Assembly (NCBI GenBank): GCA_024516035.1
Contig: CM044967.1
Coordinates: forward strand, 18,326,810-18,390,809
From: Bactericera cockerelli
Lineage: Eukaryota; Arthropoda; Insecta; Hemiptera; Triozidae
Length of the DNA stretch: 64,000 bases
Direction of reading: 5' to 3'
This document shows, in pieces, positions 1 to 64,000 of this stretch (the first letter of the stretch is position 1; each line of letters starts with the position of its first letter). The position numbers and the translations under genes are program-made. The notes beneath the pieces were generated by a model. It made no database searches, was not told the origin of the DNA, and saw only the letters and a list, made by a program, of their open reading frames with translations.

Positions 1-790
1 GGACCGTACAGTCCAAGACCTTTAAAATTGGACCGTGCGTGTAAATTCAAACTTATCCGTCGTCTCCTGGACTGTGAGATATCTATTTGGACCGTAGATC
101 TGAAGAATGTCTCGCAGCCCAGATCTTCATTCAATTATGAAATTTGGCCAGGATTGACCATGTCTTTGCTATCTCTGTACCAATTTTTGTGTGATTTCCT
201 CAATTAGAAAAATATGAAAAATGTATTTGTCCAACAACAACAAAAAAATGTAAAAAAATACGTCACCTCCTTGTGCAATGCTTTTTCTCAAATTGTGGAA
301 TTTTGGATTTAAGATACCTACAAGTTCCACAAGTCCACATTCTTCATACTTATCTGTTCAGTGGTTGCGAGTTTGCTTCTACCAAATTCAACAAATGATT
401 TCATCCGTTGGAAGTGTTAGGTTTCTTTGCTTTTGACAAAGTCAAATGCCTTTCAGAAGTCATAAAATATCGTATTTTTTGTTTGAATATGTCTTTATTT
501 CTCATGAATAAGTTTTTTTTTTCATTTTTCAAATGGTAGGTACTAATTATTATTTTATAGTTATGCTGCTCTCTTTTTTCAAAATCTTCATTGTAAAAGC
601 ATTTCCACCGTCGTCGATCATAAAAAAACTCCGCACAACTAGAAGCATAGAAATGGGAGTAATTAAATTGCAGGTTAAATTATGAAAATGATCAAATGGA
701 AAAAAAAGAATAAATTTTCAGGGAACGCCACGTGATGTTGACATTTCGTAGGTCACTTTGAAATGAATGGGTGCACTTACAATACTTACA
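1..790. other. AT-rich stretch, no gene recognised
   Basis: I see no coding region or recognisable repeat family here. The first 110 bases contain several short copies of a ggaccgt/ggactgt motif that may be the end of a degenerate tandem repeat starting upstream of the window. The rest is AT-rich with short A and T runs. Confidence 0.5.
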
Positions 791-792
791 TT

Positions 793-925
793 AAGGGCGG
801 AATTAATAGACGTTTTTGTAATACCTCTGTGGCGCTAAGTCACGGATTGCGTACTGTTTAAGATAGGGAAAATCGACACTTACCAACGACTTAAGTTATT
901 GATGTTGTCTATTAATTCCGCCCTA
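793..925 (+). mobile_element. MITE-1 copy, near full length
   Basis: A 130-bp element bounded by an 18-bp terminal inverted repeat (agggcggaattaatagac at the left, its complement at the right). The interior carries ctctgtggcgctaag and acttaagttat, which recur in every other MITE-1 copy in the window. Better preserved copies are flanked by TA, which fits a Tc1/mariner-type non-autonomous element; superfamily assignment is inferred from the TA target only. No coding capacity. Confidence 0.85.
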
Positions 926-1040
926 AGTTTTTTTTTGTTGTAGATTAATAGTTTCTTTAGTAGATAAATTTATAAACTATCATAATTCATAGGTACACAT
1001 TATACGTTAAGCATATCAATTAAAGTAGGTGACTTAGGTA

Positions 1041-1132
1041 TCGGGTTTGATGGCAGAGATTGCCTCAGGCAATAATCACGCCCTTTGTCAATATTTCTCT
1101 TGTCAATAAAGAGTTAATATTATTATATTATT
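1041..1132 (+). mobile_element. LINE-C-like 3' end (variant C'), 5' truncated
   Basis: Contains the family hairpin attgcc/ggcaat, then cgccctttgtcaatat and a tail ending in tcaataaagagtt followed by a TTA-rich run. The layout (short GC-containing segment, AT tail, simple-repeat end) is that of a 5'-truncated non-LTR retrotransposon 3' UTR. Related copies lie at 39.6 kb and 63.75 kb. Confidence 0.6.
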
Positions 1133-1535
1133 AGGTAACTATAACTTTGATTATTAGAACTCATTTTAATGGACAAAACAGGTTTCTATTAATATAATTG
1201 TGTACAAAATGAAATGACGAACATTTTGCAAAAATGCAACAACAAAAAGGGTAAATTAATTCTTCTAATTATTTCACCCTACAACTAAACGGAAGGGTAG
1301 TATTTAATTGTTCTAATAAATATTCACCCTTCAAGATACAATTCTATGTACTTTATATACTTAACTATTAAGATCGTGCCTACCTTTCTTTTTTCTTTAG
1401 TTAAAATCTTCAAGAGAAATGTTTTAGGTCAATCAGACTTAACGTCAAACTTTTTTATAATTTTCATGACATGTTTTACAGTATTTGTCAAGGACATTGA
1501 ATACATAAAAGTTAAAAGCACTTCGCTAACATACG

Positions 1536-1580
1536 TCTGTCCCGGTAGCTCAGTGGTAAAGGCGGCACTCTGTGAATCCA
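1536..1580 (+). mobile_element. SINE-E head fragment
   Basis: The first ~45 bp of the SINE-E tRNA head (tcccggtagctcagtggtaa), ending abruptly at gaatcca, where the sequence switches to SINE-G in the opposite orientation. Confidence 0.75.
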
Positions 1581-1717
1581 CAAATGCCCTTCATAACGCC
1601 TACGATTCTATTTGAATTAAAGTCCTGATTAGGACGGGGTACCTCCCATCGCTATAGGAATCGTACCAGCTACCCACATTAACCTCACCCAGCCTGGGTA
1701 GGGTCGGAAGACTAGAA
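1581..1717 (-). mobile_element. SINE-G 3' half fused to SINE-E head
   Basis: Read on the minus strand this carries the central domain cccaggctgggtgaggttaa, then a tggtacgattcc segment and the aatagaatcgtaggcg segment seen in the full SINE-G at 48.8 kb. The head is missing. The junction with SINE-E suggests either a deletion or template switching. Confidence 0.7.
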
Positions 1718-2081
1718 TAGTTTGTTTTATTAAACATATTTATATAATTTATAGCTCCCTTTACATTCGTCAATTTAAGGTATTTTTGAAACTCTGGGAG
1801 TCTAGGCCATGCTTTCAGAAATAACCCCTATACAGAGGTAGACTATAGAATAGACAATATAAAAGTGATTGAATGTCAAAGTCTATATAAAATTATTCGA
1901 TATACTCAGGAGAGGAAAATCTCAATCATTTTACTGAACTAGCTTTTACAATCAGATACGAATGGAAATCAGCTAGTGTGAATACCACACGACTTTCTAT
2001 TACAGTAGATGATGGATATTAATCCATGTTTTGAAAATTAAAGAAGAGCTTTTATATGATCGTAATATTATAATAATGTCT

Positions 2082-2232
2082 GGCTGGGGGACTATAAACA
2101 GGGAGTAGACCAGTATTTCTGGGGTCCCTTGTCAATTATATTAGCCTTCTTGTAAAGACAGTGGTAGAAGTGCTGAGTTATTCCTCCTCTGTCTGGCTAC
2201 CATCGTTTACGATTATTATCAATTATTATCAA
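2082..2232 (+). mobile_element. M retroposon copy
   Basis: Starts with the head shared by K and M (tctggctgggggactataaa, then cagggagtagaccag) and continues with the M body (gtaaagacagtggtagaa, ctgtctggctaccatcg). It ends in an imperfect (att)n tail. Confidence 0.8.
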
Positions 2233-2534
2233 TCCTCGTTAATGGGATAAACACCTTATTTTTCATGTGTGAGGAAAATTCAACCTGTCATTTTAGAAGA
2301 GAACTGCGAAGAATTTTGAAATTTTATAAAAAAATTAACAACATAGTCGCAAAAAAAATATTCCAAAGAGGGCCCCAATCACGGGAAAAGCCTTCAGGTG
2401 AATCACTGCTAGGTTTCAGCTAATTTTTGGTAAAATAAGACACAAAGTTCTTTTATGGATCCCATATTGGGTCCTTGTTCGACCAGAAATGTTATCAGCC
2501 CTTAATTTCAAAAAGAGTACCAATATAGTAATGT

Positions 2535-2705
2535 TTATTTATTTAGAAACTCTTTATTAGTAGAACATATATACAGACAAAAATTAAATATAAAAATTGA
2601 CAATATTAATAATATAAACAAGAAAAAAAAATAAACAAAATATATACACATGTCCTAACTAAAGGGCGGGGTTATTGCCTATGGCAATCTCTTCCACCCA
2701 ACCCT
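2535..2705 (-). mobile_element. LINE-C 3' end
   Basis: On the minus strand: gtggaagagattgccatagg, aataaccccgccctttagtt, then an AT-rich 3' UTR ending near aataaagagtttctaaata. The conserved attgcc/ggcaat stem followed by an A/T tail is the pattern of truncated LINE 3' ends. No reverse transcriptase sequence is attached. Confidence 0.7.
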
Positions 2706-3073
2706 TTCCCAAATCTTTTATTTGTAATTAATAATGAAATAAATGTTTCAATGATTTTCAAAAAAAGTGATCAAATGCAAGTCTTTCTTCAACTTCAAGG
2801 TAATAGAAAGTAAAAATATCTCGGGGAAATAAAATGACTTGTCTGGAGGAAAACAGAAAATAAAATTACACCGTACAAGTTATTCATGCGATAAATCTAT
2901 CTAATTTTGACAAATGATGCATATTATTTGTGGTATCACCATAATCTGGAAGTACATCATTCTCTACCCCATCATTTTTTATTTAGGGTTTTTTTTTTTT
3001 CTTTTATTCAAAAAACAATAATATTAACGAGACAAGTGCCCTGCGCCATTGGATCTGTCAAAAGTAAAGACAT

Positions 3074-3200
3074 TAAGGGCGGAATGAATAGACGTTTTGT
3101 TTTACCCCTGTGGCGCTAAGTCTCAGATTGCGTAGTGTCCAAGATAAGGAAAACCAATACAAGCAATGACTTAAGTTATCGATTTAATCTTTTAATTCGC
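3074..3200 (+). mobile_element. MITE-1 copy, right end truncated
   Basis: Left terminal repeat taagggcggaatgaatagac and the internal ctgtggcgctaag match MITE-1. The right end stops at tttaattcgc, so the right inverted repeat is incomplete. It lies next to a LINE-C copy. Confidence 0.8.
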
Positions 3201-3237
3201 AAATGTACAGTAAGACAAAACATAGTTACAGTACAAA

Positions 3238-3378
3238 AATTATTTTTATTAAAAAAAAAAAAAAAAAAAAAAACATTGAAACAGTATAAACAATAACAAG
3301 GAAAAAAAATAGATAAATATACATACACACAATGTCCTAACGAAAGGGCGGGGTTATTGCCTTTGGCAAACTCTTCCG
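3238..3378 (-). mobile_element. LINE-C 3' end with A-run
   Basis: Same family as at 2.6 kb: aaagggcggggttattgcct and ggcaaactcttcc on the plus strand. The AT-rich part contains a homopolymer of about 23 A at 3250-3273. Confidence 0.7.
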
Positions 3379-3624
3379 AATTAAAAAACATTTAAAAAAT
3401 AATTCTCCATCAAATAGTGTCCCAAACTGTAGAAAGAAAAGGGAAAGAAAAAACAAGATGAATATCTCAAGGTGCATCAATTGCTCACTTTGTCTTTAAT
3501 GTACATCAGATAAGTAATGTTATTGATGTCAAACAATATTGATATAAATTGCATTCTATGTGACATCAATTTTGAACCTACCACTACTCGTTCTAACAGT
3601 ATTTTTGCAGACACATTTTGGAAG

Positions 3625-3850
3625 TTGTTGTTGTTGTTGCAGCCAGCTTGGCTACAGCTGGAGGGGTGAGTGATGGTCTCCAGCCATCTTTATTTCAAAT
3701 TGGTGTATCTAACTATAAAGTTGAAAAACACCACTTTAATATAATAGAATGTAGATAGGTATAGATTTCAAAGTTGGCTCGTCCTGAACCACATATTTCT
3801 ATGTGCGATCAACCATAGTGGGGACTTGGACTTTTCTTTATAAGCCCTTC
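3625..3850 (-). mobile_element. K retroposon split by a 62-bp insertion
   Basis: Plus-strand ttgttgttgttgcagccagc is the complement of the K (caa)n tail. The body continues to ggacttggacttttctttat; the 5' head is absent. It is interrupted at 3703-3764 by a short element duplicated with it at 8.27 kb, and the atttcaaa(g)ttg target sequence appears on both sides. Confidence 0.8.
3703..3764. mobile_element. Unidentified ~60-bp insert, copy 1
   Basis: A 62-bp body starting gtgtatct and containing agttgaaaaacaccacttta, inserted in a K copy with an 11-12 bp flanking duplication (3692-3702 and 3765-3776). The same body occurs at 8270-8325 with a different perfect 14-bp duplication. The size and long target duplications suggest retroposition of a very small RNA. 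I do not recognise the source. Confidence 0.7.
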
Positions 3851-4294
3851 GGAATTAAAAGTAATTTTTGGAAGTAAAAAGCATCAATTTCACTTTACTC
3901 TAGCTCGTGACATAAGGCATGTTTTTCTTCTGTTCATGAAAAGAAAATACACATGGAATTTTTCAATTCTAATTAAGTTATTATTATTGTTATGGCTATA
4001 ATTTTTCATCAGATTCCATGACTGGATTACTATGTTGTTTCAGTCAAATTATAAGTTTTTTGAATATTTCTAACTTTATTTTCTCAATTTTCAACCAGAA
4101 CTCAAGTAAGTTGTCAAAATACCGCCACTAAGCAGATCCAAAATGACTAGGGCTTACATGAAGCCATATTTTAATTCTATTGGCACAAAAATAGCTCAAT
4201 TTTTGTCATATTTCTTGTATAACTATACATAGCGTATATTTATAGAGAATTTTGTTTGCCAACACGAAACAGTCCGCAGTTGGAATATCAGTTG

Positions 4295-4398
4295 TGTGGA
4301 AGAGATTGCCTAGGTAATAACCCGTTTAGTTAGGAATCTGTCATAAATTATCGATGTTGTTTATCTTTTTCTTGTTCATAATATAATTAAATAATAGT
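4295..4398 (+). mobile_element. LINE-C 3' end, degenerate
   Basis: gtggaagagattgcctaggt and aataacccgtttagttagg match the LINE-C block with small deletions, followed by an AT tail. Confidence 0.55.
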
Positions 4399-4399
4399 A

Positions 4400-5990
4400 A
4401 TCAGTGTCAGAACTAAATCTAGACTTCTGAGGACACCAAAATGTGCATTGACATTGAAAATTAATCGAAAATTTCAGCCTTTTACATTACTTTCCTGTTT
4501 ATACTTGTCTGTAGGATGAAGAAAGCAATAAAAAGCCAAGAAGATAAAATAAACAGTAAAATGAGGGTGTTCTAAACACCTGTAATATCCTGTGTTTTCG
4601 AAAGTTTTTATTTTCTTTTTCTCGAGTTGTTAAGATTATCCGTATTAAATGAACTTTGAATTGAGTGAAAATCCTTGTGCTGCTTTCTTGTATCAAGAAT
4701 GAATGGGAAGAAAAGCAAAACAAATAAACATAATCTTAAAATTATATCAACAACAGACGTTTCATTATTTTTCAGTCACGCGGAAATGTCAAATGTGCAT
4801 GGAGTTATGTTTTTTTGTAAGAGAAACGGCTTGCGATCCTCCAATGTTGTCTCTTGAGTCCCAAGTTCTGATTACACATCTATTATTAGAACTTCTCACT
4901 TTTCTTTTTCCACTGCACTGATTTGTACTGAAGTATAGTATATTATAATATAGTACTGCTGGATTTAGATTGTCGGCTCGAAACAGGGAGTCCCATAACG
5001 CTAAAATTTAGTCATATTTTTTGTCTTTAAAATAAAATATAATCTACTGATTTGTACTGAAGTCATATTATTATGTCTTTAAGAATTAAATATAAAGTAT
5101 TTGTACGGTACATATTTCAATTATCTAATAAATAACTTAATAATAATAATTCTTCAATAAAATAACACTTGGTTTTAGAAACCCACAAAGTTCTATATAT
5201 CAAAAACCATTGTCATCTTGGGCCCGCGTTACCGTGTAGATCCAATTTCGAAAACACTTTCCACAGCCAACATAGATCAACTATTATCAATTCATCTTGA
5301 ACTCGTGTTCGGTGTACGTACAGATCACATCTCCTTTCAAAAAAATCTCTTCACAAGGAAGGATGTATAAACTATCCCCGTGTAAGTAAGGATTTCATTA
5401 CAAAGAAAGAAATGTTCATAAGAGCGTTGAAAAATGATTTGGGTTTTACTTTTTTCAAGAATCATTTTATTGGTATTTCTGAAATGAAACTTACGTTGTT
5501 TTTAGATCCTAGAAAAAGAATATGAGGATGAGATTGACGAGTACTGATCAATGAGAATGATTGTGCTATTGGTGATGGTGTAGAAAATCTATCAGAAACT
5601 ATTATCATGCCCCGTGTTCGATCTCATTTCGAAAAAGAAATCTTCACAGCTCAGATTGATAATGAGAGACGTTGAAAAAGCGTTGACAAGATATTGAGTA
5701 GCGTGACAGACGACCACGTGTTGAATGTTTTGTTCAAGATCACCATTGTTGGCCGGATTCTTCACGCTTGCACACGTAAGCGGGAGATTGGAACTCTGTA
5801 ATTGCCTTTATAGTTCCAATCTCTGGCAGGCTCTATTATTATACCTTCATAAATAGTACTCTTGTGCCTCGGAGTTCTTGTCCCTACCGATCCGATCAAG
5901 ATAGAAGTGGAGTCCGAACATACTTTCAATAGAATTCTTGGGAAATTACGTTCACAAATAGAGTTCTTGTGCCTTAGTGCTCTTCTGCCT
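4400..5990. other. AT-rich region, no clear feature
   Basis: No gene recognised. An aacttctcacttttct stretch near 4889-4906 matches the HHR-L spacer. Around 5850-6090 there are short diverged duplications (variants of gttcttgtgcct, and a ~46-bp tandem duplication of gatgata...ataata between about 6000 and 6090). Confidence 0.45.
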
Positions 5991-6394
5991 ACCAAATAAA
6001 GATGATAGTAACAAGAGAAGCAATATAAGACTAATAATAATAAAGATGATACTACAAGAGAAGCAATATAAGACTAATAATAATAATTATAAAAACAACA
6101 ACAGCAATGATAATTGGACATAGTGTTCTTGTCCTACCAAATCAATAAAGATGCAATTTACCAAAATGATGAATTTGTTACAACTGAAATAAGTATCAAG
6201 TATAAAATTCCCTGAGAAAATAACTATCTTACTGAGCGTACTTTTAATAGAAATCTTAGTGGTGTGTATAACCATAGAACATGACATTTACCACTTTAGA
6301 GTGTTGCATGTCATAAAAGATAAGTAGATCGATAATAGAATAGAAATTTTGAGAAATTAGGTACCACCATTCCACAAGTCTTTTCACCTTTTCC

Positions 6395-6468
6395 ATGCCT
6401 ACTGAAACCCTTGGCAATCGAACCCAAGTAGGCTTTTGAAAAGGCAAAGTGTAGGCGGAAGAAGAATA
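6395..6468 (+). mobile_element. RTE-like LINE 3' tail fragment
   Basis: The stretch ending ttgaaaaggcaaagtgtagg and then gaagaagaa matches the 3' end of the LINE fragment at 43.6 kb and the tail of SINE-G at 49.1 kb. Only the tail is present. Confidence 0.55.
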
Positions 6469-6859
6469 TTATTATTATCATTATCATTATTAATCAGGAG
6501 GTGTCAGCTAGACATCTTCATAACTTCCACACCTTGAACGCACTGCTGTTTCTTTTATTACATCACAAACTGTACCCAAGTGATAATGACTTCTTTTTAA
6601 ATGTAAGAGCTCGTTATTTAAAACTTTTGAAGGAAACATGAATAAATAAATAATTTCGAGTCAAGAAGAGTATTTCATATCCGACGAAGGGAATCAGGGG
6701 GCTACTATCTGATCAAGAAATATGAATTATGATGAACAGGGTGTTGGATTCTAACCCCTCAATGTTGTGTTTGTGTTGTGTTTGTCTTAATCAGGTTAGT
6801 AAGTAAGAGTTTCAGGGCCAAGTGCATAAACAGATTTAATATAATAATAACACTCTTTT

Positions 6860-7033
6860 ATGGAAGGTAGCCTCCATTCGCAGGAAACTCACTCACCTGC
6901 TACACACAGTAACCTCGCCCAGCCTGGGTTGGGCCGGAATGCTAGCATCACGAAGTCTTCATCTCGCTGGACGTTGCTTAACTTCGGTATTCCTGCGAGA
7001 ACTAGTTCATTCAACGAGCCATCGACGATGGCT
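6860..7033 (-). mobile_element. SINE-F (5S rRNA-derived SINE), partial
   Basis: On the minus strand the order is the 5S-like part (gaagttaagcaacgtccagc), then the central domain (aacccaggctgggcgaggtt), then cctgcgaatggagg. The extreme 5' end and the A tail are degraded. Confidence 0.8.
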
Positions 7034-7250
7034 ACATCCTATTTCTATTGTTTTGATTTGGGAATAAGTGCAACGATATTCAGTTATTCGGTTGACTTTT
7101 TTACCTGATTATAATAATGTGAAGAGCAAGTGTCAATCTTTCATTCAGCAAGAAAAAAAATCACTAGTAACACTTGTGCTGTGCTCTGTGGGAACTAGAA
7201 AATAGGTTTTCTTGCGTATCCATAAGGACACCTTGGGCAGTTATGGGTTG

Positions 7251-7288
7251 ACTATTGAATTGTCTATATTCTAAGACAATTCAATAGT
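7251..7288. repeat. Perfect 15-bp stem hairpin
   Basis: actattgaattgtct (7251-7265) and its exact complement (7274-7288) are separated by 8 bases. No terminator context or gene is adjacent. A related inverted sequence around aattcaatagttgataa occurs near 33.29 kb. Confidence 0.7.
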
Positions 7289-7716
7289 TAAGGTGAAAAT
7301 AAAAATAAAATAAAAACATCGCTTTATATTGAAAAAAATGTTCAAAAATATGACGTGAGAAAAGAAAACCTTTTACTTTTGAAGAAAAACCCCGGTGAAC
7401 CTGTATTTTATAAAAATTAACAAGAACAAGACAATGATCTCCAGGGTCACATAAAACGCTAAAGAATTAAGTAGGTATAAAAAATTGTTAACATTTCTCT
7501 CTTGAAAAAAGTAAGATATTATAATAAATAAATAAAATCTGACTACCTATCTGCAGTTCAACAAATCATTCGAGGAGAGAGATGTAAAAATTATGCTGAA
7601 TGATTAAGTTGCTTTCTATGTGTTTCCTCAGAGCTCGGAAATTTTTAAGGGTAGTTATAAATAATGGACTTTATTTATTATTATTATTGTTAAATTATTT
7701 ATATAAAAAAAACTAT

Positions 7717-7782
7717 AAACAGGGAGTACACCAGGTTTGTGTTAATCACTACCGTGATATCACGATGTCCACACAGCCAGCA
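7717..7782 (+). mobile_element. M head fragment joined to SINE-A tail fragment
   Basis: actataaacagggagtacac (K/M head) is followed by tgtgttaatcactaccgtga, the complement of the SINE-A tail. The same composite occurs at 10.78 kb in the order SINE-A tail then M heads, so this may be a derived composite retroposon. Confidence 0.6.
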
Positions 7783-7938
7783 GTCTGGCTGGGAGACTAT
7801 AAACAGGGAGTAGACCAGCATTGGCTTGGTTCTGGGGGCCCTTCTCAATTATTAGCCTCCTTGTAAAGACAGAGGTAGAACTGCTGAGTCATTCCTCCAC
7901 TCTCTGGCTACCATCGTTCACGATGACGCCAACCTAAT
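7783..7938 (+). mobile_element. M retroposon copy, full length
   Basis: Head gtctggctgggagactataa, body attggcttggttctgggggc, tattagcctccttgtaaaga and ctggctaccatcgttcacga. It ends in gatgacgcca. Confidence 0.85.
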
Positions 7939-7998
7939 AGAATATAATTATTATGTGCAAACAAATAATGATAAAAATTAAAATTGACAACAGAACGT

Positions 7999-8135
7999 CG
8001 ACAACTTCGATTTTGGGGAGAAAATCGATGTTTTTGGTAATCCCCTGTAGACTTGAGTCTAGATTTTACGTATTGTTTTAAATGGTGAAACCGATGCTCA
8101 AGACTGAACTGATCTCGATTTTGTCTATTAATTTC
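7999..8135 (+). mobile_element. Degenerate MITE-1-like copy
   Basis: The right end ttttgtctattaattt and the internal gaaaccgatgctcaa follow the MITE-1 order, but the left terminal repeat is not recognisable. Confidence 0.4.
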
Positions 8136-8269
8136 TTTTTTATTATTATTATTTTCTACCTAAGAGAAATTACTGTACCATAAGAACTATTAAGAAGACT
8201 AGCTAAACTATCGACTCTAACCATTTCATATGTTACACACATTATTCACCCATTTACTATCGTAAGTTG

Positions 8270-8325
8270 GTGTATATAGCTATAAAGTTGAAAAACACCA
8301 CTTTAATATAATAGGAGATAGATAG
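8270..8325. mobile_element. Unidentified ~60-bp insert, copy 2
   Basis: A 56-bp body nearly identical to 3703-3764 over its first ~45 bases (tataaagttgaaaaacacca). It is flanked by a perfect 14-bp direct repeat, actatcgtaagttg, at 8256-8269 and 8326-8339. The duplication is direct evidence of insertion. Confidence 0.8.
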
Positions 8326-8563
8326 ACTATCGTAAGTTGTAGGCACATATGCGGGCGTATATTTACCTTTACCCTTTGATTTTACAATTGTGTCCTGTAT
8401 CTAAGTTACATGAATAAATAATCCCAACACATTAAAAATTATACTTTCCTATTTGATTGGATAAGGCGGGTCTCAATTGTAGGTCAAATATCACACATGT
8501 TATTTGTTACCTGGTATTTTACTTACTCAATGCTAGAACAATGTCCTGAAAATATTGAATTTT

Positions 8564-8709
8564 CGGCCGAATTATAAAACAGGCTTAGATTTATCTAAGA
8601 CAATTTTCAGGCTATCAGCTATAACTATAGTGCTCTGTGATTGGTTGAAAATCCTACTAGATGGCGTGCTAAGCGATAGAATCTAATCCTGTTTCATAAC
8701 TTGACCTTA
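8564..8709 (+). mobile_element. MITE-2 copy
   Basis: Inverted ends gaattataaaacaggctta and taatcctgtttcataactt enclose tgctctgtgattggttgaaa, the most conserved internal block of this family. Other copies are at 27.8, 48.6 and 53.1 kb. No coding capacity. Confidence 0.75.
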
Positions 8710-8835
8710 AGAGACTGCCTCCTCATGGGTTCTGGTGTGACACGAACGCTTGAAATAGAAAAATCGCACAGCTCGAAACTCAGGAACATTTAGAAAATCT
8801 ACAAGTATCAATTGTAAATTGTCAATCTATAGTTA

Positions 8836-8972
8836 TCATATTTGTGTTAATCACTTTCGTGATATCATAACTACTCAACCTCGCCTTACTAAATCTACGC
8901 TGAAACCGGGACTTGAACCACCGATCTCCGATAACAAGTAAGCCGCCTTATCGATCAAGCTACTGAGGTCGG
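8836..8972 (-). mobile_element. SINE-A, full length with target duplication
   Basis: On the minus strand: head ccgacctcagtagcttgatc, B-box-containing ggttcaagtcccg, tail acacaaatatgat. Flanks ttgtcaatctatagttatca (8819-8838) and ttgtcaatctagttatca (8978-8995) are a target duplication differing by a 2-bp indel. The anticodon-loop region cttgtaa resembles tRNA-Thr(TGT). Confidence 0.9.
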
Positions 8973-9331
8973 TTCGGTTGTCAATCTAGTTATCAAATTC
9001 TCAAGAATCACGCATTCTTCTTTTTTAACTTTAAGTCTTCCATTGCTTGTATACCTATATAATAAGATTAGTAAGTAATAACCTAGCTACAACAGTAGAA
9101 CTTATTATGAATATATATCTGTATACTAGTACAACTTCTCACTATTTTATTGATTGACTGATTCATTCCATTACATATTCGAATTATTCGCAAGATCATT
9201 ATTTAATAGAGTTGTAATTGTAAAACCAATAAATATAGAATTTTAAATTAGAATTACCATACAAGTATAGATATCATTTTGGATTCAATTAATTTGCTTT
9301 ATTTGAACATTCTGTTCGAATAAAGATTTCC

Positions 9332-9335
<4 letters not shown>

Positions 9336-9368
<33 letters not shown>
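9336..9368. repeat. Poly-T run
   Basis: About 33 consecutive T residues. It may be the fossil A-tail of a minus-strand retroposon, but no family body is recognisable beside it. Confidence 0.9.
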
Positions 9369-9371
<3 letters not shown>

Positions 9372-9733
9372 AAAGTACATAAGTTTTTGATCCAAAGTAT
9401 ATAATTTAGGGGACTGACCGATCCTTCAGTCCAGCCACTGGTTCTTACAAGATAATTACTGTAATCAGAGATGATGATGTGTATATGAATGTATATGTAG
9501 ATGATATGATATAATAATATGAAGACAGCTATGCGAGTTATGAAAAAAAAAAATTCAAAGCTGATGAAGACTCATCAGAGTGGTGAACCTTCTTGTAGAA
9601 ATTGTGCTCATATTGCGACCCCACTCAGGCAAATGAGGTTAATGTGATTATTTGATCCAACAAAGAGATATGACCTTCTGTTGACTGTTCGAGAGCACTA
9701 TATGAACTCCAGGGGCAAGACAGAAAAGTTCTC

Positions 9734-9847
9734 ATATTTGTGTTAATAATTTTATGACTTTTATGATATCACAACTACTCAAACTCGCTTTACTAAATCT
9801 ACGCTGAGACCGGGACTTGAAGCGCCGACCTCCAGGTTACAAGTCCC
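9734..9847 (-). mobile_element. SINE-A, head truncated
   Basis: Tail, spacer (aaatctacgctgagaccggg) and B-box region are present, and the head stops at acaagtccc. A degenerate gaggtcag at 9859-9866 may be the remains of the 5' end. Confidence 0.8.
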
Positions 9848-9890
9848 CCTCTTCTCTTGAGGTCAGTGCATTGTGGCAAGATACTCGTTT

Positions 9891-10172
9891 TTTTACAGCC
9901 TTTTTCATTTCGTAGCCATGAAACAGGAGCTATTGTCGACGCTTGTGGTCTGTGTTGTAGCCTGTCAATCCCGTAGAATGTCTCCCCTCTGATGGGCGAG
10001 AAGTGACACAATACTTCCCATTTAGGTACTGGGTCAACACGTCACCTGAAGGTATCCCAAACAAGTGTAACCATCAAATTTTGAATATTTTTTTTTGTCG
10101 GCGCGGGGGTTCGAACCCGGGACCTTCCGCATGGCAAGCGAGTGCCTAACCACTGAGCTATTGGTGCGCTCC
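9891..10172 (-). mobile_element. SINE-H (Gly-tRNA-like head), full length
   Basis: On the minus strand the head reads agctcagtggttaggcactc, gcttgccatgcggaagg, gggttcgaacccc: A- and B-box sequences and a Gly(GCC)-like anticodon loop. A ~200-bp body ends in ggctgtaaaaaaa. The acceptor arm does not pair well, so this is a SINE head and not a working tRNA gene. Copies at 21.8, 36.2 and 51.9 kb. Confidence 0.85.
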
Positions 10173-10577
10173 ATGCGAAATTTGTATTTCGCAGTATTTG
10201 TTAGAGTAAGAAAATTCTCCTTTCTTTTTCCGCAAATCTAAGTAAACAATGCATAGACCTACGTGTCTAACATGTCCCCTTATATTGCTGTGTGGACACT
10301 GAACCATACTCTATTACGCCATCCATCCACGTCACGCACTGACTTTCTGCACTTTATCAAACTTTATTCCGATTAAAAAGTCCGGTCAAGTGAGTGAGAG
10401 CATTTAAATAGAATAAGCCGAGACTTGTGCTTGACAGAGCGGGAAAGAATTCCTATTAGAAGATAACGGCTGCCCTGCTGCTGTAGCCAGAGATTTTTCT
10501 GGAAACGCTTTCAATGTTTTGGGAAAATGATTCTTGTCTCGTTTTTTTTTTTTTTTTTTTTTCTTCTTCTTATTTTT

Positions 10578-10755
10578 TCTTCTTAGTTTTAGTTTTGACT
10601 AGTGGTGAATTTTGAGTGGAAGATTAACATTTGCTTGATTTTTGTAAATTTGTAAATTCATTTTCTTTCTTCTTAGTTTTAGTTTTGACTAGTGGTAAAT
10701 TTTGAGTGAAAGATTAACATTTGCTTGATTTTTGTAAATTTGTAAGTTCAAATAC
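10578..10755. repeat. Tandem duplication, ~90-bp unit, two copies
   Basis: ttcttcttagttttagtttt starts both copies (about 10578 and 10667). Each continues with gactagtgg and aagattaacatttgcttgat. The few differences indicate a recent duplication. A T-run with TTC repeats lies immediately before it. Confidence 0.85.
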
Positions 10756-10777
10756 GTAGGAATATAAAAATTAAATC

Positions 10778-10842
10778 ATGATTGTGTTAATCACTATCGT
10801 GATGTCACGATGTTTAGTGTGTCCAGTGAGCAGTCTAACCAG
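10778..10842 (-). mobile_element. SINE-A tail fragment in composite
   Basis: attgtgttaatcactatcgt is the complement of the SINE-A tail. It is followed by a ~35-bp linker and then tandem M heads, as at 7.74 kb. Confidence 0.6.
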
Positions 10843-10930
10843 TCTGGCTGGGGAACTATAAACAGGGAGTAGACCAGCAGTCTGGCTGGGGCACTATAAA
10901 CAGGGAGTAGACCAGCAGTCTGACTGGGGT
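10843..10930 (+). repeat. Tandem array of the K/M head module
   Basis: Two complete copies and one partial copy of a ~39-bp unit: cagtctggctgggg, actataaacagggagtag, accag. The body of neither K nor M follows. This shows that the head can be multiplied on its own. Confidence 0.8.
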
Positions 10931-11050
10931 AAGGTCAGTATTTTCTCCATTCATCCGAGCTCAGCGATGGCTCGAACACCATCGCGAGTGATCTTTCGGG
11001 GGGAAGTCCCCACCGAAAAAGTATTATTCCATCGGGGGAAAAAAAACAAA

Positions 11051-11170
11051 AGCTTAGTATTAATGCTTCTTAAGGTCAGTATTAATGTTTATTAAGGTCA
11101 GCATTAATGCTTATTAAGGTCGGTATTATTACTTATTAAGGTCGGTATTAAAGCTTATTAACTTATTAAG
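11051..11170. repeat. 22-bp tandem repeat, ~5 copies
   Basis: Diverged repeats of cttattaaggtcagtattaa plus two bases. Upstream, 10990-11010 contains a GC-rich hairpin, tttcgggggg / ccccaccgaaa. Confidence 0.75.
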
Positions 11171-11482
11171 ATGATACAAATAAAGGTAATCATTATTATT
11201 ATTCTCACTGGCCTATGTTACAAAGACGACTTTTTTTCCGAGATACACCACTGAACAATATGTTTCAAAAATTGACAACCGGAGCGTTTAAATTACTTTC
11301 TGGGGGTAAGGAACGTTTTTTTGTCATGTTTTAATTTTTTCAGCCTCACCCACACGGAACGCGAGTTGCAGATCTTGAAAACAATCCATTAGTGTGTTGT
11401 TCTGTTGTTCTTCTCCCGAAAATATGGTAAATACTACAGGGTGTTACTCAAATGTACGTAGCCACTTCTTTGACTTCTATGT

Positions 11483-11697
11483 GTCTGGCTGTGGGACGTT
11501 AAACAGGGAGAAGACCAGTGTCTCGCTAGAGGACTATAACAGAGAACATTTCTTATAAAGAATAAGCCCAAGTCCTCACGATGGTTGATCGGACATAGAA
11601 ATATGTGGTTCAGGACGAGCCAACTTTGAAATAAAGTTGCCTGGAGACCATCATTCCCCCCTCCAGCTGTAGCCAAGCTGGCTACAACAACAACAAC
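11483..11697 (+). mobile_element. K retroposon, internal deletion
   Basis: Head ctggctgtgggacgttaaac and the agaagaccagtgtctcgcta block, then the body with agtcctcacgatggttgatc and aagctggctacaacaacaac at the 3' tail. Roughly 50 bases of the central region found in the 31.0-kb copy are missing. Confidence 0.85.
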
Positions 11698-11699
11698 TT

Positions 11700-12350
11700 G
11701 ACTTTTATCGGTTAATTTTTCTGTTTTCTGATACAGTCGATACTTTGTGCAAACATAAACCAAAATCTCGCCTTACAAATCAAAAACCAAAATCTTGCCT
11801 TAAAAAATCAAAAACCAAAATTTAGCCTTATAAAATCAAAAGAAACTGTTTAGATATTTCATTAGTATACAAGCTAATCCATTTAAAAACACCCAAGAAA
11901 TACAAACGCATTACTTCCAAAACACATAAAAAGACTTATGGGTACTTATGATCAGTATGAGTATAGATAGAAAAGTGAGAAGTTGTATTAAAAGCATTAT
12001 TTGGTACATTGGTAGAAACTTTAGAAACAGACTGTATACGAAAGTTACTCTTAAATAACATATTTATTTGAATAACATAATAATGTACGAATCGTTTTCG
12101 AGAACTTACTTCGCTCTTTTTGATAAAGCTTCAGTGAAATATGTCTGCTATATGTATATGAATTTGTAAGATTTATCATTCAGTCCGGAATGACACAACT
12201 CATAAGTATAGGGGTGGTATGCTAATTTCTCAATACAATTCTCAGCATGCAAGAATGAGACTAAAGAGTCCCTTTCCTAACACAACCACCTTAACACAAC
12301 ACAACAATTTCATTGAGTGGAATTGAAATTATTTTATTGTTTGATTAAGT
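11700..12350. other. AT-rich region, minor repeats only
   Basis: A short tandem of accaaaat(c/t) with ttgcctta variants at 11760-11840, and an HHR-L spacer fragment (complement of aacttctcacttttct) at about 11967-11984. No gene recognised. Confidence 0.5.
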
Positions 12351-12352
12351 TT

Positions 12353-12401
12353 CATATTTGTGTTGATCACAATTTTAATGTGATATCACAACTATTCAAA
12401 C
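12353..12401 (-). mobile_element. SINE-A tail fragment
   Basis: tcatatttgtgttgatcac and gatatcacaactattcaaac match only the 3' part of SINE-A. The head is absent. Confidence 0.6.
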
Positions 12402-12962
12402 TGATGATTATTGGTGGATTCCAAAAGTCGAATTTCATTCGACAAATGGTTTTCCTGGTAGAATTTCATTTCTCGCATACAAAACTTTCGATTGGGAGGT
12501 CAAGGTGACAATGTTAAAAAATTGACATAAACCTGAGTATTTTGACAAAATGGAATTTTTGTCAAATATGGCCTCAACGAAATTGTGCAAAAATTTAATT
12601 AAGGACAAGGAATTCGATTTTTTTTACTTTTTATTGAAACGGGAGATACCCATTTTACAAGTGTCCCTAACCTATCTAAAATCTAAAACTAAAGCTTAAA
12701 ATTGATAGACCTATAGGTAGTAAAATGAAAAAAAAAGACACATAAAAAAGATAGATAAAACAAGTTAGGATTAACGTATAATGTCCTGAAATCTGTCAAT
12801 CAGATAGAATGACACCTACTAACAGGAAGGCAATATAGAAAAGTATAAGTAATGAACGTATATAGGCAGGCACCCTCGGAAAATGCATCAAGCCATGCTC
12901 GGCCAAGCAATAGTTGACACTGCACAATCTCCTTTTTACTTTCCTTTTCACTTTCCTTTTCA

Positions 12963-13055
12963 TTCTTCCTAGGGGTCCACTCATACCTCGTGAGGAAAAA
13001 TGAGTAGCTGCTTTAATGTGAGCAGCGACCAGTGGCGGAATTATAGGCAAAAATA
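12963..13055 (+). mobile_element. SINE-J body fragment
   Basis: ggggtccactcatacctcgt, gaggaaaaatgagta and cgaccagtggcgg also occur in the SINE-J copy at 49.57-49.65 kb. The tRNA head is missing. The sequence runs into the left end of the inverted-repeat element that starts near 13075. Confidence 0.6.
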
Positions 13056-13124
13056 AGAGATTAGGATATTAAAAGATATCGACACCCTCAGAGCAATAGG
13101 TGCTATCTGACAATTTTGTGAAAA

Positions 13125-13400
13125 ATGAGTTATGCATATTGCCGGATTCGGCATTTGAAGGCGCATCCAGTGGTAACAACAGATTTTTTAAATAAACGAG
13201 GGAAAATATTTAAATCGCGAAAAACAAAATCCGCTAAGTGGGACGCACTTTTATTCAACGGCAAAAAGAGCCAAGTGCTCAGACGTGTATTGAAAAGCAT
13301 AGGAGGAGGAGCTCTGCTAGTAAGAGGTAAAATAAAATGTATTTATTTTATGTTATTGAATGAAAACATATTTTTCAAAGTAGTAGATTTATTAATTTAA
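13125..13400 (+). CDS. Hypothetical 91-residue reading frame in the inverted-repeat element
   Basis: A 91-codon frame starting MSYAYCRIRH, rich in Lys and Arg over its first 65 residues (for example KSRKTKSAKW), becoming AT-rich and hydrophobic afterwards. A possible splice donor, gaggtaaaat, lies at about 13324 where the composition changes, so the real coding part, if any, could be a first exon ending there. It sits just inside the left terminal repeat. I recognise no domain and it could be a chance frame. Confidence 0.25.
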   Translation: MSYAYCRIRHLKAHPVVTTDFLNKRGKIFKSRKTKSAKWDALLFNGKKSQVLRRVLKSIGGGALLVRGKIKCIYFMLLNENIFFKVVDLLI

Positions 13401-13876
13401 AGACATTTATTTACATAGAACATTTATTAAATAAATATGATAATTATTCTTATAACATTAATTAACATTTTAATTGACCTCTGCAGATATCACAAATTGC
13501 ATGTTTGTATGAACATTTAAATTTTGTAGATAGCAGTCAACAAAAGGGCTGCTCAAGTAGATAGCACATATTAAAGTTGAAAATGAGGTGGTGAATTAAT
13601 ATATTTGGTAAGATTCTCCATATCTTTCTGCAGATGGCAGATATTGAAGTGACTGTCACTTCATGATGACATTAAACTCTATGATTAATGACATTGTTAT
13701 CACAGCTATTCGCGGTTCTTGTCGCATAATTCATAACCACCTATACAAACCATCCTGAAATATAACCATTGTCATTGTCTACTTAAAAACACAATTAAGA
13801 AGAGTACTGTGTCCTATGGCAAGCATCGATAGTGATGTCAGTTGTTTGTAAATAAATTTACTTTCTTTCTCTCTAT

Positions 13877-14640
13877 AAGGCTTTGAGAAGCAGTTGGGGT
13901 TTTGAATGCCACCTCTGAACTATCTCTACAAGAGAGTATAGTTGAGGTTGTTGGCATCTCCTGTCTCTTCTGCTCCATTAGCTTCTCACCCTGATGCTCT
14001 TAAGTGGTTTCTGCTGAACGAGTCTTCTTTTTGGTGCTTTTTTACTGGAAAGTGGCTCTACAGATTTGAGCAGCCATTCAAAACCGCCTTCCAGCAGCTC
14101 CTGACAGTTTAAAAAAGATCTCTTTATTTTGACGCTTTTCAGCAGCTTCTGAGAGACTGCATTTTTGGTCTTGAGCAATGTTCATTTGTTTAGACGGTAG
14201 TTGAGGCTACAGTGGCCTGTTGAAAAGCCAGTAAGGATTCCTCTTTGCTCGGACAGAGCATTTCTTTTGCTTATTTGGGCGATTAAGTTAGGAACATTTT
14301 CGCCTGCCTGTGGCCAGGACTCATTTGGGAAGTTCTTCAGAATTACTCCCACTTTCAAAGACTTCAGGGCGTTTATAAAGCTTTGAGAAGCAGTTGGGGT
14401 TTTGAATGCCACCTTTGAACTATCTCTACAAGAGAGTATAGTTGAGGTTGTTGGCATCTTCTGCCTCTTCTGCTCCATTAGCTTCTCCCCTGATGCTCTG
14501 AAGTGGTTTCTTCTGAACGAGCCTTCTTTTTACTGGAAAGTGGCTCTACAGCTTTGGGCAGCCATTCAAACCGCCTTCCAGCAGCTCTTGAGAGTTTTAT
14601 AAAAATCTCTTTTATGAAGCTTTTCAACAGCTTCTGAGAG
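13877..14640. repeat. ~270-bp direct duplication with spacer
   Basis: gctttgagaagcagttgggg begins both copies (about 13880 and 14380). They run in parallel through agagagtatagttgaggttg, ctccattagcttctc and ttactggaaagtggctctac to agcagctc. Short minus-strand frames cross both copies, with residues such as SSKKAPKRR and LLKSVEPL. I recognise no family, so I treat them as possible remnants only. Confidence 0.7.
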
Positions 14641-14725
14641 ATGTTCCTGTTAATCGCCTTTTACGACAGGGGGGACAGCCTGTGGTCTTATTCTTAGCCG
14701 AGAGCCACACGGACGTACTGTCATT
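14640..14725 (+). mobile_element. Possible LINE 3'-UTR fragment
   Basis: gttaatcgccttttacgaca followed by a G run and agccgagagccacacgg resembles a block common at the 3' ends of insect non-LTR retrotransposons. This is from memory of the motif, without alignment. Confidence 0.4.
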
Positions 14726-14863
14726 ATTTACTCCTAGGTTAAGCTATAGTTAGCAATTTCACTGAGAAAATAGCAAGGCTAGGTATCCCATTATTTTATT
14801 TATTTTTTTACAATTTTAATTTTTTGTTCTTGTATAAAATTATACTTAGTAACTAAACGAGTT

Positions 14864-15087
14864 CCCGCCAGCGTCGATGGCGCGTTGAATGCACCGGTTC
14901 TCGTTGGATCACCGAAGTTAAGCAACGTTCAGCGAGGTGAAGACTTCGTGATGCTGGCATTCCGGCCCAACCCAGGCTGGGTGAGGTTAATGTGGGTAGC
15001 AGGTTTGTGAGTTTCCTGCGAATGGAGGGTAACACCCCCGTTGTGATATGACCATGCAGTTGAAAGCGACGTTAAAAACAAAAAAAA
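14864..15087 (+). mobile_element. SINE-F, full-length 5S rRNA-derived SINE
   Basis: Begins with a 5S rRNA-like head (gccagcgtcgatggcgcg, accggttctcgttggatcac, gaagttaagcaacgttcagc), which in 5S genes holds the box A internal promoter. The box C region is reduced to gtgaagacttcgtga. The central domain aacccaggctgggtgaggtt follows, then gaatggagggtaa and a tail agcgacgttaaaaac with a poly-A run. The 9-bp repeat aaacgagtt at 14855-14863 and 15088-15096 is the target duplication. Other copies: 6.9, 18.6, 24.3, 56.9 kb. Confidence 0.9.
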
Positions 15088-15783
15088 AAACGAGTTACCT
15101 ATCGTATATTTTTATAATAAAGTTAGATAATAGACACAGAACATAAGTGAAATTTTGTTTAATTAGTATTTTTGTTTTAATTTTAAGCCTTTTATACTTC
15201 TCCAATAAATTGTTTTAAAATTAAAAAAGTGAGTTTATCAATCAAAAGGTTTTTTTTTCATTTTATTTACAGGCAATACAAAATAAAAACGCTAAATGAG
15301 GTAAAATATGGACGCTAATTCTTCTAAGATAGAACCATAAAGTGCTATATGTAGACAAATAAATTGCAATACCTACCAACTACAGCATTAAAGTTTATAA
15401 TGAAGAAAAAAAGTGGGCACCAATCTGCTATCTACAATGCAATATTAGTGAAATTGTGCTATCTACTACTTATCTGCGTGCAATATCTGCTATGTGCCGT
15501 ACTTCCTGTCCTGATCATTTTAAGAAAAAATAAATTGGAAAATTAGTATTTTGTGGTCTATAGTGTATTAAAAGGACAAAAAAAATCTTTAAATAATTAA
15601 TATGAATCTTTAAAACGTTTTTTGTCTCTCCTGTAAAATTTGCTATTGCGCAGATAGCACCTATTGCTCTGAGGGTGTCGATATGGAAAAGTCCTATAAT
15701 TCTGCGCTACCTACTAAAAATTGTGATATATAAACACAAAAAAAACATATTTATTTAATTATTATTTTCCTAGGTATGGAAGA

Positions 15784-15967
15784 GAACCTCCGTAGATCAG
15801 TGCTTAAGAGCAATGGTTGCTGATCCGCAGGATGCGGGTTCGAATCCCCGTCGGAGCGGAAAATTCTGACCGAGTTTTTCCGTTTCCGGAATGGCATGGT
15901 TGTATTGGTTGTAAAGGTAAAGTGCCCTGAAGGAATGCTACTGCTGAGGGGAGTGAAGAACATAAGT
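15784..15967 (+). mobile_element. SINE-I copy
   Basis: tRNA-like head with acctccgtagatcagtgctt and the B box in gcgggttcgaatccccgtc, followed by tgaccgagtttttccgtttc and ggaatggcatggttgta. A minus-strand relative at 29.57 kb shares both head and body. Confidence 0.75.
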
Positions 15968-15968
15968 T

Positions 15969-15995
15969 GAAAGTTGGCTCGTTCTGAACCATATA
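15969..15995 (-). mobile_element. K fragment, left of foldback insertion
   Basis: aaagttggctcgttctgaac is K body. It is cut by the TA-flanked foldback element at 15996 and resumes at 18379. Confidence 0.75.
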
Positions 15996-18358
15996 CAGTA
16001 TGTTTCAGAAAAGGTGGCCACCCCCTCGTAACTTTTGAACGCGACGGAATTTTTCAATTCTGTAAAGTCCTAGGTATAGGAAGTGCCCTATGGTCCATCC
16101 TGTGGTCATGTTTATTTTTGGCCCCGGTCGGCCCTTCCGGCTTTTAGGCCATATTTTTTCATTTTTCTCGCGAATTTTAAATGAAATGCTATATTTTTTA
16201 TTCCTGTTAATTAAATTCCAAGTTAGGCTGAGTATAATGAGCTTTTAAAATTTTCAAAAACCTTATCAGGGGCGGAGCTAGTAGGGTGTAAGTTTCAAAA
16301 TTATTACACCCTGTATTTCAGCGTTAGTTAGATTTTTTAGTACTTTTTTATGTTCATGGGTTCAAAATATTGTTTTACACCATATGAAATCAAAAAAATA
16401 TTCTTGTTTACTTCTAATCAGGGTCATAGTAAGGTTTTTGTAAAAGTACTTTTTTTCTCACGTCAATTTTTCCTTAAATTAATGGTGTTCTCGAAATTGG
16501 CATTTTTAAAATCATAAAAAAAGCCATTTAACCTGCTAGTTTCTTCACGACAGTGTCCGGTAAAGTGGGTGAATTTCGTATTGGATTTTTTTTGTTGTTG
16601 AGGAAACACAATTGGCATAGAAAATAAATAATATCTAATAAGGGAATATTACTTCAATGAACATAACTAAATGCGAAATTAAATGAAAATTATTTCTTCT
16701 AAATCAGTGCCGGATATTTTTTTTCTCTCTCTCTTTCTCTCTCTCTTTTCGCCTCTTTAAAATAATTGAATTGGTTTAATTTTCACCCTCAAGAGTTTGG
16801 TACTTGACCTGGTCTTTTTTTCTCTTAAATTTCGAGATAATTAGATTTTTATTTAGAGACCTGGTATTCATTACTAGCAACACCAGTATGATTTTTAGAG
16901 AAAAAAAAATATCCGGCACTGATTTAGAAGAAGTAATTTTCATTTAATTTCACATTTAGTTATGTTCATTGAAGTAATATTCCCTTATTAGATATTATTT
17001 ATTTTCTATGCCAATTATGTTTCCTCAACAACAAAAAAAAACACTGCCAATTATGGACACAATACTTCCTCGTGATTGTTTCACATTGTGTACTCGTGCG
17101 AATTTTGAGTTTTTATACTAAATTACTTGTATCTTCAAAACGGCTGAACCGATTTTCTTCAAATTTATTTTATATGGTAGAAAACCGTTTTTTCTACATT
17201 CTAAATTCTACAAAAAATTCTGTATCGGCAAGTCGTGGTTCTTATTTTTTGACTTTATTGTCTAAAATTTCGGAATTTCTTAAATATCAGAGTCAAATTA
17301 TAAATAATTAAAAAGAAAATATAAAAAACCTGTGTAAAACAATAATATGCATATACATACAAAATTTCATTAAAATCGGGTGTACCGTTCACGAGATATA
17401 AGCATTTAAGTAAAAAGTTAGTGGTCAGGCGCATGGTCTCTTTCACCCAGAGCCGCTAGTACGAATTCGATGAATTTAAAATGGGACCATCTACAGAATG
17501 TCTCCTAGATGTGTACAAAATTTCATAAAAATCGGTCGAGTAGTTTCCGAGATTTGCGCGTTACAAGGAATCATTTTAACAGACCGACAGACAGATAGAC
17601 AGACCGACAGACGGACACAAAACCAAATTTGCTCAGGAGGTTATGAAACGTCCAGAAATATGAAAAAAATTGAAATCGGAGCAAAAAAAAAAAAATCCAA
17701 TACGAAATTCACCCACTTTACCGGACACTGTCGTGAAGAAACTAGCAGGTTAAATGGCTTTTTTTATGATTTTAATCGCTTCTTCGTTAAGTTTTCTTTC
17801 GATTTCAAGCATAAAAAACATATGTCACTGCAGACTTTCACCTCTAAAAATGCCAATTTCGAGAACACCATTAATTTACGGAAAAATTAACGTGAGAAAA
17901 AAAGTACTTTTACAAAAACCTTACTATGACCCTGATTAGAAGTGAACAAGAATATTTTTTTGATTTCATATGGTGTAAAACAATATTTTGAACCCATGAA
18001 CATAAAAAAAGTACTAAAAAATCTAACTAACGCTGAAATACAGGGTGTAACAATTTTGAAACTTACACCCTACTAGCTCCGCCCCTGATAAGGTTTTTGA
18101 AAATTTTAAAAGCTCATTATACTCAGCCTAACTTGGAATTTAATTAACAGGAATAAAAAATATAGCATTCTATTTAAAATTCGCGAGAAAAATGAAAAAA
18201 TATGGCCTAAAAGCCGGAAGGGCCAACCGGGGCCAAAAATAAATATGACCACAGGATGGGCCATAGGGCACTTCCTATACCTAGGACTTTACAGAATTGA
18301 AAAATTCCGTCGCGTTCAAAAGTTACGAGGGGGTGGCCACCTTTTCTGAAACATACTG
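15996..18358. mobile_element. 2.36-kb TA-flanked foldback element with nested hairpin
   Basis: Outer arms 15996-~16588 and ~17690-18358 are inverted copies beginning cagtatgtttcagaaaaggt, flanked on both sides by TA. The right arm has ~80 bp (about 17765-17855) missing from the left arm. Immediately inside, 16583-16717 and 16900-17042 form a second inverted pair (ggcatagaaaataaataata, cttctaaatcagtgccggat). The remaining unique part, 17043-17690, contains three variants of an aaaatttcat(n)aaaatcgg block and a gacagacagatagacagacc run, a signature found in many arthropod transposons. I see no transposase. The TA target suggests a Tc1/mariner-like or similar integration chemistry. Confidence 0.85.
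16583..17042. repeat. Inner inverted repeat of the foldback element
   Basis: Arms of about 130 bp, with only a few differences, separated by ~180 bp that begins with a CT-rich run. The arm ends atcagtgccggatatt resemble a hAT-type end, so this may be an independent element nested between the outer arms. Confidence 0.8.
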
Positions 18359-18378
18359 TATATACAATTATACATGTA

Positions 18379-18533
18379 TATTTCTATGTGCGACCAAGCA
18401 CCGTTAGAACTTGGGGTATTTTGTTTATAAGCCATTAAACCCTTGGGAAACTGAAAACTAGCCTGTCTTGTTAGGGACGTTAGGGTTGGCTTTTCCGTTC
18501 TCTGATGGTCATAGTCCTATAGCAAGACACTAA
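18379..18533 (-). mobile_element. K fragment, right of foldback insertion
   Basis: tatttctatgtgcgaccaag through ggttggcttttccgttctct to ctatagcaagacac continues the K body interrupted at 15.995 kb. Confidence 0.75.
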
Positions 18534-18596
18534 AAATCTTCTTCTTCGATATTACCATTTACCAAAACTATACTTGGTGTCTTTTTTTTACTAGAG

Positions 18597-18805
18597 TTTA
18601 ACGTCGTTTTTCAACTGCATGGTCATACACCAGGGGGGTTTAACCCTTCATTCGCAGGAAACTTACAAACCTGCTACCCACATTGACCTCACCCAGCCTG
18701 GGTTGGGCCGGAACGTCAACATCACGAAGTCTTCACCTCGCTGGACATTGCTTAACTTCGGTGATCCTACGAGAACCGGTGCATTCAACACGCCATCGAC
18801 GCTGA
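18597..18805 (-). mobile_element. SINE-F, near full length
   Basis: On the minus strand: gtcagcgtcgatggcgtgtt, gaagttaagcaatgtccagc, central domain, gaatgaagggttaa, then the gaaaaacgacgttaaac tail. Box C is deleted as in the 14.9-kb copy. Confidence 0.85.
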
Positions 18806-19057
18806 CAATAGATAAACGTTCAATCGCGACCATTGTTCATCCTAACAAAAGAAAATCACACGAGGAGAAAAAGTGTAAACTACGTTGAACAGAGTGAAAA
18901 ATGATGTCTTTGAAATTACATATTAGGAGGGCTTAAGAAAAAAATATTGGAGATTTTTCCGGAAAACCCTTGTACATTCTTTTCCACGATGAAGCGACGT
19001 TTGAAATATTTATTTGTCAAACATTATTATGAAATGCCTTGACTTTCTCTTTCCCGT

Positions 19058-19185
19058 TTATAAATTAGGTTTCCCAACAGTTGATCGTTAAAAGTGTAAG
19101 GCGTTAAAAGGAGTCAAATGTTAAATGACTTTTTCATCCTATCCCCATTTATAAAATTAGGTTTCTTAACAGTTCATCGTTAAAT
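19058..19185. repeat. Diverged ~92-bp tandem duplication
   Basis: tttataaattaggtttccca and gttgatcgttaaa recur about 92 bp downstream as tttataaaattaggtttctt and gttcatcgttaaa. Confidence 0.6.
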
Positions 19186-19339
19186 GGATAATGTACTAAA
19201 ACCTTCCTAGATTGTAAGTATGAGATTAGGTTAGGTTGTAAGTATAAAGTATTATGTATATACATAATTATAATACTTTCTCATTTAAAATTAGTACATA
19301 TTTTATAGAACTTTATCATATCAGTCCTTTTCCTAAATT

Positions 19340-19461
19340 AGGGGCGACATTAATAGACGACATTAATCGATAACTTAAGTAATTGCTTAGCATCGCTTTT
19401 CCCTTAGACTGTACGAAATCCGACACTTAGCGCCACAGAGATATCACAAAAACGTCTATTG
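19340..19461 (-). mobile_element. MITE-1 copy, right end truncated
   Basis: Carries ggcgacattaatagacga, tcgataacttaagtaattgc and cttagcgccacagagatatc in MITE-1 order. The ~100 bp preceding it (actttctcatttaaaatta, tatcagtccttttcctaaat) also precede the MITE-1 at 22.76 kb. Confidence 0.8.
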
Positions 19462-19523
19462 ACCAGGTAAAGTGTAAATATTTATTTTAAATAAAATTCG
19501 ACCTTGACAATTATTCTTTCAAG

Positions 19524-19650
19524 AGACATCTGAAGGCACATGCGCACAGGCGCTTCAAACAAACGTCTCTGCATAACAAAATCAGCTAAAGGGACAAATG
19601 ACCCAGGCATCCCTACAGTGAGGACTCTGCATACCACCCTGAGTCTAAGA
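19524..19650 (+). repeat. Dispersed repeat Q, copy 1
   Basis: acatgcgcacaggcgcttca, acaaacgtctctgcataaca and ggcatccctacagtgaggac recur in inverted orientation at 55.92-56.04 kb. No terminal repeats or coding frame are apparent. Confidence 0.7.
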
Positions 19651-20189
19651 GAGACAGCGCGAATGATCGATAAATTTTCTTGGGTCAGTTATTGTTTGCA
19701 ATTGATTCTTCGATCCCTTATTGGGAGTGTAGGCTACTAAACAAAAAAAAAATGTTGGTTCCAGATTCTCGCCAAGTAAACATGTGTGCCATGTTTCTAC
19801 CTTGTTATATCTGCACATAGTTTCTTGAAGAAGAATGAAGTTAAGTTAAACAGAAGGGGAGAGGAAATAATGACATACGAACATAATGATAGAGGATACA
19901 CTGACAGCAATTGGTGAAGGAAGGGGAGAAAGCTGTTCTGAAATCAAGGGGCTTTCCAGGCAGTGGAATATCCCAAACTCCTGGACAAAAGAAAAATAAT
20001 GCTAACATAGTGGTGCTTAACTGTTTACATGTATTATTACTATTATTATTCAATTCTTAATTAATAGGACATAATATGTACAAACAAGTCCTACTGATAC
20101 ATATTAAAATACAAAATTGAGAACAATATAAATAACATAATATATACAGATGTCCTAACATGTAGTTCAACTTCTCACTTTTCTGATAT

Positions 20190-21320
20190 GAAGATAATCT
20201 GAATCGGGTAAAATTTCAATGTCCACGATGACTTTCAATGCCAACACACGTTTTGGGATCCCCAAAGTCTTATTCCAAAGTTTCAAATCACTTCCTCTAG
20301 CAGGGAATAATGTTCAGTATTGTTCACAAGACTTGAACTTAGCATTCATCTGATATCTCCTTTTACCGTGGAATATGTTAACGAAAGAGACTTAAATTAT
20401 TTTCTCTGTTTGTTTGTTTTTTTAGTTTTTTTCAGGGGGTATAATATCAATGACCACAAACTTCTGTAGTAGAAAGACTACATCCTGAATATAATGTACT
20501 TTGGTTAAGAATGGTTGGATTATAGTTTGTATGCATCACCGCTACGGTAAGGACCAACATAAATCTTTCTTCATTCAATGTACAAACTTCTGGTGCTGTT
20601 TCTATGGCCGCGATAACATCTCGGAACCTTTTTTATCTTCTCTTAACGTTTCCTTTTATTGCACGGGTAAACTATCCGGTGATAACCATCTCATAATGTA
20701 TTTAGAGAAAGAAGTCCAGAAAAGTGTTAAGATTGAAAGGAAGGAGACTTGATAATAATGCTGTGACTTTTATATTTCTTTATTAAAAACGCCACGGAGA
20801 AAAAAATACTTGTGGTCGTGGTGTGTTGAAAAAGGAACACATTTAGAGCTATCAACAGATATTTTTATTGTTTTGCAGCCCATTTTTCAGAGGTTTATTG
20901 CCCGGACTATCCACCGTTTCAACGGATGAGGAGATATGAGGGCTATGGGTTTGTGTTTCAGCTGCGAAGACAGTGCTGATAATGTGAATTTATGTGTCTT
21001 TGTGTTATTCTATTACAAGTGTATTAGTATCACAGGCGTTACAGAGAATGGTTTATCTTGTCTCTTCTCTTCAGGTGACAGGAGTGAGAAATTAATAAGA
21101 AGAAATGTTGATAGCACTGATATGCTTTATGATAAAAAATTAAGTTATTATAACTGCAGTCTGAGCTAGCTGAGTATATTACAAATTTTTGTGAACATAA
21201 ACATCAACAGTATCAACACTAGTCAACAGGTATCAAAAATCGTGTAAGACTCAGACAAACGAGCCCATAATTATTAACTGGAATAGGTAGTTGGTTTTGT
21301 TACATCAATTTGTGACTTTT
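20190..21320. other. Unique-looking region without a supported gene
   Basis: Two short frames of 77-83 codons (about 20501-20752 and 20936-21169) are open but carry no motif I recognise and no supporting splice structure. An HHR-L spacer fragment (aacttctcacttttctgat) lies at 20168-20187. I see nothing else. Confidence 0.4.
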
Positions 21321-21327
21321 GTTTCAG

Positions 21328-21468
21328 CTGACTTCAGTAGCTTGATAGATAAGGCGGCGCACTTGTAACCTGGAGGTCGGTGGTTCAAGTCCCAAGTTCA
21401 GCAAAGATTTAGTAAAGCTAGTTTGAGTAGTTGTGATATCACGAAAGTGATTAACACAAATATTATAA
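21328..21468 (+). mobile_element. SINE-A, full length
   Basis: ctgacttcagtagcttgata, ggtggttcaagtcccaagtt, tatcacgaaagtgattaaca. All SINE-A modules are present. Confidence 0.85.
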
Positions 21469-21754
21469 ACTGTTTTTTTGTTTCATCAAGTTTTATACTA
21501 CGTTTATGTATTAATATTATAGAAAGTTCCGTTGTGTATCAAGAGGATGATCTAATGCTTTCACTTACCGCCAAACAACGGCATTTTTAAAAGGATTTTT
21601 TTGAAGTAACTTGTCTCTTTGACAACTAAATAATACCTATAAGTAATAATGAGAAAAAAGGAGCAGTGCATGAAAATAAAGGAAAATTGAGAAGAATGCT
21701 TAGTTACTGAAGAAAGTTGTGTAATGTTTTTATTTTAGTTTTTAAAGATGTGTG

Positions 21755-22028
21755 TTTCACAGCCTTTTTTGTTTCATAGCCATGAAACAGGAGATACTGT
21801 AGACGCTTGTGGTTTATGTTGTAGCTTGCCCATCCCGTAGTATGCCTCCCCTCTGATGGACGAGAAGTGACACAATACTTCCCAATTATGCGTTGGGTCA
21901 ACACGAGTATTCCTTACAAACAAAACTGTAACCAAATTAAGAATACAATTTTTTGTCGTCACGGGGGATCGAACCCGGGACCTTCCGCATGGCAAGCGAG
22001 TGCTTAACCACTGAGCTAATCGCGCGCC
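21755..22028 (-). mobile_element. SINE-H, full length
   Basis: Minus-strand head agctcagtggttaagcactc, gcttgccatgcggaagg, gggttcgatcccccgtgac. Body includes cacttctcgtccatcagagg and a tail ending aaaaggctgtgaaa. Confidence 0.85.
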
Positions 22029-22202
22029 TTTTGTTAACTTACACCATTTAATTTTCAAAAGCATTTTATCTTCTTTCTCCTTCTTCTTCTTCTTTTTTAT
22101 ATCTTTGACTTATATATTTGACAGCCTTATATCTTTAGTTATAGTAACTTATATCTTATATCTTTGACAGCCAAGTAATAATAACTTAATAAATTTTAGT
22201 CA

Positions 22203-22452
22203 GAGAAACAGTTCGAACAGTGAAAGTACAGAAACATCGGGAAGGAAAACAAAAGAGAGCACAGGCTGAGGTGGTTTGGTCACGTACACAAGGAGACTAA
22301 TATGTGAGCAAGAAAATTGATAGATTCGAATTAGGAGTCAATAGGAGAAGAGGAAGGCAAAGATAGAGACGCAGAGACAAAGTTTTAGAGGAAAAAGAGG
22401 CTGTAGTTTTGCAACGCCAAGAAAACACGAAACTTAAAAATAATGGAAATTG
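22203..22452 (+). pseudogene. Dead LINE reverse transcriptase C-terminus
   Basis: Conceptual translation in shifting frames gives RLRWFGHVHKET and, further on, RFELGVNRRRGRQR-stop-RRRDKVLEEK. These match the conserved RLRWFGHV and GRPxxRW blocks at the C-terminus of RTE/jockey-like endonuclease-reverse transcriptases. A TAG replaces the usual Trp of the second block, and at least one frameshift separates the two. It is a fragment with no upstream RT core. Confidence 0.7.
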
Positions 22453-22486
22453 AGGCCGAAATTAATAGACGTTTTTGTGATTCCAA
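22450..22486 (+). mobile_element. MITE-1 left-end fragment
   Basis: aggccgaaattaatagacgt and ttttgtgattcc, then an abrupt switch back to duplicated LINE sequence. Confidence 0.65.
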
Positions 22487-22489
22487 TTC

Positions 22490-22605
22490 GCAGTCAATAG
22501 GAGAAGAGGAAGGCAAAGATACAGACGCAAAGACAAAGTTTTAGAGGAAAAAGGCTGTAGTTTTGCAACGCCAAGAAAACACGAAACGTAAAGATAATGG
22601 AAATT
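22490..22605 (+). pseudogene. Second copy of the LINE C-terminal segment
   Basis: Repeats 22346-22452 almost exactly (agtcaataggagaagaggaa through ttgcaacgccaagaaaacac), with ag deleted. MITE-1 pieces lie on both sides, so the duplication probably arose by recombination between MITE-1 copies. Confidence 0.75.
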
Positions 22606-22606
22606 G

Positions 22607-22656
22607 AGGGCGAAATCAAAAGACAACATCGATAACTTAAGTCATTGCTTAGCGTA
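22607..22656 (-). mobile_element. MITE-1 end fragment
   Basis: agggcgaaatcaaaagacaa then cgataacttaagtcattgct; truncated after ttagcg. Confidence 0.7.
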
Positions 22657-22760
22657 ACTGACGTAGATTATAGTATGAGATTATGTTACTTTCTCATCTA
22701 AAATTATTACATATTTTGATTTTTAAAGTAACTTTATCGTATCAGTCCTTTTCCTAAATA

Positions 22761-22890
22761 AGGGCGAAATTAATAGACGATATCGATAACTTAAGTCATT
22801 GCTTAGTGTCAGTTTTCCCTATCTTACACAGTACGGAATCCAAGACTTAGCGCCACTGGGTATTACAAAAACGTCTATTAATTTCGCCCT
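22761..22890 (-). mobile_element. MITE-1, full length with TA flanks
   Basis: agggcgaaattaatagacga at the left and tctattaatttcgccct at the right, flanked by TA at 22759-22760 and 22891-22892. This is the best copy for defining the ends. Confidence 0.88.
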
Positions 22891-22892
22891 TA

Positions 22893-23010
22893 TAGACGTT
22901 TTTGTAATACCTCTGTGGCGCTAAGGTTCGGATTGCGTACTGTCCCAGATGGGGAAAACCGATGCTAAGAAATGACTTGAGCTATCGATGTTGTCTATTA
23001 ATTTCGCCCT
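22893..23010 (+). mobile_element. MITE-1 in opposite orientation, abutting the previous copy
   Basis: Starts within the left end at tagacgtttttgtaatacct and ends ttgtctattaatttcgccct followed by TA. With the preceding copy it makes a ~250-bp palindrome. Confidence 0.85.
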
Positions 23011-23116
23011 TATAAGTTTGCAATACCGAAATCCTTTCGAACGTTCTGATGGGACTTATCTAATAAAAATAGAAAATTTAGAAAAATAGACTTATACTCC
23101 TTACAGGTAATTATTT

Positions 23117-23222
23117 AGGGCGGAAGTAAATAAAAAATAGACGTTTTTGTAATTCTTCTGTGGAGCTAAGTCTAAGTTTTGCGTATTGTCTTTAGATGGG
23201 GAAAACTAATGCTGAGTCATTT
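23117..23222 (+). mobile_element. MITE-1, right part missing
   Basis: agggcggaagtaaat, then atagacgtttttgtaattct and ggggaaaactaatgctgagt. The right third is absent. Confidence 0.7.
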
Positions 23223-23726
23223 TGCTCGATTTACCTGGATACCAGGAGGACATACCTACCTGAACAGTAGTGAACAGTACACAGTTGTTAATTAGACTAG
23301 ATCTCATCAGCAATCGGTAGAATTAATTTGCGTAAGCATTAGTGATAAGACTCAGTCCCTTCCCTTTTACAAATCGATTTCTCAAAAAATCCTTCAGCAA
23401 AAATCGATACCTCAGAAATGTTTCAGTACATCAAAGGCAAAGCCAATACGACCATGCCTTAGTTAACTTTAAAATTAGTCCCGTCGTAAAATTGGTCACG
23501 AAGTACGAGAAAACATCTAGTGGGTAATGAATAAAAAAAAACTGCGCTCCAACGAGCATGTAAATCGATGAGTTTCATTAAACCCAAAACTTAATACTCA
23601 ATTAACTCTGATGCTAGCCTGGAGCGATGTATGGGTAGTTAGTACTGATACTATACCTAGATTACAAGGAACTGGGTGATTTTCATAACAGAACACTACA
23701 AATTAATATTAGTTCGGATTGAGCAG
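23222..23726. other. No feature recognised
   Basis: AT-rich sequence without a gene or a repeat family I can match elsewhere in the window. Confidence 0.4.
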
Positions 23727-23885
23727 TCACCGTGGCCGGGTGGTTAGCGCCTGGGATTGCACGCAGGGGACCGGGGTTCGAATTCCGACGTGGTCGAAAT
23801 TTAGGGACTGTACTTTTGTTGAAACTGTTGGCATATTGAGACTACCTGTCTTGCGCTGACAGTCTAAATAAAGTACTTATACTTA
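23727..23885 (+). mobile_element. SINE-J copy
   Basis: tRNA-like head cagtcaccgtggccgggtgg, ttagcgcctgggattgcac and B box ggggttcgaattccgac. Tail gactacctgtcttgcgctga, cagtctaaataaagtactta. That tail alone recurs near 52.59 and 55.64 kb. Confidence 0.75.
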
Positions 23886-23944
23886 ATACTTTCGACGTTA
23901 TGAGGTGCTCGTGAGGACAAATGAGTTAGATAATTGTATGGGTA

Positions 23945-24050
23945 GTGATCTTTGGTGGTATTTATCCACCATTCGCTCGGCTATCAACCCATCAGCTACT
24001 CACATCAACCTCACCCAGCCGGTGTAGGGGACTGGCTGAATATGGGACGA
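23945..24050 (-). mobile_element. Degenerate SINE-F/G central-domain fragment
   Basis: ccaccattcgctcggctatc, ctactcacatcaacctcacc and cagccggtgtagggg are a decayed complement of the shared central domain. Confidence 0.45.
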
Positions 24051-24199
24051 CATGTGAACCACGAACTAATTTGGAACAAGAACGCTCAATAATCCAAATT
24101 TTCACCATGGAAAACTGGTGGAAATCTTATCAACTAGTACCTTGCGTTTTTCATTAGATTATCTTTTTCTTACGGATATCATAATAAAATTAGAAAGTT

Positions 24200-24356
24200 C
24201 TAACCCTCCATTAACCGGAAACTCACAAAACTAAAGAATTCATCCAGATCATGTTTGGCCAAAAATAGAGCTAACTCCAGAACTGCAGGCAGATTCAAAT
24301 CTGAGGGTCAGCCAAGACGTCTTCACCTCGCTGGACGTTGCTTAACTTATGGCAGA
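24200..24356 (-). mobile_element. Degenerate SINE-F fragment
   Basis: cttcacctcgctggacgttg and cttaactta retain the complement of the 5S-like box A region. The part corresponding to the central domain is replaced or diverged. Confidence 0.55.
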
Positions 24357-24370
24357 GTCCCCTGCTAGGT

Positions 24371-24475
24371 CCAAGCTCATGTAGATGTAAATGACCGTGA
24401 TCACTTTGGAGCTCAGTGATTGATGGAAATTGATCACGTGACCTTACATCTACATCTATATCAACTTAGACTTGG
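24371..24475. repeat. Imperfect inverted repeat
   Basis: ccaagctcatgtagatgtaa...cgtgatca at 24371-24403 pairs with tgatcacgtgacc...cttgg at 24431-24475. The loop is about 27 bp. It could be a small MITE; no other copy seen. Confidence 0.6.
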
Positions 24476-24484
24476 AATGGTTGA

Positions 24485-24600
24485 ATAAAATTGCAGAGTT
24501 GATCAAATCTTTGTATCAAATCTTTGGATAAAATTGCAGAGTTAATCAAATCTTGTATAAAATCTTTGGATAAAATTGCAGAGTTGATCAAATCCAAACA
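24485..24600. repeat. ~43-bp tandem repeat, three copies
   Basis: ataaaattgcagagttgatc followed by aaatctttg, at about 24485, 24528 and 24570. Confidence 0.8.
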
Positions 24601-24927
24601 CTTAAATTGGACTTAACATAGGAAGAAAAAGGTATCTAAAGACCTAACCATTAAACGATCACCTAAACCTTTTTTGAAACACATTTTGTGGAAAACCTCC
24701 CTCTATTCTCCCTATTCTTTGTCATTACCCTTTGGCCTTTAAAGGCCAAGGAATCTTTCTCCGACGGTCCTTTTATTTCTATTAGGTCCATCATAAAGTT
24801 ATAAAGTGAGCAATATTGTCCTCGGCTTCATATACAATATTGCCCTGTCCAATTCTAAGGTTAGCTTAACTTCCCTGTCATATTTTACGGAGCTTAATAT
24901 GTTTTATTGTTCATCTTATGACATCCT

Positions 24928-24948
24928 CTCTCCTCTCTCTCTCTCCCT

Positions 24949-25014
<66 letters not shown>

Positions 25015-25018
25015 CTCT
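24928..25018. repeat. (CT)n microsatellite
   Basis: An almost uninterrupted CT/TC run of about 90 bases. It creates a spurious Ser-Leu frame. Confidence 0.95.
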
Positions 25019-25249
25019 TCGGGGTCCCTTTGCTTCCATCTGAGACATCTCGTCATAAATCTTTTCTTCCTTCATTTCTTTCTCTGTGAAATATTATATC
25101 ATTTATATGGTAATGTTCCTAGGCACTGAGGAAAAAAATTCGAAGCTGTTGATTTTGTTTGTTTCACAATTTGTGGAGAACAAGCGCTTGCAGTGTAGAA
25201 AGGAAAGCCAAGGAGGTTTGTAGAGCTACTGTTTGATGAGTGTGCATAA

Positions 25250-25463
25250 CGCTCTTTAGTGCATGGAAGGTAACCATCAGGCGAGGTTAATGCTCAAAGC
25301 ATTTTCCATCACGTAACCGTCAGTGCTTTATTATTATGTGGTTATATGTCTACTCAAATTTATGAGGAAAAAATCATGCATTGGGTGGGATTCGAACCAA
25401 CGAATCCCTACGCTAGCTGAATTACCAGGCTAACGCCCTAACCACTTGACTGCCAATGCACGG
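25250..25463 (-). mobile_element. SINE-B, full length
   Basis: Plus strand shows the complement in order: tggaaggtaaccatcaggcg, aggttaatgctcaaagcatt, then ggtgggattcgaaccaacga (B box) and ccctaaccacttgactgcca. A LINE-C fragment follows directly. Confidence 0.88.
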
Positions 25464-25512
25464 GTTTGTTGGAAGAGTTTGCCAGAGGCAATAACCCCGT
25501 CCTTTAGTTAGG
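25463..25512 (+). mobile_element. LINE-C fragment
   Basis: gttggaagagtttgccagag and gcaataaccccgtcctttag then ttaggacat. It runs into a MITE-D fragment. Confidence 0.65.
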
Positions 25513-25515
25513 ACA

Positions 25516-25617
25516 TCATCCAGTTCTCTTCTAGCCAGATCTCTTAATACATCCAGATTTCTCTTATATTCAGACTTCTCTTATATCCAGATCTCTTACA
25601 TTCAGGTTCGACTGTAA
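25516..25617. mobile_element. MITE-D fragment
   Basis: Several tandem variants of ttctcttatatccag followed by aggttcgactgtaat, the right end of MITE-D (see 37.96 kb). Confidence 0.6.
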
Positions 25618-25642
25618 TAATAAATTATAATAGATCTTTTAA

Positions 25643-25829
25643 TTGAAGGTATAACTACTAGGCGAGGTTCATGAATTCTCAAAGCATTTTGTTCTCGCAT
25701 AGTGAAATAAATGCAGAAAAGTAGGTACATGCATTGGGTGAGATCCAAAATCCAAACCAAAGGACCTCTCACTTCTCCGCTTACTGGATCACTAGAGTCC
25801 AGATTACCGCTTTAACCAAGTCACTAATC
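25643..25829 (-). mobile_element. Degenerate SINE-B
   Basis: actaggcgaggttcatgaat, ctcaaagcattttgttctcg, and gattaccgctttaaccaagt keep the SINE-B order with many substitutions and indels. This is an old copy. Confidence 0.55.
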
Positions 25830-26116
25830 AATTGTGTATGTGTAAATTCAGTGTATAAATTCAACAAGTCTGACATCCAATTTGTAACATGTTGTATGAA
25901 TCCGTCGTTCACGCGGTATCCCCTTAGTGTAGGGTAGTAGCATTAGATAATATGTGTTACCTATTTATTATACAACCTATTATGTACAGTAAAATTATTA
26001 ATGAAAATTTACAAAAATACAAGCAATTCCAAATTACAAAAAATCCAACAACAAAAAAAATTCACAGTCGCCTCAAGTCAGACTATAGTACGCGTTGTAA
26101 CCCCGACTTGATTGAC

Positions 26117-26383
26117 GGTTTGTCTGAATGAATGGTCTCAGGGTATGAAGTTTGTCTGAATGAATGGTCTCACAGGGTATGAGGTTTGTCTGAATGAATG
26201 GTCTCAGGGTATGAGGTTTGTCTGAATGAATGGTCTCAGGGTATCAGGTTTGTCTAAATGAATGGTCTCAGGGTATCAGGTTTGTCTGAATGAATGGTCT
26301 CAGGGTATGAGGTGTGTCTGAATGAATGGTCTCAGGGTATGAGGTTTGTCTGAATGAATGGTCTCAGGGTAATATGAGGTTTG
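26117..26383. repeat. 32-bp minisatellite, left block
   Basis: About eight copies of a unit containing ggtttgtctgaatgaatggt and ctcagggtatga, with very few differences. Split from the right block by a K insertion. Confidence 0.95.
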
Positions 26384-26651
26384 TTGTTGTTGTTGTAGCC
26401 AGCTTGGCTACAGCTGGAGGGGTGGGTGATGGTCTCCAGCCAACTTTATTTCAGAGTTGGCTCGTCCTGAACCACATATTTCTATGTGCGATGAACCATC
26501 ATGAGGACTTGGACTTTTCTTTATAAGCCATTAAACCCTTAGGAAACTGCAAGCTGGCCTGGCTTGTAAGGGTTGGCTAGTCTGTTATCTGTTTATAGTC
26601 CTCTAGCGAGACACTGGTCTTCTCCCTGTTTAACGTCCCCCAGCCAGACTA
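26383..26651 (-). mobile_element. K retroposon inside the minisatellite
   Basis: Complete K in complement: ttgttgttgttgtagccagc, ctggaggggtgggtgatggt, ttctccctgtttaacgtccc, ccagccagact. Flanks tatgaggtttgt on both sides are either the target duplication or part of the repeat unit. Seven of fifteen units lie beyond it, so the array predates the insertion or expanded on both sides. Confidence 0.92.
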
Positions 26652-26878
26652 GTATGAGGTTTGTCTGAATGAATGGTCTCGGGGTAGAGGTTTGTCTGAA
26701 TGAATGGTCTCAGGGTAGAGGTTTGTCTGAATGAATGGTCTCAGGGTATGAGGTTTGTCTGAATGAATGGTCTCAGGGTATGAGGTTTGTCTGAATGAAT
26801 GGTCTCAGGGTATGAGGTTTGTCTGAATGAATGGTCTCAGGGTATGAGGTTTGTCTGAATGAATGGTCTCAGAGGGTT
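26652..26878. repeat. 32-bp minisatellite, right block
   Basis: About seven further units; the first two are 2 bases shorter (cagggtagag) than the rest. Confidence 0.95.
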
Positions 26879-26893
26879 TGAATGAATGAATAC

Positions 26894-27105
26894 AGGAGCC
26901 ACGCAGTCTGCGCCCTCAGCCGCCCCGGGTGAGCCCATAGCCAGGCTGCAGCGGGTGATGTAATAGCTCGAGAACGCGAAGGGGGCGGGGCCGGGAGTGC
27001 AAGCGGGTCACAGAGACCTGACCCCTGGGGCCCCAGGCTCCGTGCCCGTGGGAATGTACACTCGGAGCTTGCAGACCTGTCGGCGGGGCAGACGTGAGGC
27101 GGACT
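26894..27105. other. GC-rich, CpG-rich island
   Basis: About 200 bases whose composition is unlike the rest of the window, with many CpG dinucleotides and a GC-box-like gggggcggggccggg. It ends at cttcttcggtaaattttc, where a possible splice donor (cg|gtaaat) coincides with the return to AT-rich sequence. This could be a promoter with a short first exon, an unmethylated island or inserted foreign DNA. I see no TATA box, no clear start codon and no protein homology. Confidence 0.6.
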
Positions 27106-27222
27106 CCAAGTCCTTCTGCTCTTTTCTTCGGTAAATTTTCAATTGATTTTTTTTTTTTACATTCTATTACCTATAAGGTACAGAAAGTATTGTATTTTTT
27201 TTTTTTTAGGCTTATAAAAAGT

Positions 27223-27362
27223 TATCATATTTGTGTTAATAACTTTCGTGATGTCACAACTACTCAAACTCGCTTTACTAAATCCACGCTGAAACCGCGA
27301 CTTGAACCACCGACCTCCAAGTTACAAGTCCGCCGCCTTATCGATCAAGCTACTGAGGCCGG
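27223..27362 (-). mobile_element. SINE-A, full length
   Basis: Complement of tail (atcatatttgtgttaataac), body and head (atcgatcaagctactgaggc) intact. Confidence 0.9.
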
Positions 27363-27455
27363 ACTACATTAAATAATATGTATTACCTATTATACTTATA
27401 CCTCTTATGTACAATTATTATTGCAAATAAATTCCAAATTACAAAATATTTGTAT

Positions 27456-27593
27456 TTATTTATGTTAATCATTTTCGTGATATCGCAACTAATCAAACTA
27501 TAGCTTTACTAAATCTACGCTGAAATCGCGACTTGATCCACCGACCTCTAGGTTACAAGTCCGCCGCCTTATCGATCTAGCTTCTGAGGTCGG
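27456..27593 (-). mobile_element. SINE-A, full length
   Basis: Second SINE-A in the same orientation within 100 bp; more diverged (aatcaaactatagctttact). Confidence 0.88.
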
Positions 27594-27647
27594 TTTTTGG
27601 TCTAATATCTACACATCTACACATTACACACACATTAAGATATATTC

Positions 27648-27698
27648 GAATTAGGAGTCAGTAGGAAAAGAGGGAGGCCAAAATAGAGTCACAAAGAA
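27648..27698 (+). pseudogene. LINE C-terminal fragment, same family as 22.3 kb
   Basis: Translates as FELGVSRKRGRPK followed by TAG, aligning with FELGVNRRRGRQR-TAG at 22.33 kb. Truncated by a SINE-A. The shared stop at the Trp position suggests that both come from one defective source. Confidence 0.6.
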
Positions 27699-27699
27699 A

Positions 27700-27830
27700 C
27701 CGACCTCAGTAGCTTGATTAATAAGGCGGCGGACTTGTAACCTGGAGGTCGGTGGTTCGAGTCCCGGTGAAAAATTTCAAGCGTGAGTTTGAGTAGTTGT
27801 GACATCACGAAATTCATTAACACAAATATG
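27700..27830 (+). mobile_element. SINE-A
   Basis: ccgacctcagtagcttgatt through ggtggttcgagtcccggtga to attaacacaaatatg, with a short deletion in the spacer. MITE-2 follows four bases later. Confidence 0.88.
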
Positions 27831-27833
27831 GCT

Positions 27834-27982
27834 AAGGGCAGAATTATAAAACAGGATTAGATTTAATTAAAGTGGACATTATCCCTTAACTCGGGATATA
27901 GTGCGCTGTGATTGGTTGAAACTCCGATTTAAGGGCGTGTCTGGCTTATCTTAACTTTAATCCTGTTTCATAATGTGGCCCT
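27834..27982 (+). mobile_element. MITE-2, full length
   Basis: agggcagaattataaaacag and its inverted partner ctgtttcataatgtggccct, flanked by TA on both sides. Internal gcgctgtgattggttgaaac is conserved. Reference copy for the family. Confidence 0.85.
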
Positions 27983-28670
27983 TATTCACTTTTATAAAAA
28001 TTCTGTAACTTTATTTTTATAAGCTGTCCCATTATGAAATAAGAATAGCCATGGATGATCTTCCTCTCTAAAGCTGTCCTAGTACGTACGTACTTCTCAA
28101 AATCTCATCCCGAAACTTGACGAATTCTTTACACGGAGTGATTTTTTTGAGGATAATTTACTCACAGGAAGGGGCGCTATGGAATCTCGTTTGTAATTAA
28201 AAAAAGATGTTAAGATCCACCAAATTAATGTTCAATACTGTTTTGACCATCGTCGTTCCATCCGTTTGTATTGAAAATAAATGGACATTTCCAAAAAAAA
28301 AAAAAAAAATGAAAGTTGATAGAACAGTATTTCAATAACTCGAGATTATTTTCTTCTTATTTATCACAAATTTATTAATTAACTCCATGTTTCGACTGTA
28401 TAATTAAATCCATATTTCGACCTAATTTTTTAAAATTAATTTCTTGGAAGATTAATTTTTTAAAACACGATATTTTTATTTTTTTTTTACACCCCAATTC
28501 TAATTATTTTGTGCTATTATTGTTAATCAAAAGAGTGATACCTATATCAATTACTTGGCAGTTGCCTTATGCAGTTGCCAAAGGAGATTTCCTTAGCTTC
28601 TGCAAATGGGGTTGGACCCCGTAAATTCGTTAAAAAAATAATAATAATAATAAATAAATACTCAAAACCC

Positions 28671-28760
28671 ACCTTTATAAAAAATTTCCTTGCTTGGGAC
28701 TCGAACCACCGACCTCCAGGTTACGAGTCCACCGCCTTACTCATTCAGCTACTGAGGTCG
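28671..28760 (-). mobile_element. SINE-A-type head with a different body
   Basis: gggactcgaaccaccgacct, ccaggttacgagtcc and cagctactgaggtcgg are the complement of the tRNA head. The usual tail with aaagtgattaac is absent and an unrelated ataaaaaatttccttgct sequence replaces it. Confidence 0.65.
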
Positions 28761-28910
28761 GAAGAACCAGATATACAGTTGGCGATGCAGTAGAAAGAGC
28801 GGCTAGGTAAATTGCTTCTAGTGGGATGTATCAAGTCTATGAGTCCTATGGTCCAGCCATGCAAATTTCTACAGTATGGCGGCGCGCGGTGCGGCACTCA
28901 GGGTTTATGA

Positions 28911-29249
28911 GACAAAATAAGACCCGCTTCTGAATAAGTTACTAGGACCGAAGGAATAATAATAATAATAATATCATCTTATTTATACTGCCCGATTAGG
29001 ACTATTAAAGTCCCATTATTCCAGCAGTAAGCCCAAGACGTATTATTATATGGTAAAAATCCCATATATGGGAGGATAACTTGTCATATCCCGGCTGATT
29101 TTCGAACCCACGACCTCTGGAATCTCTGGATTCACAGAGTGGCGTCTTTACCACTGAGCTACCGGGACAGGAATGTGTTCTCAAGACCTTAGATTATTGA
29201 ACTGATTGGTTTTTCTTATCAGGCTGGTCCTGTTTTGAAGGGTCAGAAG
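28911..29249. repeat. Arm 1 of an inverted duplication, interrupted by SINE-E
   Basis: gacaaaataagacccgcttc ... aggaccgaaggaat, then the SINE, then gttctcaagaccttagatta ... agggtcagaag. The complement lies at 29851-29970 without the SINE. Confidence 0.88.
28957..29170 (-). mobile_element. SINE-E, full length
   Basis: Complement order: (aat)n tail, gcccgattaggactattaaa, cattattccagcagtaagcc, ggataacttgtcatatcccg, B box ttttcgaacccacgacctct, and accactgagctaccgggaca at the 5' end. Flanking gaat(a/g)t is a short target duplication. Confidence 0.9.
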
Positions 29250-29256
29250 CAACAAC

Positions 29257-29323
29257 ATTGTACTCCTTTATTGATTTTTTTTCTTAATTGAATTGAATAA
29301 AAAAATCAATAAAGGAGTACAAT
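29257..29323. repeat. Perfect 25-bp hairpin
   Basis: attgtactcctttattgatt plus ttttt at 29257-29281 is exactly complementary to 29299-29323, with a 17-bp loop. It may be a very short MITE. Confidence 0.85.
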
Positions 29324-29567
29324 ACTGCACTTTTGAATTTCGCATCTGTCTAGATACTTTAGATCAACGAAGCTACGTCAGTCAGTCAGTATAAAAAGAA
29401 AAGTGTGATGTTGTACAAACTTACCTACTAGATGTTCACTATTGTACAGGAATATAACAGAAGGCAAGTTGGCAAGGAAAACTTATTCTTTAATGAATCC
29501 TCGAAGCATACCTTATAAAGTTTTTTAAAGGTAATTCATTGTGACCCGGAACCGCTTTCTCATTACT

Positions 29568-29692
29568 TTACCTATACATCAATGCCATTCCAGAAACGAA
29601 AAAACTCGGTCAAAATTTTCTGCTCCGTCCGGGATTCGAACCCGCAACTCCCGGTCAGCAACCGATGCTCTTGACCACACAGCCACGGAGGT
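29568..29692 (-). mobile_element. SINE-I copy
   Basis: Complement of the SINE-I body (aatgccattccagaaacgaa, aaaactcggtcaaaattttc) and head (tgctccgtccgggattcgaa, cacacagccacggaggtcgg). Confidence 0.8.
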
Positions 29693-29850
29693 CGGTTAAA
29701 AAGAATTATAACCTATCAATCTATCAATACTCCAGCATCTTCCTATTAATATTCAGCATAACCCATCAATATCCAAGTGAAAGATAGAAGGTATTGTACT
29801 ATATGAAGGTCTATAAAACACACTTCATAAGTATTTCATAGGGATCCACA

Positions 29851-29970
29851 CTTCTGACCCTTGAAAACAAGACCAGCCTGAAAAGAAAACCAATCAGTTC
29901 ATTAATCCAAGGTCTTGAGAAATATTCCTTCGGTCCTAGTAACTTATTCAGAAGCGGGTCTTATTTTGTC
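29851..29970. repeat. Arm 2 of the inverted duplication, uninterrupted
   Basis: cttctgacccttgaaaacaa, ccaatcagttcattaatcca, gaaatattccttcggtccta. It preserves the state of the sequence before SINE-E inserted in arm 1. Confidence 0.88.
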
Positions 29971-30107
29971 TCAAGTCTCATATACTAGGACCTATAATCT
30001 CCATCGTATATTACAGAAGACTCTTTAAACTTGATGGGAATAGCAGATTTGAATTTGTATATCTTTACAGGGTGTTCTCGGAACAGAGGATCACCTGCTG
30101 ACGAGAG

Positions 30108-30304
30108 GAAATAATAATAATAATAATATCGCCTTATTTATACTGCCCGATTAGAACTATTAAGTCCCATTATTCCAGCAGTAAGCCGAAGACGTATTAT
30201 TATGTGGTAAAAATCCCAAATGGGAGGATAACTTGTCATGTCCCGGCTGGGTTTCGAACCCGCGACTTCTGGAATCTCTGGATTCACAGAGCTACCGGGA
30301 TAGA
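30108..30304 (-). mobile_element. SINE-E with head deletion
   Basis: Complement of SINE-E; gtgccgcctttaccactga is deleted between cacaga and gctaccggga. The HHR-L unit begins at its 5' end. Confidence 0.88.
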
Positions 30305-30520
30305 CTGTTGTCCAGTCCAGGAATGATCTGATATTTAGTTACATCTGATACAACTTCTCACTTTTCTGTTTTATACTGATTAAAATAGGGGTTACTTGAC
30401 GGCATGGATAATCAGAACTACAACCTGCTAATGAGAGCAAGCTTGAAACAGCTGTCCAGGTATGTTCTGATATTCGTGTACATCTGATAAAACTTCTCAC
30501 TTTTCTGTTTATACTCATGT
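30304..30520 (+). repeat. HHR-L array with one complete hammerhead-like unit
   Basis: A partial unit (tgttgtccagtccaggaatg) is followed by the spacer aacttctcacttttctgttt and then a full motif. Spacing between the two cagg sites (30318 and 30457) is 139 bp, consistent with a head-to-tail dimer. A second spacer follows the motif. Confidence 0.8.
30408..30476 (+). ncRNA. Hammerhead ribozyme motif, type I, mutated core
   Basis: Stem I arms aatcagaac...acctg and caggtatgttctgat pair. The core reads ctaatga where ctgatga is required, so the invariant G is A. Stem II is gagc/gctt with a 2-base loop, then gaaa, acagctgt and the GUC triplet. Predicted inactive because of the core change. Confidence 0.75.
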
Positions 30521-30966
30521 ACTCACGCATGATTACTTCTAAAACGTGCAATAATCGGAGCAACCTCTTAACCTGTGAGGGAAAAACAGGAATTTGGCCA
30601 TAAGTTTTTAGCAAACCAAAAAGCCCAATGAAAAATTGAGCTTAAATGATATTCCACGAGGTGCCGTACCTACCCTTAAAATATAAACATCTATTCCGAA
30701 AACACCCTGTATAATCAGCATACGTATTTTGATCTATATAATCTGTACCAGTGTACCTATATAAGTATATAATCTGTACTTAAATAATCTATATGTAGAG
30801 ATATTAAAGAGTATCTACTCTGGGCAGAACCAATTGTCCATGTGCGTACGATGAATCAGGTATACATAAAGTTGATATGGAAAATTCTTTCAGAGGGAAG
30901 CCGGTACGAGTATCTTGTATGAGGATGTATATTTAGGAACAGGCGCGGCTGGTGCTAAGGAAAAAT

Positions 30967-31232
30967 CTGGCTGGGGGACGTTAAACAGGGAGAAGACCAG
31001 TGTCTCGCTAGAGGACTATAAACAGAGAACAGACTAGCCAACCCTTATAAGCCTTCAGGCTAGCTTGCAGTTTCCTGGTTTAATGGCTTATAAAAAAAGT
31101 CCAAGTCCTCATGATGGTTGATCGCACATAGAAATATGTGGTTCAGGACGAGCCAACTTTGAAATAAAGTTGGCTGGAGACCATCACTCACCCCTCCAGC
31201 TGTAGCTAAGCTGGCTACAAGAACAACAACAA
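30967..31232 (+). mobile_element. K retroposon, near full length
   Basis: Head tctggctgggggacgttaaa, cagggagaagaccagtgtct, body and (caa)n tail aagaacaacaacaac. It abuts the 11-bp satellite. Confidence 0.92.
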
Positions 31233-31236
31233 CTAA

Positions 31237-31651
31237 CGAAAATTAGAATAAGAATAGAATAAGAATAGAATAAGAATAGAATAAGAATAGAATAAGAATA
31301 GAATAAGAATAGAATAAGAATAGAATAAGAATAGAATAAGAATAGAATAAGAATAGAATAAGAATAGAATAAGAATAGAATAAGAATAAAATAAGAATAG
31401 AATAAGAATAGAATAAGAATAGAATAAGAATAGAATAAGAATAGAATAAGAATAGAATAAGAATAGAATAAGAATAGAATAAGAATAGAATAAGAATAGA
31501 ATAAGAATAGAATAAGAATAGAATAAGAATAGAATAAGAATAGAATAAGAATAGAATAAGAATAGAATAAGAATAGAATAAGAATAGAATAAGAATAGAG
31601 TAAGAATAGAATAAGAATAGAATAAGAATAGAATAAGAATAGAATAGAAAA
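31237..31651. repeat. 11-bp satellite (aagaatagaat)n, ~37 copies
   Basis: Highly uniform array with only two point variants visible (near 31387 and 31599). All three minus-strand frames are open because the unit contains no stop in that orientation; these are not genes. Confidence 0.97.
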
Positions 31652-31671
31652 TACCGCGAAAATACGCCCCA

Positions 31672-31720
31672 AACCGACCCTTGGCATCTGCCAAATCCGC
31701 CATATGGATAATCCGCTAGT
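31672..31720 (-). mobile_element. hAT-like terminal fragment
   Basis: ttggcatctgccaaatccgc then catatggataatccgctagtg is the complement of the left end of the 39.06-kb hAT element (catatggcggatttggcaga). The other end is not found; the satellite occupies the position. Confidence 0.6.
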
Positions 31721-32389
31721 GAGAGTGAGAAAGCTATCGGGAACAAGACTCTAGTCTACTCTATCAAAACATACAATAAAATTTTGTTTGCCACATATTT
31801 ATTCAAATTCCAGTGCCCTTTGCTCTAGCGATGATTCAAAATTTATGACTGGTAACAGATGGAACCCTTGTTCGTTAAAAGGGTGTTTTTCCATAATTAT
31901 TTAAATATTTTATGATTTTTTTTTTTTTAATTTATCAAAGAATATGATTGTTTTAAAAACAGGGTGAAACACTTTTTACATTTAGTGTTAAGGGCAAAGT
32001 TTGGGCCAGCATTCTACAATTAATCTGCACAAGATTTTTAATTTCTATTATACCTGAAAGGAGAAAGTATTTTATTTTCTCAAGATAGACGAGTAAATAT
32101 ATTTTATGGGTTTCATTCTCATAAAAGGTAGATAAGAATACATATTAAAAAAATGGAAAGTAAAAACAGTAGATAGTAAAAAAACAATTCAAACACAAAT
32201 TTAATATTAAGATGATTTATACTCATAGGGCTGCAAATCTACTTCCTCGCACTTGAAAGGAAAATGCCCCAATGCTCGTAAAATCCTCTCGAGTCTTCAG
32301 TCTTCACCTATCACACAAACTTAGCCGAAACTCTTTCCCTCTTTTCAAAACTGTTGTTGAAACAGAAAACAACACATCATAACGGTAAA

Positions 32390-32900
32390 ACATGAAAAAT
32401 TCCAACCCTCTCTAATTACCATGAAAAAAGATGATCAAGTTATTCCCCATGAAAATCCCTCCGTTGAAATTTCCCCCGTGCGAAAGGGGGGATTAAAAAA
32501 AAATAATCCCCCTGTCATTCAAAAAATATGCTGTGCGCTGCGCCACCAAAAAAAACACGCCTGCGCTGTTGAACACCAATTAGTATACGTGACTGGAATG
32601 GCCAATGGGAAAACTCCCTCTTATATGTATCACAAAGCCCCCCCGAGCCCCGGACTCCTATATCATATCGATTTCCTACCGCTCTCTCTACGTTTAACAG
32701 AACTTTGCTGAGAATTCCAAACGAAGGATGTTCCTGGCAGACCCCCATCCCTTCTCAGCGCGATCTCTAGCCCCCTCGGTTTTCCCCCTCGCATGAAAAT
32801 TCTAGCTGTTTGTTCCCTTTCCTTTTGACTTTCCCTGTGTATATTTTCCTCTTTAGAGATTTTCATTCCCCTCTTTGTTGCCTTATTCTGCGCTCTCTTT
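32390..32900. other. Non-repeat block, possible regulatory or exonic sequence
   Basis: Higher GC than its surroundings with no match to any repeat family in the window. It has an inverted CCAAT box (ggccaatggg, ~32599) and several pyrimidine-rich tracts. A 96-codon plus-strand frame (32421-32711) shows no recognisable motif. It could be a conserved noncoding element or part of a promoter/UTR. Confidence 0.35.
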
Positions 32901-33361
32901 TTTTTACAACAAAATTGATTTTTTTGCTGATATATTCACAGAATTCGCACCCTTTAAGAAATCTATAAAATTTGCATATAGGTGTAGGACGAGGATGAGT
33001 GGATGATTCTGGATGCTACTTCATTATTAGTTTGCTTTTTTAAAACAATTTTACTGACCTAAGTAGTCTTTTGCAGGTACTAGCAGTCTTGTATACAAGT
33101 ACCTAACCAGTCATAACTTTATAAAATGTCCGACTGATACCTACGAATAATAAACAAGCAAAATATGGGCAAAAAAAAAAAAAAAAAAAAATGATTCATT
33201 TGAATTGATTTCTGGCATAGTTTTGGACGTAAACCATTGGAAGTTAACTATTGACAAAATTGAGGTGTTGATTATTCAACAAAATATAATTCAATAGTTG
33301 ATAAACGTACTCTTAATCGTTATTTATTCTGTTATAAGGTCCGCGACCTTGAGATTTATAA

Positions 33362-33569
33362 TAAAAAATAATATCGCCTTATTTATACTGCTCAATGAAG
33401 ACTATCAAAGTCCCATTATTCCATCAGTAAGACCAAGACATATTATTATGTGGTAAAAATCCCAAATAGGAGGATAACTTGTCATGTCCCGGATGGGTTT
33501 CGAACCCATGATCTCTGGAATCTCTGGATTCAGAGAGTGCCGCCTTTACCACTGAGATACCGGGACAGA
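33362..33569 (-). mobile_element. SINE-E
   Basis: Complement order intact from the aataat tail to ataccgggaca; several substitutions (gatgggtttcgaacccatga). Confidence 0.88.
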
Positions 33570-34039
33570 CAAATCTGCAGTATTCCTAATCGTTCTCTTT
33601 TGATTTTATAACAGATCTGCAGAGTGAAGATCCAGTAAAACTTCTCACTTTTCTAAAATTGACTGATAATATCTGAGGTAGGTATATATGTAGTTGCAAA
33701 TGACTGATATTTTTACTGACAAAACATCTCACATTGAAAGTTGCAAATTCACACATTGGAAAATGATTTAATGCTCGTATACATATGTAGACCAAATTGT
33801 TACTAGATTATTATTATTATAAAACCTAATTACAGGGTTTCAGCTGAAACACTATACAATGAACACTGCGACCTAGTAAGATCTATTGTGACCAGGGAGG
33901 AAATCTCTCATCCTATTTCCAGTTCTGTGCTTTTGACGGCCCATCTGGGCTTAGTTGGGAGTGGTTGCTAGATGATTCAAGGAGAAAGTCAACGATAGAG
34001 TTTGAAAAGTGACGACATACATATGACAAGAGCGAAACA

Positions 34040-34172
34040 TTGTACAATAAAGAAGTGAAGCTAGCGTTGACATACAGCGCAGAATTCTGGTCTATTTCAC
34101 TAAGACACAAGAGATAAAGATAGAGATCGCGAAGAAGAAAATGCTAAGAAATGTGGTAGGTGGTATGATAAA
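34040..34172 (+). pseudogene. LINE reverse transcriptase fragment
   Basis: Translation gives NKEVKLALTYSAEFWSISLR and, after a frameshift, TQEIKIEIAKKKMLRNVVGG. These resemble the TYGAExW and MLRxxxG blocks downstream of the RT domain in non-LTR elements. Interrupted by a SINE-B. Confidence 0.55.
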
Positions 34173-34174
34173 AA

Positions 34175-34382
34175 TAATACTTTTTAGTGGAAGGTAACCA
34201 TCAGGCGAGGTTAACGCTCGAAGCATTTTCTACCACCTAACCCTCAGAGTCTTATTATTATGCGGTTACAAACTCAAACCATTGAGAAAATTTTAAGCAC
34301 TAGATGGCATTCGAACCAACGGTTCCCTACGCTATCTGGATTACCAGACTAGCGCGTTAACCACTTGACTACCTGTGCACTG
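34175..34382 (-). mobile_element. SINE-B inserted in LINE fragment
   Basis: Complement of tail (gtggaaggtaaccatcaggc) to head (gttaaccacttgactacctg). Flanking ggtatga / ggtaaga could be the target duplication. Confidence 0.88.
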
Positions 34383-34629
34383 GTAAGAAGAGGAGTGAAG
34401 AACAAGTACACGGGAGGTAGAGTGAATGTAGATGTCCTAGACAGGAAAATCCAAGCTGATCTGTGAATAGAGAAGATGTTGCAAATTGTGTGAGTTTAGA
34501 AACTTGAAATAGGAACAAGTGACTCGAAGAAAATTATGAGAGAAAAAGAGAGTATAGAGACCAAAGATAGGGATAGGACGAAGTATGAGGAGTATAAGAG
34601 ATACCAAATATTAGTTAGAAATATCCAAA

Positions 34630-34930
34630 ACAGCTGTTGCAAAACTGTTCAGGTATGTTCTGATATTCATGCACAACTTCTCACTTTTCTGTTTATTCTC
34701 GTTCAGGAATGTTCTTATATTCATGTACAACTAGTCCAAGTTCTCACTTTTCTGTTTATTATCGTAAAAATAGAGAGGTTAAGTTGATGGCATGGATAAT
34801 CAAAACTATTACCTACTGATGAGAGCAAATAAGCTTGAAACAGCTGCTCAGGTATTTTCTGATATTCATGTACATCTAGTACAACTTCTCACTTTTCTGT
34901 TTATACTCATTATACTCATACTCTTCCTAC
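34630..34930 (+). repeat. HHR-L array, two partial and one complete unit
   Basis: caggtatgttctgatattca and related sites occur at 34650, 34704 and 34849. Spacer aacttctcacttttctgttt is present three times. Spacing of the last two sites is 145 bp, one monomer. Confidence 0.8.
34798..34868 (+). ncRNA. Hammerhead ribozyme motif, type I, cleavage site mutated
   Basis: ctgatga core, stem II gagc-aaataa-gctt and gaaa are present, but the cleavage region reads acagctgctcagg where acagctgtccagg is expected, so the GUC triplet is lost. Stem I is weakened (accta against caggt). Predicted inactive. Confidence 0.75.
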
Positions 34931-35042
34931 CCAGTGGATTTTAGAGCATCCCTCCACCTGGTTTCTCTTAGATTCTTTTAAATCACATCTGATTCTCTCC
35001 ACAAAAACATCATTCCTCCTTGTAATCATTATGAATTCCTCT

Positions 35043-35250
35043 TAGTCTGTTCCGGTAGCTCAGTGGTAAAGGCGGCACTCTGTGAATCCAGAGGTTCTAG
35101 TGGTCCCGGGTTCGAAACCCAGCCAGGTCATGACAAGTTTTCCTTTGGTATTTTAACCACATAATAATACGTCATAGGCTTACTGCTGGAATATTGGGAC
35201 TTAGTAGTCCTAATCGGGCAGTTTAAATAAGGCGATATTATTATTATTAA
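35043..35250 (+). mobile_element. SINE-E
   Basis: ttccggtagctcagtggtaa, gtcccgggttcgaaaccc, cttactgctggaatattggg, gcgatattattattatta. Sense-strand copy. Confidence 0.88.
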
Positions 35251-35251
35251 A

Positions 35252-35345
35252 ATAGAGAGGTTAATTGATGACATGGATACTCAGAACTTATACCTGCTGA
35301 TGAGAGCAAATGAGCTCGAAACAACTTCTCACTTTTCTGTTTATA
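35252..35345 (+). repeat. HHR-L unit with 3' half of ribozyme deleted
   Basis: aatagaggggtt-type spacer, stem I 5' arm tcagaacttatacctg, ctgatga, gagc-aaatga-gctc and gaaac, then directly aacttctcacttttctgttt. The segment from stem III through the stem I 3' arm is gone, apparently by deletion between two aac trinucleotides. Confidence 0.8.
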
Positions 35346-35592
35346 CTAATACTAGCGGGCTGTCGCCCGCTTTGCAGGCCGAGGCATGGCCGTGAAAGCA
35401 AAAAATCCTTTTTCGCCAATGGCAGGTGTTGTAGTGGGAATTTCGAAAAATCCCGTCTTATTGCACATCTAGACTATAAGACAAAGCTACCTACCAAATC
35501 TCAGCTTCCTAGGACTTACGGTTTGGGCTGTAGAGCGATGATCAGTCAGTGGTCAGTCAGTCAGTGACTTTGACATTTATATATTAAGATAT
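35346..35592 (+). mobile_element. Dispersed insect-type element fragment
   Basis: tactagcgggctgtcgccc with gggaatttcgaaaaatcc and a cagtcagtggtcagtcagtc run follows the order of a repeat widespread in insect genomes that is often linked to Helitron-like elements. The class is from memory; no Helitron end is demonstrated here. Confidence 0.45.
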
Positions 35593-35964
35593 TGATTATA
35601 TTACTATCTCCAGTTTCTCAGTTTGTTGAGTTTGTTGTATCGTAATACCAGCGCTTATGTATTTATGTAAAACAAAAAAGAAAATTAAGGTTTACTATCT
35701 CAACTTTCTTCAAGCTATTTCAAGTTGTTCTCCAGTATTTTCCTGCTAAGAACATCTAACTTTGTTTTTCTAGTCAAAATGCACCCGCGGTTGCTTCATT
35801 TTATCTTATTCCAGCTTTTTATGACCCTATCTCACGTTTGTCTATTGCTTTAATCACTTTATTTTCATCTCTTCTCACGTTCAAACCATTTCAGCTTACT
35901 CTGTTGGATTTTCCTAACTAGAGCATTTATCATGGACTTCCTTTGGAACTGAGTGATGAGATTT

Positions 35965-36070
35965 TGCGAACAAGAATCAAATTTTAATATAAATTTTGAA
36001 GCGGAACAGAGAGAACAGTCTTAATAAAATGCACTGTTTATCGACTGTTTCTCTCAAAATGTAAACAAAA
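35965..36070 (+). repeat. Dispersed repeat R2, copy 1
   Basis: cactgtttatcgactgtttc and tctcaaaatgtaaacaaa match the complement of 57.16-57.21 kb, with a further agcggaacag block. Unclassified. Confidence 0.55.
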
Positions 36071-36149
36071 TAAAATTTAAATAAGGAAGGATTTTTCCTC
36101 TGAAACTGGAAACTCTTGGGATCCAGGTTCAAACATGTGAAAGATTAGA

Positions 36150-36433
36150 AATTAATGCGATTATCTAAGTGGTAGGGCACTTGCTTGCCATGCGGAAGGT
36201 CCTGGGTTCGAATCTCCGAGCCGAAAAAAATTATATTCAAAGTTTGGTTACATTTGTTTGTTTGGGATACCTTCCGGTTCACTCGTGTTGACCAAGCACC
36301 TAAATAGAAAGTACTGTGTCACTTCTCGCCCATGAGAGGAGAGGCATACTACGGGATGGGCAAGCTACAACACAGACCACAAGCGTTTACAGTAGCTCAT
36401 GTTTCATGACTACGGAATATAAAAGGCTGTGAA
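36150..36433 (+). mobile_element. SINE-H, full length
   Basis: Head gtggtagggcacttgcttgc, catgcggaaggtcctgggtt, cgaatctccg; body gtgtcacttctcgcccatga; tail aaaaggctgtgaaa. Confidence 0.88.
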
Positions 36434-36629
36434 ACACTCATCTTTTTTTCAAAAAATGTTCTGGAAGAAATGTTAAATTTCGAATTTAACAAGCTAGATA
36501 AAATGGGCATTCGATCTAGTTTGAAGAAGAACCCTTTTTCACTAAAAGTATTTCATTTCATGGGAAAACTCTCCTCTGAATATTTTCGACGACACTTGTT
36601 TCGTGGTGCGACACCACTTATCTACAGTC

Positions 36630-36795
36630 ATCATCATCATAGGGTGGCGTCATCGTGAACGACGGTAGCCAGACAGTAGAGGAATGACTCAGCATTTCTA
36701 CCACTGTCTTTACAAGGAGGCTAAAAATTAACAAGGGCCCCAGAACCAAGCCAATGCTGGTCTACACCCTTTTTATAGTCCCCCAGCCAAACTAC
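36630..36795 (-). mobile_element. M retroposon, full length
   Basis: Complement: (cat)n tail, gtcatcgtgaacgacggtag, taccactgtctttacaagga, ggtctacaccctttttatag, cccccagccaaac. Confidence 0.9.
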
Positions 36796-36799
36796 CTCC

Positions 36800-37950
36800 T
36801 AATTTATCCACAGTACCTCCTAATTAAAAGAGAAGTAGTGATTTAGCTTTTAATCATTTTCATATAAATAAAAGTGTATTTTTACCTCACACTATACTCC
36901 ACTATCTTGGCTTGAATCTACTGAGGCTTTTAATCAAATAAATAGTCAGCCAGCCTCAATGGTACGTTGCTGAATATCCTAGTTCTTGTTAGCTAGGTGG
37001 TAAGTTCCCAGGAGTCGAAGGGTAAAACTCTCGTTTTGATATGAACTTATTAGTTGAAACGGATTTGAAACCCCAAAACATAACACAATATAATAGCGCA
37101 AGGTTGCCCTTAGCTCTATTTCAATTCTGTCTTACGTTTTCCAAAACTTTCGTCTACTCTGGGTCTTAATCATTTTAATGGTCGCCCATAGCTACTATAT
37201 TCCAATTCACGTTTTCCATATCTTTACCAAAAAATGACTCTTATGACAATTTCATACTAAACAACTCTAAGAATTAAAAGTTAAAAATAATATATGCCTC
37301 TCTACCGCAAAGTTTAAAAATAAATTAAATGTTTCCTGCAATTAAAACGATTAATGACTCAGATTAGGTCGGGGAGCAAACAGTTAAAATATGAAAGATT
37401 AATCCTCGAATATACACTGTGCTTCATGTGTCATAATTCTTCCCGTTTCCCCGTTCTTCGTACAGGACGAAGGAGTTATTTCCGTGGAATGTTGATGCAC
37501 ACTGTAGATAACACACAAGAGCTAACAAACATATAGAACAATTGAGATACTAAACAATACCACTAGGGACTCATTTAGCTAAGTGTCTCTCGCTCCGCGC
37601 GATTTTCCCTTCTAAATTTAGGAAATTTTAAAACAGCGTACCTATGTGGAAAATAAAATGCTCCGCAGCACTATAAAGGATAAGCTGATATGGCTTATTA
37701 ATGTTCTTTCTTCTTTCATCAAGATAGGGTTAACCATAAATTCTGGACATGGAAATGGTTTCAAATGCTAGTCTTTGGTTTAGCGTTTAGATAAAAGATA
37801 CAGTATAAAATACTGTATAGGGGTCTCACTGGGGGACGTTAAAGAGATACGGTATAATTATGCCATGTCCACCCAAACACAAATCGTTGTCGCCTAACAG
37901 CTGAAATAGTATTTTATAGGTACACTGTACACATGAATGTATTTCTATAA
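36800..37950. other. AT-rich region without a supported gene
   Basis: No repeat family or gene is recognised apart from a short K/M-head-like piece at about 37827-37846 (cactgggggacgttaaag). Confidence 0.4.
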
Positions 37951-37954
37951 AAAA

Positions 37955-38118
37955 TACAGCCTAACCTGGATATAAGAAAACTCAAGGGTCCGGAAATCTT
38001 ATATCCAGGTTTCTCTTATAAAGAGGTTAGTTAAACTTATAGAGAGGTAATTTGGATCTGAAAATTGTTCTCTTATGTATTATAATCCAGTTCTCTTCTA
38101 TCCAGGTTCCACTGTATT
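37955..38118. mobile_element. MITE-D, full length
   Basis: Ends acagcctaacctggatataa and tatccaggttccactgt are inverted, flanked by TA-containing sequence. Interior has cttataaagaggttag and agagaggtaatttggat. The layout resembles pogo/Tigger-type MITEs (inferred from general form). Confidence 0.7.
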
Positions 38119-38224
38119 AGGCTGGGGAGAAAAAAATGGGAGAACTCATGTAGAATATTTCGAAATATTACCTACTCCGATAAATAAACAGTATTGTACA
38201 CGTCTTTTAGAAATAGAGTTCTGA

Positions 38225-38332
38225 ACATCCATGCCATCAACCAACCTATCTATTTTAATCAGTACAAACCGAAAAGTGAGAAGTTGTACTAGATGTACAT
38301 GAATACCAGAACATTGTACACGTCTTTTAAAA
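38225..38332 (-). repeat. HHR-L spacer copy without ribozyme core
   Basis: On the minus strand: tattcatgtacatctagtac, aacttctcacttttcggttt, aaaatagataggttggttga, tggcatggat, then unrelated sequence where the ctgatga core should be. Confidence 0.75.
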
Positions 38333-38795
38333 ATAGAGCTTAAATAAACACAGTATTGTACACATCTTGTATTTCCACAAGAATCAGGCAGGCTATCAGC
38401 CATCACAGTACCCCGCCAAAGTAAATGGGAAGCACTTATGTGAAAGAAATAACCGCATGTAATTTCTCACGCCGGTAATCTATTGGCTCCAATTTGTCTT
38501 TCACCTCAGCAGACGTCGGTCTCTTTGGGTGTTATTCTTATTAAACATTGAATTATCAGGCCTATTTGTCCTAATCTCTGTTTCATTGTGGCGGCGTAAT
38601 TTAATTTTAATACCTACAACATTAAGGAGCACAGTAGTATGTCCAAGAACGGATCTCACCGCTGTGTTTCGTTTCTCTGTGTGTTTAGCACATCAGATCC
38701 TTGTTAGTTTTCGGTGCAGTATGTTTTTTTCGGTATAAAAGAAAAGTGAGAAGTTTAACTATATGTACATATACCACCGTGCATTGGTAGTCAAG

Positions 38796-38922
38796 ATTGC
38801 CATAGGCAATAACCCAACCCTTTAGTTGGGACATCTGTAAATGTTTTATCTATGTAGTCTATCTTTGTATTATTATTTGTTTGTATACATATGTACAAAC
38901 CTGTTAAAAAGGAATTAAATAA
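38796..38922 (+). mobile_element. LINE-C 3' end inserted in SINE-B
   Basis: attgccataggcaataaccc, aaccctttagttgggacatc, AT tail ending ggaattaaataa. 5' truncation at the hairpin is typical of LINE retrotransposition. Confidence 0.75.
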
Positions 38923-39059
38923 AAGTGGTTAAGGCCATAGTCTGGTAATCCAGGTAGCGTAGGGATCCGTTGGTTCGAATCCCACGTAGTGCATAAATTT
39001 TTCCTCATATATTATATTTGAGTTTGTGACCACATAATAATAAGACTCTGAGGGGTGAT

Positions 39060-40167
39060 CAGTGCCGGATTACCCATATGGCGGATTTGGCAGATGCCAA
39101 GGGCCCCGCGCTTTAGGGGGCCCCGCGCTTGAGCAGCTTACACTAGATATTATGAGTTTTTTAAAATTTTACACAAGGTACTTTTGGATAATGAGTAAGA
39201 AGAAGAAGAAGAAATAAAAGCGAAATCACACACTCACAGCAAAGTACATAAATTAAAAGAAAATCGCGGGGCTCCCTATTATTAATTATTCCTTGAATAA
39301 AAAATGATCAACCACATAGACATTAGCGGATTACCTACCAATGTCAGATTTGGTAGATGCCAAGTTCCCCACGATTTTGGGGGCCCCGCGTTTCGGGCAG
39401 CTTACATAAATTATAAGTGTTTTTGAATGACCTTTAACTCGGTTCTTCTGGATTTTAATAGATATTAAATAAAATCAGAGCCAGTTGAGCAAAATATTAA
39501 AAGAAAAACCACGGGGCCCCCCTTAAAAGTGACCACATATATGAAAATAGGTAGATCTCTATACGTTTTGCCTGCGGCTCTTTATATAATATAATGACTC
39601 GTATTTGACTCGTATTGACAAAGGATGTGATTAAAACCTTAGTTAATCTCTGCCATCAAACCCAGTGCCATCTGAGTGCTCGGTGATCGGCTTTATCGAC
39701 ATCTTAACCAATGATCTTCATTGTAGTCGCCTGCGGCGCTTTTAAATAATTTTTCAAGATATCTTTTTGTATTTCTTTTCCGAGTACTTTACCCCATAAC
39801 TTTGCAAAAATTTCGCCTGCGGCGCCGTCAAATTTACTTATCTTGATGGTTTGGATTGTTTTTCAAGACATGAAAGAAAAAAATCTTTGGGCATTTTCGA
39901 AGTGTCTTTTGATTGTTTGGAATTAACTTGGAAAGTTACCTTTCAAAAAAGTAACATTCAATACTAGCGATAAAATCTTCGATTCGGAAAAAATGTTGCC
40001 TTCGGTGTTATAAACGTCGTTTTGGATACTATTATGGATTGGTGCTCAGGACAGTTGGCTTCGATTGCAAGGTTCTAAAAATAGTATTTTATCATAAACT
40101 CAGTACAATTTTGGGGCCCCGCGCCTTGAAATTGCCAAGGGCCCCGCGCAACCTTAATCCGGCACTG
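39060..40167. mobile_element. hAT-type non-autonomous DNA transposon, 1.1 kb
   Basis: 13-bp perfect terminal inverted repeat cagtgccggatta, flanked by the 8-bp direct repeat ggggtgat (39052-39059 and 40168-40175). An 8-bp duplication plus CAGTG ends is diagnostic of hAT. The interior has a diverged direct duplication of the left part (39060-39290 and 39327-39525, each with gatttgg(c/t)agatgccaag and ggggccccgcg) and a LINE-C' piece at 39617-39668. No transposase frame. Confidence 0.92.
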
Positions 40168-40257
40168 GGGGTGATACCTATAGTAAATGCTTTGAGCATT
40201 AACCTCGCCTGGTGGTTACCTTCCACTAAAGGTTACCTTCCACTATTATTACTATAG

Positions 40258-40408
40258 AGAATCGAACCTGGATATAAGAGAAGAATTTCTAGATCAAATT
40301 AACTCTCTTCAAAGAAAAATTACACCTTTATAAGAGAAACCTGGCTATATAAGAGAAACAAATTAATTTCACTCGTTTAAATTCTCTTATATCCAGGTTT
40401 GCCTGTAT
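40258..40408. mobile_element. MITE-D copy
   Basis: atcgaacctggatataagag and its inverted partner ctcttatatccaggtttgcc. Interior diverged. Confidence 0.7.
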
Positions 40409-40409
40409 T

Positions 40410-41525
40410 TGTAAATTGTATGATGAAGCCGGGCAATACTCAAACGTATGTTGAATTGCCGACGAAGTCGCATTTAGATCCCACGCGTGAAAATTCATGA
40501 GTTTGCAGTCGAAATCCGCCCGCTCACTAATGCAATAACAATAAATAATTTAAGGCTTTCAAAAATGAGCACCGTCACTACTGAACATTCATGTATTGTC
40601 CATTACGGCATAGGGAGAAGGGTCGCAGGTTTCGAAAACTTTTCTAAAGGAATAAAAAAAACTTCATCTCTAGCCTTCGACAGAAAGAAATAATAAAAAA
40701 AAACCCAAAGTACAGGAGCTTTCTTCAATTTTTCATCGGCTCGAGAGGAGACAAAGAAAACGATAATTTAATAGATTAACTTTATTTCTGTTGGGGTTGA
40801 CTGTAAGCTGGGATGTCTCGGAATTTTTCAATAATAATGAAAAGAAGAGAGAAGAGAAAAAAGAAAGAAAAAATACAGATTACAGAGCGTGTTTCAAAAC
40901 GCAATTAGGTTTTTTTAAAGATAAAAAATTGTCTGTTTTAATTTGCAACTATTAGGCTCAAATTTGTTCTTGTTATAAATTAAGGGCTCATCAAAATACC
41001 TTAATGTTGACACAGAATGCACGTTTCTTTGACGATGTTTATGGGCTGTCATCAAAGGTCCTTTAAAATCCATCAAAGTTCTTTAGTTAGTTTCAAAAAA
41101 AAAAAAATCGCATAGTCTGGTCACTTGAATGATCTGCCCAACATATTAACTTATGATGTACTCAAGCCTAAACTGATCAAAACGCATGACTAGCCAGATG
41201 GCGTGCGACACTCGTCTCATTAATACATAGGATTTTGATACTTACGATCATTTATGCCTACATTAATACCAAAGTTAGACATAAATATTTTGATATTGAA
41301 ATAATAATAGTAATAATCATAATAATAACACAAAACCCTATAACAAGCATAATGACTCAGTTCACAGGCTCACGGTAAGTATAGGTACATAATATTTATA
41401 ATCGGGTAGTACCTACCTATTTAACAAAATAATTGATAGTTCAAAAGTGCCTCTTATCCTCACAATATGTTTGTTTCGAATCATTTATGTGTTGATTTTA
41501 TGGTAAAAATTGAGAAAAGCTCGAG
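40410..41525. other. No repeat family recognised
   Basis: Mostly unique-looking AT-rich sequence. A 68-codon frame at 40487-40693 has no recognisable motif. Confidence 0.4.
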
Positions 41526-41528
41526 TTT

Positions 41529-41850
41529 GAATTGCAACGAACTTTGTCCTGATTGTCCATTTAGGAAAAGTGAGAGATGCTATATTATGAACTTCTCACT
41601 TTTCTATTTATACCTACTAACTGAGTTGAGAAATGTCTAAGTTAGAATTGCAACGAACTTTGTCCTGATTGTCCATTTGGGAAAAGTGAGAGATCCAATG
41701 GTATGAACTTCTCACTTTTCTGTTTATAACTGACTGAATAATTCTCAATAATAAAATTGAGAAAAGCCCGGGTTAGAATTGCAACGAACTTTGTCCTGAT
41801 TGTCCATTCAGGAAAAGTGAGAGATCCTGTGGTATAAAATAAGAAAAGAT
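41529..41850. repeat. Tandem satellite, three units of ~116-131 bp
   Basis: gaattgcaacgaactttgtc starts at 41529, 41645 and 41776. Each unit contains aaaagtgagag and, further on, tgaacttctcacttttct, which can fold into an 11-bp hairpin. The second block is shared with the HHR-L spacer, but there is no ctgatga/gaaa core. Confidence 0.85.
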
Positions 41851-42080
41851 ATGGAAGATCATAATCCCGGCCAGCTGGTACAAGGGTTGCAATGGTCAAT
41901 GGGAGAGGTTTTCCTCAGATGTTGTTTACCATCAAAATCCCATTTCCTCACATCACTTGCTTTCCATTGTCCAAATAACCCTAAATATTTTTTTAAATAG
42001 GCAATTCCGGCAATCTTGCCAAACTACTTTGGAAAGTATGAATTCCTCGCCCGGTTTTTATTAAAGTTTTCTCCGTTATC

Positions 42081-42433
42081 TCTCCTCTGGTAGGTCTAAC
42101 GTTTTCATTTATCCTAATATACAGGGTATTGTCTCCTCTGGTAGGTGTAACATTTTCATTTATCCTAATATACAGGGTATTGTCTCCTCTGGTAGGTGTA
42201 ACGTTTTCTTAAATCCTAATATACAGGGTATTGTCTCCTCTGGTAGATGTAAAGTTTTCATTTATCCTAATATACAGGGTATTATCTCCTCTGGTAGGTG
42301 TAAAGTTTTCATTTATCCTAATATACAGGGTATTGTCTCCTCTGGTAGGTGCAACGTTTTCATTTATCCTAATATACAGGGTATTATCTCCTCTGGTAGG
42401 TGCAACGTTTTCATTTATCCTAATATACAGGAG
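42081..42433. repeat. 51-bp minisatellite, seven copies
   Basis: Unit contains tctcctctggtaggtgtaac, gttttcatttatcctaatat and acagggtattg; starts at 42081, 42132, 42183, 42234, 42285, 42336, 42387. Since 51 is divisible by 3 one frame stays open with a 17-residue period, which I regard as incidental. Confidence 0.95.
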
Positions 42434-42449
42434 GTGTTTTTTCTGCTAA

Positions 42450-42740
42450 TCTAGAGGTCGCAGGTTTGAAACTCAGTCGGGACATGGCAAGTTATCCTAC
42501 CACTCTTGAACAATGTTACAAATCAAAAATCTTTTCTAATTCATCGTGCAAGCTTTTCAGGGTAGATAGAATACTATAGCAGCGCTGCCCCTCTGTATTG
42601 CGAGGAATATTCTGTGTCGAAGATCTTCCTACCATTTGGATTTTGAACACCTAATAATACGTCTTGGGCTTACTGCTGGAAAAAGGAGTTATGAGACACA
42701 TTAGTCCTAATCGGGGACTTTATTTCATAATTATTATTAA
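42450..42740 (+). mobile_element. SINE-E, interrupted and head-truncated
   Basis: ctagaggtcgcaggtttgaa to gttatcctacca, then a 125-bp insert (42503-42627), then the E body resumes at tttggattttgaac and ends agtcctaatcgggga. The 7-bp direct repeat cctacca borders the insert. Confidence 0.8.
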
Positions 42741-42754
42741 AAAAAACTGTTGAA

Positions 42755-43090
42755 TCCCACTAACTCGAAATTGAAGTGCTATAAGCTTTATTTCGAGTTT
42801 TCATCGACCTCAGTAGCTTGATCCATAAGACAGCGGACTTTTAACCTGGAGGTCGGTGGTTCAAGTCCCGGTTTCAGCGTAGATTTAGGAAAACGAGTTT
42901 GAGAAGTTGTGATATCACGAAAGTGATTAACACAAATATGAGAACTAAACTAACTAACTAACTATTTCGAGTTTTCGAGAGTTTCGAGTTGTAAGTATTT
43001 CGAATAAGGAGCGAAGTTCGAGAGAGCCGTATAGAGTTCTTTCGAGTTATCGGAATTTTGCACCCATTGAAAGTTTGAGCGAGATTCTAC
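42755..43090. mobile_element. Palindromic MITE-like element carrying a SINE-A
   Basis: Repeated ttcgagtt/aactcgaa motifs run from ccactaactcgaaattgaag to gcgagattctactgtaat. The form resembles pogo-type MITEs with degenerate inverted ends. A SINE-A sits inside. Confidence 0.5.
42803..42963 (+). mobile_element. SINE-A with perfect 13-bp target duplication
   Basis: Body intact, tail ends in repeated aact. The duplication atttcgagttttc lies at 42790-42802 and 42964-42976. Confidence 0.93.
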
Positions 43091-43198
43091 TGTAATTAAA
43101 TAGAATCCCTGTAATATAAAAGTGATATAAAACTCCTAATAATAATTATTATTATAGACTGGTTGGAGGTTGGAGTTCAACAGAAGATATTTAGATTT

Positions 43199-43349
43199 AG
43201 ATCTATTGTGACCAGTTGATTCTGATTCCAGCCTCACGTGTTTGGAGGGAACAGAATTTTCATCGAAAAGTTTGTCCCAACCGGGAGTCAAACTTGGGAT
43301 CTCCGGACTACGGGTAGTAGTCACAACCATGACGCCACGGAGGCTGGCC
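43199..43349 (-). mobile_element. SINE-G head part
   Basis: Complement of the head: gggagtcaaacttgggatct, actacgggtagtagtcacaa, catgacgccacggaggctgg, and of gaaaattctgttccctcc. The central domain is absent. Confidence 0.78.
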
Positions 43350-43376
43350 TGCGTGGCGACAATAGGCCATGTTATA

Positions 43377-43588
43377 ATGATAATAATAATTATAATATCG
43401 TCTTATTAATGCTGCCCGATTAGGACTATTAAGTCCCATTATTCCAGCAGTAAGCCCAAGACGTATTATAATGTGGATGTCCCAAATGGGAGGATAACTT
43501 GTCATGTCCCGGCTGGGTTTCGAACCCGCGACCTCTGGAAACTCTGGATTCACAGAGTGCCGCCTTTACCTCTGAGCTACCGGGACAG
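43377..43588 (-). mobile_element. SINE-E
   Basis: Complement of all modules from the (aataat) tail to ctctgagctaccgggaca. Confidence 0.9.
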
Positions 43589-43601
43589 AATGATAATAAT
43601 C

Positions 43602-43855
43602 TTCTTCTTCTTCTTTCACTTTGCCTTTTCCCAAACCTACTTGGGGTCGGCATTTGTTCCATGAATCCTTTCCTTCCATATCTTTCTATTTAGTGCGTCC
43701 CCTTTTCTCCAGTCTTTCTCTCTTAGGTCTTCTTCAACTTTGTGTCTCCATCTCATCTTTGGTCTTCCTCTCTTTCTTTTACCGCCTATTTGAAGTTCAT
43801 GTATTCTCTTACTCACATAGTTTTCGTCTCTTCGCTCTCTATACAGAATGATAAT
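43602..43855 (-). pseudogene. 3' end of an RTE-like LINE with reverse transcriptase C-terminus
   Basis: A minus-strand frame encodes a C-terminal segment with VSKRIHELQIGGKRKRGRP, KMRWRHKVEEDLREKDW, GDALNRKIWKERIHG and ADPK. The KRGRPKxRW, DAxxRxxW and xxADP order is that of the conserved tail of RTE-clade and related endonuclease-reverse transcriptases. The frame then passes into the 3' tail gggaaaaggcaaagtgaaag and (gaa)n. Upstream RT and endonuclease domains are missing (5' truncation). Confidence 0.85.
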
Positions 43856-43869
43856 AATAATATCCAATA

Positions 43870-44600
43870 ATAATGGGAACTAATAAGAATAAATAAATGC
43901 CTGTTGCTAAATAAATATGGAATGAGTAAGCTTTTCATAAACTCTGTGAACAGCCCCGAGGCTTGAAGCAATTTTCATTCTACACCTCTCAATGTTTTCA
44001 CTTCTGAATGGGAGAAAGCCCGGAGGGAATGGGCGCAATACAAATAGGCTTGATCATGGCCTATTGACTTGACTTCCGGCATAGCTGAAAATTATAGCTC
44101 CCCGAAAAATACTCGTTGTGTGCAAGAAACGCCAGGATCACGTTTTATGGCTTTAATTGTGCATTGCATTGTCTGATTAATGGATATGTTCAATTGTTCA
44201 TATAGCATATTCCCCCCTTAAAAATGCATACATAATTATGTATATTTGACTCATATTCAATTTTAAGGGCCTTCAGCCAGCATGAAGAAATTGGTGATGA
44301 CTTAAAAATTAGAAAAAAAAAGGGAGCAGTAAATAGAAAAAAAAAGTCAATATTACTCTTTTTTTATCCCTAAAAAACAATTTCATGGTTGAGAACAATT
44401 TTTCTATTTGTATATTGTAATACTGTTTCAAATGTTTTGTAAATTATTTGTTCAATAAAGGCTATTTTATTTTATTTTATTTTTTTATTTTATTCAATAT
44501 ACATACTCGTATTATACGTACACAATACACCTTTTGTCGGTCAAGCAAGGTCTCGTCAGTTTTCTCTTGGGTTCTCGTCAGTTTTCTGATGCACACAAAT
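43870..44600. other. Unique-looking region
   Basis: No gene or repeat family recognised. It ends at a (ttta)n run near 44465. Confidence 0.4.
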
Positions 44601-44629
44601 ATCAGTTCAGAACGTCTCACCTATTCTCA

Positions 44630-45090
44630 CCCCCCCCCCCCCCGCCCCCCCCCCCTCTTCCCGACCTAACTTCCGCATTTTCTCACCCCGATTCTCCCCT
44701 TCTTTCTCTCTCTTTCTCTCTCTCTCTCTCCCCCCCCCCTACCTCTTCTCTTTCTCACTCCCTCCTTTTGATGCATATACCTAATTACACAGTTTTTCCA
44801 CGTCTTCTTTCGTCTCCCCCTCCTCTACTTCCTGTCACCTACTCTCTCTCTCTCTCTCTCTCTTCCTATATCTCTCTCACTTTCTCCCTCTCACCCTTCT
44901 TCTCTCTCTCTCTTTCTTTTTTTTCTTTTTTCTCCCTCTCTCTCTCTCTCTCCTATATCTCTCTCCTACAAAATGCCCTATGTCTCTCTCTCTCTCTCAC
45001 TTTCCTTCTTTCTCTCCTTCTCTCTCACACACACATAATGCCCTATTTCTTTCTCTCTATCTTCCTCTCTCTCTTTCCTTAGGAAATTCC
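44630..45090. repeat. Poly-C and CT-rich low-complexity tract
   Basis: C homopolymers at 44631-44655 and about 44731-44739, then long (tc)n stretches. A 182-codon Ser/Pro/Leu-rich frame across it is simple-sequence translation. Confidence 0.95.
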
Positions 45091-45154
45091 CTGTTGCTAT
45101 CCTTGTACATGTCCACACCATTGCAACTTTTACCATTTTTTTCCATCTAATGAC

Positions 45155-45228
45155 TTTATCAAGCAAAACGCTAGCTTTGCAACGCCAGGAAAAACAAATG
45201 ATTGCTACCCAAATAAATTAAGAAAAAT
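45155..45228 (+). pseudogene. LINE tail fragment
   Basis: ctagctttgcaacgccagga and aaaaacaaatg match the segment after the LINE C-terminus at 22.4 kb (gtagttttgcaacgccaaga). Confidence 0.45.
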
Positions 45229-45480
45229 TCATGCATCGGGTGGGATTCGAACCAAGGGATCTCTACTCCTGGATTACTAGACTAGCGTCTTAACCACTCG
45301 CACCGACCTCAGTAGCTTGATCGATAAGGCGGCGGACTTCTAACCTGGAGGTCGGTGGTTCAAGTCCCGGTTTCAGCGAAGATTTATAGTAAAGCGAGAT
45401 TGAGTAGTTGTGATATCACGAAAGTGATTAACACAAATATGATAATTTAACCACTCGCACTTGACTACAAATCCTTTCCC
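45229..45480 (-). mobile_element. SINE-B head interrupted by SINE-A
   Basis: ttcatgcatcgggtgggatt, cgaaccaagggatctc and cttaaccactcgcac, then SINE-A, then ttgactacaaatcc. The two parts rejoin to a normal SINE-B head. Confidence 0.85.
45304..45446 (+). mobile_element. SINE-A with 14-bp target duplication in SINE-B
   Basis: cgacctcagtagcttgatcg to aacacaaatatgataa. ttaaccactcgcac flanks it at 45290-45303 and 45447-45460. Confidence 0.93.
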
Positions 45481-45594
45481 TTTAAAGTTCAAAGTGTTTA
45501 ATAATAATAAAAACAGCAAGAACAATTACTAAGAACAATATTCATAATACGTACAATCTTATACATAATTTTATACATAGGTATGTATGTATAA

Positions 45595-45750
45595 GTCTGG
45601 CTGGGGGACTATAAACAGGGAGTAGACCAGCATTGGCTTGATTCTGGGGGCCCTTGTCAATTATTAGCCTCCTTGTGAAGACAGTGGTAGAACTGATGAG
45701 TCATTCCTCCACTGTCTGGCTACCATCGTTCACGATGATGATACATATGT
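45595..45750 (+). mobile_element. M retroposon, full length
   Basis: gtctggctgggggactataa, cagcattggcttgattctgg, ctggctaccatcgttcacga, (gat)n tail. Confidence 0.92.
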
Positions 45751-46290
45751 ATTGTAATTGTACCTTTATTATCAAAATACTTTTATGTCGAGCATTCGAA
45801 TTAAAAAAAAAATCGAATCCTAGACATACAAAAGTGTTTTGATAAGAAATTCACATTAGGATGTCAAATATAAATAACATGTTCAACTAATTGTACCTAT
45901 GTATACTAATAATAATAAAAATTCAGCCCCTCACACCTCTACAAAACAAACCACTTAGTAAAAGGGTCATTTGCCACCCCTGTGGTCACGCTGTGGGCAC
46001 AACGGTAAGTGTGTGCTTAAGCTTTGTGAATCCTGTGCCTGCTATAATCCCGTAATTAATTTTTTAATACCTCTGGCTTATGTGGTGATGTCGACTAGTC
46101 TCCTTTCAATGGGTAGTATAAATATTAAAATCTTTTCAAACAGGTTTAATCAGTGCAGGATTAACGAAACATTAGTTTCTCTTCTTTTACTTATTTAAGT
46201 ATAACTTTTGACGTTGACAGGGGTAGAACAGAAATGTTAACATCGTCTTTGCAACTTTCATATCATACTCTATGATATGGAATTTAAGAG

Positions 46291-46291
<1 letters not shown>

Positions 46292-46340
<49 letters not shown>

Positions 46341-46368
46341 CTTCTCTCTCTCTCCCTCTTTCTCTCTT
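46292..46368. repeat. (CT)n microsatellite
   Basis: Near-pure CT run with two short interruptions. Confidence 0.95.
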
Positions 46369-46438
46369 ATAAATATGATATTTAAAAAAAAATTAAAGTC
46401 TCCTCTTTACATACCTATCTACTTAATGGTTGTACTCA

Positions 46439-46495
46439 TGATCGATGAGGCGGCGGACTTGTAATCTAGCCGGTGGTTCGAGTCCCAAATTGAGC
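46439..46495 (+). mobile_element. SINE-A head fragment
   Basis: atgatcgatgaggcggcgga, cttgtaatct, ggtggttcgagtcccaaat. The tail is missing. Confidence 0.65.
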
Positions 46496-47400
46496 AAAAA
46501 AACGTACACAATACTCCCGTGATTACATATTATGAGATATTATCGGAAGTAATTATTTTTTTAGAAAAATGTTTGCAAGACCCTAACTTGAAATCATTTG
46601 TCCAAAAAAAATGTTGAAGCTATTATAAACCACCCATAGATCATTGTCTTCAAGTGAAACCCATTTCCAAAATTTGTAACACAGATCATTTGTAACACAA
46701 GTACGCATTCAATTGATATTTACACTTACCTACACAAATATGGTATATGGTAACTAAATTGCTCTAAACTAAATCAGGGTTGGAGCCCGGCGAATAAAAG
46801 AAAAAACACGCAATAACAACAAAACAAAATTACAAAACTATGTAGAAAACATAATTGAACTCACATCATAATAATAATAATATGTACAAAAAAACAATTA
46901 AAACATTAAACCCACCCTGGTACAAAACTAAAGTCAAGTATGTGAGGGCGATCAACGCGCTTTGTAAAACAAACAGTTTTAGTCCCCAACCTTCTGTGAA
47001 AGATTGTAGGGGCGGATAACTAATTAAATATTGGACTGTGGTGGAAAAAAAACTTTACCCAGAGGTGATTTGTGATCTTGGTTCAATGTTTTTTATTACT
47101 TTACAGTAAGGTATAGGAGCTCAGGAAGTATGAAGTATTTTTTACATATAGGTATAGGAACTTTTTTTCACATAGATATATAGGTATAAGAACTTAGGAA
47201 GTATGAAGTATTTTTTACATATAGCTATATACAATTATACATTGTACATAAATGTAAACTGAAATTGGTCGTTAATGTCGTTATTTTTCAAATTGTGGTG
47301 TGTACGTGTGTATTATTGTGTGTAGTTGTGTACAAAATATTTCATTAATGGTAAGTTGCAGAGTTATATATTTTGAAAAACATCGTCTGAATTCTATTAA

Positions 47401-47981
47401 CCCTAGCACTCCCAAGGGGGGGGCACAAAGTACCCACACCTAAAAAAAATGCTCGTAACTTTGATAATACAATACCAATTTGGCTGAAATTTCATGTAAT
47501 TGTCATCAGAAATATTGTTTTTCATATTCTAGTGTAGTTTTTTTTTCAAACGACAACGTGATTTTTTTCAATGTTTGTCAGAATTGTCCGACCAAATCGC
47601 TCCGGCCGGGATTCGAACCCGCAACCTACGAGCCAGTAGTCAAGCATGCTAACCACTAGACCACGGAGGTCGGCTCAAACAATTTACTTACTACAGAGAA
47701 ATTTACTCAAAGTTTAGAAATAAGTAAATAAGAAGTGTAAAAACCTGATTTCATTTGTTCAGAATTGATAAATTAGGAAAAGCCGTTAAATTGGCCTCAA
47801 ATTAAGAAATTAGTAAAAGAGAAGTGTAAAAACCTGATTTTATTTTTTCATTATTCATAAATAAAGAGAAACAATTGAAACTTTTAAATAAATCAAGATT
47901 TTTCTTTATTTTTCTATGTGGGTACTTTGTGCCCCCCCCTTGGGAGTATCTGTTACCTAACAAAGCTTGGGAGTGCTAGGG
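47401..47981. mobile_element. piggyBac-type non-autonomous element
   Basis: Flanked by TTAA (47397-47400 and 47982-47985) with 16-bp inverted ends ccctagcactcccaag. A second, 28-bp perfect inverted pair (cccaagggggggg, cacaaagtacccaca at 47411-47438; complement at 47917-47944) lies just inside. TTAA targets with CCC starts are the hallmark of piggyBac. The interior holds a SINE-I and a diverged direct repeat of agaagtgtaaaaacctgatt. No transposase. Confidence 0.9.
47583..47676 (-). mobile_element. SINE-I head inside the piggyBac-type element
   Basis: Complement: cgctccggccgggattcgaa, cccgcaacctacgagccagt, accactagaccacggaggtc, gg. Confidence 0.75.
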
Positions 47982-48290
47982 TTAAACCGTGTGTTTTTCT
48001 TAGGAAAAATTAAAATAGAAAAAATAAAGAAAATCTTAATAGAAAGAAAAAGGAAGATACCTACTCGAAATATGTTATAGTTAATGTTGACTCTCCCTGG
48101 CTAGAGGTTAGAGGTGACTTTTACCCTTTTATGATACATACCTATTGAAAATGTATTTATGTAAGTTTAATGTTTACCAGAAAATAACTTTCTGTATGCT
48201 GTATCTCACACACTATGTACATTGTATACTACAGGTACATTATGTAGATTTATTACTTCTCACTTTTTTGTTTTGATTGAACCATAACTA

Positions 48291-48421
48291 AGGGCGAAAT
48301 CAATAGATAAATTCTAATTCACATGTTATTGCTAAGCGTCGGTTTTCCCTATCTTATACAGTACGCAATCCGTGACTTAGCGCCACAGAGGTATAACAAA
48401 AACATTTATTAATTCCGTCCT
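48291..48421 (-). mobile_element. MITE-1 copy
   Basis: agggcgaaatcaatagataa, ttttccctatcttatacagt, gacttagcgccacagaggta, ttaattccgtcct. Confidence 0.82.
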
Positions 48422-48423
48422 AA

Positions 48424-48550
48424 ATCGTGCTCTTAAGTCATGACTGATAATTAGTTTTCCCATCTAAAACAAAACGCAATCGAACACAATACGCAAATCG
48501 AGACTTAGCTCCACAGAGGTTTTACAAAAACGTCTATTAATTCGGCCTTT
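48424..48550 (-). mobile_element. MITE-1 copy, left end degraded
   Basis: ttttcccatctaaaacaaaa, gacttagctccacagaggtt, acgtctattaattcggcctt. Same orientation as the preceding copy. Confidence 0.7.
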
Positions 48551-48580
48551 AATCTTAAAAGTTCTAAATAAAAATGCCAA

Positions 48581-48715
48581 TGGCCAAATTATAAAATGAG
48601 ATTACAACAAATAACGAATACTGTCCCCCTAATCCAAGATGTAATCCTGCGCTGTGACTGGTGGGAAGTCCGTCGATGTTACGGACGGCTTTCCCTTATC
48701 TGAAAATATTCTATT
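48581..48715 (+). mobile_element. MITE-2 copy, diverged
   Basis: ggccaaattataaaatgaga and gcgctgtgactggtgggaag match MITE-2. The right end is not clear. Confidence 0.55.
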
Positions 48716-48754
48716 TTAAGCAAAGTTAGAGTACTTACTTTCCTTTACTTTACG

Positions 48755-49112
48755 CCAGCCTCCGTGGCGTAACGGTTGTGACTACTGCCCGTAGTTCAGA
48801 GATCCTCAGTTTCATACCCGGTCGGAGCAGACTTTTCGAAGAAAACTCTGTTCCCCCGAATACGTAAGACTGGCATTTGCGGCCCTACCCAGACCGGGTG
48901 CGCTTATTATGGGTACCTGGTACGATTCCCCAGCAATGGGGGATAAAACCCTCGTCCTAATCCAGGACGTTAAATCAATAGAATCGTTGGCGTTCGGAAG
49001 GGCATCCAGCCGTAACACATGTGCCCCAACCAGCCAACCTCAACAAGGAGGTTGAATAGTGCCGACCCCAAGGTTTGGGTTTGGGAAAAGGCAAAGTGAA
49101 AGAAGCAGAAGA
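48755..49112 (+). mobile_element. SINE-G, full length
   Basis: tRNA-like head (gccagcctccgtggcgtaac, ggttgtgactactgcccgta), central domain (ggccctacccagaccgggtg, gggtacctggtacgattccc), a segment aaatcaatagaatcgttggc, then gaagggcatccagccgtaac and the tail gtgccgaccccaaggtttgg, gggaaaaggcaaagtgaaag. The last ~50 bp match the LINE 3' end at 43.6 kb. Confidence 0.85.
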
Positions 49113-49231
49113 AGTAGAAAAGTACTTACTTGACTTTGTTTCCAGAGTCCGCTGCGGTCACCAAATCATCATACTCTAGTCTTCCAATATACTGCGACCT
49201 GAAACAGTGATTACTCAAGATCAATAATTGT

Positions 49232-49446
49232 GCACTTGTGTCAAGTGGATAACGCGCTAGTCTCGTAATCCAGGTAGCATAGGGATCCGTTGGTTCGAAT
49301 CCCACCTAAAGCATGGATTTTTCCTCATTATATAATTTGAGTTTGTGACCACATAATAATAAGACTCTGGGGGTTAGGTGGTAGAAAATGCTTTAAGCAT
49401 TAACCTCGCCTGGTGGTTACCTTCCACTAAAGAGTGTTATTATAAT
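49232..49446 (+). mobile_element. SINE-B, full length
   Basis: tgtcaagtggataacgcgct, gttggttcgaatcccaccta, accacataataataagactc, ggtggttaccttccactaaa. Confidence 0.92.
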
Positions 49447-49462
49447 TATCTGAAAAATGTAG

Positions 49463-49770
49463 TCACCGTGGCAGAGTGAGTTAGCGTGCTAGGCATTGCA
49501 CTTACGGTGACCTGGGTTCGATCCCCAGCGGGGCAGGAATTTTTCTGCCCTGTACTTGGATGTTCGGGGTCCACTCATACCTCGTGAGGAAAAATGAGTA
49601 GTTACTTACTTGTATGAGTAACGACCAGTGGCGGCATTACCAGAGCAAAAAGAAATTAATGTAATAGAATAATTCGTAAAGTAAAGGAGGCTCTTAGTAA
49701 TGCTGCGCTACTCACAAAAATTGTGAAGAGGCCTTGAGCTTCACCACAAATAAACCATACATACATACAT
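49463..49770 (+). mobile_element. SINE-J copy with long body
   Basis: Head tagtcaccgtggcagagtga, ggcattgcacttacggtgac, B box gggttcgatccccagcg. Body has ccactcatacctcgtgagga and an inner inverted pair agtggcggcattaccagagc / gctcttagtaatgctgcgct, and ends in (cata)n. Confidence 0.75.
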
Positions 49771-50574
49771 AATTATCTGAAATACATATATGGGGACCTT
49801 GCCAAGCTGTTCCAAAATGGAAGAGATATTTTATTTGTAACATTTTAGAAATTTTTAAATAAAATATATTTATTTTTACTATTTTAAATACAGATAACAG
49901 TTTTAAAAAAAAAAAAAAATATCTGAAGTATTGTATGAAGGTTTGTTCCCTTATGTATCACTAGTAGTGTTGCGGCTAGCCCTGCGTAGCGGTGCGCGGT
50001 GTGAATTTGGACTTTTGACAATTTTCTTGGAATCGTACGTAGATTTCACTAGAGCTCATCTCCTATCAAACTGTTTTTTCAGAAACTGTTTGATCACAGT
50101 TTTGTGCGATTTAAACAAAATAATATTGTAATAACATGATAAATATTTTAATACTTTAAATACGTATGATATAGTAATTATGATGCGTTAAAACTCTTCT
50201 CTTAATCTCAACTCTACCAAAAGTTACAAGTTTACTCAATTATAAAAATAATGACACAAACACAAGTGGGTATTACTAAGCTACTCAGAAGAATTAAAAT
50301 ACCAACATCTCTGTATCTCTCGCTGATCTCCCAACATCTAAACTTGTGACCCTCTTTCACTCTATGACCTGCTTGTCATTTCCTTTCTCACGAGATGTTC
50401 TGGCAGATAAGTCACCTAGAAGACTTAAGACATTGTTGACAATGCTCACACAGTAGCGTAAATGTTACTCCAATGAAATAGTTGTATGTTCATTAATTTG
50501 TAAAACATAAAATTCGTCTCATACATACAGAGAAAACAGATTCACACAAACGAATCGTTTTGTAATATAAGACA

Positions 50575-50780
50575 TGTTTTATTATAAAATGATGCGTTTG
50601 TGTGTGTATGTTTAAAACGCTATAACTTGAGAAGCGCAAGTCGGATTGAGCTGAAATTTTGCATGGTTATCAATGACTGGCCCAGAACGATCATACGCTA
50701 TCCAAAAAGTCCATTTTCCAAAAGTTGAGCTTTTAATTAAGCTTATTCAAATACTAACATACGAGTATCTCGCAAAGTTA
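50575..50780 (+). mobile_element. Transposon relic with aaattttgcatgg signature
   Basis: aaacgctataacttgagaag, ggattgagctgaaattttgc and atggttatcaatgactggcc follow a block common near the ends of insect DNA transposons and Helitron-like repeats. Class uncertain. Confidence 0.45.
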
Positions 50781-51032
50781 GAAAAAAATTTTTTATATAT
50801 AAATAAGATATGTAGGTAGGATCTAGAACAAGCTCTTGCTGACATCCAAAGCTCGGAAATATAATACCCACCTGATCTTAGCCTCATTCCAGAAGTTATC
50901 ACGAATCACAAAAGTGATTAACACAAATATATATGATTAGTTTTAACTGGAGAACATTAAAAAAAAAAAAAAAAAAATAGCAGCTATATTTTCGTGCACA
51001 GAAAGCCAGCTTTAGTTGATGTGTAAATACAA

Positions 51033-51322
51033 ACCGACCTCAGTAGCTTGATCGAAAAGGCGGCGAACTTGTAACCTGGAGGTCGGTGTTTAAAGTCCCG
51101 GTTTTAGCATAGATTTAGTAAAGCTAGTTTATTTATTTATTTAACATTTTAATTGTTTGTAATACTTATGTATGTGAGGTAAAAAAAAGAACAAATTTTC
51201 AAATAAATAAAAATTAAAAAGAGGTACTGATAAAATAGGTGCCAAAATAGATAAAGTAGTTGTGAGTTTGAGTAGTTGTGATCACGAAAGTGAATAACAC
51301 AATAATATTATGACTTTTAAAG
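51033..51322 (+). mobile_element. SINE-A with ~125-bp internal insertion
   Basis: Head and spacer to aaagctagttta, then an AT-rich insert (about 51131-51257), then gagtttgagtagttgtgatc and the tail. The 12-bp repeat gtgtaaatacaa flanks the whole copy (51021-51032, 51323-51334). Confidence 0.8.
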
Positions 51323-51925
51323 GTGTAAATACAAGAAACAAAAACTTTTGGAGGCTTAGCGGTGTGAAATTAAAAGAATAAAATGCTGCAACTAAACGAG
51401 TTTTCTTATTAATATTATTTTAGGATTTTTAACAAAATTAGTTCCGGTAACTTGGAAACGTTTATTTTCGAGAGAAAGAAAAAGCTTTGTATAATGTATA
51501 GTATACCCATAAAATCCTTCAATTCTCCTTCTCTAGTGACGTATAAATTTTATTCGATTTGAACTTAACACTAATTTGAAATAAACTCTTTTTAATGTGG
51601 TCTCAAAAGGGTCTTCTTTGGAAAAAATATTTTTATCCCTCAAAAGTAAATAACAAAATTTCTTCTTCCTGTATTGTATATACAAATGGATTTGCAACTT
51701 TGCAGTTATCCATATCATGAAATTGCGAAGTAACACCACTTAGACCATGCATCTAATGTTCCACAAATCCACACACTCCCAGCGTGTAACACACTGTAAC
51801 TATTAAAGTAGGTATCTAATAAAGAAAGTCTAATAAATGGTGGATGTGCCTTCAGCACTTTTTCACATAACTTACCAAGTATCTTTTTCCTGATAAAAAA
51901 TTAATGTTTTTATTTTTTTTATTTT

Positions 51926-52075
51926 AGCCATGAAACAGCGGCTACTGTATAAGTGCAGTCTATATTGTAGATTGCCCATCCCGTAGTATGTCTCCGCTCT
52001 GATGGGCGAAAAGTGATACAATACTTCCCATTTAAGTGATGAGTCCACATGATGATTTGTAATTTGTAATTGTAT
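51926..52075 (-). mobile_element. SINE-H, 3' half
   Basis: tagccatgaaacagcggcta, cccatcccgtagtatgtctc, cgaaaagtgatacaatactt. The tRNA head is absent. Confidence 0.75.
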
Positions 52076-52124
52076 ATTTACGGGTCAAGTTCAGTGTAAA
52101 ATAAAACATTATCACAACAACTCA

Positions 52125-52266
52125 GTGCAACATTTTGTCTCGCAACGTCTCACGCTCCACTCTTTCTTTAGAATCAAATGAGATCAAACATCACTGACTT
52201 CGCAACACTTCCCATTGGAAATTCGGAACAAAATGTTGCGCAACGTAGCGAGACAAAATGTTGCAC
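52125..52266. repeat. 142-bp element with 24-bp inverted ends
   Basis: gtgcaacattttgtctcgca then acgt at 52125-52148, inverted at 52243-52266 with one mismatch. A third partial copy (aaaatgttgcgcaacgt) lies at 52230-52246. Possibly a MITE. Confidence 0.7.
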
Positions 52267-52827
52267 GAAGTGGGATACCAGGCTAACCAACCTTTGGATA
52301 AGTCAGCTTAATTTCACAACAAATAAAATTAGAAAAGACGTTTTTACCACTGTAGTTCTTTTTTTAATTGTTCTCTAAAGAAAATAAAAGAATGTGGAAG
52401 TCTTTTAGCACGGGGCACTTCCTATGAAGGGGTGATGTCGTCGACGGAAAAAGACATCGTTCAAGAAAAGGGTGTTCTAAAATTTGTAACTTCTGTTTTT
52501 TTTATTGATGAACTTTAGTAAATAACACTGAATTTGAATTTTTATTCTTTAAAAACTTACAAATAAAAAAAGAGGTGCTTTGTTGGCATAATGTCTTGCG
52601 GACTATCTGTCTTGCACTGACAGTCTGAATAAAGCACTACTTATAGTAAATATCTTATATGCCTACTAAATATCTTATACGGGTACCGGCTTTGTGTATT
52701 TTAAGTTTTAGTATGTATAGTTCTATTTATTTTTCTAAAAGCAAATATGTATTTTTATTGTAAACATTTATTGTACCATGGGACATTTTCCCGTAAACTA
52801 AATTTAAAAAAAATGAGTGATTATAAT

Positions 52828-52959
52828 TATTGTGTTAATCACAATCGTGATGTCACAATTAATCAAACTCGCTTTTCTAAATTTTAGCTTTACTCGGGAC
52901 CTGAACCACCGACCTCCAGGTTACAAGCCCGCCGCCTTATCGGTCAAGCTACTGAGGTG
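52828..52959 (-). mobile_element. SINE-A, diverged
   Basis: Complement of tail to head; the spacer has aattttagctttactcggga. Confidence 0.85.
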
Positions 52960-53094
52960 TGTTACCATAATGGAATAAAAAATAACACACACATTTTACC
53001 GCAACCAAAACTTGCGGGTAGGTTCGCTACAGATACCGAAATCGCGCTAGACACAAATCTCGCAGTTAACCAAATCTGACCAGACGAACTACCA

Positions 53095-53345
53095 GATTAT
53101 AAAATAGGATTATCATCATATTTGTGTTTTGTGTTAATCACTTTCGTGATATCACAACTACTCAAACTCGCTTTACTAATTCTACGCTGAAACCGGGGCT
53201 TGAACCACAGACCTCTAGGTTACAAGTCCGCTGTCTTATCAATCAAGCTACTGAGGTCGGATATAAAATAGCATTATAACGAGGATAAGAGATGATCCTT
53301 AACCGAGATCAGGTGCTCTGTGATTGGTGGAATCAGTTTAAAACA
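53095..53345 (+). mobile_element. MITE-2 interrupted by SINE-A
   Basis: gattataaaataggattat, then SINE-A, then gtgctctgtgattggtggaa. The right terminal repeat is not found. Confidence 0.65.
53112..53260 (-). mobile_element. SINE-A inserted in MITE-2
   Basis: Complete minus-strand SINE-A with a small tail duplication (tttgtgttttgtgttaatc). ataaaatag(g/c)attat on each side is the target duplication with one mismatch. Confidence 0.88.
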
Positions 53346-53412
53346 AAATCTGATAAATGGTGGATGTGCGCCTATAGCACTTTTACTATAATTTTAAAAA
53401 GGTTTTTTTTTT

Positions 53413-53466
53413 CCATAAGGCGGCGGACTCGTAACTTGAAGGTCGATGGTTCGAGTCTCAAGCATA
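53413..53466 (+). mobile_element. SINE-A head fragment
   Basis: cataaggcggcggactcgta, acttgaaggtcgatggttcg, agtctcaagc. Confidence 0.65.
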
Positions 53467-53758
53467 AGAAACTTTACTAAGTTCAGGTATGAGTGACATC
53501 AATCTGACAATTGGAAGATATATTAAGCAAACCTCGTTTGATTTACGGGAATTTTACCATTCACACTAACTAGCTACACACTTCGCAGTCTGAGACAAGC
53601 CAGAAATAGTCTCGATAGTTCCAATTAAGGTGGTAACACTAGTAGACCACCAAGTCCCAAACTTGCTCGTTGCCACCTAATCCAGTAATCTAGTCTGAAC
53701 GTTGCTTAGCTTTAGTGATCTAACGAGAAACAGGCCCGAAATAATGAACGCTGCTGTG

Positions 53759-54025
53759 TGGTTGTTTTTGTTGTAGCCAGCTTGCCTACTGCTGGGGGGA
53801 GTGATGGTCTCCAGCCAAACGCAACAGAAAAGTTTGCTCGTTCTGTACTACATATTTCTATGTGCGATTATCCATGGTGAGAATTTGGGCTTTTTCTTTA
53901 TAAGACGTTAACCCTTTGGAAACTGCAAGCTAGTCTGGCTTGTTAGGATTGGCTAGTCAGTTCTCTGTTTATAGTTCTCTGGTGAGACACTGGTCTTCTC
54001 CCTGTTTAACGTCCCCCAGCTAGGC
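53759..54025 (-). mobile_element. K retroposon with 12-bp target duplication
   Basis: Complement of K from the tail (gtttttgttgtagccagctt) to the head (ttctccctgtttaacgtccc, ccagctagg). aacgctgctgtg flanks it at 53747-53758 and 54026-54037. Confidence 0.93.
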
Positions 54026-54145
54026 AACGCTGCTGTGGTGGACAATGTTACTAAAGTATCTGATTTCAGTTATGTGATTGGCTGTTACCATGGTAACAAC
54101 AACAGTATAGTTAGTAGTGACGGTTTTCGCTTTAGCGTGCTTCAT

Positions 54146-54316
54146 TAATCAGTATAAACAAAAAAGTAAAAAGTTGTACTAGATGTATATGAATATCAGG
54201 ACATACCTGGACAGTTGTTTCGAGCTTATTTGCTCTCATCAGCAGGTAAAAGCTCTGATTATAATAATAATAATAACAACTGACCTCTCTATTTTAATCA
54301 GTATAAACAGAAACAT
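54146..54316 (-). repeat. HHR-L unit with intact hammerhead
   Basis: On the minus strand: spacer aaaatagagaggtcagttg, an (att)n expansion replacing the usual tggcatggat, the ribozyme, then tattcatatacatctagtac, aacttttt. Best preserved ribozyme in the window. Confidence 0.85.
54192..54262 (-). ncRNA. Hammerhead ribozyme, type I, core intact
   Basis: Minus-strand order: stem I 5' arm (aatcag...tacctg), ctgatga (54242-54236), stem II gagc-aaataa-gctc, gaaa (54221-54218), minimal stem III a-c-a/t-g-t around a 2-base loop, GUC (54212-54210), then the stem I 3' arm caggta...ctgat. Cleavage is predicted after C at 54210. tacctg pairs perfectly with caggta and atcag with ctgat across an internal loop. 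Tiny stem III is typical of the hammerheads of Penelope-like elements and retrozymes, which usually act as dimers. Activity is inferred. Confidence 0.85.
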
Positions 54317-54319
54317 TTG

Positions 54320-55045
54320 AACCCTAGTTTATTCAATGAGCTATTGATGATGGGCTAGTTGAAAGTTTTTATTTAACCTTATAAAGTAGGTAAAGTATCT
54401 TTATTTATTTTTAAAAAATATATAAAAAGTAAATTTAAAAGAAACGTGATCAAAGAAGCACATAGGTTCACGGTATTCTTTTCTACACCTGTCTAAAAAT
54501 ATGAGAAAGATTAAGTTTAGTGTGTTAACATTAAACTTGAAATTCGTTGTCAACTATCTCAAATTTAAAACTTCGTCACAGAAGTTTCGAAACTTTCGAA
54601 TCTTCTAGTTGACAGAAAAAAAAAACAGGAGTTCGGGGTAAAAGAAAAATATGTGTAAAAAAAAGGAGAGAGAAAAAAATTAAAGAGTACGACAGTAAAA
54701 GAAAAATAGGGTCGGTAAAAAATCTAATAAAAAGTAAGAGAAAATAAGTGCGAGAGAAAAAAAAAACGCAAAGAAATTCCCAATACATAAAAGAAAGAAT
54801 TTACATGTTAAATTGTATTCCCGAATGATAAAATTTCATTATTTTCTTCTCTCACTTTTTTCTTCTCGGGAAAAATTCATTTCCTGAAATGTAATTAAAG
54901 TAAATTCTTTTCCGATATCAAAACAAATACCATATTATTCTAAGAAAATAAATTGTGTGGACGCCCAAGTGATCTGGAATTCTGGATGGAAAAGAGAGTT
55001 AAGTTTAAAGGAACTTGATCGAACTCATATTTCACTGTAGTGAAA
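54320..55045. other. AT-rich region, A-rich patches
   Basis: No gene or family recognised. 54610-54790 is purine-rich with many aaaaa and gagag runs. Confidence 0.45.
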
Positions 55046-55047
55046 TG

Positions 55048-55186
55048 ATTATAATAATAATATCGCCTTATACTGTCCGACTAAGGAGTAATGAGTCCCA
55101 TTATTCCAGCAGTAAGCCATGCTATTATATGGTCAAAATCCTAAAATGAGGGGATAACTTGTCATGTTCCCGCTGAGTTTCGAATA
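55048..55186 (-). mobile_element. SINE-E, head missing
   Basis: Complement: tataataataatatcgcctt, cccattattccagcagtaag, ggataacttgtcatgttccc, gctgagtttcgaa. It joins directly to a central-domain fragment. Confidence 0.82.
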
Positions 55187-55240
55187 CTCATTTACCCTCA
55201 CCCAGCCTGGGTTGGGCCGGAAATGCGAGAACTCGCTCGT
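55187..55240 (-). mobile_element. SINE-F/G central-domain fragment
   Basis: ctcacccagcctgggttggg and ccggaaatgcgagaac, complement of the shared central domain. Confidence 0.65.
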
Positions 55241-55639
55241 GATTCGATATTGTTGCCTATTGTAATACCAATACATATCTAGGTAATTTCTATGAGTTCA
55301 AACATGAAAACTAAAACTGTAGAGAATGAATGACAAATCGAAAATTGAGTCAGAAATTCAGAATTAACCACTCATAAATCGCAATTGTGATGTATTTATT
55401 TTACAATTAAAAAAAAAAAAAAAACTTGGTTGGAAATTTTAAGAATTTTCTTGAAGAAAGTCGTGTGATGTTCAATTGTTCATACTCCCTGTTTTCAAGC
55501 GTCTTCTAAACTTTTACACGATTTACTTGGAATGTCATCTGTCGTCTCCTGAGGAAAGGAAAGAGTTTGATCTTTCCTGGACTTTTTTTAACATGTATGT
55601 ACCTGATTGTACCTATGTGGTTTTATTTGTGTTATTAAA

Positions 55640-55682
55640 CTGTTGTCTTAATGGGACTACCTGTTTTGCTTTGACAGTCTAA
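55640..55682 (+). mobile_element. SINE-J tail fragment
   Basis: gactacctgttttgctttga then cagtctaa match the SINE-J tail at 23.85 kb; a like fragment is near 52582-52635. Confidence 0.55.
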
Positions 55683-55683
55683 G

Positions 55684-55890
55684 GGCCCTACCCAGGCTGG
55701 GTGAGGTTAAAGTGAGTGGTACGATTCCCAGCGAATGGAGGGTAAAACCCTCGCCCTGTCTACCTCAAGTCAGGACGTTAAAACCAAATAGAATCAATGG
55801 ACATGAAAGGAGCCTAGACATTGGATCTGGGCTTCCATATAATCCTCTCACCACCGTGATATAGGTATCAATACCTATCTCACGGACACG
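55684..55890 (+). mobile_element. SINE-G body without head
   Basis: ggccctacccaggctgggtg, aggttaaagtgagtgg, tacgattcccagcgaatgga, gggtaaaaccctcgccctg, aaatagaatcaatgg. The LINE-like tail is replaced by other sequence. Confidence 0.72.
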
Positions 55891-55914
55891 GAATTATTAT
55901 TATTAGTCTAAGAC

Positions 55915-56042
55915 TGGTATGCAGAGTCCTCACTGTAGGGATGCCAGGGTCATTTGTCCCTTCAGTTGATTTCGTTATGCAGAGACGTTTGTTTGAAGCG
56001 CCTGTGAGCATGCGCATTCGGATGTTTCCTTAGACAAGTGCC
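55915..56042 (-). repeat. Dispersed repeat Q, copy 2
   Basis: gcagagtcctcactgtaggg, atgccagggtcatttgtccc, gcagagacgtttgtttgaag. Complement of 19.52-19.65 kb. Confidence 0.7.
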
Positions 56043-56170
56043 ACCCACTTCTACCACCAACGCATGTTAATGTTGCTTTAAATGTCAACATTGAATTTTA
56101 TTATAAATTTTTAACCGGAACAGCACGAACATATTTACATGTTTGTGGTATTTAATTGGTTGAAGATAAA

Positions 56171-56392
56171 TAATAATAATAATAATATCGCCTTATTTAT
56201 ACTGCCCGATTAAGACAATTAAAGTCCCATTATTCCAGCAGTAAGCCCAAGACATATTATTATGTGGTAAAAATCCCAAATGGGAGGATAACTTGTCATG
56301 TCCCGGCTGGGTTTCGAACCCACGACCTCTGGAATCTCTGGATTCACAGAGTGCCGCCTTTACCACTGAGCTACCGGGACAGACTGTCCCGG
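56171..56392 (-). mobile_element. SINE-E, full length
   Basis: Complement from (aataat) tail to accactgagctaccgggaca; the most consensus-like copy. A short sense piece, tgtcccggtagct, abuts its 5' end and makes a small palindrome. Confidence 0.93.
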
Positions 56393-56430
56393 TAGCTGAC
56401 TGACAGATAAAGAGTGCACAAAGAACATAA

Positions 56431-56638
56431 AAGGTGCACTGGTAGTCAAGTGGTTAACGCGCTAGTCCGGTAATCCAAGTAGCGTAAGGGTCCGTTGGTT
56501 CGAATCCCACCCAGAGCATGAATTTTTCCTCATTAGTAATAGTTTGTAACCACATAATAATAGGACTCTGAGAGTTAGGTGGTAGTTGAGCATTAACCTC
56601 GACTGGTGGTTTTCTTCCACTAAAGAGTACTATTATTA
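56431..56638 (+). mobile_element. SINE-B, full length
   Basis: ggtgcactggtagtcaagtg, gttggttcgaatcccaccca, ccacataataataggactct, gactggtggttttcttccac. Confidence 0.92.
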
Positions 56639-56798
56639 ATTACTATAAAATGTAACAAGGTTATTTCAAGGATTAACTGAATGAACACATGAATGAAATT
56701 TCTGTAATCAGCTGTATCGTGTTGGTCTACCATTTCATTTCAAAAATAAATGTGAAATACAGATTCAAAAATTGGCGCTATCATTTAATATTTCAGTT

Positions 56799-57070
56799 TT
56801 CTTTTTTTTTTTTTCTTTTTTTTTTGGGTTTAACGTCGCTTTCAACTGCCATGGTCATATCACGACGGGGGTTTTACCCTCCATTCGCAGGAAACTCACA
56901 AACCTGCTACTCACATTGACCTCACCCAGCCTGAGTGGGGCCGGGAAAAGCCAGCGTCACGAGAATTAGAATTAGAATGGTCACCCATCCAAGTCTTAAC
57001 CTCGCTGGATGTCGCTTAACTTCGGTGTTCTGAAGGGAACCGGTGTATTCAACATGCCATCGACGCTGGC
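56799..57070 (-). mobile_element. SINE-F with 5S box C preserved
   Basis: Minus strand: gccagcgtcgatggcatgtt, ccgaagttaagcgacatcca, gcgaggttaagacttggatg, ggtgaccattc, then attctaattctcgtgacgct, the central domain and a tail with an A-run (plus-strand T-run 56799-56827). The acttggatgggtgacc segment (56979-56994) is the 5S box C sequence deleted in the other SINE-F copies here. This copy therefore shows the 5S origin most clearly. Confidence 0.9.
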
Positions 57071-57159
57071 TCAGTTTTCAAAAGGACGCAGAATGAGAAC
57101 CAATCAGAGGTCAGAACATCTGTTCATCCAAAAATTAACCGAGTCCAAGACTCGGTTCG

Positions 57160-57330
57160 GATGTTTGTTTACATTTTGAGAGCAACAGTCTATAAACAGT
57201 AATAATAATGATCTTTTTATCTTTTGTATATATACATTTTTGTGTTCCCATAAAGTACTAGTGTACTTTTCGGGAATTTTATAATGACTTCGTTCTGTTC
57301 CGTTTAAAAATGTATGATAAAATTTGATTT
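57160..57330 (-). repeat. Dispersed repeat R2, copy 2
   Basis: gtttgtttacattttgagag and cagtctataaacagt pair with 36.03-36.07 kb; a gttctgttccgttt block follows. About 60 bp are unmatched in the middle. Confidence 0.5.
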
Positions 57331-57850
57331 TTTAAAGACAGAAAAGGTTCAAGCATGTCAAACTAATCATCGTCTGAAAAGCGATCCTCTGAACAACTTC
57401 AAATTCTAACCAAGAGCATCAAGAGTAAATAATGTTGCACCTTCTTGTAATATTGTAAATATTTCACATTTATGGGCTTTTTCAAAAACACTTCTTTGCC
57501 CCTTCTCGTTCCTCGGAACAGAAAAGACAGCAACATTCATCTTCATTTGCTTTCTAACAGTGGGGGAGAGATGTTCGAATTATTAGCGTGAGGATTTTAG
57601 AATCAAAAAGTAATGCGCTCTCCTGGCCATAAAAAATTAGCAAGGTGCGCGTTCGAAAAGGCAATAAAAAGTTTTCCAATTTCGAGTTCGATTTGGTGCT
57701 TGTCTGATAAATTTGTAACTAAGTTTAGTAGAACTTCTCACTTTCCTGTTTTGACTGACTGATTTGCAAAAGTTGTGAGAGCCAAAAAGTGGACAGTTAC
57801 AATAGATTTATATTTAATTTAGAGTCGCTTTTCTATTGTTTGACATAACA

Positions 57851-57915
57851 CAGGGTTAGGTGGTAGAAAATGCTTTGAGCATTAACCTCGACTGGTAGTC
57901 GAGGTTAATGCTCAA
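57851..57915 (+). mobile_element. SINE-B tail fragment with hairpin
   Basis: gttaggtggtagaaaatgct, ttgagcattaacctcgactg, then an inverted repeat of the same tail (gtcgaggttaatgctcaa). Confidence 0.75.
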
Positions 57916-58295
57916 ATTATGAATAATATTATTATGAATAATTAAACTGCATACCTATTCATCGTACTACAATTTTCTTATTGTTTGACTCAATAAAAGC
58001 CGACCTTCATGAAGAATAAACTTTTAGCAGGATAAACTGTATAATGTATTGTACTGTACGGCAATGCCTCATTGTGTAGAGTAGGGTTAGGAAAAATAAA
58101 TACAGAGCCATGCCTCGAGCCGTAACGCGAGTGCAACTCAAGACATAATATTAAAATTTAAAATGTTTAAAAATATTATTGGACCCCTAAGCTAAAAAGG
58201 TTGGGAACCGCTGCTATAACCTATTACACCTTTCATTGAGGATTGACTGACGGATTCAAAGGTTATTTAACTTTTTTTAAAATTGTTGGTCCCTT

Positions 58296-58795
58296 GTGTT
58301 TTTTTGTTGTTGTTGTTGGTGTGTTTTGTTGTTGTTGTTGGGTTTTTGTTTTGTTGGTGTTTTTGTTGTTGTTGGTGTTTTTGTTGTTGTTGGTGTTTTT
58401 GTTGTTGTTGGTGTTTTTGTTGTTGTTGTTGGTGTTTTTTTTGTTGTTGTGTTTTTGTTGTTGTTGGTGTTTTTGTTGTTGTTGTTGGTGTTTTTGTTGT
58501 TGTTGTTGGTGTTTTTGTTGTTGTTGGTTGTTTTTGTTGTTGTTGGTGTTTTTGTTGTTGTTGGTGTTTTTGTTGTTGTTGGTGTTTTTGTTGTTGTTGG
58601 TGTTTTTGTTGTTGTTGGTGTTTTTGTTTTTGGGTGTGTGTTGGTTGTGTTTTTGTTGTTGTTGGTGTTTTTGTTGTTGTTGGTGTTTTTGTTGTTGTTG
58701 TTGGTGTTTTTGTTGTTGTTGTTGGTGTTTTTGTTGTTGTTGTTGTTGGTGTTGTTGTTGTTCCTGGTGTTGTTCTTCTTCTTCTTCATCTTCCT
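58296..58795. repeat. TTG-rich minisatellite, 18/21-bp units
   Basis: Repeats of gttgttgttggtgtttttgt with 3-bp length steps, ending in a (ttc)n run. All frames are open on both strands because of composition; none is a gene. Confidence 0.96.
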
Positions 58796-59104
58796 CTTCT
58801 TTTTGAGGTCCCTTGTTACACACTGTGTTTTCAGAGAGTATTTATATTTTTCCTTTTTTTTCTCACTATTATCAAGAGGATCATTATTGATTAGTGATTA
58901 CGAACAGAAAGGTCTATTTGTACCCTAGCAAGAGTTGTACTTATACAGGGTGTCCCTGCGATATGTCGCGTCGCCAAAACTCGCCAAAACTTGTCGAATT
59001 TTGTAATTTAATTATAAATTACAAAACTCGCCAAAAGTATAAGGGAATAATATACAGAGTGACAAACTTGAATACTTCCAATTTCTAATATTAGAAATTT
59101 CTCG

Positions 59105-59266
59105 GGAGTAATATAAAAGAACTCTAAGGACCCGAAATTTTTTTTCTAATATCCAGGTTTCTCTTATAAAGAGGTTATTTTCCCTTGTAGAGAGGTAAAT
59201 TAGACCTGGAAATTTTTGTCTTGTATCGAGGTTTCCTTTTATATGTCATAGGTTCGACTGTAGTAC
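59105..59266. mobile_element. MITE-D copy
   Basis: ctaatatccaggtttctctt, ataaagaggttattttccct, gtagagaggtaaattagacc, ataggttcgactgtag. Confidence 0.65.
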
Positions 59267-59272
59267 AACTGC

Positions 59273-59443
59273 AGTCCAGGTAGCGTAGGGATCCGTTGGT
59301 TCGAATCCCACCTAGTGCATGAATTTTTCTTCATTAATTTGAGTTTGTGACCACATAATAAAAAAACTCTGAGGGTTAGGTGGTAGACAATGTTTTGAGC
59401 ATTTTCTGGTGTTTACCTTCCAATAAAGAATGTTATTATTATC
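59273..59443 (+). mobile_element. SINE-B, 5' truncated
   Basis: agtccaggtagcgtagggat, gttggttcgaatcccaccta, ggtggtagacaatgttttga, tttaccttccaataaagaat. Confidence 0.88.
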
Positions 59444-59620
59444 TTCGACTTGTAACTTGGAGTTCGAAGGTTCGAGTCCCGCTTTCAGCGTAAATTTAGT
59501 AAAGCGAGTTTGAGTAGTTCTGATATCACGAAAGTGAATACCTAATGAATAACACAAATATGATGACTTTTAAAGGTGTAAATACAAGAAACAAAATCTT
59601 TTGGAGTCTTAGCGGTGTGA
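59443..59620 (+). mobile_element. SINE-A, 5' truncated, with extra 3' flank
   Basis: cttcgacttgtaacttggag, aggttcgagtcccgctttca, tail aacacaaatatg, then tgacttttaaaggtgtaaat, acaagaaacaaaatctttt and ggagtcttagcggtgtga. The last 57 bp also follow the SINE-A at 51.3 kb. A further SINE-A tail piece follows (gattaacacgaaagtgatta). Confidence 0.8.
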
Positions 59621-59654
59621 TTAACACGAAAGTGATTAACACAAATATGTTTAT

Positions 59655-59800
59655 ACCAATTAAAATAGAGAGGTTAGTTGATGACATGGATAATCAGAAC
59701 TATTACCTGCTGATGAGAGCAAATAAACAGCTGTCCAGGTATGTTCTGATACTTATGTACATCTAATACAACTTCTCACTTTTATGTTTATACTAATTAT
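59655..59800 (+). repeat. HHR-L unit
   Basis: aaaatagagaggttagttga, tgacatggat, ribozyme remnant, tgtacatctaatac, aacttctcacttttatgttt. Confidence 0.8.
59692..59750 (+). ncRNA. Hammerhead motif with 7-nt core deletion
   Basis: aatcagaactattacctg, ctgatga, gagcaaataa are followed directly by acagctgtccaggtatg and ttctgat. The gctcgaa heptamer (stem II 3' strand plus most of gaaa) is missing. Stem I and GUC are intact. Predicted inactive. Confidence 0.8.
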
Positions 59801-60267
59801 ACTAATACTATACTAAACTATTTTTGTATGTAGTAACTTTTTTATTATCTTTGATACCACCCGGATACTTCAGGGCACCCTGTACATATGCTTACAAATT
59901 ATTTATAATTGACAAAGCTATTGTTCCAATGCATTGTTACATTGGATTCTAATAATGACACACTGTACCTCTTGGCTAGCTATTATATCTCGCGCTAGTC
60001 TCTCATTACTCCTCACCGGTACCGATGGTATTCTAATATGCGATTGCCAACATTCTAGATACTCGGCAGTGCGCCAGGCCCAGTTCCGGCTTTGACACTG
60101 TGTGTAAATTTTTACTTGCTCTTACCTATAGGGTATAAAAAAGTATTGTTTTAAAAAAATAGGTTTTATACTCGTACAAAATGGGCTTTTCTCAGCATAT
60201 AATTTGCTTCATTTCTAGAGTTAAAATAATTTTCAAAAATATGTTTTTTTATGTTGATATACCCACT

Positions 60268-60426
60268 TTGCTGGCTGGGGGACTATAAACAGGGAGTAGA
60301 CCAGCATTGGCTTGGTTCTGGGGGCCCTTGTCAATTATTAGCCTCCTTGTAAAGACAGTGGTAGAAGTAGTCATTCCTCCACTGTCTGGCTACCATCATT
60401 CACGATGACGCCACCCTATGATGATG
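60268..60426 (+). mobile_element. M retroposon with target duplication
   Basis: gctggctgggggactataaa to gatgacgccaccctatgatg. atacccact flanks at 60259-60267 and 60427-60435. Confidence 0.9.
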
Positions 60427-60496
60427 ATACCCACTCTGTCACGGTGACTACTATTTTTAGAGTTAATACCTAATAAGGGTATACGAGCTACTAGCA

Positions 60497-60664
60497 TAAA
60501 TCCGACCCAGCCTGGGTTGGGCCGGAAATGCCAACCTCAGGTGTTCTCTACTTGATAATATAAGTGACAGAATTTTTGTCAGGGAAATCAGCTTAAACCA
60601 GGGATTGAACTCGAGATCTTTGGACCAAAGGAAGTAGTCATGACCGTTACACCACGCAGTCTGG
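60497..60664 (-). mobile_element. SINE-G, head and central domain
   Basis: Complement: cccagcctgggttgggccgg, aaatgccaacctcaggtgtt, aaaccagggattgaactcga, gtagtcatgaccgttacacc, acgcagtctgg. Confidence 0.78.
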
Positions 60665-61289
60665 AGAAGATGTAGTATAGAAAATGGCTATTAATTTCTC
60701 CCTCGGCTCTTTAAAGTAAAAAAAAAACTTTAAGAATATTTTCTCAAAAAATCTCCATTATTTGTTACGCTGACTTTATTTTCAAAGTATGACTTGATCC
60801 ACGAGGGGTTCCGCACTAAAGCCACAGCCCTAAAAGTATTGGAAGTCGGAATAAATTATTGGGAAAAAAAGCAAACTTATTCATAATTCTGACGCATACC
60901 TGTTTAATATTTATAATCAGGTATGTCAAATTTAAATTCAAAGAGACGGCTTCTCATGTAATTTTAAAATCATTTAAAAGCGCATTATATTGAACAGCTT
61001 TTTCCCCCTTCCCAGATTTGAACCCCTCGAAATATTCGAACATCTTCGGTAACCTTGGTGTTTTGATTTAAGAGGGATAGCTGATGTGATTAATGACAGG
61101 AGATTTGATGTAATATTTGATTTGATATTAGATTTTTTTACAAAGAAAAACTTTCCAAGGACAGAGGACTTTGTCCATACTGTCCAATATTTGGGGGGGG
61201 ATGTCTTATTTCATTTATAATATTCTGTATCAAATAAAGCAACTTACATAAATTGAGGAAATAAATAAGTAGAGCTTAAAACAGACCTC

Positions 61290-61387
61290 TGCGCCTCTCT
61301 CGATTAGGCAATTGACTCGTAACCTTGTGGTCAGGGGTTGGAGTCCCAAGTATAGATAGCAAATAAGTAAAGTAAGTATGAGTAGCT
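61290..61387 (+). mobile_element. Degenerate SINE-A
   Basis: tctcgattaggcaattgact, cgtaaccttgtggtcagggg, ttggagtcccaagtata. It runs into the next SINE-A. Confidence 0.5.
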
Positions 61388-61523
61388 ATCATATTTGTGT
61401 TAGTTACCTTTCGTGATATCACACTCAAACTCGCTTTACTAAATCTACGCTGTAACCAGGACTTGAACAACCGATCTCCAGGTTACAAGTCCGCCGCCTT
61501 ATCGATCAAGCTACTAAGGTCGG
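61388..61523 (-). mobile_element. SINE-A, full length
   Basis: Complement of tail, spacer and head (atcgatcaagctactaaggt, cgg). Confidence 0.88.
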
Positions 61524-61812
61524 TATGCCAAGTATTACACATGAAAATACAAAGTATTACAGTGCACTAACTCTTTAAGTAACTCTTTTCTAAGTTCTTG
61601 GTGTTTCCTAGCACACAAAGTGTTCTTTCTGGGGATATCGGAATTCAATTTCTCATCTTACTAATTACCCGTCTCTAAAGATGTCATTCTAGAAAAAATC
61701 TGAAAATTATGTATATACTAATTACATGAAAGACATCTGCAGAAAATGTCCACGTCTTATACTATTCTTCTCTTGGTTAGTGGAATCGATCAGGTCACAA
61801 TTATTTATAGAG

Positions 61813-61949
61813 CCGACCTCAGTAGCTTGATCGATAAGGCGGAGGACTGGTATCCTGGAGGTTGGTGGTTCAAGTCCCGGGTTCAGCAAAGATTTAGTAA
61901 AGCGAGTTTGAGTAGTTGTCATATCACGAAAGAGATTAACACAAATATG
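61813..61949 (+). mobile_element. SINE-A, full length
   Basis: ccgacctcagtagcttgatc, ggtggttcaagtcccgggtt, cgaaagagattaacacaaat. Confidence 0.9.
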
Positions 61950-61999
61950 ACAACTTAAATATAAAGAAATTGTCCATTATACGAGTGTTATTATATTAT

Positions 62000-62165
62000 G
62001 CTTTATTAGGTAAGACAAAGTAAAATATATACGGTACAATACTATGAAATTATAAAGAAAAATAAATAGATTGAACAATGAAACAAGAACAAAAAAGAAA
62101 ACAAAGCTAATGTCCTACCTAAAGGGCGGGGTTATTGCCTGTGGCGATCTCTTCCACCCAACCGT
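62000..62165 (-). mobile_element. LINE-C 3' end
   Basis: aaagggcggggttattgcct, gtggcgatctcttccaccca at the 5' side (plus-strand right) and an AT tail with tgctttattaggtaaga. Confidence 0.72.
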
Positions 62166-62169
62166 GGTA

Positions 62170-62228
62170 CAAGTCTATGGGACTTGAACCACGGACCTTC
62201 AGGTTACAAGTCCGCCACCTTATCGATA
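62170..62228 (-). mobile_element. SINE-A head fragment
   Basis: tgggacttgaaccacggacc, ttcaggttacaagtccgcca, ccttatcgata. Confidence 0.65.
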
Positions 62229-62416
62229 ACCAATTAATTATTGTATTTATATTATCTGTACAACTTATATTAAACAAATAAACGAGGTTTTGCTTAAACT
62301 TAACTAGCAAAAAAGGACTCTTTTAGTACTATACAACTATACAATCTATACATATTCAGTAAAGCTATCAAAAAGGACTCTTTAGTACTATACAACTATA
62401 CATATTCAGTAAAGCT

Positions 62417-62459
62417 ATCATATTTGTGTTTATACCAGAATTGTGATACCACAATTATT
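62417..62459 (-). mobile_element. SINE-A tail fragment
   Basis: atcatatttgtgtttatacc then gtgataccacaatt. Confidence 0.45.
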
Positions 62460-63147
62460 ATCGTGTGCAGAGAGTATCAGATATCGAACTATTTTAATCA
62501 GCTCCTTGAGAACTCAGAACTAGACGATCAATATAATTATTATTGAATTTTGATTTTCAAGTTCTCATCATCTCATGCGCTTCTATGTTGTAGCTAATCA
62601 GCTCTATCAATGTACGATGACTAGACAACTTTACTTTTTTATTAATTGGAATGTCGTCTTATTTCTTTAGACATTTTACATGAGATGTACAAGCAAGACT
62701 TTTTTGCCCCGATCGTCTATAAAGTGGTTTATCTGAGACGAGATTGAAGCAATATCTTGATCAACACTCGTATACTCCATAAACGTCAAATTAAGTATCA
62801 ATATAGATTCTCTTCCATCAATAAAAAAAATCAATTCTTATTTATTTCATTATTACCATCATTACGAAGCTGGCTCTCTACTAACAGACCCAATTTCACA
62901 ATTGCAAATGGATACATTTTTTTAATTTAAATTTATTTATTTTAGTAATTAAAATACAGGTAGATAGCATGCCCGACTGCCCGTCCTCCATTTAATCATG
63001 AACTTAACGAACAAGTTGGTCAGTTAACTTCACGATTAAATCAGTCCGTAAGTGACAATTCAATCCATAGTATATGTTGTGCAACACAATGCGCTAACTA
63101 TTTAGGTATAAGAAATGCCTAAATTTTATAAATATGGTAGGTAGTTT

Positions 63148-63247
63148 AAAGCGGCGGACTTCGAGTCCCAAAGATTTCAAATTTAGTTAGGCTAGTTTTT
63201 GAGTAGTTTTATTGTGATATTGATATCACGATTGTGATAATAGGTAA
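63148..63247 (+). mobile_element. Degenerate SINE-A
   Basis: agcggcggacttcgagtccc, aaatttagttaggctagttt, atatcacgattgtgataat. Confidence 0.55.
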
Positions 63248-63309
63248 CATTTAGTAGAATCCTCTTTTCCAAGATTTTTTATCCAAATTAAAGCATTATA
63301 TAGTAGAAT

Positions 63310-63652
63310 ATGTTCAGGTTTCTCTTTTAAAGAGATTATTTTCCCTTAAGAGAGGTAAATTGGACCGAGAAATTGTTATAATAATAATAATAATACTCTT
63401 TAGTGTAAGGTAATCACCAGGCGAGGATGCTCAAAGCATTTTCTACCACCTAACCCTCAGAGTCTTATTATTATGTGGTCATACACTCAAATTAATTAGG
63501 AAAAATATATGCACTGGGTGGGATTCGAACCAACTGATCCCTACACTACTTAGATTACAAGACTAGTGCCTTGACCACATGACTACCAATTGTTCTCCTA
63601 TATCGAGGTTTCTCTTATGTCCAGTTCTCTTATATCCAGGGTTCAACCGTCT
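63310..63652. mobile_element. MITE-D interrupted by SINE-B
   Basis: caggtttctcttttaaagag, agaggtaaattggaccgaga up to 63376, then from 63594 ttctcctatatcgaggtttc, ttatatccagggttcaaccg. Joined, they follow the MITE-D at 59.1 kb. Confidence 0.72.
63378..63592 (-). mobile_element. SINE-B inserted in MITE-D
   Basis: Complement with (aat)n tail, aggtaatcaccaggcgagga, ctaccacctaaccctcagag, ggtgggattcgaaccaactg, accacatgactaccaattg. aattgtt on both sides is the probable target duplication. Confidence 0.88.
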
Positions 63653-63723
63653 TATCACAAGAGTTTTGTCACATTTACTCAAACAATTTTTATATTTCCA
63701 GAGCTTGGTGGAAAGTATCTTCG

Positions 63724-63870
63724 AAGTATGTTCTGATATTCATAATAATAATAATAATAACTCTTTATTGACAAGAATAATATTGACAAAGGGCCTGACT
63801 ATTGCCTGAGGCAATCTCTGCCATCAAACCCATTCACGTACATCTAGTACAACTTCTCACTTTTCTATAC
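63724..63870 (+). repeat. HHR-L 3' part interrupted by LINE-C'
   Basis: agtatgttctgatattca (63727-63744), then the LINE-C' insertion, then attcacgtacatctagtac and aacttctcacttttct. No catalytic core remains. Confidence 0.75.
63745..63832 (-). mobile_element. LINE-C' 3' end
   Basis: Complement with (taa)n tail, actctttattgacaagaata, tattgcctgaggcaatctct, gccatcaaaccc. attca at both borders may be a short target duplication. Confidence 0.7.
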
Positions 63871-64000
63871 TCATACTGAGAATCGGACCTAGACTTAAGT
63901 TACTCCAACTCGCTCGATAAATCGCCTGAATATTAGACGCAACAAACTGCGAGTACTTAAGCCGGGGAATATCCAAAATCCATTAAATTAATCAACCCGA

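Follow-up and report, generated by a model that had tools for sequence, protein, structure and literature searches.

A probable decayed retrozyme with a type I hammerhead motif and a recurrent tail in Bactericera cockerelli

The minus strand of positions 54195-54259 carries a complete type I hammerhead motif. The positions are those of the window, the 64-kb stretch of Bactericera cockerelli DNA that was analysed as a whole, and all repeat results refer to this one window. The first-pass annotation had reported the invariant parts of a hammerhead in order on the minus strand, and every named part was found in its place. The parts are as follows:

54195-54259, minus strand: type I hammerhead, cleavage predicted between 54210 and 54209
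54259-54252 (atcagagc) and 54202-54195 (gtcctgat), minus strand: outer arms of stem I, 7 of 8 standard pairs, one G-U counted
54248-54243 (tacctg) and 54209-54204 (caggta), minus strand: inner arms of stem I, 6 of 6 pairs
54242-54236, minus strand: CTGATGA core
54235-54232 (gagc) and 54225-54222 (gctc), minus strand: stem II, 4 bp, loop aaataa
54221-54218, minus strand: GAAA core
54218-54217 with 54212-54211, minus strand: stem III, 2 bp, tetraloop AACU
54212-54210, minus strand: GUC triplet

The order CUGANGA, GAAA and NUH, the three helices and the position of stem I at the open end are those of type I. Tertiary contacts in hammerheads of this type join the loops of stems I and II; here the internal loop in stem I and a loop II of 6 nt are both present. 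The exact complementarity of the inner arms, the second helix beyond the internal loop and the 4-bp stem II were all as annotated before. Stem III was read differently. Three pairs between aca and tgt would require a loop of two bases, and it is therefore better described as 2 bp capped by AACU. The earlier comparison of stem III with Penelope-like elements and retrozymes held for the second group, since this is the form given for invertebrate retrozymes in excerpts of PMC7229834; it is not the minimal Penelope form.

A strict descriptor (core, stem II of at least 3 bp, stem III of at least 2 bp and stem I of at least 5 bp) matched the 64-kb window once, at 54.1 kb, against one match in 200 dinucleotide-shuffled windows. 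A relaxed scan also matched at position 100 on the plus strand, with a long loop and an unmatched stem I, and this match was taken as chance. The best Rfam match at 54.1 kb was Hammerhead_HH9 (RF02275), which aligned over its full length with 30.6 bits and an E-value of 5.3e-6 in a 301-base scan, below the cut-off of 52, a curation threshold and not a structural feature. No hammerhead family reached the gathering score in the whole window. The covariance search suggested by the first-pass annotation thus gave a low E-value and no match at gathering level. In the folding check that it also suggested, the fold alone was unremarkable. The free fold of the hammerhead was mildly better than that of shuffled sequences (z = -1.98; 7 of 200 shuffles were equally good), and the minimum-energy fold was not the full hammerhead: for the 77-nt strand, the drawn hammerhead had -13.2 kcal/mol versus a free minimum of -17.2 kcal/mol. 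When only the stems were requested, the same strand folded at -16.3 kcal/mol with the 2-bp stem III left open. Requesting the stems in a circle of 149 nt raised the energy by 2 kcal/mol (-22.0 versus -24.0 kcal/mol), and stem III was open again.

The hammerhead lies in a repeat. The direct repeat TTTATACTGATTA occurs twice at 54.1 kb, 149 nt apart, which indicates that the insertion consists of a full unit of 149 nt and some 19 nt of redundancy. The unit, first estimated at about 140 bp, measures 149 nt, with 30% GC. BLAST within the window found the family at seven loci (30.3, 34.6-34.9, 35.2, 38.2, 54.1, 59.6 and 63.7-63.9 kb), in agreement with the earlier description of a dispersed repeat with copies at several other places. 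The copies are listed below:

54145-54313, minus strand: retrozyme-like insertion, a 149-nt unit with about 19 nt of redundancy, delimited by phase alignment and the TTTATACTGATTA repeat
54146-54182, minus strand: tail module of the unit, phases about 28-64 past the cleavage site
30315-30518, plus strand: one unit together with a half unit that starts near the cleavage site; core broken (CTAATGA)
34643-34914, plus strand: two half units, then one unit; GCU replaces GUC in the hammerhead
35238-35350, plus strand: copy directly attached to a tRNA-like SINE, with the first bases of the copy overlapping the SINE tail; an internal deletion has removed the 3' half of its hammerhead
38217-38314, minus strand: piece without a hammerhead, adjoining a 26-bp direct repeat with one mismatch
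59648-59807, plus strand: one unit plus about 15 nt; hammerhead with an incomplete core and no 3' arm in stem II
63726-63879, plus strand: half unit without the catalytic part, split by another repeat at about 63744-63831

Hammerhead sequence is present at five of the seven loci, with a pairwise divergence of 5.6-21.4% over alignable columns. Only the 54.1 kb copy keeps every core position. The 30.4 kb hammerhead has CTAATGA and a shortened stem-loop II, the one at 34.8 kb has GCU where GUC is expected, in the one at 59.7 kb stem II is without its 3' arm and the core is incomplete, and the one at 35.3 kb lacks its 3' half. In other copies than that at 54.1 kb, the core is still largely kept, as are the inner and outer parts of stem I. 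The Rfam scores agreed with the broken cores in the three copies scanned: HH9 gave 14.4 bits at 34.8 kb, Hammerhead_1 (RF00163) gave 18.1 bits at 59.7 kb, below its cut-off of 34, and no hammerhead was found up to an E-value of 1 at 30.3 kb. With four of the five cores broken, the family looks old in this window.

More than one unit is present at 54.1, 59.6, 30.3 and 34.6 kb, and two hammerheads in tandem were found at none of the seven loci, so that no copy in the window could release a circle alone. The first-pass annotation had proposed to look for circles of about 140 nt with the junction at 54210; a single hammerhead makes one cut, and no 149-nt monomer or circle would leave this locus by itself. 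A single cut in a read-through transcript might still be made by this copy. The copies are non-coding: none of the ten reading frames of at least 120 amino acids in the window overlaps a copy, and nine of the ten are of low complexity. The 149-nt unit contains no Rfam tRNA at gathering level.

The window holds other repeats and fragments. The sequence at 53758-54023, which adjoins the 54.1 kb copy, belongs to another dispersed repeat with relatives at 26.4 and 31.0 kb (82-84% identity). The repeat within the 63.7 kb copy (about 63742-63831) has an (AAT)n end and lies between ATTCA direct repeats; a relative is present at 1043-1131 (93% identity). Rfam found tRNA-like sequences at 33485-33566, 25377-25459, 56299-56380 and 35042-35252, some of them in a dispersed SINE-like repeat, and the last is joined directly to the 35.2 kb retrozyme copy. 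Three 5S-rRNA-like sequences (14867-14959, 18714-18806 and 56949-57070; Rfam 43-65 bits), two of them shortened alike, are possibly a 5S-derived SINE family. A similarity search with a SINE-derived reading frame gave no match. A fragment of 80 amino acids at 43640-43879 on the minus strand resembles the end of a LINE protein; its closest match was a hypothetical protein of Diaphorina citri (71% identity over 83%), and Pfam gave no match to it. A 32-bp minisatellite at 26117-26872 forms two blocks flanking a dispersed repeat.

To determine where the insertions start and end, each copy was aligned with three consecutive units; phases were counted from the cleavage site (phase 0), and two reference units were used. 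Like the motif, the repeat and the unit length, these phases were observed directly. The 3' limits (one value per reference where two are given) were 65/64 at 54.1 kb, 64/70 at 59.6 kb, 62 at 30.3 kb, 64/66 at 34.9 kb and 61/62 at 63.8 kb, and the two half units at 34.64-34.76 kb ended at phases 56-60. The 38.2 kb piece was the exception; its 3' limit fell at phase 82 or 105 by reference, not at the tail. At 35.3 kb the alignment ends near the internal deletion, yet the sequence continues into the tail. Beyond the tail, some copies pass into tatactnat-like repeats. The 5' limits were found near two places. Those near the cleavage site were -3/0 at 30.3 kb, -3/-1 at 34.70 kb, +3 at 63.7 kb and +5 at 38.2 kb, and the limit at 34.64 kb was ambiguous (-7 or -23 by reference unit). 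Those near the tail were 45 at 54.1 kb, 49 at 59.6 kb and 52 at 35.2 kb, a copy that overlaps the SINE tail with its first bases. Terminal redundancy was present at 54.1, 59.6 and 30.3 kb, and amounted to 15-19 nt at the first two. That most insertions end in the tail about 62 nt past the cleavage site and several begin near that site may be new.

The 5' cluster at the cleavage site is not put forward as proof of cleavage in vivo: only three starts lie within 3 nt (30.3, 34.70 and 63.7 kb), one of them is an internal junction, the 34.64 kb start is ambiguous and the 38.2 kb start is at +5. The 26-bp flanking direct repeat at 38.2 kb, with its one mismatch, is likely a target-site duplication. 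A search at the seven loci found none that was convincing at the other six, and at 54.1 kb such a duplication would be indistinguishable from the redundancy of the unit.

The tail is not confined to the retrozyme copies. With up to 7 mismatches allowed, a 26-nt pattern of the tail matched 21 times in the window versus 0.125 times expected from 40 shuffles; 10 of the 21 matches are within retrozyme copies and 11 are elsewhere. For the phases of the sites without a hammerhead (n = 11), the match at 9725 was left out (7 mismatches, likely chance) and a site at 33.6 kb was added from BLAST. These sites end at phases 48-67 and start at 7-35 by one reference or 8-34 by the other. Four of them are in a GAACTTC variant and two are inside a tandem repeat of about 116 bp at 41506-41838, which has about three copies and holds the tail module near the inverted match gaaaagtgaga/tctcacttttc; this repeat may be a further small element that carries the tail. 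With their common ends and varied starts, the tail-only sites are either heavily 5'-truncated copies or a separate family with the same 3' end. Varied starts are the pattern expected of truncated copies. The presence of the tail at about eleven sites without a hammerhead may also be new; it may reflect mobilisation by a common enzyme or no more than the truncation of copies.

Small repeats of this kind are known. According to excerpts of PMC7229834, metazoan retrozymes are low-GC repeats of 150-450 bp without LTRs that carry type I hammerheads and give RNAs of about 170-400 nt, and stem III of the axolotl retrozyme has 2 bp and a tetraloop, similar to invertebrate hammerheads. The class is further characterised by the lack of a primer-binding site and a polypurine tract, by tandem units that place a hammerhead on either side of a unit, by target-site duplications of more than 4 bp where these occur, and by expression as both linear and circular RNA. 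In the published model, tandem transcripts cleave themselves, a host ligase circularises the monomers and a borrowed reverse transcriptase carries them to new loci (excerpts of PMC7229834 and PMC7761336). The family in the window resembles the non-LTR retrozymes described there for Acropora, Mytilus and axolotl (same source, PMC7229834) in its type I hammerhead, its 2-bp, tetraloop-capped stem III, its short, low-GC, non-coding repeats and its insertions with more than one unit. Unlike them, its unit is only 146-149 nt (at 149 nt and 30% GC, one base under the stated lower limit of 150 bp), no locus in the window has two hammerheads and the common tail is also found at other sites. The Sm-alpha repeats of schistosomes are likewise small and SINE-like with a type I hammerhead (parts of PMC6155905 and PMC4918200), and contain a full tRNA sequence (the latter, in part), unlike the 149-nt unit. 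Exact-match pattern scans of viral, bacterial and archaeal DNA found no relatives, a result that says little given these databases and the demand for exact matches. Overall, the class is already known from the parts of PMC7229834 and PMC7761336 considered, and the family is a further member at its small end.

We believed that 54145-54313 on the minus strand is probably a decayed insertion derived from a small SINE-like retrozyme, non-coding and with a type I hammerhead, an element that spread by ancestral self-cleavage and reverse transcription started at the tail. The retrozyme-like identity follows from the unit size, the low GC, the absence of coding sequence and the terminal redundancy, and the first-pass reading of the hammerhead as type I and of the surrounding sequence as a dispersed repeat was supported. 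In an active ancestor, the hammerheads in transcripts of tandem units would cleave at GUC^CAGG and yield linear RNAs of about 149 nt, and a host ligase would close some of them into circles. The reverse transcriptase of an autonomous retrotransposon would start copying at the TTTATACTnAT tail. Copying for about one lap of a circle, or along a tandem RNA, would give insertions of one unit plus 15-19 nt, and copying back to a self-cleaved 5' end would give those whose start lies close to the cleavage site. The cleavage itself, the circles, the template and the copying enzyme are inferred, and the window data fit the published model with copying started at the tail. That a self-cleaving RNA drove the spread of the family, as previously suggested, is likewise an inference.

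Several points stand against the retrozyme account: tandem hammerheads at none of the seven loci, one intact hammerhead in five, no Rfam match at gathering level, a fold not clearly above the shuffles, a target-site-like repeat at one of seven loci, and ends at 34.64 and 38.2 kb that are off the pattern. A rival explanation is an eroded tandem satellite that incidentally encodes a hammerhead and was dispersed by recombination and duplication, not by reverse transcription. The partial tandem copies at 34.6-34.9 and 30.3 kb favour this origin, and satellites are the classical site of type I hammerheads (PMC6155905, in part); given the spread over seven loci, the 3' limit that copies share in the tail and the 26-bp flanking repeat at 38.2 kb, we regard it as improbable.

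Still less credence was given to a hammerhead piece left by an autonomous Penelope-like element or Terminon. Such elements have type I hammerheads of the same topology as that at 54.1 kb and accompany retrozymes in the genomes studied (PMC7229834, in excerpt). However, their hammerheads usually have no helix III nucleotides and no tertiary interactions (PMC7761336 and PMC6155905, as excerpted), and the elements are autonomous and coding, with a reverse transcriptase sequence and the hammerhead in their terminal repeats, unlike the non-coding 149-nt unit, whose repeated hammerhead has an outer stem I and a loop that caps stem III. A partial search, Pfam on ten reading frames of the window, gave two weak matches below the cut-off, neither of them a reverse transcriptase. 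A chance look-alike in an ordinary SINE, never active as a ribozyme, would account for the missing Rfam gathering match, the four broken copies and the moderate fold; the single match in 200 shuffled windows, the HH9 E-value and the preservation in other copies of stem I, in its two parts, and of a large share of the core make it the least credible of these explanations.

Returning to the retrozyme reading, a speculative extension concerns the tail. The tail of about 35 nt (phases about 28-62), AACTTCTCACTTTTCTGTTTATACT, might have been taken over from an autonomous non-LTR retrotransposon, in which it would serve as the 3' recognition end, much as SINEs acquire the tails of LINEs, and copying from it on circles and on linear RNAs cut by the hammerhead would give the full-lap and half-unit insertions. 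We consider this doubtful, at a low yet appreciable probability. Among open-licence titles and abstracts, none described a hammerhead element whose tail also occurs in a LINE. In the available part of PMC7761336, no conserved motif in retrozyme repeats reveals the mobilising retrotransposon.

Apart from the tail, this is one more, rather small retrozyme family, old and mostly broken. The shared tail gives a lead on the enzyme that moves animal retrozymes. A family with a common tail and half-unit insertions from near the cleavage site would make the question of the partner testable in one sequenced genome. If the shared-tail reading is true, it would indicate the partner still missing for animal retrozymes and provide a genomic footprint of ribozyme cutting.
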